Below are positions 1-64,000 of a DNA stretch of 64,000 nt, piece by piece. The translations under genes were made by a program, and so were the position numbers. The stretch comes from a virus, in IMG/VR virus record IMGVR_UViG_3300011113_000640, positions 124,001 through 188,000 of that record; one strand, written 5' to 3'. Numbering within the stretch: the stretch's first letter is position 1; each line of letters begins with the position of its first letter. The notes under the pieces were generated by a model, which saw nothing but the letters and a program-made list of their open reading frames with translations, did no database searches and was not told the DNA's origin.

Positions 1-598
1 ATTCGGTATTTAAGAAACTGTTGTAGTAATTTCCACCATTAGGGTTGCCAGAATAGTACGGATTAGAAGGCCATTGGGTCCATCCAATGCCATCTGGACT
101 GCCTTGAGCACTGAGTTTGATGGTAGGTATGGTGAGTGGTGCACTGGGCACATACTGTGGTAAGATTGAATCCACAATGTTTACAGGGGCACGGGCACCG
201 GCCTGCGCATCCACAAACACAGCTTCCACAAGGTTACCACTGCTGCGTTGTATGCTGTAGTTGGCCGGTTGTGCCAAGACTTCTAGCAGTTCTGCACTGG
301 TCAAAGTTACCTTGGCGCGGCCGGTGGGAGCATTCAAGATCACCATGGGTTTTTCTATCAGCAATACATCACCTTCAGTGCTGATCACTCGGAACAGGAA
401 CGTGCTACCTGTGATGTTCACAGGTTTTTCTTGCTGGTTGATAAACTCAAACAAGAGCACGTTATCAACACCTTTGTTTATGGTCAGGACTTTGGCGTAC
501 ACAGGATCATACCTATAGATAAAAGTTTCGCCCGCGCCGGTGTCCATGAGCAAGACTCTGGTGATCTGCTGATAGATATAGGCTTGGGTGGAATACAT
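1..598 (-). CDS. Virion/baseplate-type protein, N-terminal part (partial)
   Basis: The reading frame is open from an ATG at 598 to the left edge of the window, so only the first 199 residues are visible. The first ~90 residues look like a beta-sandwich adaptor: a short YIYQQITRVLL strand, then a segment on polynomial-like values followed by PVNITGSTFLFRV, a pattern seen in N-terminal domains of phage baseplate upper proteins (BppU-like). The C-terminal visible part is rich in Pro, Gly, Asn and Tyr, as in tail or fibre proteins. A TAAATA late box lies 6 nt before the ATG, which supports late virion expression. The family assignment is inference from pattern only. Confidence 0.6.
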   Translation of the reverse strand, partial: MYSTQAYIYQQITRVLLMDTGAGETFIYRYDPVYAKVLTINKGVDNVLLFEFINQQEKPVNITGSTFLFRVISTEGDVLLIEKPMVILNAPTGRAKVTLTSAELLEVLAQPANYSIQRSSGNLVEAVFVDAQAGARAPVNIVDSILPQYVPSAPLTIPTIKLSAQGSPDGIGWTQWPSNPYYSGNPNGGNYYNSFLNTE

Positions 599-604
599 AC
601 AGAG

Positions 605-610
605 TATTTA
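605..610 (-). promoter_or_regulatory. T4-like late promoter, near-leaderless
   Basis: TAAATA on the minus strand, 6 nt upstream of the ATG at 598. In T4 the TATAAATA box is the -10 element, so transcription would begin at or next to the start codon. Confidence 0.5.
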
Positions 611-642
611 GCAGGTTATGCTAGGGCTCAAAAACGGTCTGG

Positions 643-648
643 TAAATA
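643..648 (+). promoter_or_regulatory. T4-like late promoter
   Basis: GGTAAATATC on the plus strand, 10 nt upstream of the ATG at 659. It forms a divergent pair with the box at 605-610. Confidence 0.45.
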
Positions 649-658
649 TCCGTAACTT

Positions 659-1036
659 ATGAGCACTGAATTTTTTGCCCAACTAGCGGAAAAATATCCG
701 TTTATCACCTTGTGTGTGTATGCTACCACGGAATATGTGGGCATCATACAGAATCAAGACGATGCTATAACCACCATCTATGATTTTGGAGCCATACAAG
801 ATCTAGCAATCAAACGCAGATTTCTTGAGCTGGCCAACGTTTGGTGGTGGGAAAGCAATAGAACTGTGCCTATAAACATATTCTTGAAAGGTGAGTGGGA
901 CGTGTTCCGCCCCTATCTGCGTACATTTACCAACAAGGACCTGGAAATCCTGCACGGGCCCATATGCAGTCTCAGTGAAATGAGCCGCAAAAAAAGCAAG
1001 AGAAAAAGTATTACCTTAGTTCGGCGTGTTGAGTAG
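659..1036 (+). CDS. Conserved-looking hypothetical protein, 125 aa
   Basis: This is a complete plus-strand ORF between a divergent virion gene and a convergent minus-strand gene; its last 21 bases overlap the 3' end of the DnaE-like gene. The protein is soluble, aromatic-rich in the middle (VWWWESN around residues 60-67) and ends in a very basic tail (RKKSKRKS). I do not recognise a family. Support for it being real: ATG start, a late-type box 10 nt upstream, and no competing gene on the other strand over most of its length. The basic tail would suit nucleic-acid or protein binding, but that is only a guess. Confidence 0.6.
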   Translation: MSTEFFAQLAEKYPFITLCVYATTEYVGIIQNQDDAITTIYDFGAIQDLAIKRRFLELANVWWWESNRTVPINIFLKGEWDVFRPYLRTFTNKDLEILHGPICSLSEMSRKKSKRKSITLVRRVE

Positions 1037-1585
1037 ATTCATGTGCAGGGCTACCAAGGCCGCATAACTAATCGCATGTGATTTCTTGAACACAAATCCT
1101 CGGCTGTCATCACCGTCCCACACTGAGGTAAACACTTGCTCCCAAGGCAGATTCTGTAGGTGTGCTTTGCCGGGTCTAATAATAGATATGAAAGCTGCCA
1201 TCCTAGGGATGCTGTCAGGGCGCATGGTTTTTAACAGTTCTGTATAGTTGCCCACGTGCACCAGTTGGCCTGCCCAATCCGAGTCGGTCCGTAGTCGCGA
1301 CCAAGGTGGTTCCAGGGCCAACATCGCTTCATAGTGTGATGGACTCTTTATCAGTTGATACACACTCATGTTCAGCAGATCGATCTTGAAATAACCCAAC
1401 TGTTCGGCTGTTTCGTAGTCTATGGCCGCACAGGCATTAACAGGATCCTGGGGTATGTCTGTGACATATATGCCACTGTTGTGACGACGCACCTGTCCTT
1501 GATTGATTTGTCGTGCTGGAACAGATTGTATCAATCGCAACAACTGATCTCTGTCAGCCAAGTCGATGTCAATGTCTGCGCTCAT
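1016..1585 (-). CDS. Miniature DNA polymerase III alpha (DnaE)-like protein, 189 aa
   Basis: The protein carries scattered signature blocks of bacterial C-family polymerases in the right order. Residues 3-13 (ADIDIDLADRD) match the DnaE PD-x-D-x-D-F active-site strand with acidic residues D6 and D8. Residues 64-71 (GYFKIDLL) match the KFD-LGL strand carrying the third catalytic Asp (D69). Residues 124-140 match the DnaE segment ending in ALYRPG (here SIIRPGK), and 166-175 (FKKSHAISYA) match FNKSHA-AYA. Bacterial DnaE is around 1,000-1,200 residues; this has no PHP, OB or beta-binding domain and only short links between palm motifs. It ends an operon led by uvsW and starts 4 nt inside the preceding gene. 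Homology is well supported by motif order; polymerase activity is unproven. Confidence 0.75.
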   Translation of the reverse strand: MSADIDIDLADRDQLLRLIQSVPARQINQGQVRRHNSGIYVTDIPQDPVNACAAIDYETAEQLGYFKIDLLNMSVYQLIKSPSHYEAMLALEPPWSRLRTDSDWAGQLVHVGNYTELLKTMRPDSIPRMAAFISIIRPGKAHLQNLPWEQVFTSVWDGDDSRGFVFKKSHAISYAALVALHMNLLNTPN

Positions 1586-2739
1586 TTTGAATATTTCCGC
1601 AAAATCTGATCAAGTTTCATTGGTCCTAGGGCTTCTATTGTGTTAGAAAAAAAGTAATTGTAGTTGTGTTCGACAAGATCTCGAGCCTGAGCACTGACCA
1701 AAATTTCAGGATGTTGGGCCATCCAGTTGATGGCCTCTGCACACATGCGATATCTTGCTATATGATCTTTTTCGTAATTATATGATTGTAACTGTTCTGG
1801 CAACAAATTCCAAGCAGTTTTAAATCCTAATTGGTTATACAACACGTCGGTGTTGGCCCCAGCAATGGGCCAAGGTATAGATTTAGTGATTGCACATTTA
1901 AGCAGTTTTTCAGTGATCCAGACTTCGTCATTTAACCATGTGGTTTCAGGAAATATCACACAATGATATGCAAGATATTCATCAATGACAAAGAAGCCCG
2001 GAGAAATTAATCCAAATTTTTGATCTATGCCAATTTGAATTGATCTATTATAATAGCCTTGAGTCTCTTGATCTATGTTGTCTTGATTGGCACAGTAATT
2101 ATTTACAAATTCTCTGAATTGGGTATCTTGTCTGGTTTCAAAAAAGCTGTCATTTAATTTTGATGCAGTGGTATAGTTATTTTGTCTTATAGTCATAGCA
2201 GTCCCCACAGTGGATTCTAATAGATCCATCATGTATTGACGCTGGGGTCTGTTCTGACCGTTGATATAGATCATGTTTTGCCTGCTGTTCTCAATTTTTT
2301 GATTGCTACGATCATAGTATTGTGGGTAAAACGGTCTTGTCAAGAAATCACGTGTGATCTGCGTGAATGGAAAAGGCAACAATTTGTCCGCACCAGGATA
2401 ACCGTCGACAACCAAGGCCGCAGTCAAAAAATAACAATTTTCTAATTCAACAAAAGCCCGATACATTTCTGGAGTGCAAACCTCAAGGTGATGTTGTCCT
2501 CCGTCAACAATTAAAAAGTCAAACTTGTCTGAGTTCACTGGATCCTTAGGCATGTGATAGAATCCAATATTGATGGCTCCAGCCTCCACTGACATGTTTT
2601 TACCAATTTTTATTTCACAATCAGCCCGATAATTATTGTGTTTATTCCTAGATTGATTGTATGCATAATAGTAATCAAACACCTGCAAGGATGAACTATT
2701 TTCTGAAGTATTATTGTCAAGGTGAACCAGTATTTTCAT
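1582..2739 (-). CDS. Putative glycosyltransferase (fucosyltransferase-like C terminus)
   Basis: The protein has about 385 residues. The C-terminal third contains DEVWITEKLLKCAITKSIPWPIAG, split here as WITEKLLKC and IPWPIAG, resembling the SEK-x-x-A-P-V-x-G acceptor/donor motif of GT10-type fucosyltransferases, followed by LGF and a helical tail. The 431-aa protein at 40147-41442 has the same TEK-P-F-G-L-GF layout, so the two are paralogues. The N-terminal half is unfamiliar and AT-rich with many Asn/Tyr residues. I prefer the ATG at 2739, two bases group beyond the upstream stop (2745-2747); an in-frame GTG at 2751 would overlap that stop. Function in glycan decoration is inferred. Confidence 0.5.
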   Translation of the reverse strand: MKILVHLDNNTSENSSSLQVFDYYYAYNQSRNKHNNYRADCEIKIGKNMSVEAGAINIGFYHMPKDPVNSDKFDFLIVDGGQHHLEVCTPEMYRAFVELENCYFLTAALVVDGYPGADKLLPFPFTQITRDFLTRPFYPQYYDRSNQKIENSRQNMIYINGQNRPQRQYMMDLLESTVGTAMTIRQNNYTTASKLNDSFFETRQDTQFREFVNNYCANQDNIDQETQGYYNRSIQIGIDQKFGLISPGFFVIDEYLAYHCVIFPETTWLNDEVWITEKLLKCAITKSIPWPIAGANTDVLYNQLGFKTAWNLLPEQLQSYNYEKDHIARYRMCAEAINWMAQHPEILVSAQARDLVEHNYNYFFSNTIEALGPMKLDQILRKYSK

Positions 2740-2744
2740 GACAG

Positions 2745-3419
2745 CTACCACCCAGCCTTGTTCAATATTTCACGCACATATTCTTGATCAGCCACATAGT
2801 CTGCAAATTTTTTCATCCACACTTCACTATCAATGTAAGGCCATATCATGGCAATCTGTGTAGCATCAAGTTCGCTTAGAAACTTTTGACCACTTTCACA
2901 ATTATAAACGATCCACGGACTGATACGGCCGGCAGTTACAGCATAGACCATGGCATTGGTGTTGCCATAACGCAGGCAATCTTCTGCTGGATGTCCAGAC
3001 GTCTCTGCCCAATCAATGCCAAATTCCATGGCACGAGCCAGGGCATCATTGACATTTTCCACCCGCAAATAGTCTATTAGGTATTCGGTATATATGGTAT
3101 CTCGACACCAATGATCAATCTTTTTGTTTTGTTTCAATACCCATTCTACAAATCTTGCAGGATTTACAGCACGGATGTCTACACAGTAGCGACCAAATTT
3201 TACAAAGGCACGATAGTAAGGACTTTCACAAAAGTCATCGTGCGTTTTTAACCGGGCGCTACCCTGGGTAAGCTCATAGAACTTTAAGTAGGACATGAAA
3301 CCAAGACGCACTCCTGCTTCGTCTTTTTCCATGCGACGACGTCGCGGTTCGCATGAATGTACCGCAAGACTGGACTCCTTCATGAAGTCCTTTTTACAAT
3401 ACTGACAGGTATAGGTCAT
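2745..3419 (-). CDS. Zinc-finger protein of the uvsW operon, 224 aa
   Basis: The N terminus is a C2H2-like zinc finger: C5-x2-C8 then H21-x-C23, in the order CQYCKKDF...LAVHSC, followed by a strongly basic stretch (EPRRRR). The rest is a conserved-looking alpha-helical domain with no family I can name (segments SPYYRAFVKFGRYC and NPARFVEWVLKQNKKIDHW). It overlaps the upstream gp62-like gene by 4 nt (ATGA) and leads into the glycosyltransferase-like gene. Position among recombination/replication genes plus the finger and basic patch suggests DNA binding, for example a loading or junction-handling factor; that is inference. Confidence 0.6.
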   Translation of the reverse strand: MTYTCQYCKKDFMKESSLAVHSCEPRRRRMEKDEAGVRLGFMSYLKFYELTQGSARLKTHDDFCESPYYRAFVKFGRYCVDIRAVNPARFVEWVLKQNKKIDHWCRDTIYTEYLIDYLRVENVNDALARAMEFGIDWAETSGHPAEDCLRYGNTNAMVYAVTAGRISPWIVYNCESGQKFLSELDATQIAMIWPYIDSEVWMKKFADYVADQEYVREILNKAGW

Positions 3420-3862
3420 TTCTTTGCGTCTTGTCCTGCGGCTTTTAAGTAATCGTCTATGTCTTTTTTTGTGGTGATCTTGGTCAACAAATCCAGTTCG
3501 TCGTCTTTGAGATGTGGATACAATTCGGCCAATTGTTTTCTAACACTGCTGGCACCGACTTCTTTTTTCTTGGGCGCAATCCACGGATGTCTATGTGTGC
3601 CCATGCCAGGACTCACTGTGGTAGCTGTGAGCCATTGCAATTGAGGATGGCGGTTGATGTCAAAAAATCTTTTGTTCAATCGCTCGTTGGTAGCAATCAC
3701 ATAAAACTCCTGTAGTTCTTTTGAACCCTGTACCGCACTACCCCAACGTATCATGAGATAGTTGCTGAACTTTTTGCGTTCTTCGTCGGTGAGTTCGTTG
3801 TAGAAATCGCGGTTTTTGCGATCAAACTGGGCCATCTCATTTTGAATGCTGAGTTTATCCAC
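3416..3862 (-). CDS. 62: Probable clamp-loader small subunit (gp62-like)
   Basis: A 148-aa protein. Residues ~30-100 follow the layout of T4 gp62-type subunits: a conserved KFSNYLMIRWGSAV helix, a NERLNKRFF helix, and a QWLTATTVSPGMGTHRHPWI segment, which lines up with the F-x-x-Y/L, N and G-x-G-x-R-x-x-W pattern of gp62. The C terminus is helical and charged. gp62 with gp44 opens the sliding clamp onto primer-template. Genetic context (uvsW, zinc-finger protein, DnaE-like protein) fits replication. It is shorter than T4 gp62 (187 aa) and the similarity is weak by eye, so an unrelated conserved protein is possible. Confidence 0.45.
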   Translation of the reverse strand: MDKLSIQNEMAQFDRKNRDFYNELTDEERKKFSNYLMIRWGSAVQGSKELQEFYVIATNERLNKRFFDINRHPQLQWLTATTVSPGMGTHRHPWIAPKKKEVGASSVRKQLAELYPHLKDDELDLLTKITTKKDIDDYLKAAGQDAKK

Positions 3863-4362
3863 TACCAGGCCCGGTTATAATCTACTACTTCACAGTTTCT
3901 GCTGATGTCTTTGACAAAATACACACACTCAGGCTTTTCACCTTCGCCCACTGGCACACACAGCATCTGTCCATTTTTTAATTTTGGCGCATACCAAGTA
4001 ACCTCTTGATACACATCAATGATTTCAATGTCCAGGAAGCTGGGCCTAAAACTGCTCAAAGGATTGAACTGGAATGCCTTGAATCCACGATCATTGATGG
4101 CTGTCAAAGGTAGGACTTCTAGGTCACCCAAATCGGGTTCCCCGATCAAGATCTGCCAGTCCACGGGCATTTTGATACGATATTCACCTATGCGCAGAAC
4201 CAGGGCTGGTGCTGTAAAACTTTCTAGAAAGATCAAGGGTATGTAATGATAGTCTGGATCTTTAGGATCACTATTATCAAATATAGCAAAACGCATGTCG
4301 TCTACTTCTTCGGGTAGATGATCTAGTTCAAATGGCTCATTGTCCAGTGTTAATATTCTCAT
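3862..4362 (-). CDS. Conserved hypothetical protein of the uvsW-gp62 region, 166 aa
   Basis: This is a beta-rich soluble protein with strongly patterned hydrophobic strands and the blocks IPLIFLESFTAPALVLRIG, MPVDWQILIG, LEVLPLTAINDRGF and WYAPKLKNGQMLCVPV. I recognise no enzyme motif. It has its own sigma70-type promoter with the -10 box 6 nt before the ATG, and it shares one base with the start of the gp62-like gene, so it heads a five-gene sub-operon. Its consistent place with replication genes suggests an accessory replication or regulatory role, but nothing in the sequence proves it. Confidence 0.6.
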   Translation of the reverse strand: MRILTLDNEPFELDHLPEEVDDMRFAIFDNSDPKDPDYHYIPLIFLESFTAPALVLRIGEYRIKMPVDWQILIGEPDLGDLEVLPLTAINDRGFKAFQFNPLSSFRPSFLDIEIIDVYQEVTWYAPKLKNGQMLCVPVGEGEKPECVYFVKDISRNCEVVDYNRAW

Positions 4363-4368
4363 ACTTTG

Positions 4369-4396
4369 ATTATAACATATTTTGTGGCAAGTGCAA
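4369..4396 (-). promoter_or_regulatory. Sigma70-type promoter before the 166-aa gene
   Basis: Minus strand TTGCAC, 16 bp, TATAAT, then CAAAGT and ATG. The -10 ends 6 nt before the start codon, which predicts a leaderless message. Confidence 0.65.
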
Positions 4397-4399
4397 CCT

Positions 4400-5857
4400 T
4401 TATTTCCAAGATAACTTTTCCTGGGTAAATGGATAGTTGGCTTCCTTATAGAAAGTCTTGCGTTTGGTTAGATGACGTTTGGCAAATCTACAGGTACTGG
4501 TCACATCCCAGATCTGCACATGGTCTTTGTCTTCGGCTTTTCTAATGCCGCGTCCAATTGATTGAATAACTCGCACAAAGCTCTTTCCTGGTTCCACCAA
4601 CACAAGATTAAAAATTCTAGGTATATTGATACCCACGGCAGCCACACCATAAGTGGCCACGATAATCTTGCCATCGGCTACAGCCACTTCGTCGTATTCA
4701 TCTTGTCTATCCTTGGCCTTGGTTGCACCCGATACAAACACCGCATCCTTGAGTTGTTCTACCAAGGCCTGTCCTGCGGCAATGCGATCCACCAACACAA
4801 GAGTATTGCCAGTGACATTGACTTGTCGCACTAGATCAGCAATGGTCTTGAGTCTGTCGGGCTCTTCTAACAGATACTTTAGCTCGCTTTGGTAGTTGGT
4901 GAACTCAGCATGGTCTTCTAGTTGTACTATGTTGACATGGCACTGGGCCAGCACACCTTGACTTTGCAACTCGCTGGCACTGAGTTTGCTGATCACAGGA
5001 CCCAGGCTTACCAACAAGCTCACACTTTCAAATTTTTCTTTGGGTATAGTTCCTGTGAGTCCCCAGCGTATAGGAATCCGACTCATTACACCAGTGAGTA
5101 GGGTTTTCAGTGCATCAGCCTTGGCCATGTGTACCTCATCCACAATCACGCACACCACACCTTCCAAGAATTCACCTATGGTGATCTCTGCTAGATCGTT
5201 CTTGGTATTCTTTAGTAACACGTTTAGACTTTGCCAGGTGCATATGGTGTGTTGACGTCCGAACTCTTTACGGTCGCCAAAGAACACGCCCACATCCAGG
5301 CCCATGTTGATGTAGTCTCGTTCTGTTTGCGTGACCAGGCTCTTGTTGGGCACAATCACTATGCTACGACCATAAGGTGTTATAGCATCAGATAAGGCAG
5401 CGGTCATCACTGTCTTGCCTGCTCCAGTGGCCACTTCTTGTAGACATTGTGGATTGGCCAGGAAGTTGTTGATGATTTCTACTTGATAGTCACGAAGCTT
5501 CATGGGCTCGCCCGCAGCAGGATGTCCTTTGGGCCAGGCTATGTGGCTGTAACTGTCCTCTGTGACCGGTGTAAAGTCAAACGTGGTCAAATAATCTCTT
5601 TGGTCGTCTAGGTCAATATCATAGTTGAACTTTTCTAATATGGGTATGATCTCGGGCAACAAGTTCACATAGGTGCTGCCACCCAACTGAAAGTAACTGA
5701 CTTTGCCATCCCAACGTCCTAGCCGCACTGCCGGCAAATATCTAGCATAGGGCACATCATATTTGAAGGCATTAACCAGACTACGACGTGCATCTAATTC
5801 AAGACCTTCAATCTTGATATTGACTTCGTCGCGTATGATTATTGTGGCTTTTTTCAT
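4400..5857 (-). CDS. uvsW: UvsW-like superfamily 2 DNA/RNA helicase
   Basis: A protein of 485 aa, close to T4 UvsW (about 500 aa). Visible helicase motifs: Q-motif-like region at 121-126 (LRDYQ), Walker A ATGAGKT at 143-149, motif II DEVH at 240-243, motif III LTGT at 267-270 and motif VI QSIGRGIRK at 432-440. The N-terminal ~100 residues match the UvsW N domain, which recognises substrate (KYDVPYARYLP, RLGRWDGKVSYF). UvsW unwinds branched DNA and R-loops and helps switch from origin- to recombination-dependent replication. It is transcribed leftward just after a sulfotransferase-like gene and upstream of the gp62-like gene. Confidence 0.93.
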   Translation of the reverse strand: MKKATIIIRDEVNIKIEGLELDARRSLVNAFKYDVPYARYLPAVRLGRWDGKVSYFQLGGSTYVNLLPEIIPILEKFNYDIDLDDQRDYLTTFDFTPVTEDSYSHIAWPKGHPAAGEPMKLRDYQVEIINNFLANPQCLQEVATGAGKTVMTAALSDAITPYGRSIVIVPNKSLVTQTERDYINMGLDVGVFFGDRKEFGRQHTICTWQSLNVLLKNTKNDLAEITIGEFLEGVVCVIVDEVHMAKADALKTLLTGVMSRIPIRWGLTGTIPKEKFESVSLLVSLGPVISKLSASELQSQGVLAQCHVNIVQLEDHAEFTNYQSELKYLLEEPDRLKTIADLVRQVNVTGNTLVLVDRIAAGQALVEQLKDAVFVSGATKAKDRQDEYDEVAVADGKIIVATYGVAAVGINIPRIFNLVLVEPGKSFVRVIQSIGRGIRKAEDKDHVQIWDVTSTCRFAKRHLTKRKTFYKEANYPFTQEKLSWK

Positions 5858-5873
5858 AAAGTATCGATGAGAT

Positions 5874-6689
5874 TTAAATTTTATAAATTATTTTTTTCAT
5901 ATCTAAACTTGTCAAAGGAAAAATATTTAATTGATCACATTGAATTTCAAATTTTTGTTCTCGCAGAAGATATTGAACATAAGACTCATCAAAAATCGTA
6001 ATACAAGGACTCGGATGATCAAATTGGCTGTTTAAAATTTGATCGACCCACTGCTGACACCTAATTTGTGAATTATGAAATTGTTGAGCTTTAATAAATT
6101 TTTTTTGATTGTTCATAATAGTATCAATATCTGCTGTTAATTTTTTATCAACAATCTTGGCGCATTCGACGAGTTTTTCAAAAATATTTTCAAATATATC
6201 TTGGGTATCTAGTTTAAAACTAGATTTAATTTGTTTGTAGCTATCGATAGTCTTCCAGACATCTACGATCCAAAAAGAAACCCATTCTCTCAAAATCCAT
6301 CTCGGGATATCTTCATTGAGTGTGTTAAATTTGTAGTCCCAATTTTGAGACAATTTTAACTTTATTTCAGCGTTAATAATTTGTGTTCGCAAATAGGAAA
6401 TCAAATTACTCTTCTCCCATTTGACAAATTGATTGTTATAATAGTCCAAGCAATGATCATGAACTGGTGTAATTGTTATTACAGTGTCCTGTTCTGTCAA
6501 TACTGTATCCTCACAATGTCCATACCAGATCAGTTTTTTTGATTCATGATCATCTCTAAACAAATGGCTGCTGCCATCGTCACAGAATTCAAAATTGGTT
6601 TCTCTGTGCGAGCTTAAATCAGTGTAATTGTACAAGCAACGGGAAAAATAAGTACCGTAGCATCCAGGAGGAAATAGTATTTTAATCAT
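5874..6689 (-). CDS. Possible sulfotransferase-like protein, 271 aa
   Basis: The N terminus KILFPPGCYGTYFSRCLYNYT resembles the beta-strand, phosphosulfate-binding loop and helix that open PAPS-dependent sulfotransferases (split: FPPGCYGTYF then SRCLYNY). The C terminus DESYVQYLLREQ...QCDQLNIFPLTSLDM resembles the distal part of phage sulfotransferase-like proteins. Middle residues are helical and Asn/Lys/Ile-rich. The gene is distinctly AT-rich compared with uvsW and the AAA gene on either side, pointing to separate acquisition. It has its own promoter and an upstream terminator. A glycan- or nucleotide-linked kinase-like P-loop fold is an alternative. Confidence 0.4.
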   Translation of the reverse strand: MIKILFPPGCYGTYFSRCLYNYTDLSSHRETNFEFCDDGSSHLFRDDHESKKLIWYGHCEDTVLTEQDTVITITPVHDHCLDYYNNQFVKWEKSNLISYLRTQIINAEIKLKLSQNWDYKFNTLNEDIPRWILREWVSFWIVDVWKTIDSYKQIKSSFKLDTQDIFENIFEKLVECAKIVDKKLTADIDTIMNNQKKFIKAQQFHNSQIRCQQWVDQILNSQFDHPSPCITIFDESYVQYLLREQKFEIQCDQLNIFPLTSLDMKKIIYKI

Positions 6690-6693
6690 TTGT

Positions 6694-6727
6694 TATTTAC
6701 TATAACACATTTGTAACAAAGATGCAA
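6694..6727 (-). promoter_or_regulatory. Sigma70-type promoter overlapping a late-like box
   Basis: Minus strand TTGCAT, 17 bp, TATAGT (6699-6727); the -10 overlaps GTAAATAAC, which contains a TAAATA box at 6694-6699. The ATG at 6689 is 4 nt from the late box and 9 nt from the -10. Confidence 0.5.
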
Positions 6728-6730
6728 AAA

Positions 6731-6752
6731 AACAGGCACCGAAGTGCCTGTT
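6731..6752 (-). terminator. Intrinsic terminator of the AAA+ gene
   Basis: On the minus strand AACAGGCAC-TTCG-GTGCCTGTT, a perfect 9-bp stem closed by a UUCG tetraloop, followed by a run of T. It lies about 40 nt after the AAA+ stop codon and just ahead of the next promoter. Confidence 0.85.
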
Positions 6753-6791
6753 GTAAAATGGACAACGTCGCCGCTGTCCAGGAGCTACCGA

Positions 6792-7811
6792 TTATGAGTT
6801 TTTCATGCAAGTGCTTGCAGCCAAGGCCTTCCAATTGTCAGCACTAACCTTGGTCAAGTCTGCTATCTTCAAGGCCATACGCAGGCTCATTTCACGCAAG
6901 CGGTCCTTGTTGGCATCCATGAAGTTGAGGATTTCGTCACCTTGTTCTGGGCTGAAATCATAGTCATTGAACAGTTGTCCTTGGCGGAAGATCTGCTTGA
7001 TACGCAAGAAACGATCACGCTGGGTGTTGAGTGTAAGATCCAAGAAGTGACAACGACTCTGCAAGGCCTCCAAATGGTCTTGCAATTTCTTGCTTTTGAG
7101 ATTGCTGAACTGCAAGTTGGTGATAAAGATGCAGGCACCTTTGAAGTCGAAACAGTCAGGCACACCTTCACGGCGCAACATGGCCGAATCTGAGTTCCAG
7201 TAAATTCTGCGTTTCTTGCCTGAGTCTAGGGCGGCCTTGAGAATGTTCAATGATAAGTCATCTTGGAACACCGAGTCGCAGTCGTCGAACACCAAGACAT
7301 TGTTGGGATCAGAGTGTTTGTAGAGAGTGCAGTAGAGACCAATTGGAGTCATGGCACCTTTGATCACTTCATACTTGATCTTGCGACCGCTGAGTTTGTC
7401 AAACAGACCAGACTTTTCCAATTGCTTTTCTACTCCGTAGCTCTTGCCCACTCCAGGAGGACCAACCACGATCATGGCTCTGACGTCACCTGCGATAGTG
7501 GCCTTGGTCATCTGATCCAGGATGTCAAATCGCTGTTCAATACGATCCATGACTTCATCATCGGTCTCCACCGGAACCTGAGCAGTCGCAGGGCGATCAG
7601 CAGTCATTGACTCGGTAGTAAACTCTACATCTTCGATGCTGTCTACTTTGACACGGACCACTTCGGGCACTTCTGGGCCAAAAAATCCATCTGCTTTCAC
7701 AGTTACATAGCCTCCCTTGGCGCCAGTTTGAAACCCTTTGACCAAGTTAAAGATCATACCGTTGACGGGTTGATTGCGATACGACCCATTTTTAACGAGA
7801 ATAGTTGACAT
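6792..7811 (-). CDS. AAA+ ATPase, 339 aa
   Basis: The N-terminal ~80 residues are a small beta-rich domain; the ATPase follows. Walker A is GPPGVGKS at 117-124, Walker B VLVFDDCD at 172-179, a sensor-1 Asn at 232 (IFITN), and a likely arginine finger at R253 (LQSRCHF). The C-terminal helical lid is at about 285-335. The overall layout is that of single-domain AAA+ ATPases in T4-like phages of marine bacteria, whose role is undefined. It is not the gp44 clamp loader (no zinc or collar pattern seen). It has a perfect-consensus sigma70 promoter, a strong SD (GAAGGAG, 9 nt spacing) and its own terminator, so it is an independently expressed, probably early gene. Confidence 0.8.
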   Translation of the reverse strand: MSTILVKNGSYRNQPVNGMIFNLVKGFQTGAKGGYVTVKADGFFGPEVPEVVRVKVDSIEDVEFTTESMTADRPATAQVPVETDDEVMDRIEQRFDILDQMTKATIAGDVRAMIVVGPPGVGKSYGVEKQLEKSGLFDKLSGRKIKYEVIKGAMTPIGLYCTLYKHSDPNNVLVFDDCDSVFQDDLSLNILKAALDSGKKRRIYWNSDSAMLRREGVPDCFDFKGACIFITNLQFSNLKSKKLQDHLEALQSRCHFLDLTLNTQRDRFLRIKQIFRQGQLFNDYDFSPEQGDEILNFMDANKDRLREMSLRMALKIADLTKVSADNWKALAASTCMKNS

Positions 7812-7847
7812 ACATCTAGCTCCTTCTTTGATTGTTTTAATAATACT

Positions 7848-7876
7848 ATTATAGCAAATCGGTTATTTCTTGTCAA
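7848..7876 (-). promoter_or_regulatory. Consensus sigma70 promoter of the AAA+ gene
   Basis: Minus strand TTGACA, 17 bp, TATAAT: exact consensus hexamers with optimal spacing. The -35 lies inside the last codons of the upstream membrane protein gene. Confidence 0.9.
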
Positions 7877-8087
7877 CCTGGCTTTTCAAGTAGTCTTTGT
7901 ATTCGAAGTGCGAGAGCAAAACCGAATAGATTGTGTAAAGACATGCTGTGCTACCCATAACTGCCATGCCAATAACAAACTGCTCTGGAGTCATAGACTG
8001 GACCATATATTGAATGCCCAATCCAAATGCCACGCAGATTGCTCCAAACCCTGCTGTGAATAAGCCTGCTTTTAATTTTTGATTCAT
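7863..8087 (-). CDS. Small membrane protein with two predicted TM helices, 74 aa
   Basis: Two hydrophobic segments are visible: residues ~7-29 (AGLFTAGFGAICVAFGLGI) and ~38-60 (VIGMAVMGSTACLYTIYSVLL), separated by a short polar turn, with a charged C-terminal tail (KDYLKSQVDKK). This fits a small inner-membrane protein. No holin motif or lysis gene neighbour is visible, so a lysis role is not claimed. It has its own sigma70 promoter and an SD (AAAGG), and sits between a terminator and the AAA+ promoter, so it forms a one-gene, probably early unit. Confidence 0.65.
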   Translation of the reverse strand: MNQKLKAGLFTAGFGAICVAFGLGIQYMVQSMTPEQFVIGMAVMGSTACLYTIYSVLLSHFEYKDYLKSQVDKK

Positions 8088-8135
8088 ATTGTGCCTTTCT
8101 ATAAAAGTGTTGCGTAAAAACTACATTATGTTACA

Positions 8136-8164
8136 ATTATAACAGCGAGGCAATTTCAGGTCAA
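8136..8164 (-). promoter_or_regulatory. Sigma70-type promoter of the small membrane protein
   Basis: Minus strand TTGACC, 17 bp, TATAAT. About 40 nt of leader precede the ATG at 8087, with AAAGG as SD. Confidence 0.85.
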
Positions 8165-8171
8165 GTCATAA

Positions 8172-8198
8172 AAAAACCCTACTACTTGTAGGGTTTTT
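8172..8198. terminator. Bidirectional intrinsic terminator
   Basis: Perfect 11-bp stem AAAAACCCTAC / GTAGGGTTTTT with loop TACTT. On the minus strand it follows the 159-aa gene ending at 8214. Confidence 0.9.
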
Positions 8199-8213
8199 GT
8201 GTATATTTTATGT

Positions 8214-8693
8214 TTAGAACTCTATTTCTGTGCCTTCGGCTATAAACAAATCATGCTCAAACGTAGATCCAGGATCTACGGTCCAATGCCAGGTGCCCAT
8301 TAATCCTGCACGCTCAGCATTGTGGGGAATTCCATTTATCCTTATGTTGTCTCGTGGGTCTCTTACACCCAACTCTCGCACAGGAGACACATCATCAAAT
8401 TCATATGGCCCAGTGTAATATATTTCTCCCCAATCAACTTCGGTATAATTGGCCACGATCATACCAAAACGTACAGTGGCTTTGTCCACCACGATTTTCA
8501 TTTGTTTGGTTCCTGCAAATTCAATTGGTATTTCAAAGCTAAACAAAGTTGGTGCGTTTTTTGCGGAAGAATTTTCATCAGTAAATGGTACAAGATCGAC
8601 ATCATCGGAAAATATCTGCTCGCCATCCAAACTGGCAGTCAGGGCGGCGGTTCCTGTGCCCCATCCTTGTACTCTAACTGTTCTTTTGTTCAT
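8214..8693 (-). CDS. Hypothetical protein, 159 aa, likely secreted- or virion-type beta protein
   Basis: I chose the ATG at 8693 (MNKRTVRV) because a strong AAGGAG ends 8 nt before it; the ATG at 8699 is too close to that SD and the further upstream start at 8735 would run into the preceding gene. The protein is beta-rich: VRVQGWGTGTAALTASLDG, then strands with KMKIVVDKATVRFGM-like alternation and a C-terminal GTWHWTVDPGSTFEHDL segment. No motif identifies it; the RVxGxG-ASLDG start recalls carbohydrate-binding jelly-roll proteins. It has a late promoter and a terminator and lies beside the glycan island. Confidence 0.6.
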   Translation of the reverse strand: MNKRTVRVQGWGTGTAALTASLDGEQIFSDDVDLVPFTDENSSAKNAPTLFSFEIPIEFAGTKQMKIVVDKATVRFGMIVANYTEVDWGEIYYTGPYEFDDVSPVRELGVRDPRDNIRINGIPHNAERAGLMGTWHWTVDPGSTFEHDLFIAEGTEIEF

Positions 8694-8699
8694 AGACAT

Positions 8700-8708
8700 A
8701 TCTCCTTG
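8700..8708 (-). promoter_or_regulatory. Shine-Dalgarno deciding the start at 8693
   Basis: AAGGAGAT on the minus strand, with 8 nt between AAGGAG and the ATG at 8693 and only 2 nt to the ATG at 8699. Confidence 0.7.
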
Positions 8709-8713
8709 ACTGC

Positions 8714-8719
8714 TATTTA
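8714..8719 (-). promoter_or_regulatory. T4-like late promoter
   Basis: CTAAATAGC on the minus strand, 20 nt before the ATG at 8693, leaving room for the SD. It lies in the 30-nt gap after the glycosyltransferase stop. Confidence 0.5.
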
Positions 8720-8722
8720 GCC

Positions 8723-9448
8723 CTAGATTCGCCAATGTTGTAATATAACTGGATCTGTCACATCACTGGGTTTAGGACGACCGTGAAACACAAGAATGCT
8801 GGTTTTGGGCCCAAGGTTGGTTCCAGTGCCCGGTGCTCTATGACGTCTGCGTGCGAAGTCATAGCCTCCATCTACGCACTGCCAACGCCAACTCTGTACT
8901 GATTCAAGATCAAAAAATCTGCGGTGTTTTACTTCTATGGCTTCGGACAAAAAATCCTGATCTCCTCTATATTTCAGTTGAATTTCTCGTATGTCCTTTG
9001 AGCAAAATTTGTCCCAGACATAGTCATATTTTGTGGTATCCCAATTCATTACACTTGAATTGATGCCATTGCTTGAAGATCGCCAGAGGTACTTGTAATC
9101 ACGAATGCTCCAAAAATAGTTTGTGTTGTTGACACCCACCCAATCAATGTTGTTGACAATGACTGTGTCTAGATCAAAATACAACAACGGACCAGCGTGA
9201 TGTGCAGGATTGAACAACTGCATTTTATACCACCAGGCACGACCCAACCGTATTTCTGGCCATTCGGTCAGTGCATGTTTGATCATGTGGGCAGGCACAG
9301 ACCTATCAGCTTCGGTATAAACATGCAGATTGAACTCAGAGGTAAGATTACGCCGGAGCATGGCATAAAGACAGTCCACATATTGCCAAGAATATGCACT
9401 GCCGTGTATCACACAGGCACAGTCTATAATCCCAGGCGTTGTATCCAT
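8723..9448 (-). CDS. GT-A fold glycosyltransferase (GT8-like), 241 aa
   Basis: The DxD metal/nucleotide-sugar motif is at D92-L-D94 within LLYFDLDTVIV, preceded by a GRAWWYKMQLF helix that contacts the donor. Further on, GDQDFLSEA (around 165) resembles the catalytic D-Q region of GT8-type enzymes and VFHGRPKP near the end matches the terminal H-G-x-x-K-P motif. Together these indicate a retaining GT-A enzyme adding a hexose. It is the last gene of a leftward pair with the 280-aa GT-B-like gene (25-nt overlap). Probable role: decorating host or phage glycans; acceptor unknown. Confidence 0.75.
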   Translation of the reverse strand: MDTTPGIIDCACVIHGSAYSWQYVDCLYAMLRRNLTSEFNLHVYTEADRSVPAHMIKHALTEWPEIRLGRAWWYKMQLFNPAHHAGPLLYFDLDTVIVNNIDWVGVNNTNYFWSIRDYKYLWRSSSNGINSSVMNWDTTKYDYVWDKFCSKDIREIQLKYRGDQDFLSEAIEVKHRRFFDLESVQSWRWQCVDGGYDFARRRHRAPGTGTNLGPKTSILVFHGRPKPSDVTDPVILQHWRI

Positions 9449-10266
9449 AATCCTGATTCAATTTCTTTTACTGTGTATTCAGTATGACAAATTTCCGTCA
9501 ACCATTGGTCTCTATCCACTGTGTATGGTCGTTCAATATCATCTAGTTGTATGCTGACTGGATGAGCCAAGCTAGAGGAGTCTACTATAGGCCTGGTGCC
9601 GGCTAAAGCTGCTTGTATGCCCGGACCAGAATTGTAGTTGACCAAGGCATGACAGTCAAATGCCAAGTTGTAGCTGTCATAGGTATTGGCTACCCGTACA
9701 GGTTTTTCTATGACCACGTCCAAGGGCAAATGTACCAAGCCAGCCCAGTTCAACGGACTTCTGGGATGAGGGCGCACCACAATAGGACGATCCGTGACTT
9801 TGCGTAGTCGTTCTACTTGTTGAACTACCCAGCCTTCTATGCTGACCAGACCCACCGCCTGCTGACTGCGGGCATGTTGCGCCGCTATCACAATCCTAGG
9901 GTTACGACTTAGATTCACGGCCAGGCTTATACCCAGCTTTCTGGGCCGATCCCAATCCAAGTTTTCTGTGTGTCCATAGTATCCGTTGGCCGTTACGGAG
10001 TTCAAGGCAATCTTCCAGGTTTCTCCACGATACAAGGCACCTACATCAATGATTATCACAGGTTTGCCCGCGGATCTATATTGCGACCATACTGACTGGT
10101 TGGCGGCCATGCGTCCGGACCACAGCACACTCCATATGATAACTGCGTCGGCGTCCAGACTATTGGGTTCAACTGTGTGCCCTGCACTACGTAGACTGGT
10201 CAGCACGGCCTGCAACGCAGGACCGCTGTTTTGAGCACACTGATTTGGAAAGTAGGCCACACGCAT
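9424..10266 (-). CDS. GT-B-like / capsule-synthesis type glycosyltransferase, 280 aa
   Basis: The N terminus MRVAYFPNQCAQNSGPAL resembles a Rossmann strand and loop. The C-terminal half has PIVVRPHPRSP, NYNSGPGIQAALAGTRPIVD and a helical end; this HPR-nucleotide / S-x-x-x-EA-x-G-x-P layout is that of capsule/LPS transferases of the KpsC/S or GT-B type. It shares the core motif with the two neighbouring proteins at 11764 and 12683 (RPIRVRWHPGDW; VVIKDKPGR), so three diverged copies occur in one island. The start is at the ATG following the palindromic late promoter. Confidence 0.65.
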   Translation of the reverse strand: MRVAYFPNQCAQNSGPALQAVLTSLRSAGHTVEPNSLDADAVIIWSVLWSGRMAANQSVWSQYRSAGKPVIIIDVGALYRGETWKIALNSVTANGYYGHTENLDWDRPRKLGISLAVNLSRNPRIVIAAQHARSQQAVGLVSIEGWVVQQVERLRKVTDRPIVVRPHPRSPLNWAGLVHLPLDVVIEKPVRVANTYDSYNLAFDCHALVNYNSGPGIQAALAGTRPIVDSSSLAHPVSIQLDDIERPYTVDRDQWLTEICHTEYTVKEIESGLWIQRLGL

Positions 10267-10268
10267 AA

Positions 10269-10284
10269 GGTTAAATATTTAACC
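10269..10284. promoter_or_regulatory. Perfect 16-bp palindrome acting as divergent late promoter
   Basis: GGTTAAATATTTAACC provides TAAATA on both strands. The plus-strand ATG (10285) is 7 nt and the minus-strand ATG (10266) 9 nt from its respective box. The whole intergenic region is 18 bp. Confidence 0.6.
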
Positions 10285-11073
10285 ATGAATCTACTACCCT
10301 TGCAAGGAAACCTGGATCAAGATCGATTCTTCGTGTTTGCAGCCGCAGACACTGTGTATTTTGATTTACATGCTAGACCATTGATCAACAGCATCATGAC
10401 CAATGTTCCTGACCTAGGCATTCACATACACATCTATGATCCTAGGCCAGATCAAATTGATTTCTGTCGGTCACGTGCCGGAGTGACCTGCACGCATGAA
10501 ACCTTGGACGACATGAGTTTTCAACAAGCCGCCGATTATTGGATGACTCGAACTGTGTTTTCCAACGAGCGTCAACAGCAAATGTATAAAAAAGGGCAAA
10601 AACTGGGTCGTGGTGAACTGTTGCGATTGATACGGCAGACCTACTATGCCTGTGGTAGATTTGTGAGATTGGCAGAATTGTTGCGACCCGGACAACGATG
10701 CTTGAGCATTGATGTTGATGGTCTGGTTCGCCAGCCGTTTGAACATCAACTTGGTGCCCAGGATTTTTATCTGTACGAGAAACCCAAAGACGGCACGCAC
10801 CTTGCTGGCGCTATCCTTTTCAATGGCACCGCAGGATCACATGAGTTCCTACAAGAATATGCACGACAGTTGCGTGCAAGCATGACCGAAGACGACCTAT
10901 ATTGGTTCTTGGATCAGTTCGTCCTGGATCAGTTGGTAAAACAGTATCGCACGGGCCACCTGCCCATGAGCTACATTGACTGGGCCATGCGCCCAGAAAG
11001 CGCCATATGGTCGGCCAAGGGTCCACGCAAAGAATTAGAAATATTCAAAAATGAACAAAGAAAATACATCTGA
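10285..11073 (+). CDS. GT-A fold glycosyltransferase-like protein, 262 aa
   Basis: The chosen start is the ATG immediately after the palindrome; an upstream in-frame start at 10231 would run through the divergent gene and its promoter. After a strand RFFVFAAADTVYFDLH, the enzyme has the GT8-like layout: RLIRQTYYACGRFVRLAELL helix, then the DxD motif D143-V-D145 in CLSIDVDGLV, then FNGTAGSHEFLQEY and FLDQFVLDQL. The late DQ-FVLDQ segment matches the catalytic helix of this group. It is the only rightward gene of the island and pairs divergently with the GT-B-like gene. Confidence 0.65.
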   Translation: MNLLPLQGNLDQDRFFVFAAADTVYFDLHARPLINSIMTNVPDLGIHIHIYDPRPDQIDFCRSRAGVTCTHETLDDMSFQQAADYWMTRTVFSNERQQQMYKKGQKLGRGELLRLIRQTYYACGRFVRLAELLRPGQRCLSIDVDGLVRQPFEHQLGAQDFYLYEKPKDGTHLAGAILFNGTAGSHEFLQEYARQLRASMTEDDLYWFLDQFVLDQLVKQYRTGHLPMSYIDWAMRPESAIWSAKGPRKELEIFKNEQRKYI

Positions 11074-11080
11074 TCAAAAT

Positions 11081-11767
11081 TTACAATGTGGATCGATAGG
11101 CGATTAGTTTTTGAGCCCACTCGTGTCTGAGTTTACGCATTTCTGCAGATTTGTAAATTTTCTTTTGATTTGATCTATTGAGGTACGTTTGATCCAAATT
11201 GTTACCTGTTAGATCTGCACGATCATGAAACACTGTTGCGTCGATGCGTTGAATTGCCTGGGCTTCTAAACAAATGTGTTGTATCCAAGAATCATTGGAA
11301 TTTGATAAACTCACGCACCCAAATATGTTGGTCCAGACTCGTGGTATCAATGGAAACAATGCAAACTTGTCTCTATAGTTTTCGGTGCTCATATGCAATA
11401 ATCCCACAAAGTCTGCATGGTCTCTTATCAAAGAATCCCATCCTGGTGTTTTCATCACAGCATCATCATTCCATATCAATAACCATTGGCCGCGAGCATG
11501 TTCTGCCAACAAATTATAGTATTTGTGTAGTTCGGAATATCCCCAAATGGGAGTTTCAAATACTTTTGATACAGCCCCAAATGAATTTACAAGTTCATTC
11601 CATGGCATGGAATTTAGATACTCGCGACTTTGGTCATCGTCTTGATCAAATGCCACAGCTATTTCAATATCGGCAGGATTGTCTGCATTGGCCAACAATG
11701 AATGAATACTTCTTTCGACCAAGTGCGGCCGTTGGCGTGTGGGCAATAATACTGTGACCAACATCAT
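11081..11767 (-). CDS. Family 2-type glycosyltransferase, 228 aa
   Basis: The N terminus MLVTVLLPTRQRPHLVERSI is the classic GT2 opening strand and helix (split: VTVLLPTRQRP, LVERSIHSLL). EIAVAFDQDDD (36-45) is the donor-binding acid cluster and WNDDAVM (99-105) carries the DxD-like metal site (N100-D101-D102). The rest lacks the usual extra helices, so the acceptor part is short. Two adjacent ATGs (11767, 11764) overlap the stop of the upstream gene (ATGATG with TGA), which indicates translational coupling. Part of the leftward series 11081-15958. Confidence 0.75.
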   Translation of the reverse strand: MMLVTVLLPTRQRPHLVERSIHSLLANADNPADIEIAVAFDQDDDQSREYLNSMPWNELVNSFGAVSKVFETPIWGYSELHKYYNLLAEHARGQWLLIWNDDAVMKTPGWDSLIRDHADFVGLLHMSTENYRDKFALFPLIPRVWTNIFGCVSLSNSNDSWIQHICLEAQAIQRIDATVFHDRADLTGNNLDQTYLNRSNQKKIYKSAEMRKLRHEWAQKLIAYRSTL

Positions 11768-12711
11768 TTGACCCACTGCCGCATGTGAGCCCACTGCCGT
11801 CCTGACCGCAGATCCTCAAAGCTCCAATGGCACTGGGCCAAGCGTCTGATCCATTGTTCTCGATCTGGCATGACAGGATTTTCTATCAAAGACAAATCTG
11901 TGTTGGCAACGTCGCCGCCTTGACTATAACCAGGGTCATCGGTGATAAAAGCCGGTATGCCTTCTATGGGTGCCACTGCACTTGGAGTAGAATTATGACA
12001 CACCAGGGCCCAACAGTTGACAAAATCTGCAGTGATATGCCGTTCTTGCGGACTCAAAGTCACATTGTATTTTTCAAAATTTATTTGGCTGGGAAAGTTT
12101 TTCCAATCTCCTGGATGCCAACGCACTCTTATGGGTCGGTCTGTGTATTGGCGTAGCTGATTCAAAGTTGATTCAAACCACTGTATCAAGTTTTGTCCTC
12201 GCATGCTCCAGCCCATAGGGCGTTGCATGCATATCAGTATGTGTGAACCTTGAGTGCGCCAGGGTTGCAAGTCCATGTTGTAGTGTGCTCGCATCCTGTT
12301 CCAATTTTCATCAGTGGCTGTTTCATTGCAATAGATACCTTCTCGAGGAAAAACACCGTTGAAACTGTAGCGTAGATATGTGTGTGGATTGGTCCGGTCC
12401 TTGTAGATGAACACATTGCTGTCAATACTGAGCCAATAACGACCACGCTGACGTTGTTCATCCATGACCATTTTCCTTACCTTGTAGTGAGGCAACAGAG
12501 TCTTGCGTGGATTGGCATCAAAAGCATTGCCAATTATGGCACCCACATCACAGGGTTCGTAGACCTGGCTATGTGTTACTTGGGCTTGATCTCCACACCT
12601 GGCCGCACCCTCGGCAAAATAAGTCAATGCATTGACCTTTTCGGTGCCATTGATATGCTTGGGCAAACTGCTTAGATAGCTTTTAATAATCAAAGGTCGA
12701 CCGTTGCTCAT
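11764..12711 (-). CDS. GT-B-like glycosyltransferase of the KpsC/S type, 315 aa
   Basis: The C-terminal domain has RPIRVRWHPGDW (around residues 194-205), an HNSTPSAVAPIEGIPAFITD block (split: CHNSTPSAV, EGIPAFITD) and DREQWIRRLA; this order is characteristic of capsule polysaccharide transferase C-terminal domains, where H/S-x-x-x-E-G-x-P binds the nucleotide sugar. It is paralogous to the proteins at 12683 and 9424. The start ATG overlaps the end of the neighbouring gene by 29 nt. Likely acceptor: surface or virion glycan; unproven. Confidence 0.6.
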   Translation of the reverse strand: MSNGRPLIIKSYLSSLPKHINGTEKVNALTYFAEGAARCGDQAQVTHSQVYEPCDVGAIIGNAFDANPRKTLLPHYKVRKMVMDEQRQRGRYWLSIDSNVFIYKDRTNPHTYLRYSFNGVFPREGIYCNETATDENWNRMRAHYNMDLQPWRTQGSHILICMQRPMGWSMRGQNLIQWFESTLNQLRQYTDRPIRVRWHPGDWKNFPSQINFEKYNVTLSPQERHITADFVNCWALVCHNSTPSAVAPIEGIPAFITDDPGYSQGGDVANTDLSLIENPVMPDREQWIRRLAQCHWSFEDLRSGRQWAHMRQWVK

Positions 12712-13735
12712 TTTCTTGCACTATATGCCAGGCTTGTCCTGTGACGATTTCGTCAATACTAAACTGTCCATAGGCCAGACTAGATAACCATTTGTAAACT
12801 ATTTGTTCATCCACCCGCGGCGGACAATCAATAAGACTGAGATCATTGCTGGTGACAAGGCTGGCAGCCGTAGGCGCCAAGCTGAAGCTGGGGATTCCTA
12901 CTTGCAGGGCTTCCACAGCAGCTATGCTGTTATAGGTCACCACTGCCCAAACATCATCATCAAGTGCATCATAGATATTGCTGGTGGTAGTTCTTTCTGC
13001 ACGTCCGGGTTTGTCTTTGATCACTACAGGACGATCCGTGTATTGTTGTATGGTGTCAATGGTGGTTTGTATCCAGGCGTCTCTATCTTCACCATAGAAC
13101 TGAAAGGGTTTTTCTGTGCTCATGATCAAAAGAATTTTATCACCCGGGCATTTGCGCCAACCCTGATAGGTCAATCCTGGATTGAATCGGCACAGTGCTT
13201 GCCAACGATCGTCGGGCACATCAAGAAATCTGCGTTGTTGCATGGCATTTTTTTCAATCCTGTGATATATTTTCCTACCGGTGGCATTGTTTTCACTGCG
13301 ATAGTTACCCAGGTAACCAGTTTCCATAAAGTAATAATCACGACCAGTTTGTTCAGCATGTTTGATATATGCTCCTGCGCTGATGCCACGCACCAAGATC
13401 GGATCTGTGATGGTATCCTTGGCACGTTTGTAATCATGGCTGGTCATGAATTGGCTTTCTGGAAATGCGGCCATGACCATGGCTGGATAATCACTGAACT
13501 TGGTCAGTCTAAAATAGCGTTCTTCTTTTTCTCTGATTAGCAACTCAAGATTTTTATCTATGCGTTTACTTTCTTTGTCATCTTGCAATCGGAACAACTG
13601 TCGCAACAGTTGAATCTCACGATATAATTTCAAGGTATCTTCTACACTGTGCTTGAGCGCACTGCACTGATCCACGTATCGCAACCTGTATTCTTCCATG
13701 GGCCAGCGTTCAACCACAGCTATGGGCAAGGTCAT
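12683..13735 (-). CDS. GT-B-like glycosyltransferase, paralogue of the previous gene, 350 aa
   Basis: The start is the ATG at 13735 (MTLPIAVVERW), with AGAGGA 6 nt upstream, rather than the longer frame at 13753. The first third is a helical, charged domain not found in the neighbours (LKLYREIQLLRQLF, ESKRIDKNLELL). The C-terminal half shares motifs with the 315-aa paralogue: DRPVVIKDKPGR, TYNSIAAVEALQVGIPSFSL and LSLIDCP, with the E-A-x-x-x-G-x-P binding motif intact. Stop overlaps the next gene. The helical N-terminal domain may bind an acceptor or a partner. Confidence 0.6.
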   Translation of the reverse strand: MTLPIAVVERWPMEEYRLRYVDQCSALKHSVEDTLKLYREIQLLRQLFRLQDDKESKRIDKNLELLIREKEERYFRLTKFSDYPAMVMAAFPESQFMTSHDYKRAKDTITDPILVRGISAGAYIKHAEQTGRDYYFMETGYLGNYRSENNATGRKIYHRIEKNAMQQRRFLDVPDDRWQALCRFNPGLTYQGWRKCPGDKILLIMSTEKPFQFYGEDRDAWIQTTIDTIQQYTDRPVVIKDKPGRAERTTTSNIYDALDDDVWAVVTYNSIAAVEALQVGIPSFSLAPTAASLVTSNDLSLIDCPPRVDEQIVYKWLSSLAYGQFSIDEIVTGQAWHIVQENEQRSTFDY

Positions 13736-14418
13736 AGAATCCTCTGTTGACAATATTCAGTGAGTATGCGTTCCCTGTGCCATTCATCTGCCTGCGGTGT
13801 GTCGGCAAATTCAGAGAAGCAGGGTGTGCCCAAGGTATAATGCAATAATTTAGCATCGGCATTGGCGCCAAATTCATCTGGCAACCAGTTCCATTCTATA
13901 GGTAATTCTCCAATACGTTCGTCATCCAGCCACGAAAACCTGTGCAGATAACTACCGGGCTGGCCTTGCACAAATTCAGGAGTAAGTTTTCTATTGGGCC
14001 AACTGTTACAGTTCCATAATATCACACTTGACCAATTTTTTCTAGGGTAATCTTCGTTCTTGGCACCCATGTATTTTTCTGTCATGCGTGTTTTGTAATC
14101 GTGCTTGACCACCATGACATCATAGTGCCCTTCCATGCGCATATTCCACAGTTTCACAATGTCATCACGTAATACCATGTCGCCGTCGATGAATATGGCC
14201 CAACCTGTATAACTCATGAGATGTGGCACTAGGAATCTGGTGTACACAAAATGATTGCTGTTGTCACCATGTGTTTCTTCATAATCTTGGAACAGATTTA
14301 GTGCCACCGGCACAATGGCCACGGGATGGCTGGCATGACGAATAATGCTGTTCACGCAAGTATGATAGGCTATGGCTTCTCTGGGATCGTATCCCACAAA
14401 GATTGGAATAGGTGTCAT
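13732..14418 (-). CDS. GT-A fold glycosyltransferase (GT8-like), 228 aa
   Basis: The start ATG at 14418 overlaps the cytidylyltransferase stop; MTPIPIFVGYDPREAIAYH (split: IPIFVGYDPRE) is a typical strand-turn opening with a GYD metal-adjacent loop. The DxD motif is D78-G-D80 in WAIFIDGDMVL. Later, PRKNWSSVILWNCNSWPNR and LDDERIGELPIEWNWLP have the conserved W-S-S-x-x-L-x-N and W-N pattern seen in GT8 homologues. It is followed on the strand by the DxD neighbour series. Probably adds a hexose in the same pathway as the fusion enzyme upstream. Confidence 0.7.
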   Translation of the reverse strand: MTPIPIFVGYDPREAIAYHTCVNSIIRHASHPVAIVPVALNLFQDYEETHGDNSNHFVYTRFLVPHLMSYTGWAIFIDGDMVLRDDIVKLWNMRMEGHYDVMVVKHDYKTRMTEKYMGAKNEDYPRKNWSSVILWNCNSWPNRKLTPEFVQGQPGSYLHRFSWLDDERIGELPIEWNWLPDEFGANADAKLLHYTLGTPCFSEFADTPQADEWHRERILTEYCQQRIL

Positions 14419-15170
14419 AGCCTTACTATGTCTTCTTCGTCGCAACTATTACCATACTGAATTTCTACAATTTTCAAAGGCTGGTCTGTGGTATTACGCA
14501 ACTGATGCCATTGGCCTGGGTCTACCCAAAAATGTTCATGACGCCGTAGTTCATCTACAAACACAGGATCTCGAGCCAGTTTCATGGTATATACACTGCC
14601 TTGTCCTTCGCTGACTATCCAAAATTCGCTGCGATGATCATGATACTGCATGCTGATACTTTGTCCAGGATTCAGCGTGAGCTCTTTGACTTTGATTCCC
14701 GGCACTTCATGCAACACACGATAATAACCCCAGACACGTTCAGTTTTAGGAGCTTTCCACTCTTCAAGTATCCATGAACTGGAGTTGGCTTTGTCTTGGC
14801 CCCCGACTCCAAACACAAACTCTACACCTGGCACTGTCATTTCTGGAATGTTGTCCTTGGTGCGGTCACCACCATTGGCAAATATGATACGTGCATGTGG
14901 ATAGTGTGCGCGGACCTGTTGCAATAAGTGACAAGCAGTTCCATCCTCATCGTCAAAGGTATAGACTTCATCTACGGGTTTCAAGTTATTGAGTACCGCC
15001 AGGCGCTCAGTCCAGGGCATGAATGAACGACCTTTTTTACGGGCCAACCACTCGTCGCTGTTGATGCCCACAATCAGCTGGTCGCCCAGCATCCTGGCTG
15101 CTTTGATCAGTCGGATATGTCCAGAATGTACCGGATCAAATCCACCGCTTACTACCACTATAGTCGTCAT
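14415..15170 (-). CDS. Cytidylyltransferase-cupin fusion (sugar-nucleotide enzyme), 251 aa
   Basis: The N-terminal half is a nucleotidyltransferase of the RfaE/HldE or TagD type: a strand VVVSGGFDPVHSGH with the H15-S-G-H18 signature, then GINSDEWL and KKGR. The C-terminal ~100 residues (from about 150) are a cupin of the mannose-6-phosphate isomerase/ManC type, with MQYHDHRSEFWIVSEG (metal-binding H-x-H...E) and PGQWHQLRN. This would activate a sugar phosphate and then isomerise or bind it. I chose the ATG at 15170 because a perfect TATAAATA lies 5 nt upstream; the longer frame to 15242 runs into the methyltransferase gene. Confidence 0.75.
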   Translation of the reverse strand: MTTIVVVSGGFDPVHSGHIRLIKAARMLGDQLIVGINSDEWLARKKGRSFMPWTERLAVLNNLKPVDEVYTFDDEDGTACHLLQQVRAHYPHARIIFANGGDRTKDNIPEMTVPGVEFVFGVGGQDKANSSSWILEEWKAPKTERVWGYYRVLHEVPGIKVKELTLNPGQSISMQYHDHRSEFWIVSEGQGSVYTMKLARDPVFVDELRRHEHFWVDPGQWHQLRNTTDQPLKIVEIQYGNSCDEEDIVRL

Positions 15171-15175
15171 GCGGA

Positions 15176-15183
15176 TATTTATA
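15176..15183 (-). promoter_or_regulatory. Perfect TATAAATA late promoter
   Basis: Exact T4 late consensus on the minus strand, 5 nt before the ATG at 15170, inside the last codons of the methyltransferase. Predicts a leaderless transcript. Confidence 0.65.
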
Positions 15184-15202
15184 TGCCGTTTATGGCCCGA
15201 AT

Positions 15203-15958
15203 TTATCTTATGGCCAGACTGGTAAGATTCTGATCCAACCAAGTTACAACCAGGTCTTGTTGTCGCAAGTAACCGTGGGCCTGTATGGAGGCATCGGTAG
15301 ATCTGGGCAACAGTTCAAGTTCTGATAGAGTGTACCAATTGGTGTTTTTTGGATCTCTGGGCTGGTGTTGGCTTTTGTATGTGACCGCATGCACCCAACC
15401 GTTTTGTGTGTCTAGTTTGAAAAATCCATGGCGGCAGTCCCATCCTGTGGTGGCCAACATGTAGATTAGATTGACCAGGCTGTAATGATAGTATTGTCCA
15501 GGTGGTGAAAAATAATCCAGCTGTCGTTGATGTATGCGTTGCGTTATTGGCACACAAAGAGCCAGCATGCCGCCCGGACTGGCGACACCGTGCCAGTTGG
15601 CCAAGGTTGCCAAGGGATTTACGGCATATTGGAAACTGTCATGACACCACAAAATATCAAAACCAGACTTGGGAATTTGTATCTGGTTTTCAAAATCTAT
15701 TTGTTGATATGACACATTGGAGTATTTTTTACACAAATTCAATTTATCAAACAGATCTACGCCGGTGCACTGTATTTCAAGCGGCGTCTGGCTTTCGTCT
15801 CTGGTGGTTCGTGTGGCCCACCACTCTAAATCATCACCAGAACCACAACCTAGATCTACCACGGTTTTGATGCTGAACATGAAGTCGTCATATTCATACA
15901 GTTGGTTGAGTGTTTCTAAACTGTGAGAGTGACTGTCTGTAGTTTTCTCAAATTTCAT
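15203..15958 (-). CDS. SAM-dependent methyltransferase, 251 aa
   Basis: Motif I is VVDLGCGSGDDLEWW at residues 33-47 (G-x-G-x-G SAM loop); the acidic motif II is CTGVDLFDK (about 65-73); motif IV is DILWCHDSFQYAVNP, and SPGGMLALCVP matches motif V/VI of class I methyltransferases. The Asp after LGCGSG and the acidic GVDLF fit cofactor ribose binding. The target is not evident; context with glycosyltransferases and the cupin fusion suggests methylation of a sugar, but a protein or nucleotide target is possible. Its N terminus overlaps the uvsY start region by 4 nt. Confidence 0.75.
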   Translation of the reverse strand: MKFEKTTDSHSHSLETLNQLYEYDDFMFSIKTVVDLGCGSGDDLEWWATRTTRDESQTPLEIQCTGVDLFDKLNLCKKYSNVSYQQIDFENQIQIPKSGFDILWCHDSFQYAVNPLATLANWHGVASPGGMLALCVPITQRIHQRQLDYFSPPGQYYHYSLVNLIYMLATTGWDCRHGFFKLDTQNGWVHAVTYKSQHQPRDPKNTNWYTLSELELLPRSTDASIQAHGYLRQQDLVVTWLDQNLTSLAIR

Positions 15959-16407
15959 ACCTGTATATCCTCCATTCCGGCTGTGCGTAATCTCACGATG
16001 TGGCCACTCATCCAGGATTTTGAATCCAGACCTTTCATAATGCCCAGCCAGCGGTTGCGTAGCAAGGCCACTTCGTTGATAATTGTTTCAAAGTCTATGA
16101 CTTCATCTTCACCATCCACATATTTTTCTGCGTCTCTCGAAGTCAAGGCACGCTGATAACCTTCTAGGTATTTTTGGAAATGTCGGCGGCGTATCTTGCG
16201 TAGTTGTATGTTGAGGTGATTGAGTATGGCTTCAATTTCTTGAAGCTGATTGAATCTGTGTTCGGTGATACCAGGCAATTCTTTGATATTTTTTTCAATC
16301 AGTCCGCCCACACGCACATCACGTTTGGCATCTTCTAGCTCTTTTTCGTAGTAGGCTATGAAATCAGGAATATTGCCTAAATCAGCAACTACCCGGCTAT
16401 ACCACAT
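15955..16407 (-). CDS. uvsY: Recombination mediator UvsY-like protein
   Basis: 150 aa (T4 UvsY 137). The protein is helical and charged with no enzyme motif, as expected. The C-terminal block RNRWLGIMKGLDSKSWMSGHIVRL recalls the UvsY region that packs as a helical multimer (split: RWLGIMKGL, SKSWMSGHIV). UvsY loads UvsX onto gp32-coated single-stranded DNA. It lies 3' of the acidic 82-aa gene and uvsX, the order seen in several aquatic T4-like phages. Similarity to T4 is weak by eye; context carries most of the weight. Confidence 0.6.
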   Translation of the reverse strand: MWYSRVVADLGNIPDFIAYYEKELEDAKRDVRVGGLIEKNIKELPGITEHRFNQLQEIEAILNHLNIQLRKIRRRHFQKYLEGYQRALTSRDAEKYVDGEDEVIDFETIINEVALLRNRWLGIMKGLDSKSWMSGHIVRLRTAGMEDIQV

Positions 16408-16655
16408 TAATAATCCTCGTCATCATCCTCGTAATCCTCTTCTTCATCATCCTCTTCATCTTCATGATCTTTGAGATAACTGGTCAAGGCACGTTTGACT
16501 TCTGAATCGCTTTTGAATGTATTTTTGATTTCATCAGCATCTACATCATTATCAATCAATACACTTACCAAGGTTTCTGCCGCTTCGTCTCGATCTACAG
16601 TATTAACATACCGTCGTAGTTCAGTCCAAATTTCTTTAGCTAGTTCCGCACTCAT
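16407..16655 (-). CDS. Small acidic protein between uvsX and uvsY, 82 aa
   Basis: The N-terminal ~60 residues are helical (KEIWTELRRYVNTVDRDEAAE; split EIWTELRRYV) and the last ~20 are almost all Asp/Glu/Tyr (EEEDYEDDDEDY). Its ATG overlaps the uvsY start and its end abuts uvsX, so it is almost certainly co-translated. A small acidic protein at this locus occurs in other T4-like phages, function unknown; an interaction with gp32, UvsX or UvsY through the acidic tail, which mimics ssDNA, is a reasonable guess. Confidence 0.7.
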   Translation of the reverse strand: MSAELAKEIWTELRRYVNTVDRDEAAETLVSVLIDNDVDADEIKNTFKSDSEVKRALTSYLKDHEDEEDDEEEDYEDDDEDY

Positions 16656-16657
16656 TG

Positions 16658-17716
16658 TTATTCCTCCGTGGCTGATTCTTCAGTACTTACCGTTTCTTTC
16701 TGATTTGCAAAGTCGGCCATGACCTTGTCCAAGCACCCTTCTTCGTTGCTTTCCCAGGCCTTGCGGAACTGTTTGATGATTTCTCCATCGCTGGTCACAA
16801 ACATGAGTCTGTTGCCATCCTTCTTTAACAGGCCTTTCTTTTCAGCCAAGTCCACAAGACCGCTGTAGGGATTCATACCTGTTTCATAAGGAATCTTGAC
16901 CTGCACGCCTTCAAAGGGCTTGGCATAGCGTGTTTTCATGACTTTGCAACCTGCACGGATGCCCATGACTTCACTGATCTTGTTGCCGTCTTCGTCTTCT
17001 TTGAGTTTCATCTTCTTCATGGCTACTACAATACTGGAAGCATAGATAAAGCCTTGACCGCCCGAAATTTTGTCATCAGGATCAAACATGTCCTGTGACG
17101 CATAGGTATGATTGGTACATACCAAGCCCACATTGTAGCTACCAAACATGTTGACACAATTACGAACAAGTGCTGTCAGTGCCTTGGGTTTGCGGCCCAG
17201 GTCACCTTTCATTTCGCCTGCGTCAAATTGGTTCACGTCAGTTGGGGTAAGCAACATGCCCAGGCTGTCAATGATAAACATGACCTTGGGACGCTCACCA
17301 TCGGGCAAGGCCTTGTAGTCGGCCATGAATGTGCTGATGGTCTTGGCCACATCATCGATCATGGCCATGCTCAGTTTAAGCAGTTTGCTTTCGCTGGTAT
17401 CAACCCCAAGTGCCTTGAGCCAATCTTCATCTAGTGCGTTCTCCGAATCAATCAGCACAACAAAGATACCTTGCTGTTGTGCATTCCTGGCAATGTTGCC
17501 ACTACAGATATAGCTCTTGCCTGCACCTGACTCACCAGCAAACACAGTGACCTTGCCAAGTGGAATACCCTTGTTGAAGTCTCCTGAGATCAGGTAGTTG
17601 AGTGCAAAGTTGCCTGTGCTGATCCAGTCTGTGGGATCGTTGAATCCGATCGACAAACCGTCAATGCTCTTGGTAATTTCCTTGCGGAATTTTGATACGT
17701 CAAATGGTTTACCCAT
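16658..17716 (-). CDS. uvsX: UvsX RecA-like recombinase
   Basis: 352 aa (T4 UvsX about 390). Walker A is GESGAGKS at 61-68, the following VVLIDSENAL at 86-95 is the RecA-family E-x-N-type segment, and Walker B is VMFIIDSLG at about 145-153. LLTPTDVN and the later AGCKVMKTRYAKPF correspond to the DNA-binding loop region. UvsX coats ssDNA and performs strand exchange for recombination-dependent replication. SD AAGGAA precedes the ATG. The upstream AT-rich gene has no clear promoter of its own; both may be read from an upstream start. Confidence 0.93.
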   Translation of the reverse strand: MGKPFDVSKFRKEITKSIDGLSIGFNDPTDWISTGNFALNYLISGDFNKGIPLGKVTVFAGESGAGKSYICSGNIARNAQQQGIFVVLIDSENALDEDWLKALGVDTSESKLLKLSMAMIDDVAKTISTFMADYKALPDGERPKVMFIIDSLGMLLTPTDVNQFDAGEMKGDLGRKPKALTALVRNCVNMFGSYNVGLVCTNHTYASQDMFDPDDKISGGQGFIYASSIVVAMKKMKLKEDEDGNKISEVMGIRAGCKVMKTRYAKPFEGVQVKIPYETGMNPYSGLVDLAEKKGLLKKDGNRLMFVTSDGEIIKQFRKAWESNEEGCLDKVMADFANQKETVSTEESATEE

Positions 17717-17725
17717 GATTTTCCT

Positions 17726-18631
17726 TTAGTGAAGTAATAGAGTTGCCCGATTATTGGCTTTAGAATTTTTATATAACATAGTTCTATAATACTTGAGATT
17801 TTTTTCTAAGTCTATGATATTGGCAATTGGAATTTGTGCTGCTATTGCTTTGACACCTTTTTGTTGTTGCCAGTTGATAAATTCTTTGCTGTATGGTATT
17901 GTTTGAGGTCGATCTAGATTGATTTGAAAAGCATATTCTAAAGTTTCATAATTATAATGATCGACGCAATCTAGATCGGTATCAAAATATTGCCATTTGT
18001 CGTAAAATTGCCTGCCAACATAGGTGTATCCAAAACTCAAATTTACCACATCATTGTTGCTGATCATGGTGTCTTGGAATGGATTATCAAATACTTGCCA
18101 TTTTGACTGTGATTTGAATTCAATGTCTTTGGCAAAAAAATTTTCTAATCTATGCACTGTCATGTTGACTTCTTCGTAGGGGAAAATGAATCCTAATTTT
18201 TGCATGGCTTCGGCCAGCCGTATTCGTCGGATTTCATCTGGATATAGATCGTGCAATCTCCATCCAAGTTGGCTGACAGTTTTGTCTTGTGAAAATCGCA
18301 GTCGATCTATGTCAACCATGTTTTGTTGAGACAGAACCCATTGTTCGTGTTGTCGATTTAGGAATTTTTGATCAAGATATTCAAGGAGATCAGTATGCTC
18401 GGCAAATTTTTGATCGCACAACAACGGCATCACAGTGTTGGTCAAAGTCACAGCACTGTGTAACTGATTCAAATAACTGTCAACCGATGAAGAAATATTG
18501 CCATCATCTGAGTAACTGTTACAACCATCGGCATTGGATTTTGCTACCACATGTTCCAATATGTCTGAATTATAAACAATATCAAACTCAATTGAATCGT
18601 TGGAATTTTCAAATATTAAATTTAATTTCAT
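17726..18631 (-). CDS. AT-rich hypothetical protein between gene 32 and uvsX, 301 aa
   Basis: The protein is Asn/Asp/Lys/Ile-rich with no signal peptide or TM segment. It begins MKLNLIFENSNDSIEFDIVYN, and shows LGWRLHDLYPDEIRRIRLAEA and GYTYVGRQFYDKW blocks (split: LHDLYPDEIRRIRL, TYVGRQFYDKW). I recognise no family. Its codon and base use is unlike flanking uvsX and gene 32, but matches other AT-rich inserts (5874-6689, 40147-41442, 42029-44533). It ends 10 nt before the uvsX start. Confidence 0.55.
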   Translation of the reverse strand: MKLNLIFENSNDSIEFDIVYNSDILEHVVAKSNADGCNSYSDDGNISSSVDSYLNQLHSAVTLTNTVMPLLCDQKFAEHTDLLEYLDQKFLNRQHEQWVLSQQNMVDIDRLRFSQDKTVSQLGWRLHDLYPDEIRRIRLAEAMQKLGFIFPYEEVNMTVHRLENFFAKDIEFKSQSKWQVFDNPFQDTMISNNDVVNLSFGYTYVGRQFYDKWQYFDTDLDCVDHYNYETLEYAFQINLDRPQTIPYSKEFINWQQQKGVKAIAAQIPIANIIDLEKNLKYYRTMLYKNSKANNRATLLLH

Positions 18632-18650
18632 TATCTATAGGCAGGTAGAT

Positions 18651-18677
18651 GCACAGGGAACGTATCCCTCCCTGTGC
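18651..18677 (-). terminator. Hairpin after gene 32 (terminator or mRNA-end stabiliser)
   Basis: 9-bp perfect stem GCACAGGGA / TCCCTGTGC with a 9-nt loop, 17 nt after the gp32 stop. No T-run follows on the minus strand, so termination may be weak. Confidence 0.45.
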
Positions 18678-18693
18678 CCAATCTGTCAATGAC

Positions 18694-19677
18694 TTACTGC
18701 TTTTGACGTGCCCGGATCATGGCCAAGATGTCTTCGGCTTTTTGAGTCGAAGGTTTGGCTTCCACCGGTGCCGAAACTACTGCTGGAGCATCATCCTCAT
18801 CAAAACTGCTTGAAACCGCAGGTGCTGGTCGGGCCGCAGGTGCTGGCGCATCTTCGTCGGCGTGTACAGAACTGGATCCACCAGCCGGAGCATTGACACC
18901 TGCTGGGCGGAAATACTGGCCCCAACGCTCGGTATCATAGGTCTGGCCATCTACCGAAGCCTCGAACATTTCCTTGATGACCTTGACTTCGGCTTCGCTT
19001 GGCTTCTTGGGCAAGAATGTGCTCAAATCAAACAGGCCATGCTTGTCTACTGCGGCTTGTTCGGCTTCTGTGAGTGCGCTTTCTTTGCGTGCCCATTTGC
19101 TACTGTTGTAGTCAGCGAAACCACCTTTGGAAGTTTTGGTGATGCGGAAGTCCAAGCCACGCAACAAGTCTGTTGGCAATTCTTCCAGTTCTGGATCCAT
19201 CAACGCACCTTTGATGATGGTAAAGATCTGAGGACCAATGATGAATCTACGGATTGGATTCTCTGGAGTCTTGTCGTCAGCCAGTGGATTCTCACGCACA
19301 AAGCCTTGGAAAATGTAACTGCGTTTTTTCCAATACTTACGACCCATGTCTTCCAAGGCCTTGTCCTTGAACCAAGTGCGAACTTCTGTGAGCACTGGAC
19401 AGGCTTCTTGCCACATCTCCATGCATGGCACTTGGACGTAGACTTGTTTAGAATCTGCTTCGCCTTTGATGCCATTGAATGGCAAGCGGATCATGGCCCG
19501 TTCTTGCCAAAAGAATGTGTTCTTTGAATTACCATCAGGCAAGAAACGCAGAGTGGCACTTTGGCCTTCTTCCATGTTCCAATGTGGGTAAATCGAATTG
19601 TCACCGCCTGTGGAGTTTCCGCCTTGTTTGGATTCGCTAGCGGCTAGTCTTGCGCGAATTTCTGCTAATGATGCCAT
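18694..19677 (-). CDS. 32: Single-stranded DNA-binding protein gp32
   Basis: 327 aa. The N-terminal ~20 residues are basic and Ser/Ala-rich (RARLAASESKQ), like the cooperativity (B) domain. The core shows RFLPDGNSKNTFFW-, RLPFNGIKG and QVPCMEMW, matching OB-fold regions with aromatic ssDNA contacts. The C-terminal ~80 residues are Pro/Ala/Asp/Glu-rich, the acidic A domain, and the last residues (AEDILAMIRARQKQ) may bind partners. In T4, the protein binds ssDNA and recruits recombination and replication factors. It has early- and late-type promoters and a structured leader. Confidence 0.9.
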   Translation of the reverse strand: MASLAEIRARLAASESKQGGNSTGGDNSIYPHWNMEEGQSATLRFLPDGNSKNTFFWQERAMIRLPFNGIKGEADSKQVYVQVPCMEMWQEACPVLTEVRTWFKDKALEDMGRKYWKKRSYIFQGFVRENPLADDKTPENPIRRFIIGPQIFTIIKGALMDPELEELPTDLLRGLDFRITKTSKGGFADYNSSKWARKESALTEAEQAAVDKHGLFDLSTFLPKKPSEAEVKVIKEMFEASVDGQTYDTERWGQYFRPAGVNAPAGGSSSVHADEDAPAPAARPAPAVSSSFDEDDAPAVVSAPVEAKPSTQKAEDILAMIRARQKQ

Positions 19678-19715
19678 AGTTAAGTTGCCTTTCTAAAGTT
19701 TACTATGTGTTGCCT

Positions 19716-19731
19716 ATCTAAATGTTTAGAT
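19716..19731 (-). promoter_or_regulatory. Inverted repeat in the gene 32 leader
   Basis: ATCTAAA-TG-TTTAGAT, a 7-bp inverted repeat about 40 nt upstream of the gp32 ATG. T4 gp32 represses its own mRNA through a structured leader; an operator role here is inference. Confidence 0.35.
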
Positions 19732-19777
19732 GTTACGTTGCCTGTGATGCCGACAAAAAAGCGCATACACTTTTACA

Positions 19778-19806
19778 AGTATACACGCTGGTTTGAGTAG
19801 CGTCAA
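19778..19806 (-). promoter_or_regulatory. Sigma70-type promoter of gene 32
   Basis: Minus strand TTGACG, 17 bp, TATACT, about 100 nt upstream of the ATG. Confidence 0.75.
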
Positions 19807-19809
19807 GTG

Positions 19810-19817
19810 TATTTATG
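19810..19817 (-). promoter_or_regulatory. Late promoter upstream of gene 32
   Basis: CATAAATA on the minus strand, directly upstream of the sigma70 -35 box, so gene 32 could be read both early and late. Confidence 0.5.
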
Positions 19818-19834
19818 ACGCGGTTGTTCAGATG

Positions 19835-21631
19835 CTAGGTTTTGATCATGCCGCTTAATTCTTTTAAGCGATCCAAGAACGTGGAATCCTCGGCCACAGG
19901 TTTCATTCGGCCACTGTGTCCGTACTGTCCTTGCAGAGCTGAGGTTTCGTACATGCCACACTCTTTGAGTCCGTGAACTGGGCAACTTTCACCTGCTTCG
20001 GTCATGTTACACTTGTCACGCTCGTTGATTGGGCTGAGAACACCTGGGCTTTGTTCATCTAAGTCCTCTTCAGATTCTTCTCGGAGTTCTGGTTCATAAT
20101 CGGGTGCTGGTCTTTCTTGAGCCGGCACACCTGCGTGTTTCAAGATACTGCTCAAGTCTTGAGCATATTCTGGATAGGCCGGTTGGGCAGTGTCGGGTGG
20201 ATCTTCGGTTTGTGTGGCAGGATCTTTGACAGTTTCTTCCATTTCCTCACCTTGTTCAGGCACTTCGATGTCGGTGATCAGGTCATCTGCGGCATCACCG
20301 CCCAACATTTCTTCAACCTTGTCTTCTTCTGATTCAAGATCAGCAGGTGTCTGCTCGGGCGGATTCATTTCTGCCGTGGCATCAATGTTCAAGCTGGTTA
20401 TGACCTTCATTACATCTGGGTCTTGATCTAATTCTTGCATGCGATTGAGTATGACCTGGCGTGCATCAGCATTGGCATCACGATCGGCCAAGGCCTGCAG
20501 TTGATCAAACAACTCATCATCGCCCAGCAGGTCATACAGTTGTTCGGTGGCATTGGTGGCATCGGCACCCACTGGTAGATCCTTGCTCATCAGTTCGATC
20601 AGTTTGGCTTGTTTTTCTGGTGTGTCTGGTGTCTGCCAGGTTCCTTCCATGAGCTGGTCAGCCCAGCTTTCAAATATTGCGGCTTCTTTCATAGCGTTTT
20701 CCTGTTGTTGAATTCTAGCGATCAACGGAAGTGCATCTTCAATCCGCTGATCAATACTTTGTGTGACAAACAAGTGTTTGAGTCCTTCAATGACCACGCT
20801 TTCTTCTGACACATTCAGCGGAGTCCATGATTCAAAATACGTGTTGTAGCCGCGACGATTGGTCAGGCTCTTTAAATTGCGTTGTAGATTTTCATAGTAG
20901 GCCGTGGTTTGTTCTACCAGGGTGGCAGTGTCGCCTTCCAACAATCGGCCAGCATTGGCACGTTTGAAGCGACTCAGCACAGTGAGTTCCGTGACCATTT
21001 CAGCAATGTGTTGTCCACGCAGGTCATACGGACGACCACCGTTGCGCACATGTTCCAACATGGCCTTGCCAGCAGTGAGATTGCGGAATGGTAGTTTATA
21101 TCTTTCGCCTTCGGCGGTTTCAATAAACAAACTTTCCACGTAACGGAATCTGGCTTCGCCTTCACCCAGGTTGCGTTTGTGTTTGATCATGAGTCGGCTT
21201 TCGTTGGCGCCGGCATTCCACGAAATGTCTTTTTTGCCCTGCCATGACTCAAACAAGCCTTCTTTGATGGCAGCTTGACCTTGCATGCTGTAGCGCAGGT
21301 GATTCAAATTCTTCACACCAAAATCCAATCGATTGGTGCGCACGGCAAAATGCTTGAGTTGCTCTAAAAAGTTGAACCAGTCGGTTTTGTCGGCACCTTC
21401 CATGGTTTTGCCCACGTTGTCGGCACAGTAAACTTCCAGGGCTCCGTCATCACTAAGCATGATCACAACAGTGCCGTAGTCCTTGCCCGATTCTGCACGG
21501 AAGTCAAAACTGAATATTTCCGCTTCACTGGGATCAGCAGCGGGTTTTCCAGCGGCATCCAGGATTTCTGGATCAAAATCTCTGGTGACCAAAAGATCAA
21601 ACAGTTTGCGGGCGGGTGTTATATCTGCCAT
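19835..21631 (-). CDS. Conserved virion-type protein, 598 aa
   Basis: I recognise it only as a long protein found near the terminase in T4-like phages of aquatic bacteria. The first ~330 residues are globular, mixed alpha/beta (FDFRAESGKDYGTVVIML, SRLMIKHKRNLGEGE). Then comes a helical region, and from about 400 an acidic, Glu/Asp/Pro-rich low-complexity stretch, followed by a short Cys-His cluster (CNMTEAGESCPVHGLKEC) that could bind zinc, and a C-terminal SGMIKT. It is the downstream partner of terminase with the stop of gp17 lying inside its promoter. A scaffold or internal head role is possible but not established. Confidence 0.5.
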   Translation of the reverse strand: MADITPARKLFDLLVTRDFDPEILDAAGKPAADPSEAEIFSFDFRAESGKDYGTVVIMLSDDGALEVYCADNVGKTMEGADKTDWFNFLEQLKHFAVRTNRLDFGVKNLNHLRYSMQGQAAIKEGLFESWQGKKDISWNAGANESRLMIKHKRNLGEGEARFRYVESLFIETAEGERYKLPFRNLTAGKAMLEHVRNGGRPYDLRGQHIAEMVTELTVLSRFKRANAGRLLEGDTATLVEQTTAYYENLQRNLKSLTNRRGYNTYFESWTPLNVSEESVVIEGLKHLFVTQSIDQRIEDALPLIARIQQQENAMKEAAIFESWADQLMEGTWQTPDTPEKQAKLIELMSKDLPVGADATNATEQLYDLLGDDELFDQLQALADRDANADARQVILNRMQELDQDPDVMKVITSLNIDATAEMNPPEQTPADLESEEDKVEEMLGGDAADDLITDIEVPEQGEEMEETVKDPATQTEDPPDTAQPAYPEYAQDLSSILKHAGVPAQERPAPDYEPELREESEEDLDEQSPGVLSPINERDKCNMTEAGESCPVHGLKECGMYETSALQGQYGHSGRMKPVAEDSTFLDRLKELSGMIKT

Positions 21632-21638
21632 AGTAGTG

Positions 21639-21645
21639 TATTTAT
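21639..21645 (-). promoter_or_regulatory. Late promoter containing the terminase stop codon
   Basis: ATAAATA on the minus strand, 7 nt before the ATG at 21631; the TAA inside it (21644-21642) is the stop codon of gp17. Confidence 0.55.
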
Positions 21646-23207
21646 CGTAGTACTGCTATGAAGGGCATGGGCGGTTTTATGTCATCGCCATGGTCACGCA
21701 GTTGGTTGTTTATGGTGCTGTCATAGGTTTGTAGCAGTTGTAACATGCGCACTGCCAGCACTGTGCTCATGACAAGATCATCAGTTTCGCCGGGTTTGGC
21801 CGCATAGCCCATGCCTGAAGCCACAAAAGTTTTGAGCTCGCTGACCAGGCCCGTGCTACGGATTTTCATTCTGGCAGTTTCTACCAGCAATTTTAATTTG
21901 TTGCAGGCCGCCAGTTTGGGTTTGTTTGTGGTGTTGAATCCCTTGCGATATCTGCGCCCACTGCCCGTGCCGGGCTCACTGAGGAAATAGCCCTGTATGT
22001 TTTCTTCACCGTATTCGGCAATCGAAATCAAGGCCGCTTCGCCAATGGTGTTGTTTTCTATGCTGTAGTAGACTCGTTGAGGATCCTGCACAGTTTCGTT
22101 GATATGGGCACAGATACTGGCCAAGATACGCACCTGTTCAGGTATGGTGGTCCTGTTGTGCCGCCATTCAGCCACTTGTTCGGTGGTTTCTGCTTCAAAC
22201 ACCTGTATGGCTGCAGGATCACCTCCGGTGCCCAGGCTAGGATCCAGTGCGACCACATAGGTCCTGTCTTTTCTGGGACGCTGATACCAACGAACCTGTC
22301 CAGTTTTGTAGAGAGGTTCATGCCCTTGCAAGTCCAGGAGCTTGGCTGGAGCTATCAGAGTCTCATCATTGATAATGAATTCACACCCCATCTCTCGGCG
22401 GAAACGATCTTCACCCAGTTGCGCCCGTTGTTCAGCGGCCCAGGCTTCGTCGCGATCTGGATGTTCGTTCCAGTAACTGCGATAGGCTCTAAAGCCATTG
22501 ATGCCAAGTTCAGTGGGATTGCCGTAGGCATCCTCGCATTTGTTAGCGCCTTTCCACAACAAGGCAAACTGATCTTCATCTGAGTTGGGTGTCGACGTAA
22601 TAATGGCCTTACCACCAGTGGCCAAGGTAGGGCTGATAGATGTCCAAAACTCGCGAGCTATGGTGGGTCGCACGAACGCAAACTCGTCACAATATAACAG
22701 CGTAATACTCATACCACGACCTGTGTTTTCTGTTGTGGTGGTACTAACTATGCGACTACCATTTTCAAAATCCAAGTTGCCTTTGTTGTAACTGGTGACC
22801 CCGGCACGTATATGATCAGGGCACAGTTCGTAAGCATAACGGATACGTTGCATGATCTCCTGCGAGCCGGTGTACTTGTGTGCGGCAATCAAGATGGTTG
22901 AATCTGGACGGAACATGGCCATCCACAACAAGTAACCAGCGGCCGACGTTGACTTACCAGTTTGCCTGGGCATCATACTAATACTGTATCTGTAGTTGTG
23001 ATAGGTGTCTATCAAGCGTTTCTGATAGTCAAACGGATGATACAGCATCTTGCCCCGGGTAGGATGCTGTATGTAGAAAAAGTTGTCCATGAAATACTGC
23101 GGACCTGACACAGGATCTGCACAGGCCATGAATTCACTGAGTTGCTGGTCGGTCCAATGCTGGCGGCGATAAGGTGCTTTGACTAGGGTTGATTCAGTTT
23201 GACTCAT
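21642..23207 (-). CDS. 17: Terminase large subunit gp17
   Basis: 521 aa (T4 gp17 610). The ATPase domain shows a Q-motif-like PFDYQKRL near 58-65, Walker A MPRQTGKST at 79-87 and Walker B TLLYCDEF at 169-176 with the catalytic Glu at 175, then a TSTPNSDED coupling motif. The C-terminal RNase H-like nuclease has VVALDPSLGTGGD (D322 and D330) and GETDDLVMS near the end. gp17 powers DNA packaging at the portal and cuts concatemers. Small terminase gp16 is about 9 kb away at 32534-33031. The radical SAM gene overlaps its start by 4 nt (ATGA). Confidence 0.95.
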   Translation of the reverse strand: MSQTESTLVKAPYRRQHWTDQQLSEFMACADPVSGPQYFMDNFFYIQHPTRGKMLYHPFDYQKRLIDTYHNYRYSISMMPRQTGKSTSAAGYLLWMAMFRPDSTILIAAHKYTGSQEIMQRIRYAYELCPDHIRAGVTSYNKGNLDFENGSRIVSTTTTENTGRGMSITLLYCDEFAFVRPTIAREFWTSISPTLATGGKAIITSTPNSDEDQFALLWKGANKCEDAYGNPTELGINGFRAYRSYWNEHPDRDEAWAAEQRAQLGEDRFRREMGCEFIINDETLIAPAKLLDLQGHEPLYKTGQVRWYQRPRKDRTYVVALDPSLGTGGDPAAIQVFEAETTEQVAEWRHNRTTIPEQVRILASICAHINETVQDPQRVYYSIENNTIGEAALISIAEYGEENIQGYFLSEPGTGSGRRYRKGFNTTNKPKLAACNKLKLLVETARMKIRSTGLVSELKTFVASGMGYAAKPGETDDLVMSTVLAVRMLQLLQTYDSTINNQLRDHGDDIKPPMPFIAVLR

Positions 23208-24328
23208 AGTAAACTACTTATTTCGGGCCATAGTTCGGCAAACTTTCCACACTGATCCGGATGATAGTGTGACTCTATCTGTTGTATGTGATCAGCCAAG
23301 GCCGGGCGCAGATCCTGTTGGCAAGGATTTCGTAGATTACCGATTACCTGTGTAAGGAATCCGCGTTCACTGGCTGATAAGTCAAGTCTGTTCAAGACCT
23401 TTGACACTTCTTTTTCTGCCGCCTGTTGTATGTCAGTGCCCAGTTTCGTAGGATCAAGATATTCGTGTTCAAAAACGTTCTGCCAGTGTATTTCTAGCTC
23501 TTGTTGTTTGACCCATTCTACAAATTCGCACAACCTGGTGGCATTGTACACATTATAAACAGCATGTATGCCCACTTGATGCCCAGGTAGTCTGGTCAAG
23601 ATTCCTAAATTTTGTTGCATCAACGACCAGTCGCCGCCGTGCCTGACATATTCATATCGTGGACCTATGTTATCAAAACTCACATTCCAGCCCACATTAT
23701 GTCGATCAGACAACAAGCGGAAAATGCGGTTTGAGGCTAGATCCACACTGAGATTTGTTATAAGGTTTACCTGTGCTGATGCAGGAACTACAGCCAAAAT
23801 TGATTCGTTTTCTTTCAGCAACAAAGGTTCGCCGCCTATCAAGGCCACTTGACTGATGCTGTCTTGATATTGACTCAGATACTCACATACCTGATGTATA
23901 TAAGGTCTGGTTCCCGAGCGAACCGGAATGCCTTTTAGGTCGGCCCATTTGGAGCTGCTTTTTTCACCGCAGTAGTTGCAACTGAGATTGCAGGTAGTGT
24001 TCCAACGCACATCTATCAGCACAGGTCTATGCTCCATGTTGTCCACTGCTGTAGCATCAAATCCTGGATTCAATTGGTTGTGCCAGTCACGTTCACTGCG
24101 TCCATAGCCGTCGGCCTGTATGCAGTTTTGACAAAACTCAGGGTGCATGCGACCTTGCCGCAGAGTTTGTCGTATTTCCTGCATGACAGGGCCGTGCAGG
24201 ATCTGTTCAATGTTGTGCTCGTTGAGATTGCCCAACATGTTGGGATCTCCTGCACAGCAGGTTTTGACATCACCTCTGGGATTGATATGCAAGCCTCGCC
24301 AAGGAGCTGCACAGTAAACTTTTGACAT
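23204..24328 (-). CDS. Radical SAM protein with N-terminal Cys-rich domain
   Basis: 374 aa from the ATG at 24328 (the frame also opens with a TTG at 24331). The radical SAM cluster is CNLSCNYC (C113-x3-C117-x2-C120), followed by GGEPLLL (SAM-binding GGEP) and a TIM-barrel pattern. Before it, CAAPWRGLHINPRGDVKTCC and CQNC (C6, C24, C25, C66, C69) look like an auxiliary iron-sulfur site of the SPASM/twitch kind, here on the N-terminal side. Such enzymes modify peptides, sugars or cofactors by radical chemistry. It overlaps the terminase start; substrate unknown. Confidence 0.8.
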   Translation of the reverse strand: MSKVYCAAPWRGLHINPRGDVKTCCAGDPNMLGNLNEHNIEQILHGPVMQEIRQTLRQGRMHPEFCQNCIQADGYGRSERDWHNQLNPGFDATAVDNMEHRPVLIDVRWNTTCNLSCNYCGEKSSSKWADLKGIPVRSGTRPYIHQVCEYLSQYQDSISQVALIGGEPLLLKENESILAVVPASAQVNLITNLSVDLASNRIFRLLSDRHNVGWNVSFDNIGPRYEYVRHGGDWSLMQQNLGILTRLPGHQVGIHAVYNVYNATRLCEFVEWVKQQELEIHWQNVFEHEYLDPTKLGTDIQQAAEKEVSKVLNRLDLSASERGFLTQVIGNLRNPCQQDLRPALADHIQQIESHYHPDQCGKFAELWPEISSLL

Positions 24329-24331
24329 CAA

Positions 24332-24532
24332 CTACTTATAGGGATTTTCGCCAGTAAGGCCAGGTTTGGCAAACCATAACTTGAACCAAGGTTCGGTGCC
24401 GGGTTGGATGTTTTTGTTACGTTGGAAACGGGCCACGTGTGTGCCTGTTCGAGATATGTTGCTGCCCGCAAGAGGTTTTAACTTGGACTTAGGATAAACA
24501 CCCTGGCCAAACTCACTGAATCGCACAATCAA
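24332..24532 (-). CDS. Small basic hypothetical protein, 66 aa
   Basis: Short, basic, Pro/Gly-rich protein (PKSKLKPLAGSN, ARFQRNKNIQPG) with no motif I recognise. It ends 3 nt before the radical SAM start and overlaps the nuclease gene by 4 nt (ATGA-type), so it is part of the leftward operon and likely translated. Function unknown; the basic, aromatic-rich C terminus (EPWFKLWF) could bind nucleic acid or a protein. Confidence 0.5.
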   Translation of the reverse strand: MIVRFSEFGQGVYPKSKLKPLAGSNISRTGTHVARFQRNKNIQPGTEPWFKLWFAKPGLTGENPYK

Positions 24533-24969
24533 TTACACCACGACTGCTTGGCGTCGCCGTAGTATTCTCTGGCAAAGCCATTGCGGATCAGTTCAGCACG
24601 TAAACTAACACCATCCAGGATCATGTCGCCCAGCACACGACCACCAAACTTGTCCCACGAGTAAAGAATCACTTGATGTTTTTTAGTTGATGCCACAGCT
24701 TTTTTGGTAAACTCCGTGGCAGCCTGACCACGGGCATCTTCCGACGGACATTGGGCGCGATGTCCTTTTTCGGGTGTGTCCACACCAAACACACGCACAG
24801 CCAGTTCAGGCTTGAGTGGTTGTGGAAGAAATGGTGCGGCAATCACAATGGTATCTCCGTCCGTGACACGCACGATCTGTGTGTCATAAGTGGCAGAATT
24901 TTTGGGTATTTTGCCTTGAGCAAATGCCAATGCAGGCACGGTCAATAATAACAATAGGAGTTTTTTCAT
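24529..24969 (-). CDS. Exported staphylococcal-nuclease-like nuclease, 146 aa
   Basis: The N terminus MKKLLLLLLTVPALAFA is a Sec signal peptide with cleavage predicted after A17. The mature part has the SNase fold: VRVTDGDTIVI (D37-G-D39), VRVFGVDTPE with R59, D64 and E67, DKFGGRVLGDM with R111, and GFAREYYGD. R59, E67 and R111 correspond to the catalytic triad of SNase. The enzyme should degrade DNA or RNA in the periplasm or outside. It is located between a virion-structural gene and terminase in the same operon; export in a phage gene points to host nucleic-acid scavenging or exclusion of competitors. Confidence 0.85.
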   Translation of the reverse strand: MKKLLLLLLTVPALAFAQGKIPKNSATYDTQIVRVTDGDTIVIAAPFLPQPLKPELAVRVFGVDTPEKGHRAQCPSEDARGQAATEFTKKAVASTKKHQVILYSWDKFGGRVLGDMILDGVSLRAELIRNGFAREYYGDAKQSWCN

Positions 24970-24984
24970 TTAAATTTTTTCCGA

Positions 24985-26601
24985 TTAATTTGTAAGTTCT
25001 TCCCAGCCCAGTTTCCACAATAGGTCAGCGTTGTTGGCTGTGTAGGCCACTGCCAGAGTCAAGGTGCTGGGTGTTCCGGTCGCTGTTCTCCATAGTTGCA
25101 GGCGACGTTTGATGTCTTCGCTGATCTCTACTTCGTCTCGGCTGCTACTCAGTCCAGCATAGACCACAGTACCGTCAGTGATCACATTGCTGTGTATGGC
25201 GGTTTGAACAACTGATCCGGCCACGTTGCTGAAACTGGCAGTAAAGGTGGCATTTTCAATCAATTGAAATTGTCCGTATCTAACATCAATTAGCAACAGG
25301 TCCAGTTGAGCCGGTACAACTACTGCGTCAGGATAGGCTGGATTTAGTCGTATACTGCACAAGGCTGTGACAGTGTTACCTGCCGCAACTCGTGTTGGAA
25401 CTGTGCCGTTAGTCACATAACCAATCTTGGTGCTGGGGGTATAGCCGCCCTCGCTTATCACAGTGCTACAAATCTGTTTCATGGTGCTGGCACCCGAAGT
25501 AGCACCAGTGTTAGTTATTTCATATCGAGGATTTAAGGTAGCAGTGGTCATGTATACCGTGGTGTTACCCGGCTGATTGGCATGTTGGAATGTGTGGCAC
25601 ACGATGAACACACCGTTGATCACAAATCCTGTTCTAACATTGCCTACACCCAGCCACTCAACGTCACACCAAAAAATCTGTGTCAGCGTAGGATCTAAAA
25701 CTATGCCCGATGGATTGCCGGCCAACAAGGTGTTGCCGTTCCATGAGGCTTGCGGAATTCTTTCTTCAACTATGCCGCCGGTGACACTGCTGCGAATCAC
25801 TAGATTCAGGGTAGTGCCCACTGCTTCAAAGTAGATGCCGTTGTCGGCTGTGAAGTAGCCCACACGCTGGCGACAGTTGGCTTTGAGTGTGGCCATGGCA
25901 AAGGTATTCATGATCAACAAGCTCTTGCCGGGTTGATAGGTCTGAACTGTTTTGCTTTGTCTGATCACACTGGATCCACTGGTGGCAGATACATTTAGAT
26001 TGAACGAACTTTCATTGGCCACATACACCACATTGCCGCCTGTGGCTGTGATGTTTGAAAACTGATCACCGTCTATGTAACGATTTTGGCTGTCAAACAA
26101 GGTAAAGGGATTACTGACACGGAGTCGGCCAAACGCATCAAGATTGGTGCCACCTATGGTAGTTGACACATTGCCACCAGTAATATTAGCGTTAACTGTA
26201 CCGGTGATGCCCACGTTGCCTGTAATTGGTGGCAAAGCAGTGATTCCGGCTATGTTCCCAGTGATGCCTACATTGCCGGACGTTATGGCAACATTGACGT
26301 TGCCACTAACCACCCATGGACTTGTACCTTGAAGCACAGTGACGTTGCCAGTAATCACATCCACATTTACATTGCCGCCAATCGGCAGATAGGGTGTGGT
26401 TATATTTCCTAAACTACCAACAGCCGTGATATGGTTGTCGACTTCACCCGGAATGGTCACATTACCGGTGAGTGTGATGTTGGCGCCTTCGGTTAATCCT
26501 GTGCGCACAAAAACTTGGCCAGTGGTACTATTCAGCTCCAGAGCCTGGGTGATATTACGTAGATACCACGGTGCTACTTCAGTTGGTTCAGGATAGGCCA
26601 T
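24985..26601 (-). CDS. Virion structural protein with GN-rich repeats, 538 aa
   Basis: Residues ~40-150 are a run of GNV/GNI-type short repeats (NVTIPGE, GNVNVDVI, GNVGITG, GNVGITGTVNANITGG) likely to form a beta-helix or trimer stalk. From ~150 a globular domain begins at GGTNLDAFGRLRVSNPFTLFDSQ (split: LDAFGRLRVSNPFTL), a block that recurs in structural proteins of aquatic T4-like phages. The C-terminal part has SSSRDEVEISEDIKRRLQLWR. No catalytic motif is visible. It has a late promoter and is followed by the nuclease gene; probably a baseplate or head decoration/fibre protein. Confidence 0.6.
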   Translation of the reverse strand: MAYPEPTEVAPWYLRNITQALELNSTTGQVFVRTGLTEGANITLTGNVTIPGEVDNHITAVGSLGNITTPYLPIGGNVNVDVITGNVTVLQGTSPWVVSGNVNVAITSGNVGITGNIAGITALPPITGNVGITGTVNANITGGNVSTTIGGTNLDAFGRLRVSNPFTLFDSQNRYIDGDQFSNITATGGNVVYVANESSFNLNVSATSGSSVIRQSKTVQTYQPGKSLLIMNTFAMATLKANCRQRVGYFTADNGIYFEAVGTTLNLVIRSSVTGGIVEERIPQASWNGNTLLAGNPSGIVLDPTLTQIFWCDVEWLGVGNVRTGFVINGVFIVCHTFQHANQPGNTTVYMTTATLNPRYEITNTGATSGASTMKQICSTVISEGGYTPSTKIGYVTNGTVPTRVAAGNTVTALCSIRLNPAYPDAVVVPAQLDLLLIDVRYGQFQLIENATFTASFSNVAGSVVQTAIHSNVITDGTVVYAGLSSSRDEVEISEDIKRRLQLWRTATGTPSTLTLAVAYTANNADLLWKLGWEELTN

Positions 26602-26608
26602 AATATAC

Positions 26609-26615
26609 TATTTAT
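26609..26615 (-). promoter_or_regulatory. Late promoter abutting an upstream stop
   Basis: ATAAATA on the minus strand, 7 nt before the ATG at 26601; it shares its first base with the TAA stop (26617-26615) of the 99-aa gene. Confidence 0.5.
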
Positions 26616-26914
26616 TAGGGCTGGTAGTACACAATTTCACCTGTGGCAGGATCAAAATACAGCTGGTTGAGTCCAGCAGTGCTATTCACCACACGCACAT
26701 TGCCCAAAAAGGTGTTGGCTCCGGTAACCTGTATGATTTTTGTGAGTGCTCCAGTGGCATTGCCAATGTAGATTTCATTGGTGTTGATGTTCACGGTCAT
26801 TTCGGCAGGTCTGGCGTTGCCGTTGTAGTTTGTAACGGTTTCCTGGGCATTGTCCTTCATCACGGTACGGCTTATACCCGTGAGATCTTCATAGGGTGGT
26901 GGCGGATTGGCCAT
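26615..26914 (-). CDS. Small virion-type protein, 99 aa
   Basis: The N terminus is Pro-rich (PPPPYEDLTG), followed by a repeat-poor beta segment NINTNEIYIGNATG and the C-terminal QLYFDPATGEIVYYQP. The GN-containing strand and LYFDPATGEIVYYQ segment are like short adaptor/fibre domains with a terminal strand. It overlaps the next gene by one base. Function is not recognised; a structural role is inferred from neighbours. Confidence 0.5.
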   Translation of the reverse strand: MANPPPPYEDLTGISRTVMKDNAQETVTNYNGNARPAEMTVNINTNEIYIGNATGALTKIIQVTGANTFLGNVRVVNSTAGLNQLYFDPATGEIVYYQP

Positions 26915-27306
26915 TATCTAGGATATCCTCGGAAAGGTCGGATAGGACTGACTGTGTCCACTGACTTGGGTTCTTCACTGGCAGCCGAGCTGACCAGCTT
27001 TTTGCCCCCGGGTGTCTTGGTCATTTTTAGCGCCAGGTCGATCACTGTATCCACATTGGCATCAAAACCCGATATCACACCATGTTCGCCAAAGGCTGTT
27101 TCTGCTTCCCAGGGCGGCATAAAGTGATCTACTTGATCTTGATCTTTGCCGCGGTCACTTCTGGCACGGGCCATGGCCACACCAAATCTGTAGTTTCTGT
27201 AAGGATCTGCGGCACTGAGGCCAGGCAGGACATAGGTATAACGCAGGGGTTCCGAGATCTCGGGCGGAAGCTCTCGTTGTTCACGGATGAACTCTCGGGC
27301 TCTCAT
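26914..27306 (-). CDS. Predicted internal head protein with capsid-targeting N terminus, copy 1
   Basis: 130 aa. The N terminus MRAREFIREQ is close to the capsid-targeting sequence of T4 internal proteins (MKTYQEFIAEA), including the hydrophobic-x-Glu cleavage pattern of the gp21 prohead protease, here FIRE|Q. The protein ends in SPIRPFRGYPR, a C-terminal motif shared with the genes at 27303 and 28578 (SPVTGFGGYGR; SPVKGFRGYAK), so these are three members of one family. Middle parts have a shared YxxYRFGVAMA segment with copy 2. Predicted fate: packaged with DNA and perhaps injected. Confidence 0.6.
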   Translation of the reverse strand: MRAREFIREQRELPPEISEPLRYTYVLPGLSAADPYRNYRFGVAMARARSDRGKDQDQVDHFMPPWEAETAFGEHGVISGFDANVDTVIDLALKMTKTPGGKKLVSSAASEEPKSVDTVSPIRPFRGYPR

Positions 27307-27698
27307 CGGCCGTATCCCCCAAATCCTGTCACAGGACTGGTCTTGTTGACCCAGTCTGCTTCGGTGCTACGATTGTCTGTGAGCTTCTTGACTTCTCCAG
27401 CTCCCACTGATTTGGCAGCTGCGTTGATGATTTTTAAGTCGGCATCACTGTAAGTGGCCAAGAGTGGATCTCCAGCAAAAGCACCTGCTGGAGGTGTGGG
27501 ATAATCAGGTGCACCGGCCATGGCTATACCAAAACGCCATTGGGTGTAAGGACTGCCACCTTGTTTGTTTGAGCTGATGTCAGGCATGCTGATGGCGCCT
27601 TTGATGGCCGAGTGTTGACTCTTGGCCAGTTTCCGTCCGTTGGCTGGAACGTCAGCAGCACTGCCAAATTTTGCCTCAGCTACAAATTCTCTTGCTCT
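27303..27698 (-). CDS. Predicted internal head protein with capsid-targeting N terminus, copy 2
   Basis: 131 aa from the ATG at 27698, not the longer frame to 27818, because MRAREFVAEAK is conserved with the sibling genes and the ATG overlaps the stop of the Ntn-hydrolase gene (ATGA). The CTS-like leader predicts cleavage at FVAE|A. It shares SPYTQWRFGIAMAGA with copy 1 (YRFGVAMARA) and ends SPVTGFGGYGR. A central GDPLLATYSDADLKIINAAAKS helix differs from copy 1. No enzymatic motif is visible. Confidence 0.6.
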   Translation of the reverse strand, partial: RAREFVAEAKFGSAADVPANGRKLAKSQHSAIKGAISMPDISSNKQGGSPYTQWRFGIAMAGAPDYPTPPAGAFAGDPLLATYSDADLKIINAAAKSVGAGEVKKLTDNRSTEADWVNKTSPVTGFGGYGR

Positions 27699-28576
27699 CA
27701 TTCCATGTCCTGTAAATGCATGTGACCAAACGGTGGATTGCTCTTGACGTTTTGCCATAATTCTCTGTTGCTCATTATCTCCACCCAGACATCTGTGGTG
27801 GGACGATTCAAACTCCAAAAATCAAACTTCATGTGACTGCTCACAGGGCGGCAATACAATGTGCGTTCTTTGGGCACACACAGTTGTTGGCTTGTGGTGC
27901 GCATTTTCTTACCGTCGGTGCTGGTCCTAAGTATATTTAGTTGCGGATCATTGATGTAGACTTGGCACATGCCATCCACTAGATCCTGTGGTGTGCTGGC
28001 TGACTTTACCACGGCTTCTGCCAACAACAAGCGGCTTTCACTGCTGATACGGTCCAGGGTTTTACGTTTATCTCTTGGACTGCGTTGCATACCGGCTGTG
28101 GGCATCCAAATGCCGTGATTGGTCCTGGCCACTGTTTGATCTTGGGGTATCTTTTTGGCTTTAAATCTGTAAGGACGTTTTCCGTCCCAGTTGCTGGCTT
28201 CAATCAAGAACATGTTGTCCTGATCAAATACCATGGTGCAACCACACAGGCGTTGTTGGACTAAAAATTTTGCCGCTGCCTCGGCCGTAGGCAAGGTCAA
28301 GGCTTCGGCAATCATCTGGCCATCAGGGCTGGTTTTGACCCGGCCAGATTCAACTTCGGTTTCATCATTGCCCACATCCAGGCTGGTGTTCAAGATACTT
28401 ACACCTCGGCTGTTGATGCCTTCTTTGTAGCCAGTGATTTCGTCATGCATCATCATGCGATCGGCGCTTTCGGATTCGCTTTCGATGAAGTCTAATACAG
28501 GTATGTAGGTTCGGTCTCGATTTTTGGCACCGGCCCATCCAATACCGTCAAAGTATTTGGCTACGATCACGCACAT
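27698..28576 (-). CDS. Ntn-hydrolase-like protein (choloylglycine hydrolase/C45 or NRDE type), 292 aa
   Basis: The second residue is Cys in MCVIVAKYFDG, followed by GAKNRDRTY (N19-R20-D21), the arrangement of Ntn-hydrolases in which the Met is removed and Cys2 becomes the nucleophile. GINSRGVSILNTSL and VARTNHGIW resemble the later conserved segments of C45 acyltransferases and TANGO2/NRDE proteins (GxNxxG, TNH). Acyl- or peptide-amide hydrolysis is plausible. It lies inside the internal-protein cluster, 2 nt after the 126-aa CTS gene, with ATGA coupling to the next; a packaged enzyme is possible but it lacks a CTS. Confidence 0.65.
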   Translation of the reverse strand: MCVIVAKYFDGIGWAGAKNRDRTYIPVLDFIESESESADRMMMHDEITGYKEGINSRGVSILNTSLDVGNDETEVESGRVKTSPDGQMIAEALTLPTAEAAAKFLVQQRLCGCTMVFDQDNMFLIEASNWDGKRPYRFKAKKIPQDQTVARTNHGIWMPTAGMQRSPRDKRKTLDRISSESRLLLAEAVVKSASTPQDLVDGMCQVYINDPQLNILRTSTDGKKMRTTSQQLCVPKERTLYCRPVSSHMKFDFWSLNRPTTDVWVEIMSNRELWQNVKSNPPFGHMHLQDME

Positions 28577-28577
28577 T

Positions 28578-28958
28578 TTATTTTGCGTAGCCCCGGAAAC
28601 CTTTTACTGGGCTTGTAGTATTCACATATTCAGCCTCAAGACTGCCGGGCAACACATGATCTCGTGGATTCATGCCCAGTTTTTTCATGATGGCTTTGAG
28701 TTTTTTCCTATCATATTCAGTGTAGGCACTGAACACCGGAAGGTTTCCAAAGAATCCAATGTCATCAACCTTGCCTATTTGGTCTGGGTCCATGCCGGCC
28801 AGGCTCGACACACGATAGAAATCATAATAGCGGCCCCAATACACATCGCCATTTCCACCCGGACCAATTATGCCAGGATGTGCCTGATCAAATTCGTGAT
28901 TGGCAGTGGATCTGGTTCCGCCCCTACTAGCTTCGGTGACGAATTCTCGGGCACGCAC
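28578..28958 (-). CDS. Predicted internal head protein with capsid-targeting N terminus, copy 3
   Basis: 126 aa. MRAREFVTEAS is the CTS-like leader (predicted cut FVTE|A). The middle is its own: DVYWGRYYDFYRVSSLAG, then KKLKAIMKKLGMNPRDHV, and the terminus TTSPVKGFRGYAK matches the sibling genes. The shared ends with different middles fit a family in which the targeting signal and C-terminal tag are kept while the cargo varies. Located between the 97-aa virion protein and the Ntn-hydrolase. Confidence 0.6.
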   Translation of the reverse strand: MRAREFVTEASRGGTRSTANHEFDQAHPGIIGPGGNGDVYWGRYYDFYRVSSLAGMDPDQIGKVDDIGFFGNLPVFSAYTEYDRKKLKAIMKKLGMNPRDHVLPGSLEAEYVNTTSPVKGFRGYAK

Positions 28959-28960
28959 TG

Positions 28961-29254
28961 TTATTGTCCTGCGGTGTTGAACACACTATATTGTGCAGAA
29001 CTTTGTGTGCCTAATTCCAATGCTGTAAATGGTGAGCCTACTATTGTAACTTTGTTTCCGGCACCTGAATAACCTTCAAACACTGTGTTGGCTGGAATCG
29101 TGATTGGTGCAGTGTAGATATTGCCAATGGCTGCGGCGGTTCCCAAGGCTGTGGCATAGGCTTGATAAGTCACTGCGTTGGCAGCCGTGGAGATCTGTAG
29201 TTTGTCTGTGTAAACAGTTGTGTTAGCTAGTGTGGTGTATACGTTTGCGGCCAT
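28961..29254 (-). CDS. Small virion-type protein, 97 aa
   Basis: Ala/Thr-rich beta protein: YTTLANTTVYTDKLQI, YTAPITIPANTVFEGYSGAGN, and a C-terminal AQYSVFNTAGQ. An SD (AAAGGA) lies at a normal distance before the ATG. The alternating hydrophobic pattern and low charge suggest a capsid or tail surface beta-sandwich, but I recognise no family. It sits between the CTS-bearing genes, in the same leftward transcription unit. Confidence 0.5.
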   Translation of the reverse strand: MAANVYTTLANTTVYTDKLQISTAANAVTYQAYATALGTAAAIGNIYTAPITIPANTVFEGYSGAGNKVTIVGSPFTALELGTQSSAQYSVFNTAGQ

Positions 29255-29269
29255 TTTATTTTCCTTTGT

Positions 29270-30007
29270 TTACCATGCACGACACGACCAATATCGCGCC
29301 TTGGTCTTTGGTCCCGGGTTGTCACAGTTGTGTCTTGCTCTAAAACTCTTTCTACGAGCCGGATTGGATTTTTTGATCTTCATGGTCTTTTGACCCAATC
29401 TCTTGGCAGTATTTCCTCCATGACCAAAGTTCACTTTCTTTACATTGCCGGTCTTGGGATCTTTCACATACACTTTTGATTTTTTCACATCGCCAGCCAT
29501 GGGTTTGTTGAGAGTGACTTCACGGCCTTGATACTTGGCTTCATCAGTGGCCAAGCGTTGTGCGGCATCAATAGCGGCTTCTTTGCCTGCTACCACAGCA
29601 GCATCTTGATCGTCTTTCAACTGCTCTGTCTCGCCAGTGGCTGTACGCCAAAAGTCTTCGATCCAGTCTTCATCACCATAGCGATCTTTGAACTCTTCCA
29701 GGCTCATGCGTAGTGCAGCCGTATACATTTCTTTTTTCATGGCGCCTTCGCCTACCAAGGTGCCATAGCCCATGGTCTCCATGACTATGTTGCTGTCACC
29801 CTCGTCGGTGTCTTCCAAGGTAGCCCATTCAGCCAGGGCTGCATTGATCTCGGGCGTACTATCTAACAGTATGCAATCGTCTGCTACTTCAATGATGTAA
29901 GTTTCACAAACAACTTCATCAGGAAGTTCAAAGGCAAAGATGTCACCTGCTGCAGGTGTGTTCATCCACTGTTCACTTTCCGCGAGATAGTCTTTTAGCG
30001 ATTTCAT
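29270..30007 (-). CDS. Predicted internal head protein with basic C-terminal module, 245 aa
   Basis: The N terminus MKSLKDYLAESEQ is CTS-like (cleavage YLAE|S). An acidic middle part (residues ~25-110) is followed by a strongly basic C-terminal ~70 residues: DPKTGNVKKVNFG, GQKTMKIKKSNPARRKSFRARHNCDN and KARYWSCRAW. This basic module, with two Cys and N/P-rich ends, is found on other proteins of aquatic T4-like phages and looks nucleic-acid binding. Start overlaps the 631-aa gene by 4 nt. Expected to be packaged with DNA. Confidence 0.65.
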   Translation of the reverse strand: MKSLKDYLAESEQWMNTPAAGDIFAFELPDEVVCETYIIEVADDCILLDSTPEINAALAEWATLEDTDEGDSNIVMETMGYGTLVGEGAMKKEMYTAALRMSLEEFKDRYGDEDWIEDFWRTATGETEQLKDDQDAAVVAGKEAAIDAAQRLATDEAKYQGREVTLNKPMAGDVKKSKVYVKDPKTGNVKKVNFGHGGNTAKRLGQKTMKIKKSNPARRKSFRARHNCDNPGPKTKARYWSCRAW

Positions 30008-31899
30008 TGTGCTTTGTAGTTTTGATATAAACGGAACAGGTTGCGCTCAAGTTCCACTGACTCTTCCATTGAAACTTGGCGACGTAATTGGCTTGCAATC
30101 ACAGGAACTGTTGTTTGTCCAGTTGATTTGGGACCATTGAGGCCGCCTGAATACTGCATGGCATTGTCGCTGGTTTCTGTGTTTGTGGGCCAGTCTGGGC
30201 TGTTCTCATCTAATTCTTCACAGCCACAGGGTGCTTTGCCACAGGTGCCACAACTTTCTGCGTTGTCGTGACTGCCCATGCCAGCCATCTTTAACAATGC
30301 GGCCAAGGCTTCGGCATCTTCGCCGTCGGCACTGACAGTGATGTTCTTGGATGGATTACCATCAGGACCAGTGTTCATGTTCACACTTACATTCATGCCT
30401 TCTGTGAGTGCCTGCCGGAACTTTTGGTCCAGGCTTTCATACACACCTTTGCCAAACTGCATGCCACCTTTGGATTTACCACCAGTGGGTGCTGTGGCCA
30501 CTGATCCGGCTACAGTTGTTTCTTCGACTTCGTCTTTCTTCTTGCCTTTGGCTTGTTTTGCTGCTTGTTTCATGGGTTCAGTCTTGTTGCCATCTTTGTC
30601 AAGATCCAGGAAGTCAGGTTTGCCGGCTTCTTTGACTTTCTTTGGCAAACCTTTTTCTTTGGTTGCGGCAAACTTGCGTAGTTCACCCTTGGGCATCCGG
30701 GCCATTTCTTTCGAAGCACCACGCAACTCGCTTTTGGGAATCTCGCCCTTTTGTGCGGCATGTGCTATGCCAGCGGCTCTGCGTTGTGCTTGACTGACGG
30801 CTTTCTCTGCCACAGGTTCCGCATCATTTTTTTGTTGATGCATGTATTGATTGCTGCTGTTGATGTAGTCCAAGGCCTTGGTAATCTTGCTTTGTACCCA
30901 CTCTGGCAGATTTTCGTCGTCACCAAGAATGCTGTGCAGTTCTTTGGCGGCCATGGCCAAACTTTCTAAATCGTCCTTGGCCATTTCGCCTTCGCGGTCG
31001 TATTCACCTTTGTTGATCAAGCTCACACTTTCAATGTCTTCCGAACTCATGTTTGATGGGCGGGTCATCATGACACCATCGGTGTCGAGGTCTTCTTCAG
31101 TCTTCTCTTTTCTAGTGCCTTTGTGCTTCCAGGCACCCTTGGTAGTGCGCTCAGGACCCTTGGCAGGACCTTTTGGACGACCTTTCTTCTTGGGTTGATC
31201 ACTAACTTCTGCGTCGTCTTTTTCTTCAGGTTCTTCTTTTCTTGTGTAACGCTTGCTGTAGCCTGTGTCTTTGACATCATATCTTGGATGCTCGTCTTTG
31301 GTGGCAAACATTGATTTGGCCACTTCAGGATCAAATGCTGTGCCAGCACTGCGAGATTTTTTGGTTTCTTTTTTCTCTTCGATGTTGCTGGTGTCTTTGT
31401 ATTTTTTGCCATCCAGTTCAAACTCGCCACCCCGGGGTGTGCTCTTGAGCTTGGCTGTGAATGCGTTGCCTTCGTCGGCCATTTCTTCGTCCATCTTATC
31501 ATGCTTGGCACGTATTTTGGCCATGGTCTCTTTGCTGGCACCTTCACGACCGGCCTTCTGCAGGGCCTTCATGCCAGTCTCGCCGTATTTTTTCTTGCCC
31601 AGGTATGCTTGCAATGCACTCTCATCCATGTCGCCAGCACTTTCCTTGGCACGCAGTTTGGCCAACACAGCGCCGGCCACTTTCTCACCGCGCTCTTTGC
31701 TGCCATAACGCTCACCTGCACTCTTGGCAATCTTGGAGAACATCTTGCCAGGCTTGCCAATGTCTTTGCCCGCACGAGCCTTCTTGGCTGAATAGTCTCT
31801 AGTGCTGGCTTCGGCCACAGCTGATTGAGCGCTCTCATTGAGGTCTTGTTTCTTGGCCAAGTCAGCCAACTTCTTGTTTAGGTCGTAAAAAAATGTCAT
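30004..31899 (-). CDS. Large basic internal virion / prohead core-like protein, 631 aa
   Basis: Mosaic, mostly disordered Lys/Glu/Ala protein. Recognisable short modules: an N-terminal LNESAQSAVAEAS segment with possible protease sites; KKGRPKGPAKGP (AT-hook-like) in the middle; MPKGELRKFAATKEKGLPKKV; GKPDFLDLDKDGNKTEPMKQA (Ca-loop-like DxDxDG repeat seen in many marine phage proteins); a Cys cluster CGTCGKAPCGC; and a C-terminal ELERNLFRLYQNYKAQ. The composition and position are those of a prohead core or DNA-condensing internal protein. Confidence 0.55.
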   Translation of the reverse strand: MTFFYDLNKKLADLAKKQDLNESAQSAVAEASTRDYSAKKARAGKDIGKPGKMFSKIAKSAGERYGSKERGEKVAGAVLAKLRAKESAGDMDESALQAYLGKKKYGETGMKALQKAGREGASKETMAKIRAKHDKMDEEMADEGNAFTAKLKSTPRGGEFELDGKKYKDTSNIEEKKETKKSRSAGTAFDPEVAKSMFATKDEHPRYDVKDTGYSKRYTRKEEPEEKDDAEVSDQPKKKGRPKGPAKGPERTTKGAWKHKGTRKEKTEEDLDTDGVMMTRPSNMSSEDIESVSLINKGEYDREGEMAKDDLESLAMAAKELHSILGDDENLPEWVQSKITKALDYINSSNQYMHQQKNDAEPVAEKAVSQAQRRAAGIAHAAQKGEIPKSELRGASKEMARMPKGELRKFAATKEKGLPKKVKEAGKPDFLDLDKDGNKTEPMKQAAKQAKGKKKDEVEETTVAGSVATAPTGGKSKGGMQFGKGVYESLDQKFRQALTEGMNVSVNMNTGPDGNPSKNITVSADGEDAEALAALLKMAGMGSHDNAESCGTCGKAPCGCEELDENSPDWPTNTETSDNAMQYSGGLNGPKSTGQTTVPVIASQLRRQVSMEESVELERNLFRLYQNYKAQ

Positions 31900-31903
31900 G
31901 CTG

Positions 31904-32512
31904 TTATCCTCTTGGGTTGGCGCCGGTGGCTGGGCGTGGTGGTCGCTTGACCTTGGTCATAGGGCTTGAAGTGCCCATGGGTAAATCATTTGTGGTCTTG
32001 GCTGGTGGTGTCTTGCCTCCAGCTACAGTGAAATCACTGCGATAAGCATTATTCAATACTCCATGCTCACCGTAGGGTGCTGAATAATCTTTGCTGAGTG
32101 CTTTCTGCTCTGCGTCAGGAGCAGGATAGTCTGTGTCTGTGAGCAAGTCTTTGTTTTGATCCGCGATCTTTTCACGCTCGACGTCCATGCTGTCTTCGTG
32201 TGGTGTGGTCAACATGATGATTCTATTGGGATCCAAGAACAACAACTGTGCGATCTGTTTGATCTGTGGTTCAATGGCTGGATAGCGGAATTCACAATCC
32301 ATACTGGTCACTGAGTCATTGCTGTGCTTGGGGAAGTCAGCGGGCTTGAGTTGCACTGGCGTGGTTTTTGGCGAACCAATTTTCACAGGATCAAACTGTT
32401 TGAGTTTTTCAGTCAGCATCTTGACAAAGTCAGGAGCAACGTCACCCACGATTTTGATCCTATAGCGGTAGGTTCTTTCGCTTTCGGCCAGGTATTCTTG
32501 AAATTTTTTCAT
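31904..32512 (-). CDS. Predicted internal head protein with capsid-targeting N terminus, 202 aa
   Basis: The N terminus MKKFQEYLAESERT is the best CTS match in the window compared with T4 MKTYQEFIAEA, cleavage predicted at YLAE|S. A ferredoxin-like RIKIVGDVAPDFVKMLTEKL (split: RYRIKIVGDVAPDF) strand-helix follows, then a Pro-rich basic C terminus (KVKRPPRPATGANPRG). Its promoter contains the stop of the upstream gp16 gene. Likely packaged with the genome; no enzyme motif is visible. Confidence 0.6.
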   Translation of the reverse strand: MKKFQEYLAESERTYRYRIKIVGDVAPDFVKMLTEKLKQFDPVKIGSPKTTPVQLKPADFPKHSNDSVTSMDCEFRYPAIEPQIKQIAQLLFLDPNRIIMLTTPHEDSMDVEREKIADQNKDLLTDTDYPAPDAEQKALSKDYSAPYGEHGVLNNAYRSDFTVAGGKTPPAKTTNDLPMGTSSPMTKVKRPPRPATGANPRG

Positions 32513-32530
32513 ATTTGTATCCCTATATGA

Positions 32531-32538
32531 TATTTATG
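32531..32538 (-). promoter_or_regulatory. Late promoter containing the gp16 stop codon
   Basis: CATAAATA on the minus strand, 18 nt before the ATG at 32512, with AGGGAT as SD. The TAA stop of the gp16-like gene (32536-32534) is inside it. Confidence 0.5.
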
Positions 32539-33031
32539 CTTTTGTATCTTTTTGGTCTCTAGAGGCCATTAGACGCTCTAGCAAATCGTTGCGACTCAAG
32601 ATCTGCCCGTGTGCTGTTTCCACTGCTTCATCTCCGGTCTTGCTGGCACGATCCTGATCCATTTTGAGCTTTTTCAGTTGCAGATCAACCATTTTGAGTT
32701 TTTTGTTTAGCTTGGCCGTTTTGGCTGTGAGCGCATGGCCCAGCATGGTGCCAGCCACTGCAAATATTTCAGCACTGTATCTGCTGTCAACTTGCATGCC
32801 CAAGTCCATGAGATCATCAAAGGTTTCCTGGGCTTTGGCAGCCAGGGCATCCATTTCAGTGTCTGACGCATCCAGGCCTCGCACAGCCGGCAGGGCTTGG
32901 TCGATCTTGTCTATGGTAGCGTCGATTTCTTTGAGTGCGATTTGTGTGGTAGGAATAGATTCGGGTTCGGTGGTTTCGCTGTTGCAACCACTGGGCGGCA
33001 AATCAAAAAGTTCTTCCAGTTTTCGGGTCAT
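32534..33031 (-). CDS. 16: Terminase small subunit gp16-like
   Basis: 165 aa (T4 gp16 164). The central helical hairpin matches gp16: YSAEIFAVAGTMLGHALTAKT followed by KLNKKLKMVDLQLKKLKMDQ (split: EIFAVAGTMLGHAL, NKKLKMVDLQLKKLKM), equal to the T4 coiled-coil region with EVFATLMGQM...LKLHKDM. An acidic N terminus and flexible C terminus flank it. gp16 forms rings that bind pac-like sequences and stimulate gp17. It shares an operon with the gp4 gene, and a box with TAAATAG ends in the stop of gp4 upstream. Confidence 0.75.
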   Translation of the reverse strand: MTRKLEELFDLPPSGCNSETTEPESIPTTQIALKEIDATIDKIDQALPAVRGLDASDTEMDALAAKAQETFDDLMDLGMQVDSRYSAEIFAVAGTMLGHALTAKTAKLNKKLKMVDLQLKKLKMDQDRASKTGDEAVETAHGQILSRNDLLERLMASRDQKDTKA

Positions 33032-33034
33032 GAC

Positions 33035-33478
33035 CTATTTACCGGTTTTTTTGCTGCCTTGATGGAATATTTGGTCTTCGTTTATGACTCGGAATGTGAG
33101 TCCGTTGCGACGTGCCCATTTGGTTGCAGAGTCCCACTTGGCGTAGTTCACTGCCACAATAGCACGGTCTCGGTCGGTCATTTTACTTTCAATTAGACTT
33201 TGTTTTTTGGGCTTGATTTCGATCAATTCAGCACGTGTGGTATTGTCACGTCCACGGTAAGTCACAAAAAAATCTGGCACATACATGCTCTGCTTGCCAG
33301 TGATGGGATTTCTATAAGGTATGCTAATGCTTTCACTGGCCCATTGCACAATGTTGTCATTGCTGTCAAGAAACATCATGAAAGTTAGCTCCCAGCCCGA
33401 TCTGTATCTGGGTGTGCCTTTGCCCACATATTTGGCGGGATTTTTACAGGTGTAGATGCCTTGGCGAAAATTTGGCAT
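33035..33478 (-). CDS. 4: Head completion nuclease-fold protein gp4
   Basis: 147 aa. Characteristic segments of the gp4 (50/65) family: YRSGWELTFMMFLDSN with E30, YVPDFFVTY with D69, and AELIEIKPKKQ with E87 and K89, together a PD-(D/E)xK/TnsA-like active site. gp4 finishes filled heads by trimming DNA ends so that tails can attach. It is encoded immediately upstream of gp16 and downstream of the tail tube block, as in other T4-like phages. SD or promoter not evident; read from upstream. Confidence 0.9.
   Translation of the reverse strand: MPNFRQGIYTCKNPAKYVGKGTPRYRSGWELTFMMFLDSNDNIVQWASESISIPYRNPITGKQSMYVPDFFVTYRGRDNTTRAELIEIKPKKQSLIESKMTDRDRAIVAVNYAKWDSATKWARRNGLTFRVINEDQIFHQGSKKTGK
33036..33041 (-). 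promoter_or_regulatory. Late promoter before gp16 containing the gp4 stop
   Basis: TAAATAG on the minus strand, 4 nt before the ATG at 33031; the TAG (33037-33035) is the gp4 stop codon. Confidence 0.45.
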
Positions 33479-33481
33479 TAC

Positions 33482-33841
33482 TCAAGTCCTGATGTTGTGT
33501 GCCACGTAGTAGTTGGGTTGTGTGGGCACATTGATGCCCAGCAAGGTGCTGGAGCTGTTGAGGCCATTGAGATAGTAGGCCAAGGTCAGGCTCAGTTGTG
33601 GTGCCGACTGGCCTTGCAGTTGTTGTAGCAAGGTCATCACAGGAGTGCCGCTGACTCGGCTGATGCGGAACAGTGCCACAGTGAAGTTGTTGGCCGATTC
33701 GGTGTTTTGGAACACAGAAAGAAAGTAACTGTGCACCGAGTCATACTGATCCACCGGAACTTGTTCTTGATAGCCATAGAATCTGTCAAAGATCTGGACT
33801 GTGGTATCGTTTCTAGGATTGTAGTTGTTGACTGAGGCCAT
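33482..33841 (-). CDS. Conserved structural-block protein of unknown function, 119 aa
   Basis: Conserved-looking block VNNYNPRNDTTVQIFDRFYGYQEQVP and SYFLSVFQNTESANNFTVALFRISR (split: PRNDTTVQIFDRFYG, SYFLSVFQNTESANNF). The protein is helical in the middle and ends in a loop-rich GINVPTQPNYY. I have no confident T4 name for it; the position between gp4 and the tube-family protein suggests a tail or neck assembly role. One can tell only that it is a soluble structural-type protein. Confidence 0.55.
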   Translation of the reverse strand: MASVNNYNPRNDTTVQIFDRFYGYQEQVPVDQYDSVHSYFLSVFQNTESANNFTVALFRISRVSGTPVMTLLQQLQGQSAPQLSLTLAYYLNGLNSSSTLLGINVPTQPNYYVAHNIRT

Positions 33842-33843
33842 GT

Positions 33844-35052
33844 TTAACCTCCACTGATCTGTTGTGCTGATTTAACACCAGCACTGATGCCAAACGGTGT
33901 GGGGAACAGTTGTCCTCCAGGACCATTGACCACTTGGCCTATGCTTGTAGGTATGCCGATACCAGCTGCTATGCCTATGCCTGAAGCTATGACACCGCCC
34001 AGTGCACCAGAACCTGCCAAGGCACTGTTGAGGAATCCGGCCGCGGTAGGTACCAGGGCCTGTCCTACTGCACCTATCACGTTCTGTAGCGTGTTCTGAC
34101 CTGTAGACAGGGCCTGCAGGTCCTGTTTGGAACCATTAGGACTGAATCGTATGGATCCTTGACTTTCTACCTCGGCGGTGCTGCCAGGTTTAGCAATTGG
34201 ACTACGAGTAGTGTCATAGTGTGCAGGATCAGCAAATCCAGTTACCGATCCGCTGGGTTGTGCGCCACCGATGGCACCCGAATAGTATTTTACCGCTTCA
34301 TAGCGTATGCTCATGGTGTGTTGCATAATGCCGTTGCCTTGGCTGTAGTCATAGGTGTCATGTTGCCACTCGGTAATCAAAGGATTGATCATGGTATACT
34401 GTGCATAGGTCTTTTGGCTCATGCCATATATGGTGATGTCATTGAAAAACGGTTGCACTGTGCTGGCCGCGCCGTTTAATAGACTGTTGCTGAGACTCTG
34501 CAGACTGGGATTGTTGTAACCTTGGCCACTGAGACCCCAGTGTTGCACTGGTCGGCTGGCTGCATAGGTATCATTGCTGGTGTAACTGAATCCAGTAAAC
34601 AAGTTGTTGATCTGTCCCAGAGATCCAGCTTGATTGGGTGTGTTGCCGTACTTGTAGGTAGGATCGCTATAGTAGTATTGAAAATACTGATACCACATGT
34701 TGCGTATGAGATCACTGTCATCATCATGCAACACTATCTGTGCAGGATTGTAATTGATCTTGGTCTGTACCAGACGTTTGCGATTGTACTGATTCATGGT
34801 GGCCACATCAATCTGATAGCCTGGTAACTGTGCCGATTTGGCCATGAGTCCGATAACACTGCTTTTACCACCCGATATCAAATTGGCCACAGCAGGAATA
34901 CTGGTGTTTAGGTTGAAATAAACATAGTAAAGGAACTTGTTGCGTGGGAGATACTGATAGCTACCGCCATCGGAACCAAAGGTCTTGGCAGCATGAGTGT
35001 AATCTCTCAGGCCTTTGCCTGGGGGAAACGGTTGAAGATTATCATTGTCCAT
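33844..35052 (-). CDS. Tail-tube-family protein (baseplate tube initiator gp54/gp48-like), 402 aa
   Basis: The middle part follows the gp19/tube fold: NKFLYYVYFNLNTSIPAV, LPGYQIDVATMNQYNRKRLVQTKI, IVLHDDDSDLIRNMWYQYFQYYYSD and IRYEAVKYY (given as short segments). An N-terminal MDNDNLQPFPPGKGLRDYTHA and a Gly/Ala-rich C-terminal tail (GGVIASGIGIAAGIGIP) extend it to twice gp19 length. T4 gp48 and gp54 are tube-fold proteins that seed the tube on the baseplate; this is the likely role, but a tail-terminator-like role cannot be excluded. Confidence 0.65.
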   Translation of the reverse strand: MDNDNLQPFPPGKGLRDYTHAAKTFGSDGGSYQYLPRNKFLYYVYFNLNTSIPAVANLISGGKSSVIGLMAKSAQLPGYQIDVATMNQYNRKRLVQTKINYNPAQIVLHDDDSDLIRNMWYQYFQYYYSDPTYKYGNTPNQAGSLGQINNLFTGFSYTSNDTYAASRPVQHWGLSGQGYNNPSLQSLSNSLLNGAASTVQPFFNDITIYGMSQKTYAQYTMINPLITEWQHDTYDYSQGNGIMQHTMSIRYEAVKYYSGAIGGAQPSGSVTGFADPAHYDTTRSPIAKPGSTAEVESQGSIRFSPNGSKQDLQALSTGQNTLQNVIGAVGQALVPTAAGFLNSALAGSGALGGVIASGIGIAAGIGIPTSIGQVVNGPGGQLFPTPFGISAGVKSAQQISGG

Positions 35053-35065
35053 AGGCTATTCTAGC

Positions 35066-35689
35066 CTACGCTGGATTGGCTACACCTGTGGCAGTACCTT
35101 GCTTCGGATCAGTGCTTATAATCTGATTGGCATTGTCAAATCTAATGGTCATGGTCACTGTCATAGGTTCGTTGGTACCATAGTTACCATCATTGTAGTT
35201 GACAGCTTGCAAGTAGCAACCATAGATTTCCCAGGTTTCAAGCGCAACGGGTTTAACTCCGTTGTTGCCATCTAGTACCTGGAACTTGGTCAAGAATTTG
35301 TAGTCGATACCAGCGGCTGCTGAACTTTGCTCAACAAAGTCAATTTGTTTTTGCAGTTGTTGTCCAACTAATCTGGAGATATTGCCAGCAGCATCATCAC
35401 GAATATTGCAGGTGAGATCTTGCCAGACATGCTTGCCAGCAATTTTAACCGTGCTGTTGTACACAGGCAGGTCGATGTTTTCAAAAGTAACATTAGGACG
35501 TGTGAAGTCTATTACCTGTCGTGTCAACTCTAGAGTTTCACTAGAACCGCTGGTTCCAAAATTTTCAAAGTAAACTCTGAAACGATACTTCAGTTTGGGC
35601 ATCAACAGGGTTTGATTGGAGGCACTCTGGTCGGTGCCAAAAATACCCCCGGTGTTAACTGACATTTTTTGTAGCGATGATGTTGGCAT
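35066..35689 (-). CDS. 19: Tail tube protein gp19
   Basis: 207 aa (T4 gp19 163). It has the tube pattern: LKYRFRVYFENFG, RQVIDFTRPNVTFENIDLPVYNSTVKIAGKHVW (split: IDFTRPNVTFENI, YNSTVKIAGKHVW), the central LTCNIRDDAAGNISRLV, and the C-terminal ETWEIYGCYLQAVNYN and VTMTIRFDNANQ strands. It polymerises around gp29-type ruler as the inner tube. It sits downstream of the sheath gene with a dedicated late promoter (21 nt) and an SD AGGAAC. Confidence 0.9.
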   Translation of the reverse strand: MPTSSLQKMSVNTGGIFGTDQSASNQTLLMPKLKYRFRVYFENFGTSGSSETLELTRQVIDFTRPNVTFENIDLPVYNSTVKIAGKHVWQDLTCNIRDDAAGNISRLVGQQLQKQIDFVEQSSAAAGIDYKFLTKFQVLDGNNGVKPVALETWEIYGCYLQAVNYNDGNYGTNEPMTVTMTIRFDNANQIISTDPKQGTATGVANPA

Positions 35690-35710
35690 GGTTATGTTCC
35701 TGTTTTGATT

Positions 35711-35718
35711 TATTTATG
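35711..35718 (-). promoter_or_regulatory. Late promoter of gp19
   Basis: CATAAATA on the minus strand, 21 nt before the ATG at 35689, with AGGAAC as SD. Confidence 0.65.
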
Positions 35719-35736
35719 TACCAAATCTACCCTTGA

Positions 35737-38700
35737 TTAGGCTGTTGCCTGGGCTTGTATGGTTCCTGTGTTCTGTATACGCATTGGTATATAGATAAAC
35801 TCTACAGCCTTGACAGGTTCAATAGCGATATCCACATATAGTTCGTTGGCGTCTATAGTAGCTGGTGTGTTGTTTGTTGCATCACAAATCACCAAATAGT
35901 CATACAGGGCACGCTTGCCTACCAAGTCAACCATGAGTGAGGTAATCTGGTTGGCTATGCTTGAACGAGTAATAGTGTCATTGGGCTCGAACAAGTACTG
36001 GTTACCAATGATTTCTAAACGTCCACGCAAGTATGCTACCAAGCGTGCCACATTGATACGATCCAAGGCAGTTGCGTTTCCTTGCAAGGTATGGTTACCA
36101 AAGTTGGTGATGCCTGTGCCAGGTATAAACGTGATTGGATTGATGTCGTTCTGATACAGCACATCACGCAGGCCTTGATTCACACCCAGGGGTTGGAATT
36201 CGCCAGTTTGTCCAACTAGATAACCAATCTGTAGTGCATTGTCTACTACCCCGCGGCGTAGGCCAGCTGGTGCAAACCATGGATAAGCCACGGCGTCGTT
36301 GCGGATTATGGTGCGCAACATCATGTGACTAGGTGCTGTGACCACAACGTTGCCAGTGAGGTCTGTGGTGGTACAACTTGGATAGAAAGCAGCCGAGTAG
36401 GCATCACCTTGTGCCAAATTGCCTTCACTGAACACAGTATTGGATGAAACAACGCCAAAGTCTGAGTAGATGTTGGAGGCTGTGGCCCAGTTCACAATGT
36501 TTTCAGGATCCAGACGCAACGGTGTGTCTACTATGGTAAATCCGGTATCGCCGCGGTCGTTGTTGAGCACAACCATGTTGGGGGCCAGTTCTGGATAGCT
36601 GGTACAAGCCAGCAAGTTGAACTGTGCCTGCTGTTCACGCAAGGTTGTGCTGGTATCTATGGCTGCACGCAAGGCCTTGACTATCAAGAAACGTTGTGCC
36701 TTGCGACCCATGTTGGGGCTGCCGTCAGCATTGTTGGCACTGGCTGTGAGCCAGGTATTGGTTTGGCTAGGCAATACCTCATTTGGAAAGTTTGTGGCAT
36801 TGAAATAGTTGGCCTGGAAGCTCTTAACGTTGAAGCCACTACGACGTGTGTTCCATAACAGCATGCCTTCTGGATACAACAAGGGATTTGGAGCATCAAG
36901 ATCTGTGTAGTCGCTCAGTATCAGCGGATCACTACCAGTGGCAATGGGTGGTATGGGATCTGTTACAGGATTTGTGGTTCCGTTGGGAGCCCAGCGTGCA
37001 TCTGCAAACAAGATGCCATTGATGGTGGTTTGATCAGTGTTGTCTACAGCCACCCATTGGTCTTCGCTATCCACACTCTGCCAGCGATAAATCTTGGGAT
37101 AGTTTTCTAAATCACTGGTATCAATCCATAAGTCACCTTCAACCAAAGGACTTTCAGCTGAATCAGTCTGTGTGGTAGGTGCTGTGGCACTGAATATAGG
37201 ACCATCAGCGTTGGTAAGGCTGAGGTTGTACCCACGCACATCGCTGTTTACCATTTGATAGCCCATCCAGGCACCGTTGTTTTGTATCATGATGTCAGCT
37301 GTGGTAGCATCACTGTAGTACCAGTAGGTTCCAGTGGCAGGATTCAGACTAGGTGCACTAGCACTGGCTGTGTAGGTAAATGTTGGAGAGCCCACCCAGT
37401 TGCTGAGAATCAAACCAGTGGCCACGCCATCGACATAGTTGCTTCTAATTCCCGTTACTGTAATATTAAATCCAGCATCTGCCAAAGGACCGTTGGTACC
37501 ATCTACTAGATAGATATCTCCACCGGTGGAGTGTGTGAAAACTATGGCACCCGAGCTATTGATTTCTGCGCTGACCGGTGCACCCAAGCCAACTGCGGCG
37601 CTGACTGCACTGATAAAGTCTGCTGCTGTGGTGCCGGTAATTGTTGCAGTTGCTGGAGTGGTTACAGTTGCAGTTCCTGCTTGGGTATAGGCAATAGTAA
37701 ATGTGGAACTGGCCACAAATGTAGGATTGGTTTGGTTGCCTGTGATTATGGTGTCACCAGTGGCCAAACGCGAAAGAACCAAAAAGCTCGAAGTCAGGCT
37801 GTCCAAGGGATTTATTTGAGCATAGGTTGAGCCCGCCGCAAGATTTTGACCGCCACTTGACGGATCTAGACCATACAACGCTGCCGCATCTGAATCATAT
37901 ACCGGGCAGGTTTGTAAAACAAAAGTCCCTAAGGTGCTGTCATATCTTTTGATCTGGATCAGCATGCCTTGATTTACTGCATTGGTCTGCTGGAAAACGC
38001 TGCCGGTTGGAGCACCACCGCCCACAGGACTTGGTGTGGAACTTGTAGTTCTCCAGTTTGGAACAGCGTAGTTGGCTCCGTAGGCATAAATTGGAGCACT
38101 GTAGGTTTTGCCTGTGATGCCTAAGGTTGCCAACGGTGTACCAGTGTAGTTCAATATCTGTACAATTCCATTGCCGTCTTCGGTGCTGCCATCAGATGTG
38201 GCCGAGCTGTCAGCAAACACTTGTAGTTTACCGCCCACATTAGCTGCGTAAACTCCGGTAATAGCCAAAGTATTGATTTGATTGGCCAAGGTGGTCACGG
38301 TATTGTATGTCGACGTAGATATAATCACGCCGTTGATTTCAATGCTGCCCGCACCAATCGTGGTAGGTGCCAAGGTCCCTGCCACTGTGGGCCAGGCTGT
38401 TTTCCAGTCGTCGCTGCCAACTTGCACCCAGGTATTGAACAACGAACTCAAATAAGTGGAGTTGGTTTGACTGGCTGTGGCGCCTCCACGTTTGTAATAA
38501 GTTGGATTGTACACGTTTGTGGCTACCACTGCGTAGTTGCCTATGCTGCCGTAGCTGTCTAAGGGCACAGTTGTGGATGGTTGTAAATTTGCTGTGTCAG
38601 TAATGACACTGGCTGTTTTTTTGGTAAATGCCGATGTGGCCTGATTCCATTCATTGATACCATAGGTGCTGTTGGTGGTATCAAACCAGTAAGTGTTGTT

Positions 38701-39093
38701 TAGTGGAGAACCAGTGGGACGTGTCAGGCTGGCTGTGAGTGCGGCCAGGTCAATGTCGGCACGCATGACATAGGCCAAGCTGCTGGCACCCAAAGCGGAA
38801 TATGCAGCCAACAAACCGTATTCATTGAGCTCATAGCCATTGATAGGTGTTCCTGCTGTGGTGTTGTAAAAGAATGGTACTCCAAACGTGCTCAGCAAGT
38901 CACGTTGGCTGGTCATCAAATAGACCTTGCCAGCATTGGCAGCCAGAGTTCCTGGAGCTATGCCGGTGCCTGCGCCGGAAACTTTGTTTTCTGCTGTGGC
39001 CAGCAAGATAAATGGCACCGAACCAGCAGAAGCTGGTGTGTAGTTGCTTTGGTCAATTACACTGACTTGTACACCTGGGGATAGTAAGGCCAT
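35737..39093 (-). CDS. 18: Tail sheath protein gp18, with a large insertion
   Basis: 1,118 aa, against 659 in T4. The sheath N terminus is LLSPGVQVSVIDQSNYTPASAGSVPFILLATAENK (here as LSPGVQVSVIDQS and SVPFILLATAENK), and the C-terminal domain includes FAPAGLRRGVVDNALQI, DVLYQNDINPITFIPG, INVARLVAYLRGRLE, FEPNDTITRSSIANQ and VEFIYIPMRIQ; this is the conserved core that contracts. Residues ~200-700 add Gly/Thr/Ser-rich beta domains (ITGTTAADF, GTYWYYSDATTADIM, DLWIDTSDLENYPKIYR) exposed on the sheath surface. It has a late promoter with SD AGAGGAA. Confidence 0.93.
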   Translation of the reverse strand: MALLSPGVQVSVIDQSNYTPASAGSVPFILLATAENKVSGAGTGIAPGTLAANAGKVYLMTSQRDLLSTFGVPFFYNTTAGTPINGYELNEYGLLAAYSALGASSLAYVMRADIDLAALTASLTRPTGSPLNNTYWFDTTNSTYGINEWNQATSAFTKKTASVITDTANLQPSTTVPLDSYGSIGNYAVVATNVYNPTYYKRGGATASQTNSTYLSSLFNTWVQVGSDDWKTAWPTVAGTLAPTTIGAGSIEINGVIISTSTYNTVTTLANQINTLAITGVYAANVGGKLQVFADSSATSDGSTEDGNGIVQILNYTGTPLATLGITGKTYSAPIYAYGANYAVPNWRTTSSTPSPVGGGAPTGSVFQQTNAVNQGMLIQIKRYDSTLGTFVLQTCPVYDSDAAALYGLDPSSGGQNLAAGSTYAQINPLDSLTSSFLVLSRLATGDTIITGNQTNPTFVASSTFTIAYTQAGTATVTTPATATITGTTAADFISAVSAAVGLGAPVSAEINSSGAIVFTHSTGGDIYLVDGTNGPLADAGFNITVTGIRSNYVDGVATGLILSNWVGSPTFTYTASASAPSLNPATGTYWYYSDATTADIMIQNNGAWMGYQMVNSDVRGYNLSLTNADGPIFSATAPTTQTDSAESPLVEGDLWIDTSDLENYPKIYRWQSVDSEDQWVAVDNTDQTTINGILFADARWAPNGTTNPVTDPIPPIATGSDPLILSDYTDLDAPNPLLYPEGMLLWNTRRSGFNVKSFQANYFNATNFPNEVLPSQTNTWLTASANNADGSPNMGRKAQRFLIVKALRAAIDTSTTLREQQAQFNLLACTSYPELAPNMVVLNNDRGDTGFTIVDTPLRLDPENIVNWATASNIYSDFGVVSSNTVFSEGNLAQGDAYSAAFYPSCTTTDLTGNVVVTAPSHMMLRTIIRNDAVAYPWFAPAGLRRGVVDNALQIGYLVGQTGEFQPLGVNQGLRDVLYQNDINPITFIPGTGITNFGNHTLQGNATALDRINVARLVAYLRGRLEIIGNQYLFEPNDTITRSSIANQITSLMVDLVGKRALYDYLVICDATNNTPATIDANELYVDIAIEPVKAVEFIYIPMRIQNTGTIQAQATA

Positions 39094-39120
39094 AACCGAT
39101 TCCTCTTTGTTTAATAATGA

Positions 39121-39128
39121 TATTTATC
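39121..39128 (-). promoter_or_regulatory. Late promoter of gp18
   Basis: GATAAATA on the minus strand, 27 nt before the gp18 ATG (39093), with AGAGGAA as SD. Confidence 0.65.
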
Positions 39129-39181
39129 GGTTGGATCAAAAAACTACCAGTTAGGAATGCCTTTATAAAGGTCCGTGTTGC

Positions 39182-39187
39182 TAAATA
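39182..39187 (+). promoter_or_regulatory. Late promoter of the HNH-like gene
   Basis: CTAAATATG on the plus strand, 5 nt before the ATG at 39193. A palindrome CCTTTATAAAGG lies a little upstream at 39160-39171. Confidence 0.45.
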
Positions 39188-39192
39188 TGCTT

Positions 39193-39540
39193 ATGACCAG
39201 ACCCGTGTGCCCTGACTGCAGGCAAAGACCTCGAGCTGTGTGTTATCACAAGTATGACAGGATTTACTATCGAAGTCGTTGCACACAATGTTTGCGCCGC
39301 TTGCAAGGCAAACCCGTGCCACGGATGCGTTGGCAGTTGGATGGATACAAAAAGAAAACAGTGTGCGATCGTTGTGGGTTTAGAGCCAAGTATTCAGCTC
39401 AATTACAGGTATTCCATATAGACGGAGATCTCAACAACAGCAGTTTGCGTAATTTAAAAACTATATGTCAAAACTGTGCTGTTGAAATCAAGAAATCGGA
39501 GCAACGTTGGGCCCCGGGAGATCTTGAACCAGACCTGTGA
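39193..39540 (+). CDS. HNH-endonuclease-like zinc protein, 115 aa
   Basis: I start it at the ATG 39193 (MTRPVCPDCRQ), downstream of TAAATA. It has three zinc-type Cys pairs: C6-x2-C9, C31-x2-C34-like RCTQCLRR, and VCDRCGFRA, then VFHIDGDLNNSSLRNLKTICQNC (split: FHIDGDLNN, NLKTICQNC), which has the H-x-D-x-x-x-N-x-x-x-x-x-N-L-x-x-x-C-x-x-C shape of HNH nucleases. Such small HNH proteins in T4-like phages are homing or packaging-related nucleases. Convergent with the kinase gene; its last 53 bases overlap it. Confidence 0.6.
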   Translation: MTRPVCPDCRQRPRAVCYHKYDRIYYRSRCTQCLRRLQGKPVPRMRWQLDGYKKKTVCDRCGFRAKYSAQLQVFHIDGDLNNSSLRNLKTICQNCAVEIKKSEQRWAPGDLEPDL

Positions 39541-40150
39541 TTTGACGGTATAGGTGATCCAAGCTACCGTTGTTGTCTAGCACAGCATCAAATTCAGTGC
39601 CAATCCAGGCAGTTTCGCTGGCGTGTATGTTGTAGCGTTCCAGGGCGAGTTTGCTGGTGGTCCAAGTCATGTTGTGCGGACCAGAATTCACTGTTTCTGC
39701 CAAACTATACCAGGCAGGATCCGCGCCGCGATGCACTCTTATGACCCGGCCACCAGCACGTTTAATGGCCAAGATTTCATTGGGAAATCTGCAGTCGGAT
39801 ATGACCACATCATCATTGGTTTTACGCAGTTTATTTTCCAAGCTGGCAATCCAAGTATCATCGTGAAATCCTCTACGCACCACTTCAGTGCCCCAGTATT
39901 GTAACACCCAACGCGGAGTGAGATCGGGCATGCCCAGGCGTTCTGCCCACCATGGATCCACTTGTTCGCGCCAGGCCCTGCTGTGCTTGGTACGTCCTTC
40001 CAGCAGTTCACGATCCCAGCCAAACACTGAACTCACTGCATCTTTGAGTGTGTTGGCAAAACTTTCTCTGCGGAACTGATGTATGTTTACAAGATAGTCT
40101 GCTATGGTGTCTTTGCCGGCACCGATTAGTCCGCATACTCCAATTATCAT
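39488..40150 (-). CDS. 1: Deoxynucleoside monophosphate kinase gp1-like
   Basis: 220 aa from the ATG at 40150 (MIIGVCGLIGAGKDT), since the longer frame begins inside the preceding gene. The P-loop is GLIGAGKDT at 7-15; DPWWAERLG, WVLQYWGTEVVRRGFHDDTW (split: LQYWGTEVVRRGF) and VVISDCRFPNE are the conserved NMP-binding and Walker B segments of gp1-type dNMP kinases; RVHRGADPAW is the lid area. It supplies dNDPs for phage DNA synthesis. The start overlaps the preceding gene by 4 nt; the 3' end overlaps the convergent HNH gene. Confidence 0.85.
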   Translation of the reverse strand: MIIGVCGLIGAGKDTIADYLVNIHQFRRESFANTLKDAVSSVFGWDRELLEGRTKHSRAWREQVDPWWAERLGMPDLTPRWVLQYWGTEVVRRGFHDDTWIASLENKLRKTNDDVVISDCRFPNEILAIKRAGGRVIRVHRGADPAWYSLAETVNSGPHNMTWTTSKLALERYNIHASETAWIGTEFDAVLDNNGSLDHLYRQITGLVQDLPGPNVAPIS

Positions 40151-41442
40151 AATTTTTTTCCAAAATAAAAAGAAGATCCCCACAATTGAGTTACATCATC
40201 ACAGATCAAATCGTGCCTGCGACAAAAATTTTCCAGTTGGAGTTGATTCTTTTCAAACAACTCAATGAATTTTTGATAATTGTGTTCAACATCCTGCGCA
40301 ATATATTTGGCATATCTGGCTATGTTTTTGTGGAAACTAACAGCATTTTCGACCACGGCATCTAGTCTAATTTCTGACCAAGACCCGATATGTTCAACAT
40401 AATGTCTTTGTATTTCTTGTTGCAAGCTCGCGGGCAGGGTATCAATTTGATCTAGCTCCAGTTGATCTGGCCACGAATCTCTCTTGAATTGTTGGTAAAA
40501 ATTTCTCCAGGATTTCTGACTCTGTAAATTTTCAAAAAATCCAACTTTACCAGATTGTTGTGAGTAATGCAGAAAATTTTCTTTGTCAGGGTCATCATAG
40601 TTTGGTATATCCATATAATCTTCAAATGTGCGGAATCCTAATTCGCGTAAAGTTGTCAGAGTATTCAATTCCCCGGCCATAACAAACGGTCTGTGATTGG
40701 CCATGCTCAACCAAATTTTTTCAGTCAGCCAGGTGTTGGAAAATGGGCGGTCAAAATCTGTTTCGCTTATAATTTGGAATACAGTATCGCCATACGCACT
40801 TTGATTGATATGGGCCCAGGCCTCAGGAGTACCAAAATACTTGTCAAATTGTCTCTGTGAGGTTTGAAAAAATGTTTCCTGCTCATCTTTGGTCAGATCA
40901 GACAAAACCAGTCTGACTGAATCATATTCTTCTGGTTTGACCATGAATGACCACGATAAGTGTTGCGCAATTGGTGAATCCAATAATTTAAATAACAATC
41001 TACTTCTGTGAATTTTATCAGGTTTGCCGACCATGAACAAAATCTTTGTTTTTGTAGAGTTCCAGTTATCCATCGTGATACAGGTTTTTCTAACACTGAT
41101 ACTGTGATATAATCTGTATAGCGGATCATCTACATACAAAATTTCTGCTACATGATCAAACTGCAAATTGAATGGTTTATAATACCTATTGAGCGTCAAC
41201 AGTATTTTTTTAAACTTGCAGGTTAACTGACTTAGAAATTCTTGAAATTGTTTTTGCCAATAAGGTTCAGCAGATTCACTTATGTAAATAATCAATATGG
41301 GCGGCAAGTTTGTTTGAGTGACCAATCTTGACAGCTCTTTATCTAAAATTGTTTGCACCTGCTGACTGATAAATTTGGAATCGGTGGTGTTTGAAAAAAA
41401 TGACAGTGAAGTCAAAGACAGCGTATGAAAATTTAATCCCAT
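40147..41442 (-). CDS. Putative glycosyltransferase, fucosyltransferase-like C terminus, 431 aa
   Basis: Paralogue of the 385-aa protein at 1582-2739. The N-terminal half (FHTLSLTSLSFFSN, ILIIYISESAEPYWQ) is unique, and the C-terminal half has FSNTWLTEKIWLSMANHRPFVMAGE (split: TWLTEKIWLSMANHRPFVMAG) and a LGFRTFEDYMD follow-up. The T-E-K-x(8)-P-F-x-x-x-G-E pattern parallels the donor loop of GT10 enzymes. It is markedly AT-rich and its end overlaps the kinase start. A role in glycan decoration is inferred. Confidence 0.5.
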   Translation of the reverse strand: MGLNFHTLSLTSLSFFSNTTDSKFISQQVQTILDKELSRLVTQTNLPPILIIYISESAEPYWQKQFQEFLSQLTCKFKKILLTLNRYYKPFNLQFDHVAEILYVDDPLYRLYHSISVRKTCITMDNWNSTKTKILFMVGKPDKIHRSRLLFKLLDSPIAQHLSWSFMVKPEEYDSVRLVLSDLTKDEQETFFQTSQRQFDKYFGTPEAWAHINQSAYGDTVFQIISETDFDRPFSNTWLTEKIWLSMANHRPFVMAGELNTLTTLRELGFRTFEDYMDIPNYDDPDKENFLHYSQQSGKVGFFENLQSQKSWRNFYQQFKRDSWPDQLELDQIDTLPASLQQEIQRHYVEHIGSWSEIRLDAVVENAVSFHKNIARYAKYIAQDVEHNYQKFIELFEKNQLQLENFCRRHDLICDDVTQLWGSSFYFGKKL

Positions 41443-41445
41443 GAA

Positions 41446-41970
41446 TTACTTTAACTCCTTTACGTTTAAGTGTCGGAGTGTGGCCTGCAACATGTCAATC
41501 TGTCTACGGCAGTCTTCGAGTGCATGATGGCTGGTAGGAGGCTTGGGCAGGCCGGGCCACAGGCTGTACACCGTCCTGGCGTCACGCACATTGTAGAACT
41601 GCCAAGGCAGGCTTTTGCCATAGCTCTTGTAGGCATGTTCCAAGATGTTCATGTCATAGGTAGGACCATTGGCCCAAATAAACTTGTGTTGCCAGGCCAG
41701 TTTGTAAAGACTGTCCAAGGCCTTGTCCAAGGGCACCCGTCCTTCTTCGCAGAATGCTTCTGCCTGTGCTTCTTTCTGCGTTGACCACCACTGTACTGTG
41801 CCATCTTCTATGGCACGAGTTTCTTGACTTTCAAGGGTAATACGAGCATAGTAGCAACGATCATAGTAGCCTGTGCCAAATGGATCAAAACTCTGTGCCG
41901 CAATGGTCAAAATAGTGGCATCCGGGCCAGTGGCCAGGCCTTCTATGTCGATCATCAAGGAAGTGCTCAT
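41446..41970 (-). CDS. 3'-5' exonuclease of the DEDDh type, 174 aa
   Basis: Catalytic residues are all visible: D8 and E10 in MIDIEGLATG, D106 in NGPTYDMNIL, H149 and D153 in SHHALEDCRRQ. A conserved WWSTQKEAQAEAF segment lies between, as in T4 DexA and related exonucleases. The enzyme should trim 3' ends of ssDNA or RNA. It has its own extended -10 promoter (TGT TATACT) 6 nt before the ATG, so it is probably an early, leaderless gene. The neighbours (kinase, glycosyltransferase) do not form an obvious pathway with it. Confidence 0.85.
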   Translation of the reverse strand: MSTSLMIDIEGLATGPDATILTIAAQSFDPFGTGYYDRCYYARITLESQETRAIEDGTVQWWSTQKEAQAEAFCEEGRVPLDKALDSLYKLAWQHKFIWANGPTYDMNILEHAYKSYGKSLPWQFYNVRDARTVYSLWPGLPKPPTSHHALEDCRRQIDMLQATLRHLNVKELK

Positions 41971-41976
41971 GCTGAT

Positions 41977-42005
41977 AGTATAACATGAATTTTGATATTA
42001 GTCTA
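41977..42005 (-). promoter_or_regulatory. Extended -10 promoter of the exonuclease
   Basis: Minus strand TAGACT (weak -35), 17 bp, TGT-TATACT; the -10 ends 6 nt before the ATG at 41970. Confidence 0.5.
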
Positions 42006-42028
42006 CAAAATTTTTTGTTGAATCAATG

Positions 42029-42676
42029 TTATTTTGGCAAAAATGTGTGTATCACAATGGCTTGTTTGTTTGTAAACCCGTTGGCAATAAAATTATCAGT
42101 GTCGTGTAGATTGTTGCTGTTCCAATATATAATGCTGTTGTGCTTCCATTGATATATCCCTTGTATTGTGAGTTTTTTTACCAGAGATTCCGAATTATGG
42201 CTTAGATGGGATTTATAAATTTTAAATGCCGAATTGTCTTCTTCGATTTGATCTTTTTCAAAACGAGTCTTGAGTGATTGGTTGCTGTCACTGCTCTGAT
42301 CAAATACTATGGTGCTCACACGCTCAACTAAATCTTTGTTGTGATCTACGCTGTAGGGTATCAGCATAGATAGTGCTGGCTTGCGATCAGTAAATCCATC
42401 GCAGTGATAGGCGTCTGTGTGTATTCCCCAGGGTCTTGTTTCATTCAAAAACATACCAAAAATAAGACGCAGGTCTTGACCAAAAAGTTTTTGAATACTA
42501 GAAAAAATATTTCTCTGGAACCAAAAATTATAAGAATTTTTTTCGTCTACACCATGACAGTCATTGTCAAGTATTTTAATTGCAGGTATGTTTGAGAAAA
42601 CATCGACCCACGACTGGATTTCATCAGTTTCAAACACATCAAACAGTTGTCCTGCTGCAGGATTCAAAGATTGCAT
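42029..42676 (-). CDS. 2-oxoglutarate/Fe(II) oxygenase-like protein, 215 aa
   Basis: An iron-binding H86-x-D88 is visible in WGIHTDAYH, and a distal His in NSNNLHDTDNFIANG, about 100 residues on, with an RPW segment before it, as in prolyl-hydroxylase-like 2OG oxygenases. The C-terminal TNKQAIVIHTFLPK is a typical closing strand. It is part of an AT-rich three-gene run with the unknown 143-aa protein and the radical SAM protein; its ATG overlaps the stop of the 143-aa gene by 13 nt. Substrate unknown; hydroxylation of a sugar, peptide or nucleotide is possible. Confidence 0.6.
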   Translation of the reverse strand: MQSLNPAAGQLFDVFETDEIQSWVDVFSNIPAIKILDNDCHGVDEKNSYNFWFQRNIFSSIQKLFGQDLRLIFGMFLNETRPWGIHTDAYHCDGFTDRKPALSMLIPYSVDHNKDLVERVSTIVFDQSSDSNQSLKTRFEKDQIEEDNSAFKIYKSHLSHNSESLVKKLTIQGIYQWKHNSIIYWNSNNLHDTDNFIANGFTNKQAIVIHTFLPK

Positions 42677-43095
42677 AATAGATACTGTTTAAAAACATCA
42701 GATTCTGTGAAATCAAAGTTGACAGATCCATTGAATCCTATGTATGATGTCGTTATCTCTCTGGCATCGTCGGTGCACAGTTTGATTTTTTTATGCATGA
42801 AACTTTCATTTAGTTCAAATCCATCAAAATCAACTTTGACGATCTTGATATAAACATCAGCTGTGATTTTGCCTTCGCTGTCAACGACAGTGTCGGTGTT
42901 GGAATTTTTGCCGTAAAATTTAAATGCGATCTGTGTTGGCAAAGTTATATCAAATTGCAGTCGTGCTCTATGGTCATGTCCAGGCAAGACAAGTATGGAC
43001 TCTTGGTCGTGAGAGACCTCCAAAGTCATGTGCCGGCCGTCAACTAGGCCAAACTCAAAATCAAATCCAATTTTACATGTATTTAATTCAGACAT
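42664..43095 (-). CDS. Beta-sandwich hypothetical protein, 143 aa
   Basis: All-beta pattern with two Asp/Asn-rich loops: KIGFDFEFGLVDGRHMTLEV, ARLQFDITLPTQIAFKFYG and VYIKIVKVDFDGFELNES. It resembles carbohydrate-binding modules or a small jelly-roll, but no family is assigned. It ends 13 nt inside the oxygenase gene and overlaps the radical SAM gene by 8 nt, so it is translated in the same unit. AT-rich. Confidence 0.5.
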   Translation of the reverse strand: MSELNTCKIGFDFEFGLVDGRHMTLEVSHDQESILVLPGHDHRARLQFDITLPTQIAFKFYGKNSNTDTVVDSEGKITADVYIKIVKVDFDGFELNESFMHKKIKLCTDDAREITTSYIGFNGSVNFDFTESDVFKQYLLCNL

Positions 43096-44533
43096 TTATC
43101 AATGTTTCCAATAAAAAATGATTGTCAAGATTATCTGCCACTGTGTAACCTAATTCGCGACTGACTGCGTTTAATTCTTTGACCCATTTGGCCCGTACCG
43201 CCGGAGTGCTATCAATTGACTCATTGATCCATAAACTAGGTTGTGATCCAATTATACGCACTCCCAACTCTTCTTTGTTCTCGTCAAGATAGGTATTTGG
43301 AAATATTCCCAATGTTCCGCCCCATTGTATTACCAAAATGTCTCGATATTCAACGTGGTCACGCAACCACTGTTTTATAAAATCTATGTCTTTTTCGGTT
43401 TCGTTGACATACCCAACAATATTTAATAACAACAATCCAATGTTGTTTTTTTTGGCCTGGGCCAAATGAAAATCAATGGCTTCGTTGGAAAACTTTTTAC
43501 CAATTTCATATCTGATGTGTTGATTTAGATTTTCAATTCCCACTGCAAGTTTTTCGGCCCCACTTAATCGCAACAGATCCCATTCACGCTCAGATGCAGT
43601 GCTGACATTCCTAAAAATATAATAGCCAGACCACCTAAACTTGACTTCAGACTTTTGATTGAAATCTGCCAAAAGTTCTAGTAGTCTCATAAACTCTTTT
43701 TGATTTCCGTTGGTCAAAGAATCCTGGAATTTGAAAGTGCTGATATTGTATCTTTGGTATTGCGCCAGCATTTCGTTAAAAATATCGTCGGCGGTTCTCC
43801 ATTGAAACCGTTTCCAATTGGCGATGTAATCACAAAATTTACACTGTCTCACACAACCTCGACTGCCAATCAACGGCATAACCTTTTTGTCGTACACATC
43901 AAAAATATAATCATCATAATTGGGCATAGGCAAAGATCGCAGTTCGTCTTTGCTGAGCTCTTGCCATTCCAATGAATTTATTCCTGCATAGTTGGAGTTG
44001 CCAATCAACAACTCATATAGACTGTTTTCGCCATCGCCCCTGACATGATAATCAAAAAATTTAAGCCGCAACATGTCATCTATGTATTGAGATTTACCTG
44101 TGAATGTTGCTAGGCAACCAGCGCCGCCTACAATAATTTTAACGTCAGGATCTAATTTTTTGATATAATATGCCATCCATTTTGCTGAGTGTTGGCACAC
44201 ATAACTAAACAAGCTGAGTGCCACAAACTTTGGTGACCAACTCAAGATCTGCTTGGCTGCGCTGATAAAGATTTGTCTAAGCACCTCACTGGTTTCTGGA
44301 TCAGCATGCCCATCAAAGAAAAATCGTATCAATTGTTCTTTTTGAGGATGATTGCCGACGTACTGATAAATTTCAACGTTTAAATCCACAGCTAAACAAC
44401 TATGCCCAGATTTTTCAATTATGGGTTTTAGAGCCGCAGGAGCCATTAAAGGTATAGAACTGTCAGTCCAAGGAACTGTGCATATCACTACATCTTTATG
44501 ATTTGAATTAGGATTGTCAAGGCATTGCCACAT
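43088..44533 (-). CDS. B12-binding radical SAM protein, 481 aa
   Basis: I start it at the ATG 44533 (MWQCLDNPNS) because a sigma70 promoter ends 6 nt upstream; the longer frame overlaps gp13. The N-terminal ~200 residues are a B12-binding-like Rossmann domain: VICTVPWTDSSIPLMAPAALKP, IIVGGAGCLATFTG and HVRGDGENSLYELL. The radical SAM cluster is CVRQCKFC (C227, C231, C234), followed by KFQDSLTNG, EKLAVGIENLN and LLLNIVGYVNE. Such enzymes do difficult methylations or C-C chemistry. Combined with the oxygenase and the small beta protein, it may make a modified sugar, lipid or peptide. Confidence 0.85.
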   Translation of the reverse strand: MWQCLDNPNSNHKDVVICTVPWTDSSIPLMAPAALKPIIEKSGHSCLAVDLNVEIYQYVGNHPQKEQLIRFFFDGHADPETSEVLRQIFISAAKQILSWSPKFVALSLFSYVCQHSAKWMAYYIKKLDPDVKIIVGGAGCLATFTGKSQYIDDMLRLKFFDYHVRGDGENSLYELLIGNSNYAGINSLEWQELSKDELRSLPMPNYDDYIFDVYDKKVMPLIGSRGCVRQCKFCDYIANWKRFQWRTADDIFNEMLAQYQRYNISTFKFQDSLTNGNQKEFMRLLELLADFNQKSEVKFRWSGYYIFRNVSTASEREWDLLRLSGAEKLAVGIENLNQHIRYEIGKKFSNEAIDFHLAQAKKNNIGLLLLNIVGYVNETEKDIDFIKQWLRDHVEYRDILVIQWGGTLGIFPNTYLDENKEELGVRIIGSQPSLWINESIDSTPAVRAKWVKELNAVSRELGYTVADNLDNHFLLETLINV

Positions 44534-44539
44534 TAAATC

Positions 44540-44568
44540 AGTGTAACAAAGTTTATTAAAAAAGTCAA
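44540..44568 (-). promoter_or_regulatory. Sigma70-type promoter of the B12-radical SAM cassette
   Basis: Minus strand TTGACT, 17 bp, TACACT; the -10 ends 6 nt before the ATG at 44533. Confidence 0.65.
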
Positions 44569-44574
44569 TGATTA

Positions 44575-45345
44575 CTAACCAATTACCCAGGTAAGAGGTT
44601 GGCTGGCATCCACATAGTTCTTCAAATCTTCTATGCATCGATCCATGGCGGCCTGGGCTTCGCCTTTCATGGCTGTGCCATTCAGGCTGCTGCCACCTTG
44701 AGGTCCAGCATATTGTCCAAACTTTTCTCTGGCTTCGCCAATGATCATTTTACAGTTGGCTGTCATGTAGTCGCGGATCCATTGGCGTATTTGGTAGTCG
44801 CTGAGTAGATTGAATTCGGGTTTGAGATTGTAGGTCCAAAGCAGGACATTTTCACCAGTGCCTTTGGGATCACGGATCAGTTGCAATTTCTTTGTGACCG
44901 GATTCCAGGTATAGTTCATGTAGGCACCAAACATCTTGCCGGCCTGTTCCACATACTGGCTGTAGAAGTCATAAGTAGCAAGTCCGCCTGCCACGTTGAA
45001 GTTCATCAAATATACGTTTAAACTGGCCTGACTGAACGGATCAAAGTTACTGGCAAAGGGCCCAGTGCTGTCACCAAAAGTTCTGCGGAATATTTGACGC
45101 ACAGTTATCACTTCTTGTGGCAAGTCATAGATATTCACATTGGTTACTAGTTCTAAAAAGCTGTAGCTTTCTTCGTAGGCATTTTGTGCCCTTTGACGGT
45201 AAACACCAATGGTGCGTTGATAAGCGGCTTCGTAGTGTTCGGCATCCAGCTCGATGTCGATGATTTGATCGCCCAGTTGCAGGCGCACATAATCTATAAG
45301 TTCTTGTTTTAATGTTTCAGTGCTGGATTGACTTTCTAGTGCCAT
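44575..45345 (-). CDS. 13: Neck protein gp13
   Basis: 256 aa (T4 gp13 309). N-terminal helical region LKQELIDYVRLQLGDQIIDIELDAEHYEAAYQRTIGVYRQRA (split: LIDYVRLQLGDQIIDIEL, YEAAYQRTIGVYRQRA) matches the T4 gp13 start with LKDVILRRLGAPIINVEL...IQRALELYGEYH. The C-terminal segments IRQWIRDYMTANCKMIIG and PLTWVIG match the conserved neck ring terminus. gp13 joins head and tail. It has a late promoter with an SD (GGAGT). The distal genes of the neck, gp14 and gp15, lie rightward on the opposite strand. Confidence 0.85.
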   Translation of the reverse strand: MALESQSSTETLKQELIDYVRLQLGDQIIDIELDAEHYEAAYQRTIGVYRQRAQNAYEESYSFLELVTNVNIYDLPQEVITVRQIFRRTFGDSTGPFASNFDPFSQASLNVYLMNFNVAGGLATYDFYSQYVEQAGKMFGAYMNYTWNPVTKKLQLIRDPKGTGENVLLWTYNLKPEFNLLSDYQIRQWIRDYMTANCKMIIGEAREKFGQYAGPQGGSSLNGTAMKGEAQAAMDRCIEDLKNYVDASQPLTWVIG

Positions 45346-45363
45346 AGGAACTCCGTGTTCCTG

Positions 45364-45371
45364 TATTTATC
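45364..45371 (-). promoter_or_regulatory. Late promoter of gp13
   Basis: GATAAATA on the minus strand, 18 nt before the gp13 ATG (45345), with GGAGT as SD. Confidence 0.6.
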
Positions 45372-45383
45372 TGCTTACCAGCG

Positions 45384-46553
45384 TCAAGAACCTTTAGTAA
45401 AAAAGTCCTGGCACGCACCCTGGCGCGACAGGTCATTGGTCACACAGTGTATGCCGCAGTCCCAGAAATATTTGTGTCTAAAAGGCATCACATGAACTTC
45501 TATACCATGTCTAGCACAGGCTGCTTCAACTTGATCATTGTGGGTACTGACCACTATGTTTTTGGGGTCTACTATGAGTATGTTTACATCAAATACAGTT
45601 TCTGATACCTGCCCGACCCACTCATCAAAGTAGTGATCCACCATGTTTATGAGATTGTTGTCCTGCTCAAAGCCGGGCATGAACCACCGTCCTTTGTTGC
45701 GTTTCATGCTAGTTTCAAACTCACGCATGTGTGCATAGTTGCTGGGTGGCAAGTAGACCACTTCCCAATCAGGAAATGTGTCGGTATAGGTAGGCACATC
45801 ATTGAGACTGATAATCAAGCCAGGCGTAATAGGACAGTACACTGCATCACCGTGGCCGCCGGCATTGACCACATGATTGCGTGTGCCAGGAAACAACTCA
45901 TTGACCTGGGCCAGTATGGCCTGCTTGTCGTCGTGATAGGTCTGTGTGGCAAAGTACAAGTCTTGACCAATGCGACTTACAAAACAACCATTGACAAAAT
46001 CCAGGTCGGTGTAGACAATCTCGTTGCCTTGAGACTCGATGTCATCCAGCACATGCTTGTAAAATTTTAATTTGGCGTCGAGGTGTGCCTGATCTACCAA
46101 ATTAAACTTGGCAAATTTTTCTTGCACTTCCTGGGCGAATTCTGGCAAGGCCTCGTAAAAATCTGTTGGTCTAACAAAATCTGGCCACCAGCTCTGCTTG
46201 TTTTGTCTATAAAACACACTCCAGGCATGACTTGCATTTGGTATTTTTGGAATCCAAAAACGATCTTGAATCATTAAAAAATAGTCACGTGGCGCTGTGG
46301 GTGGTTGGACCCACTTGCCTTCAACAAATAATTCGTCCAGATCGTCAGGAAATTCAGGACGAAAAACTTTGACTCCAAATCGGTTTGTCAGCAGACTGAT
46401 TAGACGTTGATAATCTTCTTCGGTCTCCTGAGCCAGTAGTTCGAATCTGTTGCGTGTTTCTGCGTTTTTGATCCAGTGGTAGAATTCTGGAGGGTATGTG
46501 CGACCCACCAGGCATACTTGCAACGGATCCCAGTGTTGATAAACATTGTACAT
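45384..46553 (-). CDS. Amidinotransferase (GME superfamily)-like enzyme, 389 aa
   Basis: It has the guanidino-group-modifying enzyme layout: PRD around 88-90 after the N-terminal beta-propeller strand, then VVNAGGHGDAVYC with His234 and Asp236, and WDCGIHCVTNDLSRQG with a Cys at about 370, equal to the catalytic Cys of arginine:glycine amidinotransferase. Repeated IYxDLDFVNG and LIISLNDV strands fit the five-bladed propeller. Likely chemistry: transfer or hydrolysis of an amidino group from arginine or a related guanidine. Start overlaps the upstream gene by one base. Confidence 0.8.
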   Translation of the reverse strand: MYNVYQHWDPLQVCLVGRTYPPEFYHWIKNAETRNRFELLAQETEEDYQRLISLLTNRFGVKVFRPEFPDDLDELFVEGKWVQPPTAPRDYFLMIQDRFWIPKIPNASHAWSVFYRQNKQSWWPDFVRPTDFYEALPEFAQEVQEKFAKFNLVDQAHLDAKLKFYKHVLDDIESQGNEIVYTDLDFVNGCFVSRIGQDLYFATQTYHDDKQAILAQVNELFPGTRNHVVNAGGHGDAVYCPITPGLIISLNDVPTYTDTFPDWEVVYLPPSNYAHMREFETSMKRNKGRWFMPGFEQDNNLINMVDHYFDEWVGQVSETVFDVNILIVDPKNIVVSTHNDQVEAACARHGIEVHVMPFRHKYFWDCGIHCVTNDLSRQGACQDFFTKGS

Positions 46554-47704
46554 TAATGAGCCCTCAATATAATTAAATTTTCGTTTCCGCGACCGTTGAA
46601 CTTGGTTTCTGTGGCTCGGATATCTTTAAACACCTTGCGGGCCGCGGGTTTTCCGCCTGACAATAGTTCTTTTAACTGCTCTGCAGGCTTGCGTAGCGTT
46701 TTCTGCACGGTTTGCATGGTATCAAAGCCCACAATGGCTGATCCTTTGACGCTGAAGGTTCCAAGATGAGCATCGGCCATGACATGGATCAACTTGCGTT
46801 TTTTGGTGTCGTACAACCAGGCTTCGCCAGCACCCACCAATTGTGCTGGTGCTATGCTGGTCAGTTTGAGTTCGGTAAAGTCTTTCATGTACTTGAATTT
46901 AGCTGACAACTTCTCAGGGCTCACTGTTTTCTTGGCTCTGGGTTTGCGTTCAACTTTTTTGATCTGCACATAGTTGCCACAGTCGGCTATGACCTGTTCA
47001 ATGAACTTGATGCATTGTTTGATTTGATTTTTGTTTAGGTGGCTGTAACCTTCCGCCAGATCCGCATCGGTGCCTTCTAAAACTTCTTCAAACTCGGCCA
47101 ACTTGCGTTTCCACACATCAGCGATCGTGCCCACCATGTTAGGGCTGATGTTCATGCCACGGATCTGTGCAATGGGTTTCCAGTCTGCGCTCATCTTGGC
47201 ACCAGCGGCAATGAAATCATCGAACATGCCTTCCAGTTCGCCGGCACACTCTGATACCTTTTCACGCAGGTGATCCTGTATGGTGAGTTTGGCCACTGCG
47301 GATTCTGCGGCCACTTCGTCCTTGTCACGGCGCACTTCTTGTTTTACTTTGAGCATGTTGGCAATCTGTTCGTCGATGATGCATTGTTCATGCTCGTTGA
47401 GTTGTAGTCCTACCAAGGTCATCCTACACACCCAGGCCGGTGTGAGTCGAATTTGGCTGTCAGGAATGCCTCGCATGAGTTTGGCATCCTTGGGTCTGTG
47501 ATTGACGTCCAGGTACTGGCACAGCATGTCTTTGGCATCTTTTTTACCATAGTGATAATTATACCAGGCAAAAGCCTTGCTGAATGCACTGATGCGATTT
47601 TCTTCTGTGGGTTGGAATTTCCAGTCAGGCTCGTGCCCAACATATTTGGTTTCTGCGCCTTTGGGATTCAAGGGTTTGATCACTGTAGCGGCTCGTGCAT
47701 TCAT
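46553..47704 (-). CDS. Conserved hypothetical protein, 383 aa
   Basis: Basic helical protein with a long central linker (KKVERKPRAKKTVSPEKLSAK) and a C-terminal beta-rich half (LVGAGEAWLYDTKKRKLIHVMADAHLGTFSVKGSAIVG; quoted as LYDTKKRKLIHV and GTFSVKGSAIVG). I recognise the pattern of a protein found in aquatic T4-like phages with unknown role. It has a sigma70 promoter and a GGAGAG SD and overlaps the amidinotransferase start. No enzyme motif is apparent; a DNA-binding or regulatory role is a guess. Confidence 0.6.
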   Translation of the reverse strand: MNARAATVIKPLNPKGAETKYVGHEPDWKFQPTEENRISAFSKAFAWYNYHYGKKDAKDMLCQYLDVNHRPKDAKLMRGIPDSQIRLTPAWVCRMTLVGLQLNEHEQCIIDEQIANMLKVKQEVRRDKDEVAAESAVAKLTIQDHLREKVSECAGELEGMFDDFIAAGAKMSADWKPIAQIRGMNISPNMVGTIADVWKRKLAEFEEVLEGTDADLAEGYSHLNKNQIKQCIKFIEQVIADCGNYVQIKKVERKPRAKKTVSPEKLSAKFKYMKDFTELKLTSIAPAQLVGAGEAWLYDTKKRKLIHVMADAHLGTFSVKGSAIVGFDTMQTVQKTLRKPAEQLKELLSGGKPAARKVFKDIRATETKFNGRGNENLIILRAH

Positions 47705-47728
47705 GGGCTCTCCTGAGTGTAAAACATA

Positions 47729-47757
47729 ATTATAGCATTTTAGGTATTTTTGGTCAA
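47729..47757 (-). promoter_or_regulatory. Sigma70-type promoter of the 383-aa gene
   Basis: Minus strand TTGACC, 17 bp, TATAAT, about 25 nt upstream of the ATG at 47704; -35 overlaps the end of the 84-aa gene. Confidence 0.8.
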
Positions 47758-48008
47758 CCGCCTAAAAGTGCCGCAAAAGTAAGGTGTTGCTCTAGATTTG
47801 TGATCAGGTCTTCAGCTTGCTGGATCAGCTCTTTGTAGTGATTAGTTTCTCGGTGAAGTCTACGGCACTCCACGCTTTCCATGTCTGCGGCCACCATGGC
47901 CGAGTCTATGGTTCTGACCATTTTCAGCAGATCCTTACGGGCCACTTTGTTTTGGATCGTGGCAATTTGACGTTCTGCACGATCCAGGCGTTGATACAAT
48001 TCTTCCAT
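47754..48008 (-). CDS. Small coiled-coil protein, 84 aa
   Basis: The start ATG at 48008 (MEELYQRLDRAE) is chosen over the longer frame at 48044, because the promoter -10 lies 7 nt upstream of 48008. The protein is predicted coiled-coil with Leu heptads: LYQRLDRAERQIATIQNKV, LLKMVRTIDSAMV and LIQQAEDLITNLEQHL. No motif identifies it. It ends 3 nt from the -35 element of the downstream 383-aa gene. Possibly an early host- or transcription-interacting factor. Confidence 0.6.
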   Translation of the reverse strand: MEELYQRLDRAERQIATIQNKVARKDLLKMVRTIDSAMVAADMESVECRRLHRETNHYKELIQQAEDLITNLEQHLTFAALLGG

Positions 48009-48015
48009 GAGTTTA

Positions 48016-48044
48016 AGTATACTATAAGTTGATTTAACGGTCAA
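48016..48044 (-). promoter_or_regulatory. Sigma70-type promoter of the coiled-coil gene
   Basis: Minus strand TTGACC, 17 bp, TATACT; -10 ends 7 nt before the ATG at 48008. Confidence 0.7.
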
Positions 48045-48053
48045 TCTGGAATT

Positions 48054-48659
48054 ATGAACATAAATATCTATACTATGTTTTATGTATATACCTATTTAAG
48101 AGAAGACGGCTCCCCGTATTATGTTGGCAAGGGTAGTGGAGATCGTGCCTACAAAAAATGGAATAAAAAAGACATTAAACCACCAAAAGATCAAACTCGT
48201 ATTATTATAGTAGAAGATAATTTAGATGAACAATCTGCATTTGATTTAGAAATTAAATTGATTGCCCAATATGGACGCAAAGATTTAGGCACAGGCATAC
48301 TACACAACAAAACAAACGGAGGTGAAGGATCGTCTGGGCATAAAATAGGTGGATGGCAATGGAGTGCAGAATCTAGAGAAAAACGCAAAGGTGCCGGCAA
48401 TCCAGCGTTTGGAAAAGAACAGAGTGTAGAAATTATACAGAAAAAAGTAGAAAGCTGGCTTAAGACCACTGGAGGTAAGCAAAATCCAGAATGGATAGAA
48501 AAACGTGCTAATGCTAGAAGGGGTAAAAAACAACCAGAGGGCACCGGAGAGAAAATTGCTGCAAAATTAAGAGGTAGAAAACAATCACCAGAGGCAGTAG
48601 CTAAACGAGCGGAGTCGTGTAGGTTATCGTGGGCTGGTAAAAAAGCACTAAATATTTGA
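48054..48659 (+). CDS. GIY-YIG homing endonuclease
   Basis: 201 aa. The GIY-YIG core is YVYTYL (10-15) and YYVGKGSG (22-29), with R31 (DRAY) and a later Glu (FDLEIKLI, LDEQ) in the expected places. NUMOD3-type DNA-binding repeats follow: GGWQWSAESREKRKGAGNPAFGKE, then GKKQPEGTGEKIAAKLRGRKQSPEAVAKRAES (quoted in parts). A start at the ATG 48075 (MFYVYT) is also possible. The gene is AT-rich unlike its neighbours and sits at the junction of two oppositely transcribed units; free-standing homing endonucleases insert in such sites. Confidence 0.85.
   Translation: MNINIYTMFYVYTYLREDGSPYYVGKGSGDRAYKKWNKKDIKPPKDQTRIIIVEDNLDEQSAFDLEIKLIAQYGRKDLGTGILHNKTNGGEGSSGHKIGGWQWSAESREKRKGAGNPAFGKEQSVEIIQKKVESWLKTTGGKQNPEWIEKRANARRGKKQPEGTGEKIAAKLRGRKQSPEAVAKRAESCRLSWAGKKALNI
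48649..48654 (+). promoter_or_regulatory. Late promoter of gp14 in the homing endonuclease 3' end
   Basis: CTAAATATTT on the plus strand, 7 nt before the gp14 ATG at 48662; it is inside the last codons of the endonuclease gene. Confidence 0.5.
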
Positions 48660-48661
48660 CT

Positions 48662-50005
48662 ATGCCAAGACTCTCGTTATATAGGCCTAATAGAACGGCC
48701 GATTATCAATATCTAGACAAAATAATCTCAGAACAATATACAGTGGGAGGCCTTGACCTTTTCGTACATAAGTATCTTGGGCCACAAGGTGCTGGACAAG
48801 ACAATGGCAACAATGATGCTACCCTGCCCAACTATCCTTCAACCGATCCGCTTTTTATCCAAGACCTATTATTGTTGGAAAATCGCGATCGAGTATATGC
48901 TCCTGATGTGTTTGTCATGCGTGGTGTGTATCGCACACAAGACATAGATTTTGATCTCACCCAGTTTGGCTTGTTTTTAAACGGTGACACTTTGTTCATC
49001 ACCTTCCACTACAACGACATGATTGACACGTTTGGCCGCAAACTCATGAGTGGTGATGTCATAGAAGTGCCCAACCTTAGAGATTACCATCCCTTGGACA
49101 CTACCTTGGTCAAAAGCCTGGCTAGATACTATGTGATCCAGGATGCCAACTTTGCTTCAGAAGGATTTAGTCAGACCTGGCAACCTCATTTATGGCGTAT
49201 CAAAGCCACGCCCATGGTCAATGCTCAAGAATTCAGTCAGATCATTGATCAGCCGTTCATGCCGGAAAACATCTGGGACCCAGGCAATTTTTATCCTGCC
49301 AACGAAATTGTCAACAACGGTGGCACATACTACCGGGCCACGCAAAATGTTCCACCGGGCACTGACATAACGAATACCGCTTACTGGCAAGTGGTCACTC
49401 CTGACACCGTGGGTGACAAGCAAAGCACCAGACCCAAGGATCTGGCTCTCAATGATGCTATCCTGGCACAAAGCTACGAAGAGGTACCACTCAGTGGCTA
49501 TGACAATGTGAAGTTTTATATATTGCCCACACAAGACGGAGAACCTGGACAGTATGGTATCACTACAACCACCGACGGTCCTGACTCAGCTGGTGGGCAA
49601 CCTGCCTTGGATCAAACACCCACTGGATTTGGCTATGCCAGTGGTTATCTTACTGGTAGCACCCATGCACTCAATGGCCTGCCAGTTACGCCTGGAGTTC
49701 AGTTTCCTCCAAATCCGGCCTCTGGTGCCTACTGTTTACGTTTGGATTATTTCCCCAACCGCTTGTTTCGTTACAATGGACGTGCCTGGATTGCCATTTC
49801 AGACAATGTGAGAACGGATCTTGATTATGCCACCCAGGCGCTGACACAACGAGCCAGCTTTGTGAACAACACATATACTGTGCCCACCACAGACCTTGGC
49901 AACATTCCAAGCCGTCAGAGTTTAAGTAAGATTTTAGAAATCCAGCCCGACAACGGCGACCAAGGTGGTAATCTTCCACCCAATCCTAGACCCCCAGGAC
50001 GATAA
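48662..50005 (+). CDS. 14: Neck protein gp14 with extra domains
   Basis: 447 aa, against 256 in T4. N-terminal half matches gp14: LLLENRDRVYAPDVFVMRGVYR, FLNGDTLFITFHYNDMIDTFGRKLMSGDVIEVPNL, and LARYYVIQDANFASEGFSQTWQPHLWRIKA (quoted in short parts: APDVFVMRGVYR, GDVIEVPNLRDY, QTWQPHLWRIKATPM). Around residues 205-245, FYPANEIVNNGGTYYRATQNVPPG is like a chitin-type CBM5/12 module inserted in the extension, and LRLDYFPNRLFRYNGRAWI is a further small beta domain. gp14 joins the neck ring to the tail. The stop codon overlaps the next ATG (TAATG). Confidence 0.85.
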   Translation: MPRLSLYRPNRTADYQYLDKIISEQYTVGGLDLFVHKYLGPQGAGQDNGNNDATLPNYPSTDPLFIQDLLLLENRDRVYAPDVFVMRGVYRTQDIDFDLTQFGLFLNGDTLFITFHYNDMIDTFGRKLMSGDVIEVPNLRDYHPLDTTLVKSLARYYVIQDANFASEGFSQTWQPHLWRIKATPMVNAQEFSQIIDQPFMPENIWDPGNFYPANEIVNNGGTYYRATQNVPPGTDITNTAYWQVVTPDTVGDKQSTRPKDLALNDAILAQSYEEVPLSGYDNVKFYILPTQDGEPGQYGITTTTDGPDSAGGQPALDQTPTGFGYASGYLTGSTHALNGLPVTPGVQFPPNPASGAYCLRLDYFPNRLFRYNGRAWIAISDNVRTDLDYATQALTQRASFVNNTYTVPTTDLGNIPSRQSLSKILEIQPDNGDQGGNLPPNPRPPGR

Positions 50006-51420
50006 TGGCACAATTTTTTTATGACCAACAAATACGCAGATTCCTGTTGCAGTTTGCCAGAATCTTCAGTAACTTTGATGTGGAATACGGTACCAACCAA
50101 TTTGGTCAAGGTCCAGATTCAGAACAAGACACCTTGGTGCGTGTGCCAGTTCGTTACGGTGATGCCAGCCGCCAGGCCCAGACCATCCTGCAGAACAACT
50201 CGGCCAACGACATGCCATCAACTCCCTTGATGACATTTTATATCACAGAATTCAAATATGATCGGCCTCGTATACAAGAACCTTATTTTGTAAACAACAT
50301 CTCAGTGCGTCAACGGACCTGGGATTCTGATACGCAGAGCTATGAAACCACACAGGGCAATGCATTTACCATAGAACGCCAGATGCCAGTGCCGTTTGAG
50401 ATGCGTGTAAACCTTGACATATGGACCAGCAACACCAATCAAAAATGGCAGTTGCTTGAACAGATCCTGACCTTGTTCAATCCCAGCCTGGAAATACAAA
50501 GCACTGACAATTACCTGGATTGGACCAGTCTGAGTGTGCTATACCTTGAAGACATACGATACAGCAGCCGGGTCATTCCGGTCAACGCAGACAATCCCAT
50601 AGACATAGCCACCTTGACTTTCCGCTTGCCCATGTGGATCACTCCTCCGGCCAAGGTCAAAAAATTGGGTGTTATTGAACGTGTTATTGCCAGCGTGTAT
50701 GATGCACAAGGCGACTTGGTCAATGCCTTGAACAACAGTGATCTTTTGTTGGGCACTAGACAGCGATTCACACCTTATGGTTATCAGGTCCTGTTGATAG
50801 ACAACAAACTACAGGCCCTGCGTCAACCACAGATCGTAGACGAACCCAATGCCAGCTTGACACCGCCAGATAGTCCCGACAGTAACCTGCTATGGGCCAG
50901 CGTGGTTGGCATGTATGGCACTCTAAGGCCGGGTATCAGTTATATCAGTCTTGAACAACCCGATGGCAGCCAGGTCACAGGCACCGTGGTTTTTGATCCT
51001 ACTGATGACAGATTCCTGTTGTTTGACATTGATGCTGGTACAGTTCCAGCCAATACTCTGGATCCTGTCAACGCTGTGATTGACCCTTTGATCAGCGGGC
51101 CTGGATCTGGTTTGCCAGCACCAGCAGTGGGTCAGAGATATTTGCTCACACAAGACACTGGTAGCTATTCTAATCCCAATCAGACCAATCCAGATGCCTG
51201 GTCTGGAACCAGTGGACAACCTTTGGTGGCACGCCGCAATGATATCATAATCTACGATGGCACACGTTGGCAAATTTATTTTGACAGTGGAAGCAGTCCT
51301 GATAATATACAGTATGTCACAAATATCACCACAGAGATACAATATCGTTGGACTGGCTCAGCCTGGGTCAAGAGCTATCAAGGACTTTACCCAGGAGGCA
51401 TGTGGAGTCTAACACTGTAA
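50005..51420 (+). CDS. 15: Tail completion / sheath terminator gp15
   Basis: 471 aa (T4 gp15 272). N-terminal portion matches gp15: FFYDQQIRRFLLQFARIFSNFDVEYG, DTLVRVPVRYGDASRQAQTI and PLMTFYITEFKYDRPRIQEP, then FEMRVNLDIWTSNTNQKWQLLEQILTLFNPSL (quoted in part) equal to T4 MIYELSIFTRYEDDMFQIVEQILPYF. The C-terminal half is an added Asp/Pro/Thr-rich beta region with VARRNDIIIYDGTRWQIYF and RWTGSAWVKSYQG, shared in style with the gp14 extension. gp15 caps the tail and stabilises the sheath. Confidence 0.88.
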   Translation: MAQFFYDQQIRRFLLQFARIFSNFDVEYGTNQFGQGPDSEQDTLVRVPVRYGDASRQAQTILQNNSANDMPSTPLMTFYITEFKYDRPRIQEPYFVNNISVRQRTWDSDTQSYETTQGNAFTIERQMPVPFEMRVNLDIWTSNTNQKWQLLEQILTLFNPSLEIQSTDNYLDWTSLSVLYLEDIRYSSRVIPVNADNPIDIATLTFRLPMWITPPAKVKKLGVIERVIASVYDAQGDLVNALNNSDLLLGTRQRFTPYGYQVLLIDNKLQALRQPQIVDEPNASLTPPDSPDSNLLWASVVGMYGTLRPGISYISLEQPDGSQVTGTVVFDPTDDRFLLFDIDAGTVPANTLDPVNAVIDPLISGPGSGLPAPAVGQRYLLTQDTGSYSNPNQTNPDAWSGTSGQPLVARRNDIIIYDGTRWQIYFDSGSSPDNIQYVTNITTEIQYRWTGSAWVKSYQGLYPGGMWSLTL

Positions 51421-51851
51421 CCGCGGTAGGAGTTTGGTTTTATACAGCCACAACTCACAGGTATCTTTATCTCATGCGCAACGATCCCAAACACCCCGGA
51501 AGTTGGGGCCTGCCTGGCGGACGTGTAGAGTTGGGTGAAACCTTGATCGAGGCCATCACAAGAGAATGTGAAGAAGAATTAGGATCAATGCCCAAATATC
51601 AACGCATTGTTCCATTGGAAAAATTTACCACCGCCGACTCTGGATTCGAATATCACACCTTTTTTTGTATAGTTGCCGAGGAATTCCGGCCCCAACTCAA
51701 TCACGAACACTTGGGATATGCATGGTTGGATTCTGGTGTATGGCCCCGACCCATGCATCCGGGTCTATGGAGCACTGTGAATTTTGAAGCAGTTCAAAAC
51801 AAAATTGTCACTATCGAATCAAGATTTACTGCGACACATCACAGTAACTGA
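51402..51851 (+). CDS. Nudix hydrolase, 149 aa
   Basis: The Nudix box is GGRVELGETLIEAITRECEEELG, with G-x5-E-x7-R-E-x2-E-E-x-G complete. TVTAVGVWFYT is the first strand. I place the start at GTG 51402 with AGGAGG close upstream (3-nt gap), since the longer frame lies within the gp15 gene; uncertain. Nudix enzymes hydrolyse nucleoside diphosphate-linked compounds, such as ADP-ribose, dinucleoside polyphosphates or NDP-sugars. The next gene is convergent and overlaps its last 26 bases. Unusually it starts inside the gp15 3' end. Confidence 0.75.
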   Translation: MESNTVTAVGVWFYTATTHRYLYLMRNDPKHPGSWGLPGGRVELGETLIEAITRECEEELGSMPKYQRIVPLEKFTTADSGFEYHTFFCIVAEEFRPQLNHEHLGYAWLDSGVWPRPMHPGLWSTVNFEAVQNKIVTIESRFTATHHSN

Positions 51852-52491
51852 TCCAATCTTGATAGTTTGTGGTGCGCACATTGGCACAGTCTAACCAGGC
51901 CGCAGGCATGTTGGTGGGCTCTCCGACCAAATAAAAATCCACAGGATAAGTTGTGAAGATTTGAGATATGTCTGTGATCCAGGTATCTCGCCCGGGACTC
52001 AAATCTTGAGTGTAACCTAACAAAAATATTTCCTTGTGTCCATCAAAAGCAGCCAGATAGATTATGGTGGCCATATCCAGGATCCTGGGCTTGTTGGGTA
52101 TGAGATAGAAATCTCCAGGGTTGGCTATGCAGTTTCGTGCTGTAGTGTAGACCACGTTGTCTTGATTGTAGGTTGACTGTTTGATTTGTGATAAAGGACC
52201 GGAATCGGTTTCCACCACAAAATCTAAACGCATTTCCAGAGCTATGGATCCCACGCCATAGGTCTGTAATTTTTTACTGCTGAGCAAGCCGCCGCGATGC
52301 CGAGCCAGCCTGGTGTAATCAAACCTCCATCGGTCTTCGGCACTGCCTATACATGCAGCACGACCACTGATGTGTTGATTTTCTATGGAATTTGGAATCC
52401 ATTCACGTGTTTCGTGTTTGCGACCACCAGACCAGCGTGTTTCTAGTATGACAAACTCGCCCGGATATTCCGATCTATATCGGGCAGTCAT
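51826..52491 (-). CDS. Hypothetical protein of a DUF115-like (glycan) family, 221 aa
   Basis: Shares the pattern IYLAAFDGHKEIFLLGYTQDLSPG with the 193-aa protein at 61414-61995 (ALAADHGHTMVYLLGFDMGPR), which suggests one fold, a Rossmann-like segment of motility accessory/sugar-transferase proteins. EWIPNSIENQHISGRAACIG and NVVYTTARNCIANPG are further conserved-looking segments. The 3' end overlaps the convergent Nudix gene by 26 nt and the ATG overlaps the fibre gene stop by one base. Function in glycan or precursor metabolism is inferred. Confidence 0.45.
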   Translation of the reverse strand: MTARYRSEYPGEFVILETRWSGGRKHETREWIPNSIENQHISGRAACIGSAEDRWRFDYTRLARHRGGLLSSKKLQTYGVGSIALEMRLDFVVETDSGPLSQIKQSTYNQDNVVYTTARNCIANPGDFYLIPNKPRILDMATIIYLAAFDGHKEIFLLGYTQDLSPGRDTWITDISQIFTTYPVDFYLVGEPTNMPAAWLDCANVRTTNYQDWISYCDVSQ

Positions 52492-53597
52492 CAGGTCCTA
52501 CCTATAGCAATCTCTATGCGTCCTATGCCGGCACTGCTGTGATCTTCTAGAGACTTGCCAATGATGCAGGCTGGTTCGTACTTCTTGGGATCAAGGCGTG
52601 TGGCCACACCTGGAATGGCGCTGGCAACCAATCGGTCACCTTTGGCTATGGTGCCTGTGACCATGCAAGGCACTCGACCAGTCAAGGCCACGGCTAACAC
52701 ATTGTCTCCGGTCTGTGTGGCATTCATCAAATAGCTGGGGTTAGTAGATATCACTCCAGCCACACGTGTGCTGTGGTCTGTGCTGGCAATGGTGATTTCA
52801 GCCGGACCACCAAACTCTACCACTGTGCCTGGAGAGTAGTTATCGTCGGCCACATACATCTCTGCCAAGTCAGCGTATTGCGCACTGGTGGCTTTGGCAA
52901 ACACTGTGTTAAAATATCCCGTGGAACTTCCAATGTTGCCTACTGCGTTGGCCTGACCATTGCGAATATCAGTGTTGACCACAATCACACCACTGCCATT
53001 GGGTGCCAAGGTGATATTGCCATTGCTTGAAGTGCTGATAGTCATTGGTCCTGTGTCAACAATGTTACCAACTAAACTCAAGTCACCACCAGCAGTGACA
53101 GTTCCTGTGGCACTGATAACCCCAGTTACAAACTGTCCTGTGGTGGCCACAACAACCACGTTGCTGGTACCGCCGATACTAATGTTGGCATTGCCACTGG
53201 GTGTTTGAATATCAATGCTGGTTGTACCATTCTGTACACGATCACCTAAAATGTTACCGCTCAGTGTGGCATTGCCCGAGACGCTCAAATCGCCCGTAAT
53301 TGCTACCAATCCTGAGCTAATTGTCTGCACCGTGCTGCCAGCAATATTACTACGTATGTTTCCGCCCGAGGCAATCACTGCCACGCTTGATGTTCCAAAG
53401 CTGATGCTGTTGGAACTCAAGGCTGATATTTGACTGGTCACATAGGCCACAGTGGCAATGTTGCTGCCACCGGGTGTAATAGCATCATGCACCCGCAGGG
53501 TACCGTTGGTGGTGTCCACTGTGATTTCTGCCAAGGCTCCAGTAAAAGCCGCATTTTGTGCGTTGGTTCCGCGTCTGTATTGTACTTGTGAGGCCAT
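52491..53597 (-). CDS. Tail-fibre-like protein with GN repeats and conserved C-terminal domain, 368 aa
   Basis: The N terminus MASQVQYRRGTNAQNAAFTG with a TVDTTNGTLRVHD segment is a typical fibre-cap opening. The middle contains short NGN/NIS beta repeats (SGNANISIGGTSNVVV). The last ~150 residues (AVGNIGSSTGYFNTVFAKA, SAQYADLAEMYVADDNYSPGTVVEFGG, ALTGRVPCMVTGTIAKGD) are nearly identical in pattern to the end of the 1,856-aa gene, suggesting a common knob or assembly/self-cleavage domain. A late promoter (17 nt, AGGAAC SD) contains the stop of the next gene. Confidence 0.7.
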   Translation of the reverse strand: MASQVQYRRGTNAQNAAFTGALAEITVDTTNGTLRVHDAITPGGSNIATVAYVTSQISALSSNSISFGTSSVAVIASGGNIRSNIAGSTVQTISSGLVAITGDLSVSGNATLSGNILGDRVQNGTTSIDIQTPSGNANISIGGTSNVVVVATTGQFVTGVISATGTVTAGGDLSLVGNIVDTGPMTISTSSNGNITLAPNGSGVIVVNTDIRNGQANAVGNIGSSTGYFNTVFAKATSAQYADLAEMYVADDNYSPGTVVEFGGPAEITIASTDHSTRVAGVISTNPSYLMNATQTGDNVLAVALTGRVPCMVTGTIAKGDRLVASAIPGVATRLDPKKYEPACIIGKSLEDHSSAGIGRIEIAIGRT

Positions 53598-53614
53598 TTT
53601 AAGTTCCTATATGC

Positions 53615-53622
53615 TATTTATG
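53615..53622 (-). promoter_or_regulatory. Late promoter with embedded stop codon
   Basis: CATAAATA on the minus strand, 17 nt before the ATG at 53597. The TAA (53620-53618) is the stop codon of the 665-aa fibre gene. Confidence 0.6.
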
Positions 53623-55615
53623 TTACTATGGCACGGTCTGTTACTCTGCGCCAATTTGTGCCATCAGCAAAGGCCGGCACTGGGCCGCCGGTTTCGTTGG
53701 TCACGTATATCATGGCCCCAGCTATCGCGGCACTGGGCAACGTATTGGCGGTATAACTGGGCAAAACAAGCTGATCTGGGTAGATCAAGCCCGATGTAAC
53801 CAGCGTGCCAAGATCTGCTTCACTGTCCACAGGGGCGGTTATCAGGCCAAGATCTTCCGATACCGTAACTGGTTCGGTCACTGCGCCAAAATCTGCTCCA
53901 TCTACAAAGAGTTCGCTACCGCCCTGGGTACCAATGGTTATGGTGTCTGTGGCGGGATCAATCACAATGCTGATACCAGTGCCAGCTGTCAAGGTCAGGG
54001 TATCAGCTATGCTGTCTGCCACAGCACTGTTGCCTCCGGTGACTGTGACGTTGCTGAACACATTGATACCAGATAGGCCAGCACCGTTGCCCAGGATATT
54101 ACCACCACTAATGTTGCCAGTTGCTGAAATCAGTCCACCAGTCAGAACATTACCGCCAGTGACATTACCAGTGGCGCTCAACAATCCTGTAACAAATTCA
54201 CCAGTGGTGGAAAATACAACAACGTTACTGACTCCACCAATTGAAATGTTGGCATTGCCGCCCGATGTGCCAATGTTGGCTTCGCTGGTGCCATTAAATA
54301 TTCTGCTGGCACTGAATCCAGTGGCAAAATAGATGTTGGCCAACAAATAATTGCCAGCAATGTTGCCCGTGGCACTGACGTTGCCTGCTGTGGTTAGATT
54401 GGCACCTGCGACGTCGCCAGTAACACTGGCACTTGAACCTGTGATTACACCGCCCACTGTTGATGCAGCAGTTTGAGTGCCAGTGACGCTGGTAGAACTA
54501 CCAGTTATTACTCCACCTATTGTAGAGGCAGATGTAGATGTGCCAGTTACACTGACACTGCTTCCAGTAATCACACCGCCCACTGTGCTGGCTGTTGCTA
54601 CAGTTCCTGTGACACTAATATTGGTGCCTGTGTAATTAGTAGATGAAATATTGCCGCTAGTAATGTTGCCAGTGACGCTGAGCAATCCAGTTATAAATTG
54701 ACCGGTAGTGGCAAACACTGCCACATTCGACGTGCCACCAACGGATACATTGACATTGCCGCCACTGGCTCCAATATTGGCTTCACTGGTGCCATTGAAT
54801 ATCCTTGATGAAAATATTCCCGATGCACAGGCCACGTTGCCTAAAAAGTAATTGGCCGTGACATTGCCGGTAGCCGACACAAGACCAGAAGTCAGGATAT
54901 TACCACCTGTGATATTACCACTGGTACTAAAAGCAGCTCCAGTATTGCCGGTCAATACGTTAGCTCCATTGACTGTGAGTACGGAACCAGTGGTGGCTAT
55001 CGACACATCCCCAATATACAATGTGCTGTTAGACAGCCATAAATCTTTCCATCTTAGGGCAGTATTTCCTAAACTATAAGTGACGTTGGCCGAAGGGAAC
55101 AGGTTACCAGTAAACGTCACTGCTGTGTTACCAACGCTGACAACGTTGGCTGTGCCAGCTGAACTTATTGTGACATTGGCATTTGAATTGACCACCACAT
55201 TTGACGTGCCGCCCGATATGGAGTTGGCCATGTAGTTTTGCGTAAACGTCAGGGCCGTGGTGTTGATCGTAATGGGATCATCAGTGATCAGTTTCCATTG
55301 CGTGTCGGCGTAGATGGCGCCTTCTGTGACCATGACAATCATGCCGGCTTCAATTTCACCGTTTTCGTTGCCGTCGCTGGTCCTGTCCCAGGTACCATTG
55401 GCACCCGATCCCAAGGTGGTCACAAGGTAAAGTCCGTTTTGGCTACCTGTGGTTTGTCCAGTGACCAAGATCCTGTCACCCTTGACTAGATTTACACTGT
55501 CAACCACACTGGGCGCACCACCACTCAAATTGATATTGGTAGCAGTAACTACTCGCGTGGACTGTTTGTAGTCTAAGTTGAATATCTGCGCGGCACGCGG
55601 TTTGGTTAAGCCCAT
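53618..55615 (-). CDS. Tail-fibre-like protein with repeat domains, 665 aa
   Basis: Start at ATG 55615 (MGLTKPRAAQIFNLDYKQS) rather than the TTG at 55636. The N-terminal module (GDRILVTGQTTGSQNGLYLVT, GTWDRTSDGNENGEIEAGMIVMVTEG; quoted partly) is common in phage fibres. The middle has repeated TASTVGGVITGSSVSVTGT and TSEANIGTSGGNANISIGG units. The C-terminal end, ISIVIDPATDTITIGTQGG and LPSYTANTLPSAAIAGAMIYVTNE...FADGTNWRRVTDRA, is another fibre-tip module. No catalytic motif is seen. It follows a strong terminator. Confidence 0.75.
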   Translation of the reverse strand: MGLTKPRAAQIFNLDYKQSTRVVTATNINLSGGAPSVVDSVNLVKGDRILVTGQTTGSQNGLYLVTTLGSGANGTWDRTSDGNENGEIEAGMIVMVTEGAIYADTQWKLITDDPITINTTALTFTQNYMANSISGGTSNVVVNSNANVTISSAGTANVVSVGNTAVTFTGNLFPSANVTYSLGNTALRWKDLWLSNSTLYIGDVSIATTGSVLTVNGANVLTGNTGAAFSTSGNITGGNILTSGLVSATGNVTANYFLGNVACASGIFSSRIFNGTSEANIGASGGNVNVSVGGTSNVAVFATTGQFITGLLSVTGNITSGNISSTNYTGTNISVTGTVATASTVGGVITGSSVSVTGTSTSASTIGGVITGSSTSVTGTQTAASTVGGVITGSSASVTGDVAGANLTTAGNVSATGNIAGNYLLANIYFATGFSASRIFNGTSEANIGTSGGNANISIGGVSNVVVFSTTGEFVTGLLSATGNVTGGNVLTGGLISATGNISGGNILGNGAGLSGINVFSNVTVTGGNSAVADSIADTLTLTAGTGISIVIDPATDTITIGTQGGSELFVDGADFGAVTEPVTVSEDLGLITAPVDSEADLGTLVTSGLIYPDQLVLPSYTANTLPSAAIAGAMIYVTNETGGPVPAFADGTNWRRVTDRAIVT

Positions 55616-55636
55616 GGTTGTTCCATTAATATCCAA

Positions 55637-55642
55637 TATTTA
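55637..55642 (-). promoter_or_regulatory. Late promoter of the 665-aa fibre gene
   Basis: CTAAATATTGG on the minus strand, 21 nt before the ATG at 55615; weak SD (GGAAC). Confidence 0.45.
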
Positions 55643-55646
55643 GCCA

Positions 55647-55678
55647 AAAAAATAGGACTGTGACCAGTCCTATTTTTT
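55647..55678. terminator. Strong bidirectional terminator between fibre genes
   Basis: Perfect 14-bp stem AAAAAATAGGACTG / CAGTCCTATTTTTT with TGAC loop, just after the stop of the giant fibre gene (55694). Confidence 0.92.
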
Positions 55679-55693
55679 CACAACTTTGAGCTA

Positions 55694-58600
55694 TTAAACG
55701 CGGCCGACCACAACTTCAATCACTGCATCGCCTTCGCTGTCGGCTAGAGCTTTGCCGATCACTGTGCCTACCTGTGGGTTGGCTTCGGCTCTTGCGGTTC
55801 CGTTGCCGGCACTGACCATCATGTCGCCTTTGCGTACTGTACCAGTTACGCTTGTGGGCACACGTCCGGTGAGTGCTACCATGGCTGTGTGTTCGCTCTG
55901 TAAACCGTCGTTCATCCTGTAGCTGGGATTGGTTGAAATCACACCTGCCACACGCGAACAACCATCATTTACACACAAGGTAACCTCTGCTGAACCGCCA
56001 AACATGACCACTGTACCCGGCGCATAGTCTGCGTCAGCGGCATATTTCTCAGCCAAGTCAGCGTATTGCGCACTAGTAGCTTTGGCAAATATGGTGTTGA
56101 AGTAGCCAGTTGAGTTACCAATATTGCCTACCGCATTGCCCATGTTGTTTATGATACCAGCCGAGGTAAATGTGACTATGCCGCTGCCGGCAACATTGAC
56201 AGCAATATTGCCTCCAGACGACAACACTTTTACATTGCTGGTGCCTGACTGTATACTGGTAGCATCAATACCTGTGAGCTGGCTACCATTACCAATAAAG
56301 AAGCTGCCGGTGATGTTGCCAGTAGCACTTACAATGCCGCCTGTCAATACATTACCGCCGGTGATGTTGCCAGCAACACTTGATGATGTGGTTGCACCAG
56401 CTAAAACAGTTTGTCCACCTGCTGGATTAGTCATCACGATCGCTGTGGCATTGGCACTGATTTGAGCATTGCCCAGATAGATTGTGCTGTTGGCCAAATA
56501 CAAATCTTTCCAGCGTCTTGTGGCTGTACCTAAATCGTATGTGACGTTGGCTGCTGGTAAGATATTGCCCGAAAATACGCTGTTAAACTGACTGATATTC
56601 AGTACATCGTTGGCTGCGTTTACGTCAAAGTGAATGTTACCGTTGGCCTCGGGGATCTCTATGCGTGACGTACCATTTTGAATTAGGTCAGTTGCAACGT
56701 TACCAAGGATGGTAGCATTGCCTGTCACTTCCAAATCACCTACGATATTTACTGTTGCACTGCTATCGCTAACAGACACCGAAGCGTTGCCTGAACTATT
56801 GGAAATAGTGGTAACAGTTGTAGTGGTTGTCAAGTTTCTGACATCAATCAAGTCGCCCGGAGCCGGAGCTTCAGTGAATAAGAGTGTGACTCCAGAAACA
56901 CTGTAGGCCGTGATTGGTATCTGTTGCACACCGTTGATGCTGACGATTGTGCCAGCTGTGGTGGCATTGGCTGTGAGTGTGAATGACACGGTACTGCCGT
57001 CACCGTTGAACTGCTGATCAGTAATAACTGTAAACGCTGGAACACCTACACTGGTCCATTGAGTGTTGTCATAGACCTCAAGACTGTCAGTGGTGGTGTT
57101 GAAACGGAACATGCCAGTGACCCCTGTTGCAGGACGTTGTGCTGTGTTGCCCACTGGCGTCTTGAACGACGTAGTTGTGTCAAAGTTCACTATGGCATTG
57201 GTGACCTGTGTGCTTGAACCAAAGCTGGCTGTGCCTGTGCCGGCATCCACATAGAACACGTTGGCCAAGGTGTCGCCATCCACTGCAAAGTCGGTGTCAA
57301 TGTCTGAACCATTGATGGTGATCCTGCCTGCAGCTGGTCCATCTATAGTACCGCTGGTAAGTGCAAGGTTAGCACCTGTGATGTTGCCGCTTACACTGGC
57401 GCTTGATCCAGTGATCACTCCGCCCACTGTTGATGCAGCTGTTACTGTGCCACTGACACTGGCACTTGTGCCTGTGATCACACCACCCACGGTGCTGGCA
57501 GCTGTTACTGTGCCGCTTGCGCTGACCGAGGTGCCAAACACATTGCCATTGAAATTGGCGGCATTCACGTTGGCTCCAACTGTGACTGTGTTTGATGTTT
57601 TGTTAAATGTGAATCCACTTGTTGCATTGGCTGTGCCATTATCGTTGAATATGACCTGTGTATCGGCACCGGGCGAGCTAAGGTTACCTGAAATGTTACC
57701 AAAGAAGTTGGCTGCAAACACGTTGCCTGTGGCCGACACATTGGCACTGGTCAAGATATTGCCAGTAGAGCTGACTGTGCCACCTGTGCCTAGATTGCCC
57801 ACTGTGGCAGTTCCGGTGGCACTTACTGTGCCACTAGTGGCAATGTTGCCACCTGTTACAGTACCAATTGCGCTGACCACACCGCCAGTGACCAAGTTGC
57901 CCACTGTAGCTGTACCAGCTGCACTTACAGTTCCGCCTGTGGCCAAGTTGCCACCAGTGACTGTGCCAGTTGCACTTGCAGTACCACCAGTGGCCAAATT
58001 ACCACCTGTGACAGTGCCCGAAACGTTGGCTGTTCCACCTGTTTCTAAATTGCCACCAGTTATAGTACCAGTTGCACTGATAGTGCCGCCAGTGAAAAGA
58101 TTACCCACTGTGGCTGCGCCCGTGGCAGAAATCGCTCCTGTTGTGCGTATATTGGCACCCGTGATGTTGCCACCTGCACTAACTGTGCCACCAGTGGCCA
58201 AGTTGCCCACTGTGGCTGTGCCAGTGGCACTAGTTACCCCAGTTACATATACGCCTGCGGTTGCAAATACGGCCACGTTGGGAGTGCCGCCAACACCAAT
58301 CAATACGTTGCCATCGGTCACGGGTATGTCTACATTACTGGTTCCATTGACCAATTTCTGTGCAGACGTGGCATTGGCCACACCAGCCAAGAAGAAGCCA
58401 TTACCAAAATAGTAGCCAGCTGTGGTTATGTTGCCTGTAGCGCTGACGATACCGCCAGTGAGTATGTTTCCACCAGTGACATTGCCTGTACCAGAAATAG
58501 TTCCACCAGTGGCCAAGTTACCTGCTGTGGCTGTGCCAGTTGCACTTACAGTTCCACCAGTGGCTACGTTACCACCAGTGATGGTTCCTGTGCCGGAAAT

Positions 58601-61264
58601 TGTTCCGCCTGTGGCAAGATTTCCACCAGTGATAGTACCAGTTGTACTTAAACTTGTGCCTGTGGCAGCACCAATGTTGGGTGTGGTCAAGTTTGCACCG
58701 GCTTTGACCGAGATATTGCCAAACCCATCAAAGGCTGTGGTGTTGTTGTCAACCCTGGCACTGATCACTGTGCCGTTGATGTCAATACCGTTGCCTTCTG
58801 TGTAGACCTGTGTCTGGCTGAATTGAGCAAATGTGATCTGACTGGTGCCAAATGTGATGGTGCCCGAAGGTGAGTCAACGATGTATGCTGATCCTGCATT
58901 GACATTACCGCTGGTGACAAAGAAGTAATCGTTTATGCTCAGTGTGTTTGCACTGGCTGGTCCATAGGTGTCAGTGTCCGAGCTACGTGTGATTGCCGTG
59001 GCATTGGAATAGACATAGATACCGTTGAATACTGCGTTGCCTTCGTCTTTGACCAGGATTCTTGTGCCCACGGTCTGCACGTTGGCTGTGTCAATGGTGG
59101 TAAAGGTTCCGGTGGTCTGGATGTAAGCACCCACACCGTTTGATACACCGTTGGGTTGAGTATAGGTAATAGTACCGCCTGTGGCTGTGGCCAAGGTGGT
59201 GTTGGTGGCCGCAACCACTGCTTGGTGATAGCTGATGGCCGTGGTAACCAATTGATCCACATAGAATTTGGAAGTGGCTGCTGTGTTGCCTGCCGGCTGG
59301 AGAGCCAGGCCCAAGATTTGTTTGTTATTCAAGACCACATTGGCAGCAGATTCAATGTTGATGTTGCCCGAAGCATTTACTATGCTCAAGCCTGAACTGC
59401 TGTATAATTGTGCGGTGTTGACATTGGCACCAGTGATGTTGCCTGTGGCTGATACCAGACCTCCAGTGAGTATGTTGCCACCAGTGACGTTGCCTGACAC
59501 ACTGGCTGTTCCGCCAGTGGCCAAGTTGCCACCAGTGATTGTGCCTGTTGCTGAAACTGTTCCGCCTGTGGCAAGGTTGCCAGTTGTGGCGGTACCACTG
59601 ACACTTAAATCAGTCAATGTGCCCACAGAAGTAAGGCTTGAGAATAAAACATTGGGACTTAGTGTATTACCCAATAAAGCGTTAGCGTTAACAGCACTGG
59701 CAGTAACGCCTGTCAAGAATGCACCGTTGCCAAGAAAGAAATTGTTGGTAGAAATATTGCCTGTGGCTGAAACTGTGCCACCTGTGTCCAAATTACCGCC
59801 CGTTACAGTGCCACTGGCACTGACTGTTCCACCAGTGTTTACGTTGCCCACTGTGGCTGTGCCTGTGGCAGATAGCAATCCTGCTGTGCGTATGTTACCG
59901 CTGGTGACGTTGCCCGTGGCACTGATATTGCCAGCGGTGCCAATAAAGCCACCTGTGATTGTGCCAGTTGCTGAAATTATCCCATTAGTGACAAGGTTGC
60001 CTACTGTGGCATTTTGTGCAATGTTGGCAGTTATTCCAGATAATGCTGCACCTGTGATGTCACCTGTGGCACTGACAAGACCACCAGTGAGCAGGTTGCC
60101 GCCTGTGACATTGCCTGTGGCAGTCAGTGGACCGGTGGCAAAATTTGCGGGTGTGACACCGTCATCACGAGTGACTGTGAACACATTAGGACCGGCTTCT
60201 TGGATCTGTAGATTGCCCAAATGAACTGGGCCTGCCAAATAAAGTTGATTCCACCGACTGGTGGTTGTGCCCAAATTATAGGTCACGTTGGCTGTGGGTA
60301 TGACATTGCCACTTGCTGAAACGTTGGCACCAGTGATATCGCCGGTGGCGCTGACAGTGCCACCTGTGGCCAAGTTTCCACCAGTTACTGTGCCGGTTGA
60401 GCTTACAGTGCCAGTGACTGTGACAGCATTGGTAGTTTTGTTAAATCTAAATCCAGCAGTGGAATTGGCCAGACCATTGTCATTGAACAGCACATCTGTA
60501 TTGCCACCACCTATGACAAGATTACCAGAAACGTTTCCAAAAAAGTTTGCAGCCGTGACATTACCTGTGGCGCTGACATTTCCTGCTGTGTTGATGTTGC
60601 CACCAGTGATGGTTCCTGTGGCACTGACTGTTCCACCAGTGGCTACATTGCCCACAGTGGCTGTGCCAGTTGCACTAACAGTTCCGCCAGTGGCCAAGTT
60701 GCCACCCGTGACTGTACCAGTAGAGCTAATCAAGCCCACTGTGGTTATGTTAGCGCCAGTGATGTTGCCGGTGACATTGAGAGCACTGATAATATTGCCG
60801 CTCAAGCTGGTAGTGCCAGCTACTGTGAGATTGCCACCTACAACAGTGTTGGCTGAATGTAGATTGGCATAGCTGGTAATGGTAATAACTGTGTTTGATT
60901 CTGCGGTGCTGGTAAAGGCCGTGATAAATTCACCAGCGCTTTCGTCCCACACAAAGGCTATGTTTTCGCTGGATCCGCGTTGGCCAATGTAGCCGATGTC
61001 AACTGTGGGGCTACCGGTCTGTCCAGATCCCAACAGTAAAATTGGGTCTTCAATGGTGGTGATGGTGGTGTCAATGGCTGTGGTGTTGCCTTGTACCGTG
61101 AGGTTGCCAGTAATGGTCAGGTTTGATCCATAGGTAAGATTGTTGGCGATCTTGGTGGCTGTGATCGAGTAGTTTTGCAGTTTGGTACCTGCATTGATAC
61201 CCACATATAGGTTGCCTGATTGTGCATCAGTGACTTGATTGTTATTAATTCTTGTGACGGCCAT
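55694..61264 (-). CDS. Giant tail-fibre-like protein built of 17-residue repeats, 1,856 aa
   Basis: The N terminus has NQVTDAQSGNLYVGINAG and VGGNLTVAGTTSL segments. The bulk is made of about 30-35 copies of the consensus S-A-T-G-x-[IVA]-T-G-G-N-[LIV]-x-T-G-G-x-V, period 17, with one run of ten or eleven adjacent copies (about 57,730-58,240), other runs of 2-5, and interspersed globular modules (PNGVSNGVGAYIQTTGTF, VTVGANVNAANFNGN). A 150-residue C-terminal module is shared with the 368-aa protein. This is expected to form a long beta-helical or trimeric shaft. Start ATG 61264 with GGAGA SD; preceded by a 92-nt leader. Confidence 0.75.
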   Translation of the reverse strand: MAVTRINNNQVTDAQSGNLYVGINAGTKLQNYSITATKIANNLTYGSNLTITGNLTVQGNTTAIDTTITTIEDPILLLGSGQTGSPTVDIGYIGQRGSSENIAFVWDESAGEFITAFTSTAESNTVITITSYANLHSANTVVGGNLTVAGTTSLSGNIISALNVTGNITGANITTVGLISSTGTVTGGNLATGGTVSATGTATVGNVATGGTVSATGTITGGNINTAGNVSATGNVTAANFFGNVSGNLVIGGGNTDVLFNDNGLANSTAGFRFNKTTNAVTVTGTVSSTGTVTGGNLATGGTVSATGDITGANVSASGNVIPTANVTYNLGTTTSRWNQLYLAGPVHLGNLQIQEAGPNVFTVTRDDGVTPANFATGPLTATGNVTGGNLLTGGLVSATGDITGAALSGITANIAQNATVGNLVTNGIISATGTITGGFIGTAGNISATGNVTSGNIRTAGLLSATGTATVGNVNTGGTVSASGTVTGGNLDTGGTVSATGNISTNNFFLGNGAFLTGVTASAVNANALLGNTLSPNVLFSSLTSVGTLTDLSVSGTATTGNLATGGTVSATGTITGGNLATGGTASVSGNVTGGNILTGGLVSATGNITGANVNTAQLYSSSGLSIVNASGNINIESAANVVLNNKQILGLALQPAGNTAATSKFYVDQLVTTAISYHQAVVAATNTTLATATGGTITYTQPNGVSNGVGAYIQTTGTFTTIDTANVQTVGTRILVKDEGNAVFNGIYVYSNATAITRSSDTDTYGPASANTLSINDYFFVTSGNVNAGSAYIVDSPSGTITFGTSQITFAQFSQTQVYTEGNGIDINGTVISARVDNNTTAFDGFGNISVKAGANLTTPNIGAATGTSLSTTGTITGGNLATGGTISGTGTITGGNVATGGTVSATGTATAGNLATGGTISGTGNVTGGNILTGGIVSATGNITTAGYYFGNGFFLAGVANATSAQKLVNGTSNVDIPVTDGNVLIGVGGTPNVAVFATAGVYVTGVTSATGTATVGNLATGGTVSAGGNITGANIRTTGAISATGAATVGNLFTGGTISATGTITGGNLETGGTANVSGTVTGGNLATGGTASATGTVTGGNLATGGTVSAAGTATVGNLVTGGVVSAIGTVTGGNIATSGTVSATGTATVGNLGTGGTVSSTGNILTSANVSATGNVFAANFFGNISGNLSSPGADTQVIFNDNGTANATSGFTFNKTSNTVTVGANVNAANFNGNVFGTSVSASGTVTAASTVGGVITGTSASVSGTVTAASTVGGVITGSSASVSGNITGANLALTSGTIDGPAAGRITINGSDIDTDFAVDGDTLANVFYVDAGTGTASFGSSTQVTNAIVNFDTTTSFKTPVGNTAQRPATGVTGMFRFNTTTDSLEVYDNTQWTSVGVPAFTVITDQQFNGDGSTVSFTLTANATTAGTIVSINGVQQIPITAYSVSGVTLLFTEAPAPGDLIDVRNLTTTTTVTTISNSSGNASVSVSDSSATVNIVGDLEVTGNATILGNVATDLIQNGTSRIEIPEANGNIHFDVNAANDVLNISQFNSVFSGNILPAANVTYDLGTATRRWKDLYLANSTIYLGNAQISANATAIVMTNPAGGQTVLAGATTSSSVAGNITGGNVLTGGIVSATGNITGSFFIGNGSQLTGIDATSIQSGTSNVKVLSSGGNIAVNVAGSGIVTFTSAGIINNMGNAVGNIGNSTGYFNTIFAKATSAQYADLAEKYAADADYAPGTVVMFGGSAEVTLCVNDGCSRVAGVISTNPSYRMNDGLQSEHTAMVALTGRVPTSVTGTVRKGDMMVSAGNGTARAEANPQVGTVIGKALADSEGDAVIEVVVGRV
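57730..58240. repeat. Tandem 51-bp repeats of the giant fibre gene
   Basis: The longest run of adjacent 51-bp (17-codon) units, about ten, each with minor changes; the key motif in the protein is TGGNLATGG. Shorter runs lie elsewhere between 57,300 and 60,800. Confidence 0.75.
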
Positions 61265-61295
61265 TTTTGGTCTCCAGTTCGCCTTTTAACACCCC

Positions 61296-61316
61296 TAGCA
61301 AGCGGTTTTCTTGCTA
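61296..61316 (-). promoter_or_regulatory. Hairpin in the leader of the giant fibre gene
   Basis: TAGCAAG-loop-CTTGCTA (7 bp perfect, 7-nt loop). A second, separate palindrome TGCGAATTCGCA lies at 61335-61346. Confidence 0.45.
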
Positions 61317-61356
61317 TAATAATTCTTCTAGCCATGCGAATTCGCAGGCTATGACT

Positions 61357-61362
61357 TATTTA
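61357..61362 (-). promoter_or_regulatory. Late promoter of the giant fibre gene
   Basis: GTAAATAAG on the minus strand, leaving a 92-nt leader to the ATG at 61264. Confidence 0.45.
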
Positions 61363-61413
61363 CCAGAGCCCAATAAAAAGGCAAATTGTGTGGTGATTTT
61401 TGAGAGTGTTAGC

Positions 61414-61995
61414 TCAGGGTTGAATACCCAAAATGCTGACAAAATCTGTGAGATTTTCGTGTTGCAAGTTTGAGATTTTGTCTAGCTCGGCAATTCTGGC
61501 CGTGGTATCTCCGTAGACTCTTACAAATTGTGTGTGCGGATAATCTGCGCAGATTTCTGTGATTTGCCGTATCCAGTTGCCGGCAAAGGTGGGCGGATGT
61601 GCAGATGTTTTGTAAAATTCTGTGTCTGCATACACATTGTTGAACTGGTTGTTTTCTCGAGGGCCCATGTCAAAACCCAGCAGATATACCATAGTGTGCC
61701 CATGGTCAGCGGCCAAGGCCACGGCGTTGGGCCCTGAGCTGTAGCCATGATATTTACGAAGCACGGCTTGAGCTTCCAGGCCCGGCAAGGGTCGTCGGGT
61801 GTGGAACTGATTGTGTTTGGCATAGCCAGATTCCTGAATGGCTGTGGCTATGGGCTGGTCTGTGGCCACCAGGACATCGGGCGTAAACTCTCTGTACAAG
61901 GCGTTGCACCCATAGATTTTTCCAAATTGTTTTAGCCATACAAGATCTACGTTGCGACGGCTGACTCCGTTTCCTAACACAAAAGCAGTGCTCAT
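61414..61995 (-). CDS. DUF115/motility-accessory-like glycan protein, 193 aa
   Basis: MSTAFVLGNGVSRRNVDLVWL is a Gly-rich nucleotide-binding opening (LGNGVSR), then IYGCNALYREFTPDVLVATDQPI, a segment recurring in phage sugar-modification proteins with a GCNA motif, and YLLGFDMGPRENN. The C terminus is helical. The related 221-aa gene at 51826 shares the YLLGFDM-like strand. Its ATG directly follows the T-run of the terminator at 61998-62029, without an SD, so translation must depend on readthrough or a leaderless start. Role in glycan decoration is inferred. Confidence 0.5.
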   Translation of the reverse strand: MSTAFVLGNGVSRRNVDLVWLKQFGKIYGCNALYREFTPDVLVATDQPIATAIQESGYAKHNQFHTRRPLPGLEAQAVLRKYHGYSSGPNAVALAADHGHTMVYLLGFDMGPRENNQFNNVYADTEFYKTSAHPPTFAGNWIRQITEICADYPHTQFVRVYGDTTARIAELDKISNLQHENLTDFVSILGIQP

Positions 61996-61997
61996 AA

Positions 61998-62029
61998 AAA
62001 ATCCCCACTGTACTTATTGTGGGGATTTT
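61998..62029 (-). terminator. Terminator between the 264-aa virion gene and the DUF115-like gene
   Basis: 11-bp stem AAAATCCCCAC / GTGGGGATTTT with 10-nt loop; on the minus strand the T-run ends right at the ATG (61995) of the next gene. Confidence 0.75.
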
Positions 62030-62047
62030 GGGTTGGCTACAAAAAAA

Positions 62048-62839
62048 TTAAGTCTTGTAGTTTTCTACGATAGCAAGATCCAGGTTGCCTGTGCTGAGCT
62101 GGCTGGTGCCTGCCCATGTGTCAACTTCGGCGCCCGACTTGGCTGTAACGCCTTCGTCGCTGAAGAAGTTGGCTGCAAACTCAACATCGTTGACCACTTG
62201 TGCATAATTCCAAACATCGCCGGTGTTGGCATTGCCACCTGTGGCACCGCCAGCAAAGTTCTGCAAGAACTTGTTGGTCAGTTTGCTGATTGGTGTTTCA
62301 GAAGAATCGTTGCTGAAGTAGCTGATGCTCATGTTACCAGCTGTGGGGCTTAAATCGCTGGTAAGAACACAGATACCTACTGCGTTTACACGACCAGAAC
62401 CTGTGGAGCCCAAGGCAGCTGTGGCTGTGAAGATGGTTCCAAGTGCTGCGTTTGGAGCACCATAGCTGGCCCAGTCTGTGTTGCCTACCACTGTGATACG
62501 ATAGGCTTGATTGGCTACCAAGGCTGTTCGGCTTGTGATATCTGCCACCAAGAATTTGTGTGAACCTTTTTGACGTATGATCTGTCCATCGGCTTCAGCG
62601 AATCCTGTCACAAACACACGACACTTGACAATAGGATAGTTGGTGCTGGCCACGGTAGGAGGCTGAGCTCCGCCAACCACGCCTAGATATTCCGTGGCCG
62701 AATCCCATACAGGACTAGGGTACACAGGTGCTGTCAAACTAGTTAGTGCATTGAAACCAATGTCTACACCTGGATTTGCACCGGTAGTAGAATTATAACC
62801 AGTTTCGATAATTTTTTTAATTTTGAGAGGACGTCCCAT
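62048..62839 (-). CDS. Virion surface or fibre-type protein, 263 aa
   Basis: Start ATG 62839 (MGRPLKIKKIIETGYN), chosen because AAGGAGAA lies at good spacing; the frame also extends to 62866. The opening MGRPLKI is a hallmark of a family of abundant structural proteins in aquatic T4-like phages. It has beta-rich segments KCRVFVTGFAEADGQI, QAYRITVVGNTDWASYG and GRVNAVGICVLTS, and a DVEFAANFFSDEGVTA stretch. A structured 92-nt leader and strong SD point to high late expression; maybe a head decoration protein. Confidence 0.65.
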   Translation of the reverse strand: MGRPLKIKKIIETGYNSTTGANPGVDIGFNALTSLTAPVYPSPVWDSATEYLGVVGGAQPPTVASTNYPIVKCRVFVTGFAEADGQIIRQKGSHKFLVADITSRTALVANQAYRITVVGNTDWASYGAPNAALGTIFTATAALGSTGSGRVNAVGICVLTSDLSPTAGNMSISYFSNDSSETPISKLTNKFLQNFAGGATGGNANTGDVWNYAQVVNDVEFAANFFSDEGVTAKSGAEVDTWAGTSQLSTGNLDLAIVENYKT

Positions 62840-62885
62840 TTTTGTTTTCTCCTTAAAGAAGCCCAATGCGAGTTCTAGTCGCTAC

Positions 62886-62925
62886 GCGGTGGGGTTAATC
62901 ACCGCATAAAACGCAGGATTGCGTT
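62886..62925 (-). promoter_or_regulatory. Tandem hairpins in the leader of the 263-aa virion gene
   Basis: GCGGTG-loop-CACCGC (62886-62905) and AACGCA-GGAT-TGCGTT (62910-62925), upstream of the SD. Such hairpins at the 5' end can protect mRNA. Confidence 0.5.
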
Positions 62926-62931
62926 GACAAG

Positions 62932-62939
62932 TATTTATG
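62932..62939 (-). promoter_or_regulatory. Late promoter of the 263-aa virion gene
   Basis: CATAAATA on the minus strand, 92 nt before the ATG at 62839. Confidence 0.6.
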
Positions 62940-62973
62940 GCAAGGCAAATATTTTAGGTCAGTACATACAAAT

Positions 62974-62979
62974 TAAATA
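62974..62979 (+). promoter_or_regulatory. Late promoter of the TPR-glycosyltransferase
   Basis: TTAAATAG on the plus strand, 5 nt before the ATG at 62985; divergent with the box at 62932-62939. Confidence 0.45.
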
Positions 62980-62984
62980 GAACC

Positions 62985-64000
62985 ATGCATACAGAAGAAC
63001 TCATAGCGTTAGGCAATCAAGCCCGAGAAGACAACAATCCAGAATTGGCCTTGCAGTACTATGTGCAGGCCTTGACTCAAGATCGCAATTCGGCAAGTGC
63101 ATTCAACAACTATGGCAATGTTTTGAGAGAGTGCGGTGATCCTGCGGGTGCCATACCTTTCTTGCAACGAAGCATAACTTTGGCTCCAGAGCATCCCACT
63201 GCGCAATTCAATTTGGCTGTGGCCTACTTGCTCATGGGCGACTACGAGCGCGGTTGGCCACAGTACGAAACACGCTGGAACTACGAACACCTGGCTGGCA
63301 CGTTGCCCAATTACACACAACCGCGTTGGACTGGACAAGATGTCCGAGACAAAACTGTGTTGATCATGGGCGAGCAAGGTCACGGTGACAACATACAGTT
63401 TGTGAGATTTGTTGAGGATATTAAAACCCGCGGCGCCCGAGTTATCTTGGCAGTCAGCGCCAGCCTCAAACCCTTGTTGCAGGGAGAGGCCATACCCGAC
63501 ATTGTTTGCCCGGGCGACGCCTTGCCAGAGTTTGATTATTGGATTCCCATAATGAGCATACCTGCTGTAGTGGGTAGCACCTTGGAAAATCTTGCTCCTG
63601 TGCAGTATTATCTCACAGCCGACACAGCATTACAACGTACCTGGCAACAACGCCTGGGACCAAAAACTCGCTTGCGTGTGGGCTTCTGTTGGTCGGGCCG
63701 CAGAGACACCTGGATCAATCGTCACAAAGGCATGCCTTTTGCAACCATGTTAGAACTGATAAAAAGAAATCCCACGTATGAATGGGTCAATCTGCAGTGC
63801 GATTGTACCCCTGAAGAAGAAGAAGCCCTGGTAGCTGCAGGAGTCACAGCTTATCCAGGTAGCATACAGAGCTTTGCAGATTCAGCGGCCTTGCTCATGC
63901 ACATGGATGTAGTCTTGAGTGTGGACACCGCTGTGGCGCACCTGGCCGGTGCATTGGGCAGACCTGTGTGGGTCATGCTGAGTCAATATGCTTTGGATTG
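62985..64000 (+). CDS. TPR-glycosyltransferase (OGT-like), partial at right edge
   Basis: The frame is open from ATG 62985 to the window end (338 residues visible). Residues 1-100 contain tetratricopeptide-like repeats: LALQYYVQALTQDRNSASAFNNYGNVLRE and AIPFLQRSITLAPEHPTAQFNLAVAYLLMGDYERGWPQYETRW (quoted in parts: NNYGNVLREC, LAPEHPTAQFNLAVAYLLMG). The rest is a GT-B fold with MGEQGHGDNIQF, LRVGFCWSGR and VDTAVAHLAGALGRPVWVML, the last being the GT9/GT41 nucleotide-sugar region. It probably glycosylates proteins or LPS-type acceptors. Encoded divergently from the 263-aa virion gene. Confidence 0.85.
   Translation, partial: MHTEELIALGNQAREDNNPELALQYYVQALTQDRNSASAFNNYGNVLRECGDPAGAIPFLQRSITLAPEHPTAQFNLAVAYLLMGDYERGWPQYETRWNYEHLAGTLPNYTQPRWTGQDVRDKTVLIMGEQGHGDNIQFVRFVEDIKTRGARVILAVSASLKPLLQGEAIPDIVCPGDALPEFDYWIPIMSIPAVVGSTLENLAPVQYYLTADTALQRTWQQRLGPKTRLRVGFCWSGRRDTWINRHKGMPFATMLELIKRNPTYEWVNLQCDCTPEEEEALVAAGVTAYPGSIQSFADSAALLMHMDVVLSVDTAVAHLAGALGRPVWVMLSQYALD

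What the first reader, a model, noticed from the sequence alone, without database searches (positions are those of the whole stretch)
1016..1585. A 189-residue miniature of the bacterial DnaE polymerase core
The protein has, in order, the DnaE active-site acidic strand (DIDID, with D6 and D8), the KFD-type strand with the third Asp (D69 in GYFKIDLL), the ALYRPG-like segment (SIIRPGK) and the NKSHAxxYA segment (FKKSHAISYA). All three catalytic carboxylates are in place, but the PHP, most finger, beta-binding and OB domains are missing. T4-like phages normally use a B-family polymerase (gp43), so a shrunken C-family core at the end of a uvsW operon is unexpected. It may be a minimal nucleotidyltransferase, a lesion or primer tool, a clamp or DnaE decoy, or a relic kept for binding.
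Basis: partly seen in the sequence, partly recalled or inferred. Interest (0 to 1): 0.85.

Follow-up and report, generated by a model that had tools for sequence, protein, structure and literature searches.

The report
Half of a split phage polymerase
The small gene encodes one half of a stripped-down bacterial-type DNA polymerase whose other half is encoded about 100,000 bases away in the same giant phage; this split enzyme was already described from sequence in 2021, but no experiment showing what it does was found.

Summary
The ORF is real (window 1016-1585, minus strand, 189 aa) and DnaE-related, but it is not a stand-alone miniature. It is the C-terminal half of a two-gene, minimal Pol III alpha core, carrying the metal-binding aspartates, the template-binding part and the steric-gate helix. 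The N-terminal half (GRGSS nucleotide-binding segment, 170 aa) lies about 102 kb away in the same 320.5-kb virus record (22548-23060). It stops just before the point in DnaE where the 189-aa protein begins. All 10 virus records of at least 290 kb tested, and 8 of 8 reference jumbo phages, carry both halves on the same strand; PolB was found in all 14 of these searched for it. The C half is under strong purifying selection, and models of both halves match Pol III alpha first in the PDB. Iyer et al. (2021, PMC7824862) already predicted this split Pol III alpha in group 2.2 jumbo phages. Added here: the register D4/D6/D69 = E. coli D401/D403/D555 (not D6/D8); loss of the thumb and the R709/R710 finger stretch; and a third, single-chain 557-aa DnaE core in this phage. 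Function is untested; a second polymerase beside PolB is most likely.

The parts
1016..1585 (-). C-terminal half of the split minimal Pol III alpha core (189 aa, PHROG_11778)
1562..1576 (-). Codons D4-D8 (DIDID): D4 = E. coli D401, D6 = D403, D8 = D405
   Evidence: invariant in 68 + 13 sequences
1379..1387 (-). Codons K67-D69 (KID): K67 = K553, D69 = D555
1166..1177 (-). Codons R137-K140 (RPGK): R137-P138 = R639-P640
1064..1090 (-). Codons F166-Y174 (FKKSHAISY): H170 = H760, the steric gate of E. coli Pol III alpha
   Evidence: steric gate from PMC8485763
659..1036 (+). Convergent ORF (125 aa, PHROG_11637, unknown function) overlapping the 3' end of the C-half gene; an opposite-strand ORF overlaps the same 3' end in all nine reference-phage loci of the C half
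   Evidence: same position, homology between them not tested
4400..5857 (-). UvsW-type helicase, first gene of the co-directional run that ends with the C half
   Evidence: phrog_16 E 2.2e-75

Best explanation
The 189-aa protein is the C-terminal half of a minimal C-family (Pol III alpha type) nucleotidyltransferase encoded in two distant genes. The N half (170 aa, record C1:22548-23060, minus strand, outside the window) brings the GRGSS nucleotide-binding segment; the C half brings the metal-binding D4/D6/D69, K67 and a reduced finger with the steric-gate H170. The two chains most likely form one active site as a non-covalent heterodimer and serve as a second DNA polymerase beside the phage's B-family enzyme, probably in short gap-filling, lagging-strand or repair synthesis. 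Shown here: complementary halves, conserved pairing, purifying selection, invariant catalytic residues, fold match, and loss of PHP, thumb, R709/R710 finger stretch, clamp-binding and OB parts. Inferred: physical assembly, catalysis and biological role.
For: The N half aligns to E. coli DnaE 321-392 (E 1.8e-4; PF07733 33.4 bits over a cut-off of 23.9) and the C half to the segments from D401 onward, so the halves abut without overlap. Both halves plus PolB in all nine IMG/VR records of at least 290 kb and in the own record; both halves in eight reference phages, same strand in 18 of 18. Tree congruence r = 0.89. dN/dS about 0.08. Invariant catalytic residues. Models with pLDDT 91 and 87.5 whose best PDB matches are Pol III alpha. 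Replication gene neighbours. The same reading is published.
Against: No complex was predicted and no biochemistry was found. The finger stretch with R709/R710 and the thumb are deleted, and the N-half residue aligned with R390 is Glu/Asp, so dNTP binding may differ from DnaE. Foldseek E-values are modest (1.7e-3 and 3.4e-2; TM 0.31-0.43). Tree congruence is also expected from vertical descent alone.
Confidence: 0.68

Rival explanations
1. The two halves assemble, but the complex is not a polymerase: it is a catalytically weak or dead DNA-binding or regulatory module of the phage replisome, or a decoy of the clamp or of host DnaE.
For: Thumb, R709/R710 finger stretch and clamp-binding region are gone; PolB is present in every genome searched that is at least 286 kb.
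Against: All three catalytic aspartates, K67 and the steric-gate H170 are invariant across 68 + 13 sequences down to 33% identity, which a pseudoenzyme would not need. The clamp-binding region of DnaE is absent, so a clamp decoy has no obvious handle.
Confidence: 0.2
2. The C half acts alone as a minimal nucleotidyltransferase.
For: All three catalytic carboxylates are on this chain and it models confidently on its own.
Against: The GRGS segment is on a second gene that accompanies it in every near-complete genome examined.
Confidence: 0.06
3. The halves are joined covalently by protein or RNA trans-splicing into one chain.
For: The halves abut at one fixed point, as in split-intein DnaE of cyanobacteria.
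Against: N halves end at EFL[RK] and C halves begin a few residues before DIDID in 18 paired genomes, with no room for intein pieces; no Rfam intron in the flanks examined.
Confidence: 0.03
4. The ORF is a decaying relic of a captured DnaE.
For: Large parts of DnaE are missing.
Against: dN/dS about 0.08, near-constant length of 183-213 aa in 184 sequences, invariant catalytic residues, at least 591 contigs.
Confidence: 0.01

Closest known systems
Split minimal Pol III alpha of group 2.2 jumbo phages (Iyer et al. 2021, PMC7824862); PHROG_11127 (N) + PHROG_11778 (C)
   Same: Same two proteins, distant genes, N half nucleotide-binding and C half metal- and template-binding, with a family B polymerase in the same genome.
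   Different: No difference in kind. This record additionally has a third, single-chain 557-aa DnaE core.
Canonical DnaE / Pol III alpha (E. coli DnaE, PF07733 + PF17657)
   Same: Active-site aspartates, K553, H760 and GRGS conserved over the two halves together.
   Different: About 360 aa in two chains instead of 1160 in one; no PHP, thumb, R709/R710 finger stretch, clamp-binding or OB region.
DnaE of group 3.2 jumbo phages (phage G type)
   Same: Phage-encoded C-family polymerase.
   Different: One long chain with a PHP domain that stands in as the defining polymerase of that group according to PMC7824862.
Cyanobacterial split-intein DnaE
   Same: DnaE encoded in two distant genes (general knowledge; mentioned in PMC3919608).
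   Different: There intein pieces rejoin the halves into a full DnaE; here no intein sequence is present at the ends.

Membership tests
Split minimal Pol III alpha of group 2.2 jumbo phages | C-terminal half with the metal-binding aspartates as a separate protein | tested here: met
   PHROG_11778 E 9.4e-52; D4/D6/D69 invariant
Split minimal Pol III alpha of group 2.2 jumbo phages | N-terminal nucleotide-binding half encoded by a distant gene in the same genome | tested here: met
   PHROG_11127 E 1.1e-40 at C1:22548-23060, 102.5 kb away
Split minimal Pol III alpha of group 2.2 jumbo phages | Family B polymerase and T4-like helper genes in the same genome | tested here: met
   PF00136 in an 890-aa frame at C1:311188-312402; UvsW, DnaB-type helicase, primase, gp44-type clamp loader
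Split minimal Pol III alpha of group 2.2 jumbo phages | The two proteins assemble into one enzyme | not testable with these tools
   Complex prediction and biochemistry not available
Canonical DnaE / Pol III alpha | Palm aspartates D401, D403, D555 | tested here: met
   D4, D6, D69
Canonical DnaE / Pol III alpha | GRGS nucleotide-binding segment on the same chain | tested here: not met
   It is on the separate N half
Canonical DnaE / Pol III alpha | Thumb and R709/R710 finger stretch | tested here: not met
   55-60 instead of 147 residues and 26-35 instead of 115 residues between flanking anchors
Canonical DnaE / Pol III alpha | PHP, HhH/clamp-binding and OB domains | tested here: not met
   The two chains total about 360 aa and match only DnaE 321-392 and the palm-finger segments up to about residue 770; no such Pfam domain found
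Canonical DnaE / Pol III alpha | DNA polymerase activity | not testable with these tools
   Needs an assay
Split-intein DnaE | Intein halves fused to the two pieces | tested here: not met
   Ends of N and starts of C are short and intein-free in 18 paired genomes

The most novel reading that the evidence does not exclude
Because the thumb and the R709/R710 finger stretch are gone and the residue aligned with R390 has become Glu/Asp, the assembled pair may not be a conventional DNA polymerase but a new nucleotidyltransferase activity built on the C-family palm, for example primer synthesis or extension, terminal or gap-limited transfer, or transfer to a non-DNA acceptor.
Probability: 0.25. Interest if true: 0.8.

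Novelty: already known. Interest (0 to 1): 0.42.

Why it matters
If the two small proteins assemble into an active enzyme, they would be a very small C-family polymerase core (about 360 aa against 1160), working as a heterodimer in the same phage as a B-family enzyme. That would give a minimal system to ask which parts of Pol III alpha the chemistry needs, and what giant phages use a second polymerase for. The family is widespread (at least 590 viral contigs for each half) and paired in every near-complete genome examined, so the experiment is worth doing even though the prediction is in print.

Tried and rejected
Stand-alone mini polymerase: rejected as the main reading because the GRGS segment is on a second, co-occurring gene. 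Relic: rejected by dN/dS about 0.08 and invariant residues. Split intein or intron: nothing at the protein ends, no Rfam intron in L082, L133, L039 or the window. Cellular gene: only 12 hits in a collection of 84,980 species genomes, on contigs of uncultured bins labelled as unrelated organisms, most likely co-binned phage DNA. Single protein against PDB sequences gave chance hits only; even the family profile is weak there for the C half (best E 0.2), so the DnaE link of the C half rests on PHROGs, profile comparison and fold. A DnaQ-type partner, reported for CBB and Atu_ph07, was not detected in this genome with PF00929.

Full report
WHAT IS THERE. The ORF is at the stated coordinates on the minus strand, 189 aa, starting with the ATG at 1585. 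Alone it gives only a sub-threshold Pfam match (finger domain, E 0.2), but it matches PHROG_11778 'DNA polymerase' at 9.4e-52 and the full-length DnaE family PHROG_405 at 1.7e-6. Relatives sit in 90 phage records; those listed are jumbo phages apart from two short records (RaK2, PBECO4, CBB, PA5oct, Atu_ph07, SCTP-2, Vibrio 2.275, Phosso and others, 33-41% identity). At least 596 IMG/VR contigs encode a relative, up to 87% identical.

THE OTHER HALF. The window belongs to a 320,541-base virus record. Searching that record with Pfam DNA_pol3_alpha found two more places: a 557-aa protein (C1:46051-47724, plus) and a short ORF (C1:22548-23087, minus; 170 aa from its conserved ATG). The short ORF ends '...GVGRGSSVSSFVLYKLGVHRIDSLYYNLDITEFLR*'. 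It is PHROG_11127 and its family matches E. coli DnaE residues 321-392 (E 1.8e-4), that is, up to about nine residues before D401, where the 189-aa protein begins. It occurs in 87 phage records with nearly the same genus counts as the C half.

CO-OCCURRENCE AND ORDER. In twenty IMG/VR records, all nine of at least 290 kb carry one C half, one full-length N half and a family B polymerase; records lacking one of them are shorter and may be fragments. The two genes are on the same strand in 18 of 18 paired genomes, 30-120 kb apart in 16 of them (one counted across the joined record ends) and farther apart in Atu_ph07 and Phosso; 102.5 kb in this phage. Trees of the two halves agree (r = 0.89 over 18 genomes, 0 of 5000 permutations), which vertical descent alone would also give. 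In this phage the C half lies a few genes from a primase and a DnaB-type helicase, and the N half lies upstream of a GroES-like gene and a gp44-type clamp loader. Corresponding neighbours appear in RaK2 and 121Q.

ANATOMY. Profile comparison with DnaE gives E 2.4e-8 for the C half and 1.2e-7 for the N half. All of these are invariant in 68 + 13 sequences. That D401, D403 and D555 are the active-site residues and H760 the steric gate is from PMC8485763. The thumb is gone (55-60 residues instead of 147 between the D405 and K553 equivalents) and so is the finger stretch with R709/R710 (26-35 instead of 115). In the N half the residue aligned with R390 is Glu, or Asp in single members. That R390, R396, R709 and R710 contact the incoming nucleotide is my recollection of the Pol III structures, not tested here.

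STRUCTURE. The C half models at pLDDT 91.0, pTM 0.84, the N half at 87.5 and 0.70. Against the PDB, the twelve best matches of the C half are all Pol III alpha (E 1.7e-3 to 0.11, probability up to 1.00, TM 0.31-0.40), followed by a drop to noise at E above 1. The N half also matches Pol III alpha first (E 3.4e-2, probability 1.00). Among viral models the C half matches phage DnaE proteins. The E-values are modest, as may be expected for fragments with large deletions.

SELECTION. Among 17 close pairs the median dN/dS of the C half is 0.083.

WHAT IS KNOWN. Iyer et al. [quoted passage not shown] An earlier paper saw only a 'truncated' 172-aa protein in CBB, the N half by its size (PMC5259590). 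The present case is a member of that kind. No experiment on either half turned up in the papers searched.

MECHANISM. Most likely a non-covalent heterodimer that forms one minimal C-family active site, used as a second polymerase beside PolB in short synthesis or repair. Assembly, catalysis and role are inferred. The losses in finger and thumb mean that chemistry or substrate may differ from DnaE, which is the open and testable point.

Noticed in passing
Own record C1:46051-47724 (L081:1435-3108, plus), outside the window: A third polymerase: a 557-aa single-chain DnaE palm-finger protein (PF07733 E 3.1e-37, PF17657 E 1.4e-14) too short for a PHP domain. Of 20 related records only two have it (94% and 56% identity); closest annotated-collection relative is LR756508 at 36%.
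   Followed up: partly
Own record C1:45447-45884 (L081:831-1268, minus): An ORF that reads like a rubrerythrin lies next to the 557-aa DnaE gene; judged by eye only.
   Followed up: no
window 62837-62926, minus: Match to the Rfam cis-regulatory motif freshwater-2 (RF02980), 66.3 bits against a cut-off of 49.9.
   Followed up: no
window 6792-7811, minus: 339-aa protein with a GPPGVGKS P-loop, PHROG_1250 of unknown function, E 1.3e-86.
   Followed up: no
A2/A4 alignments, N-half position 167: The residue aligned with E. coli R390 is Glu in nearly all N halves (Asp in single members), while the last residue is almost always Arg or Lys; it may mark a changed nucleotide-binding pocket.
   Followed up: partly
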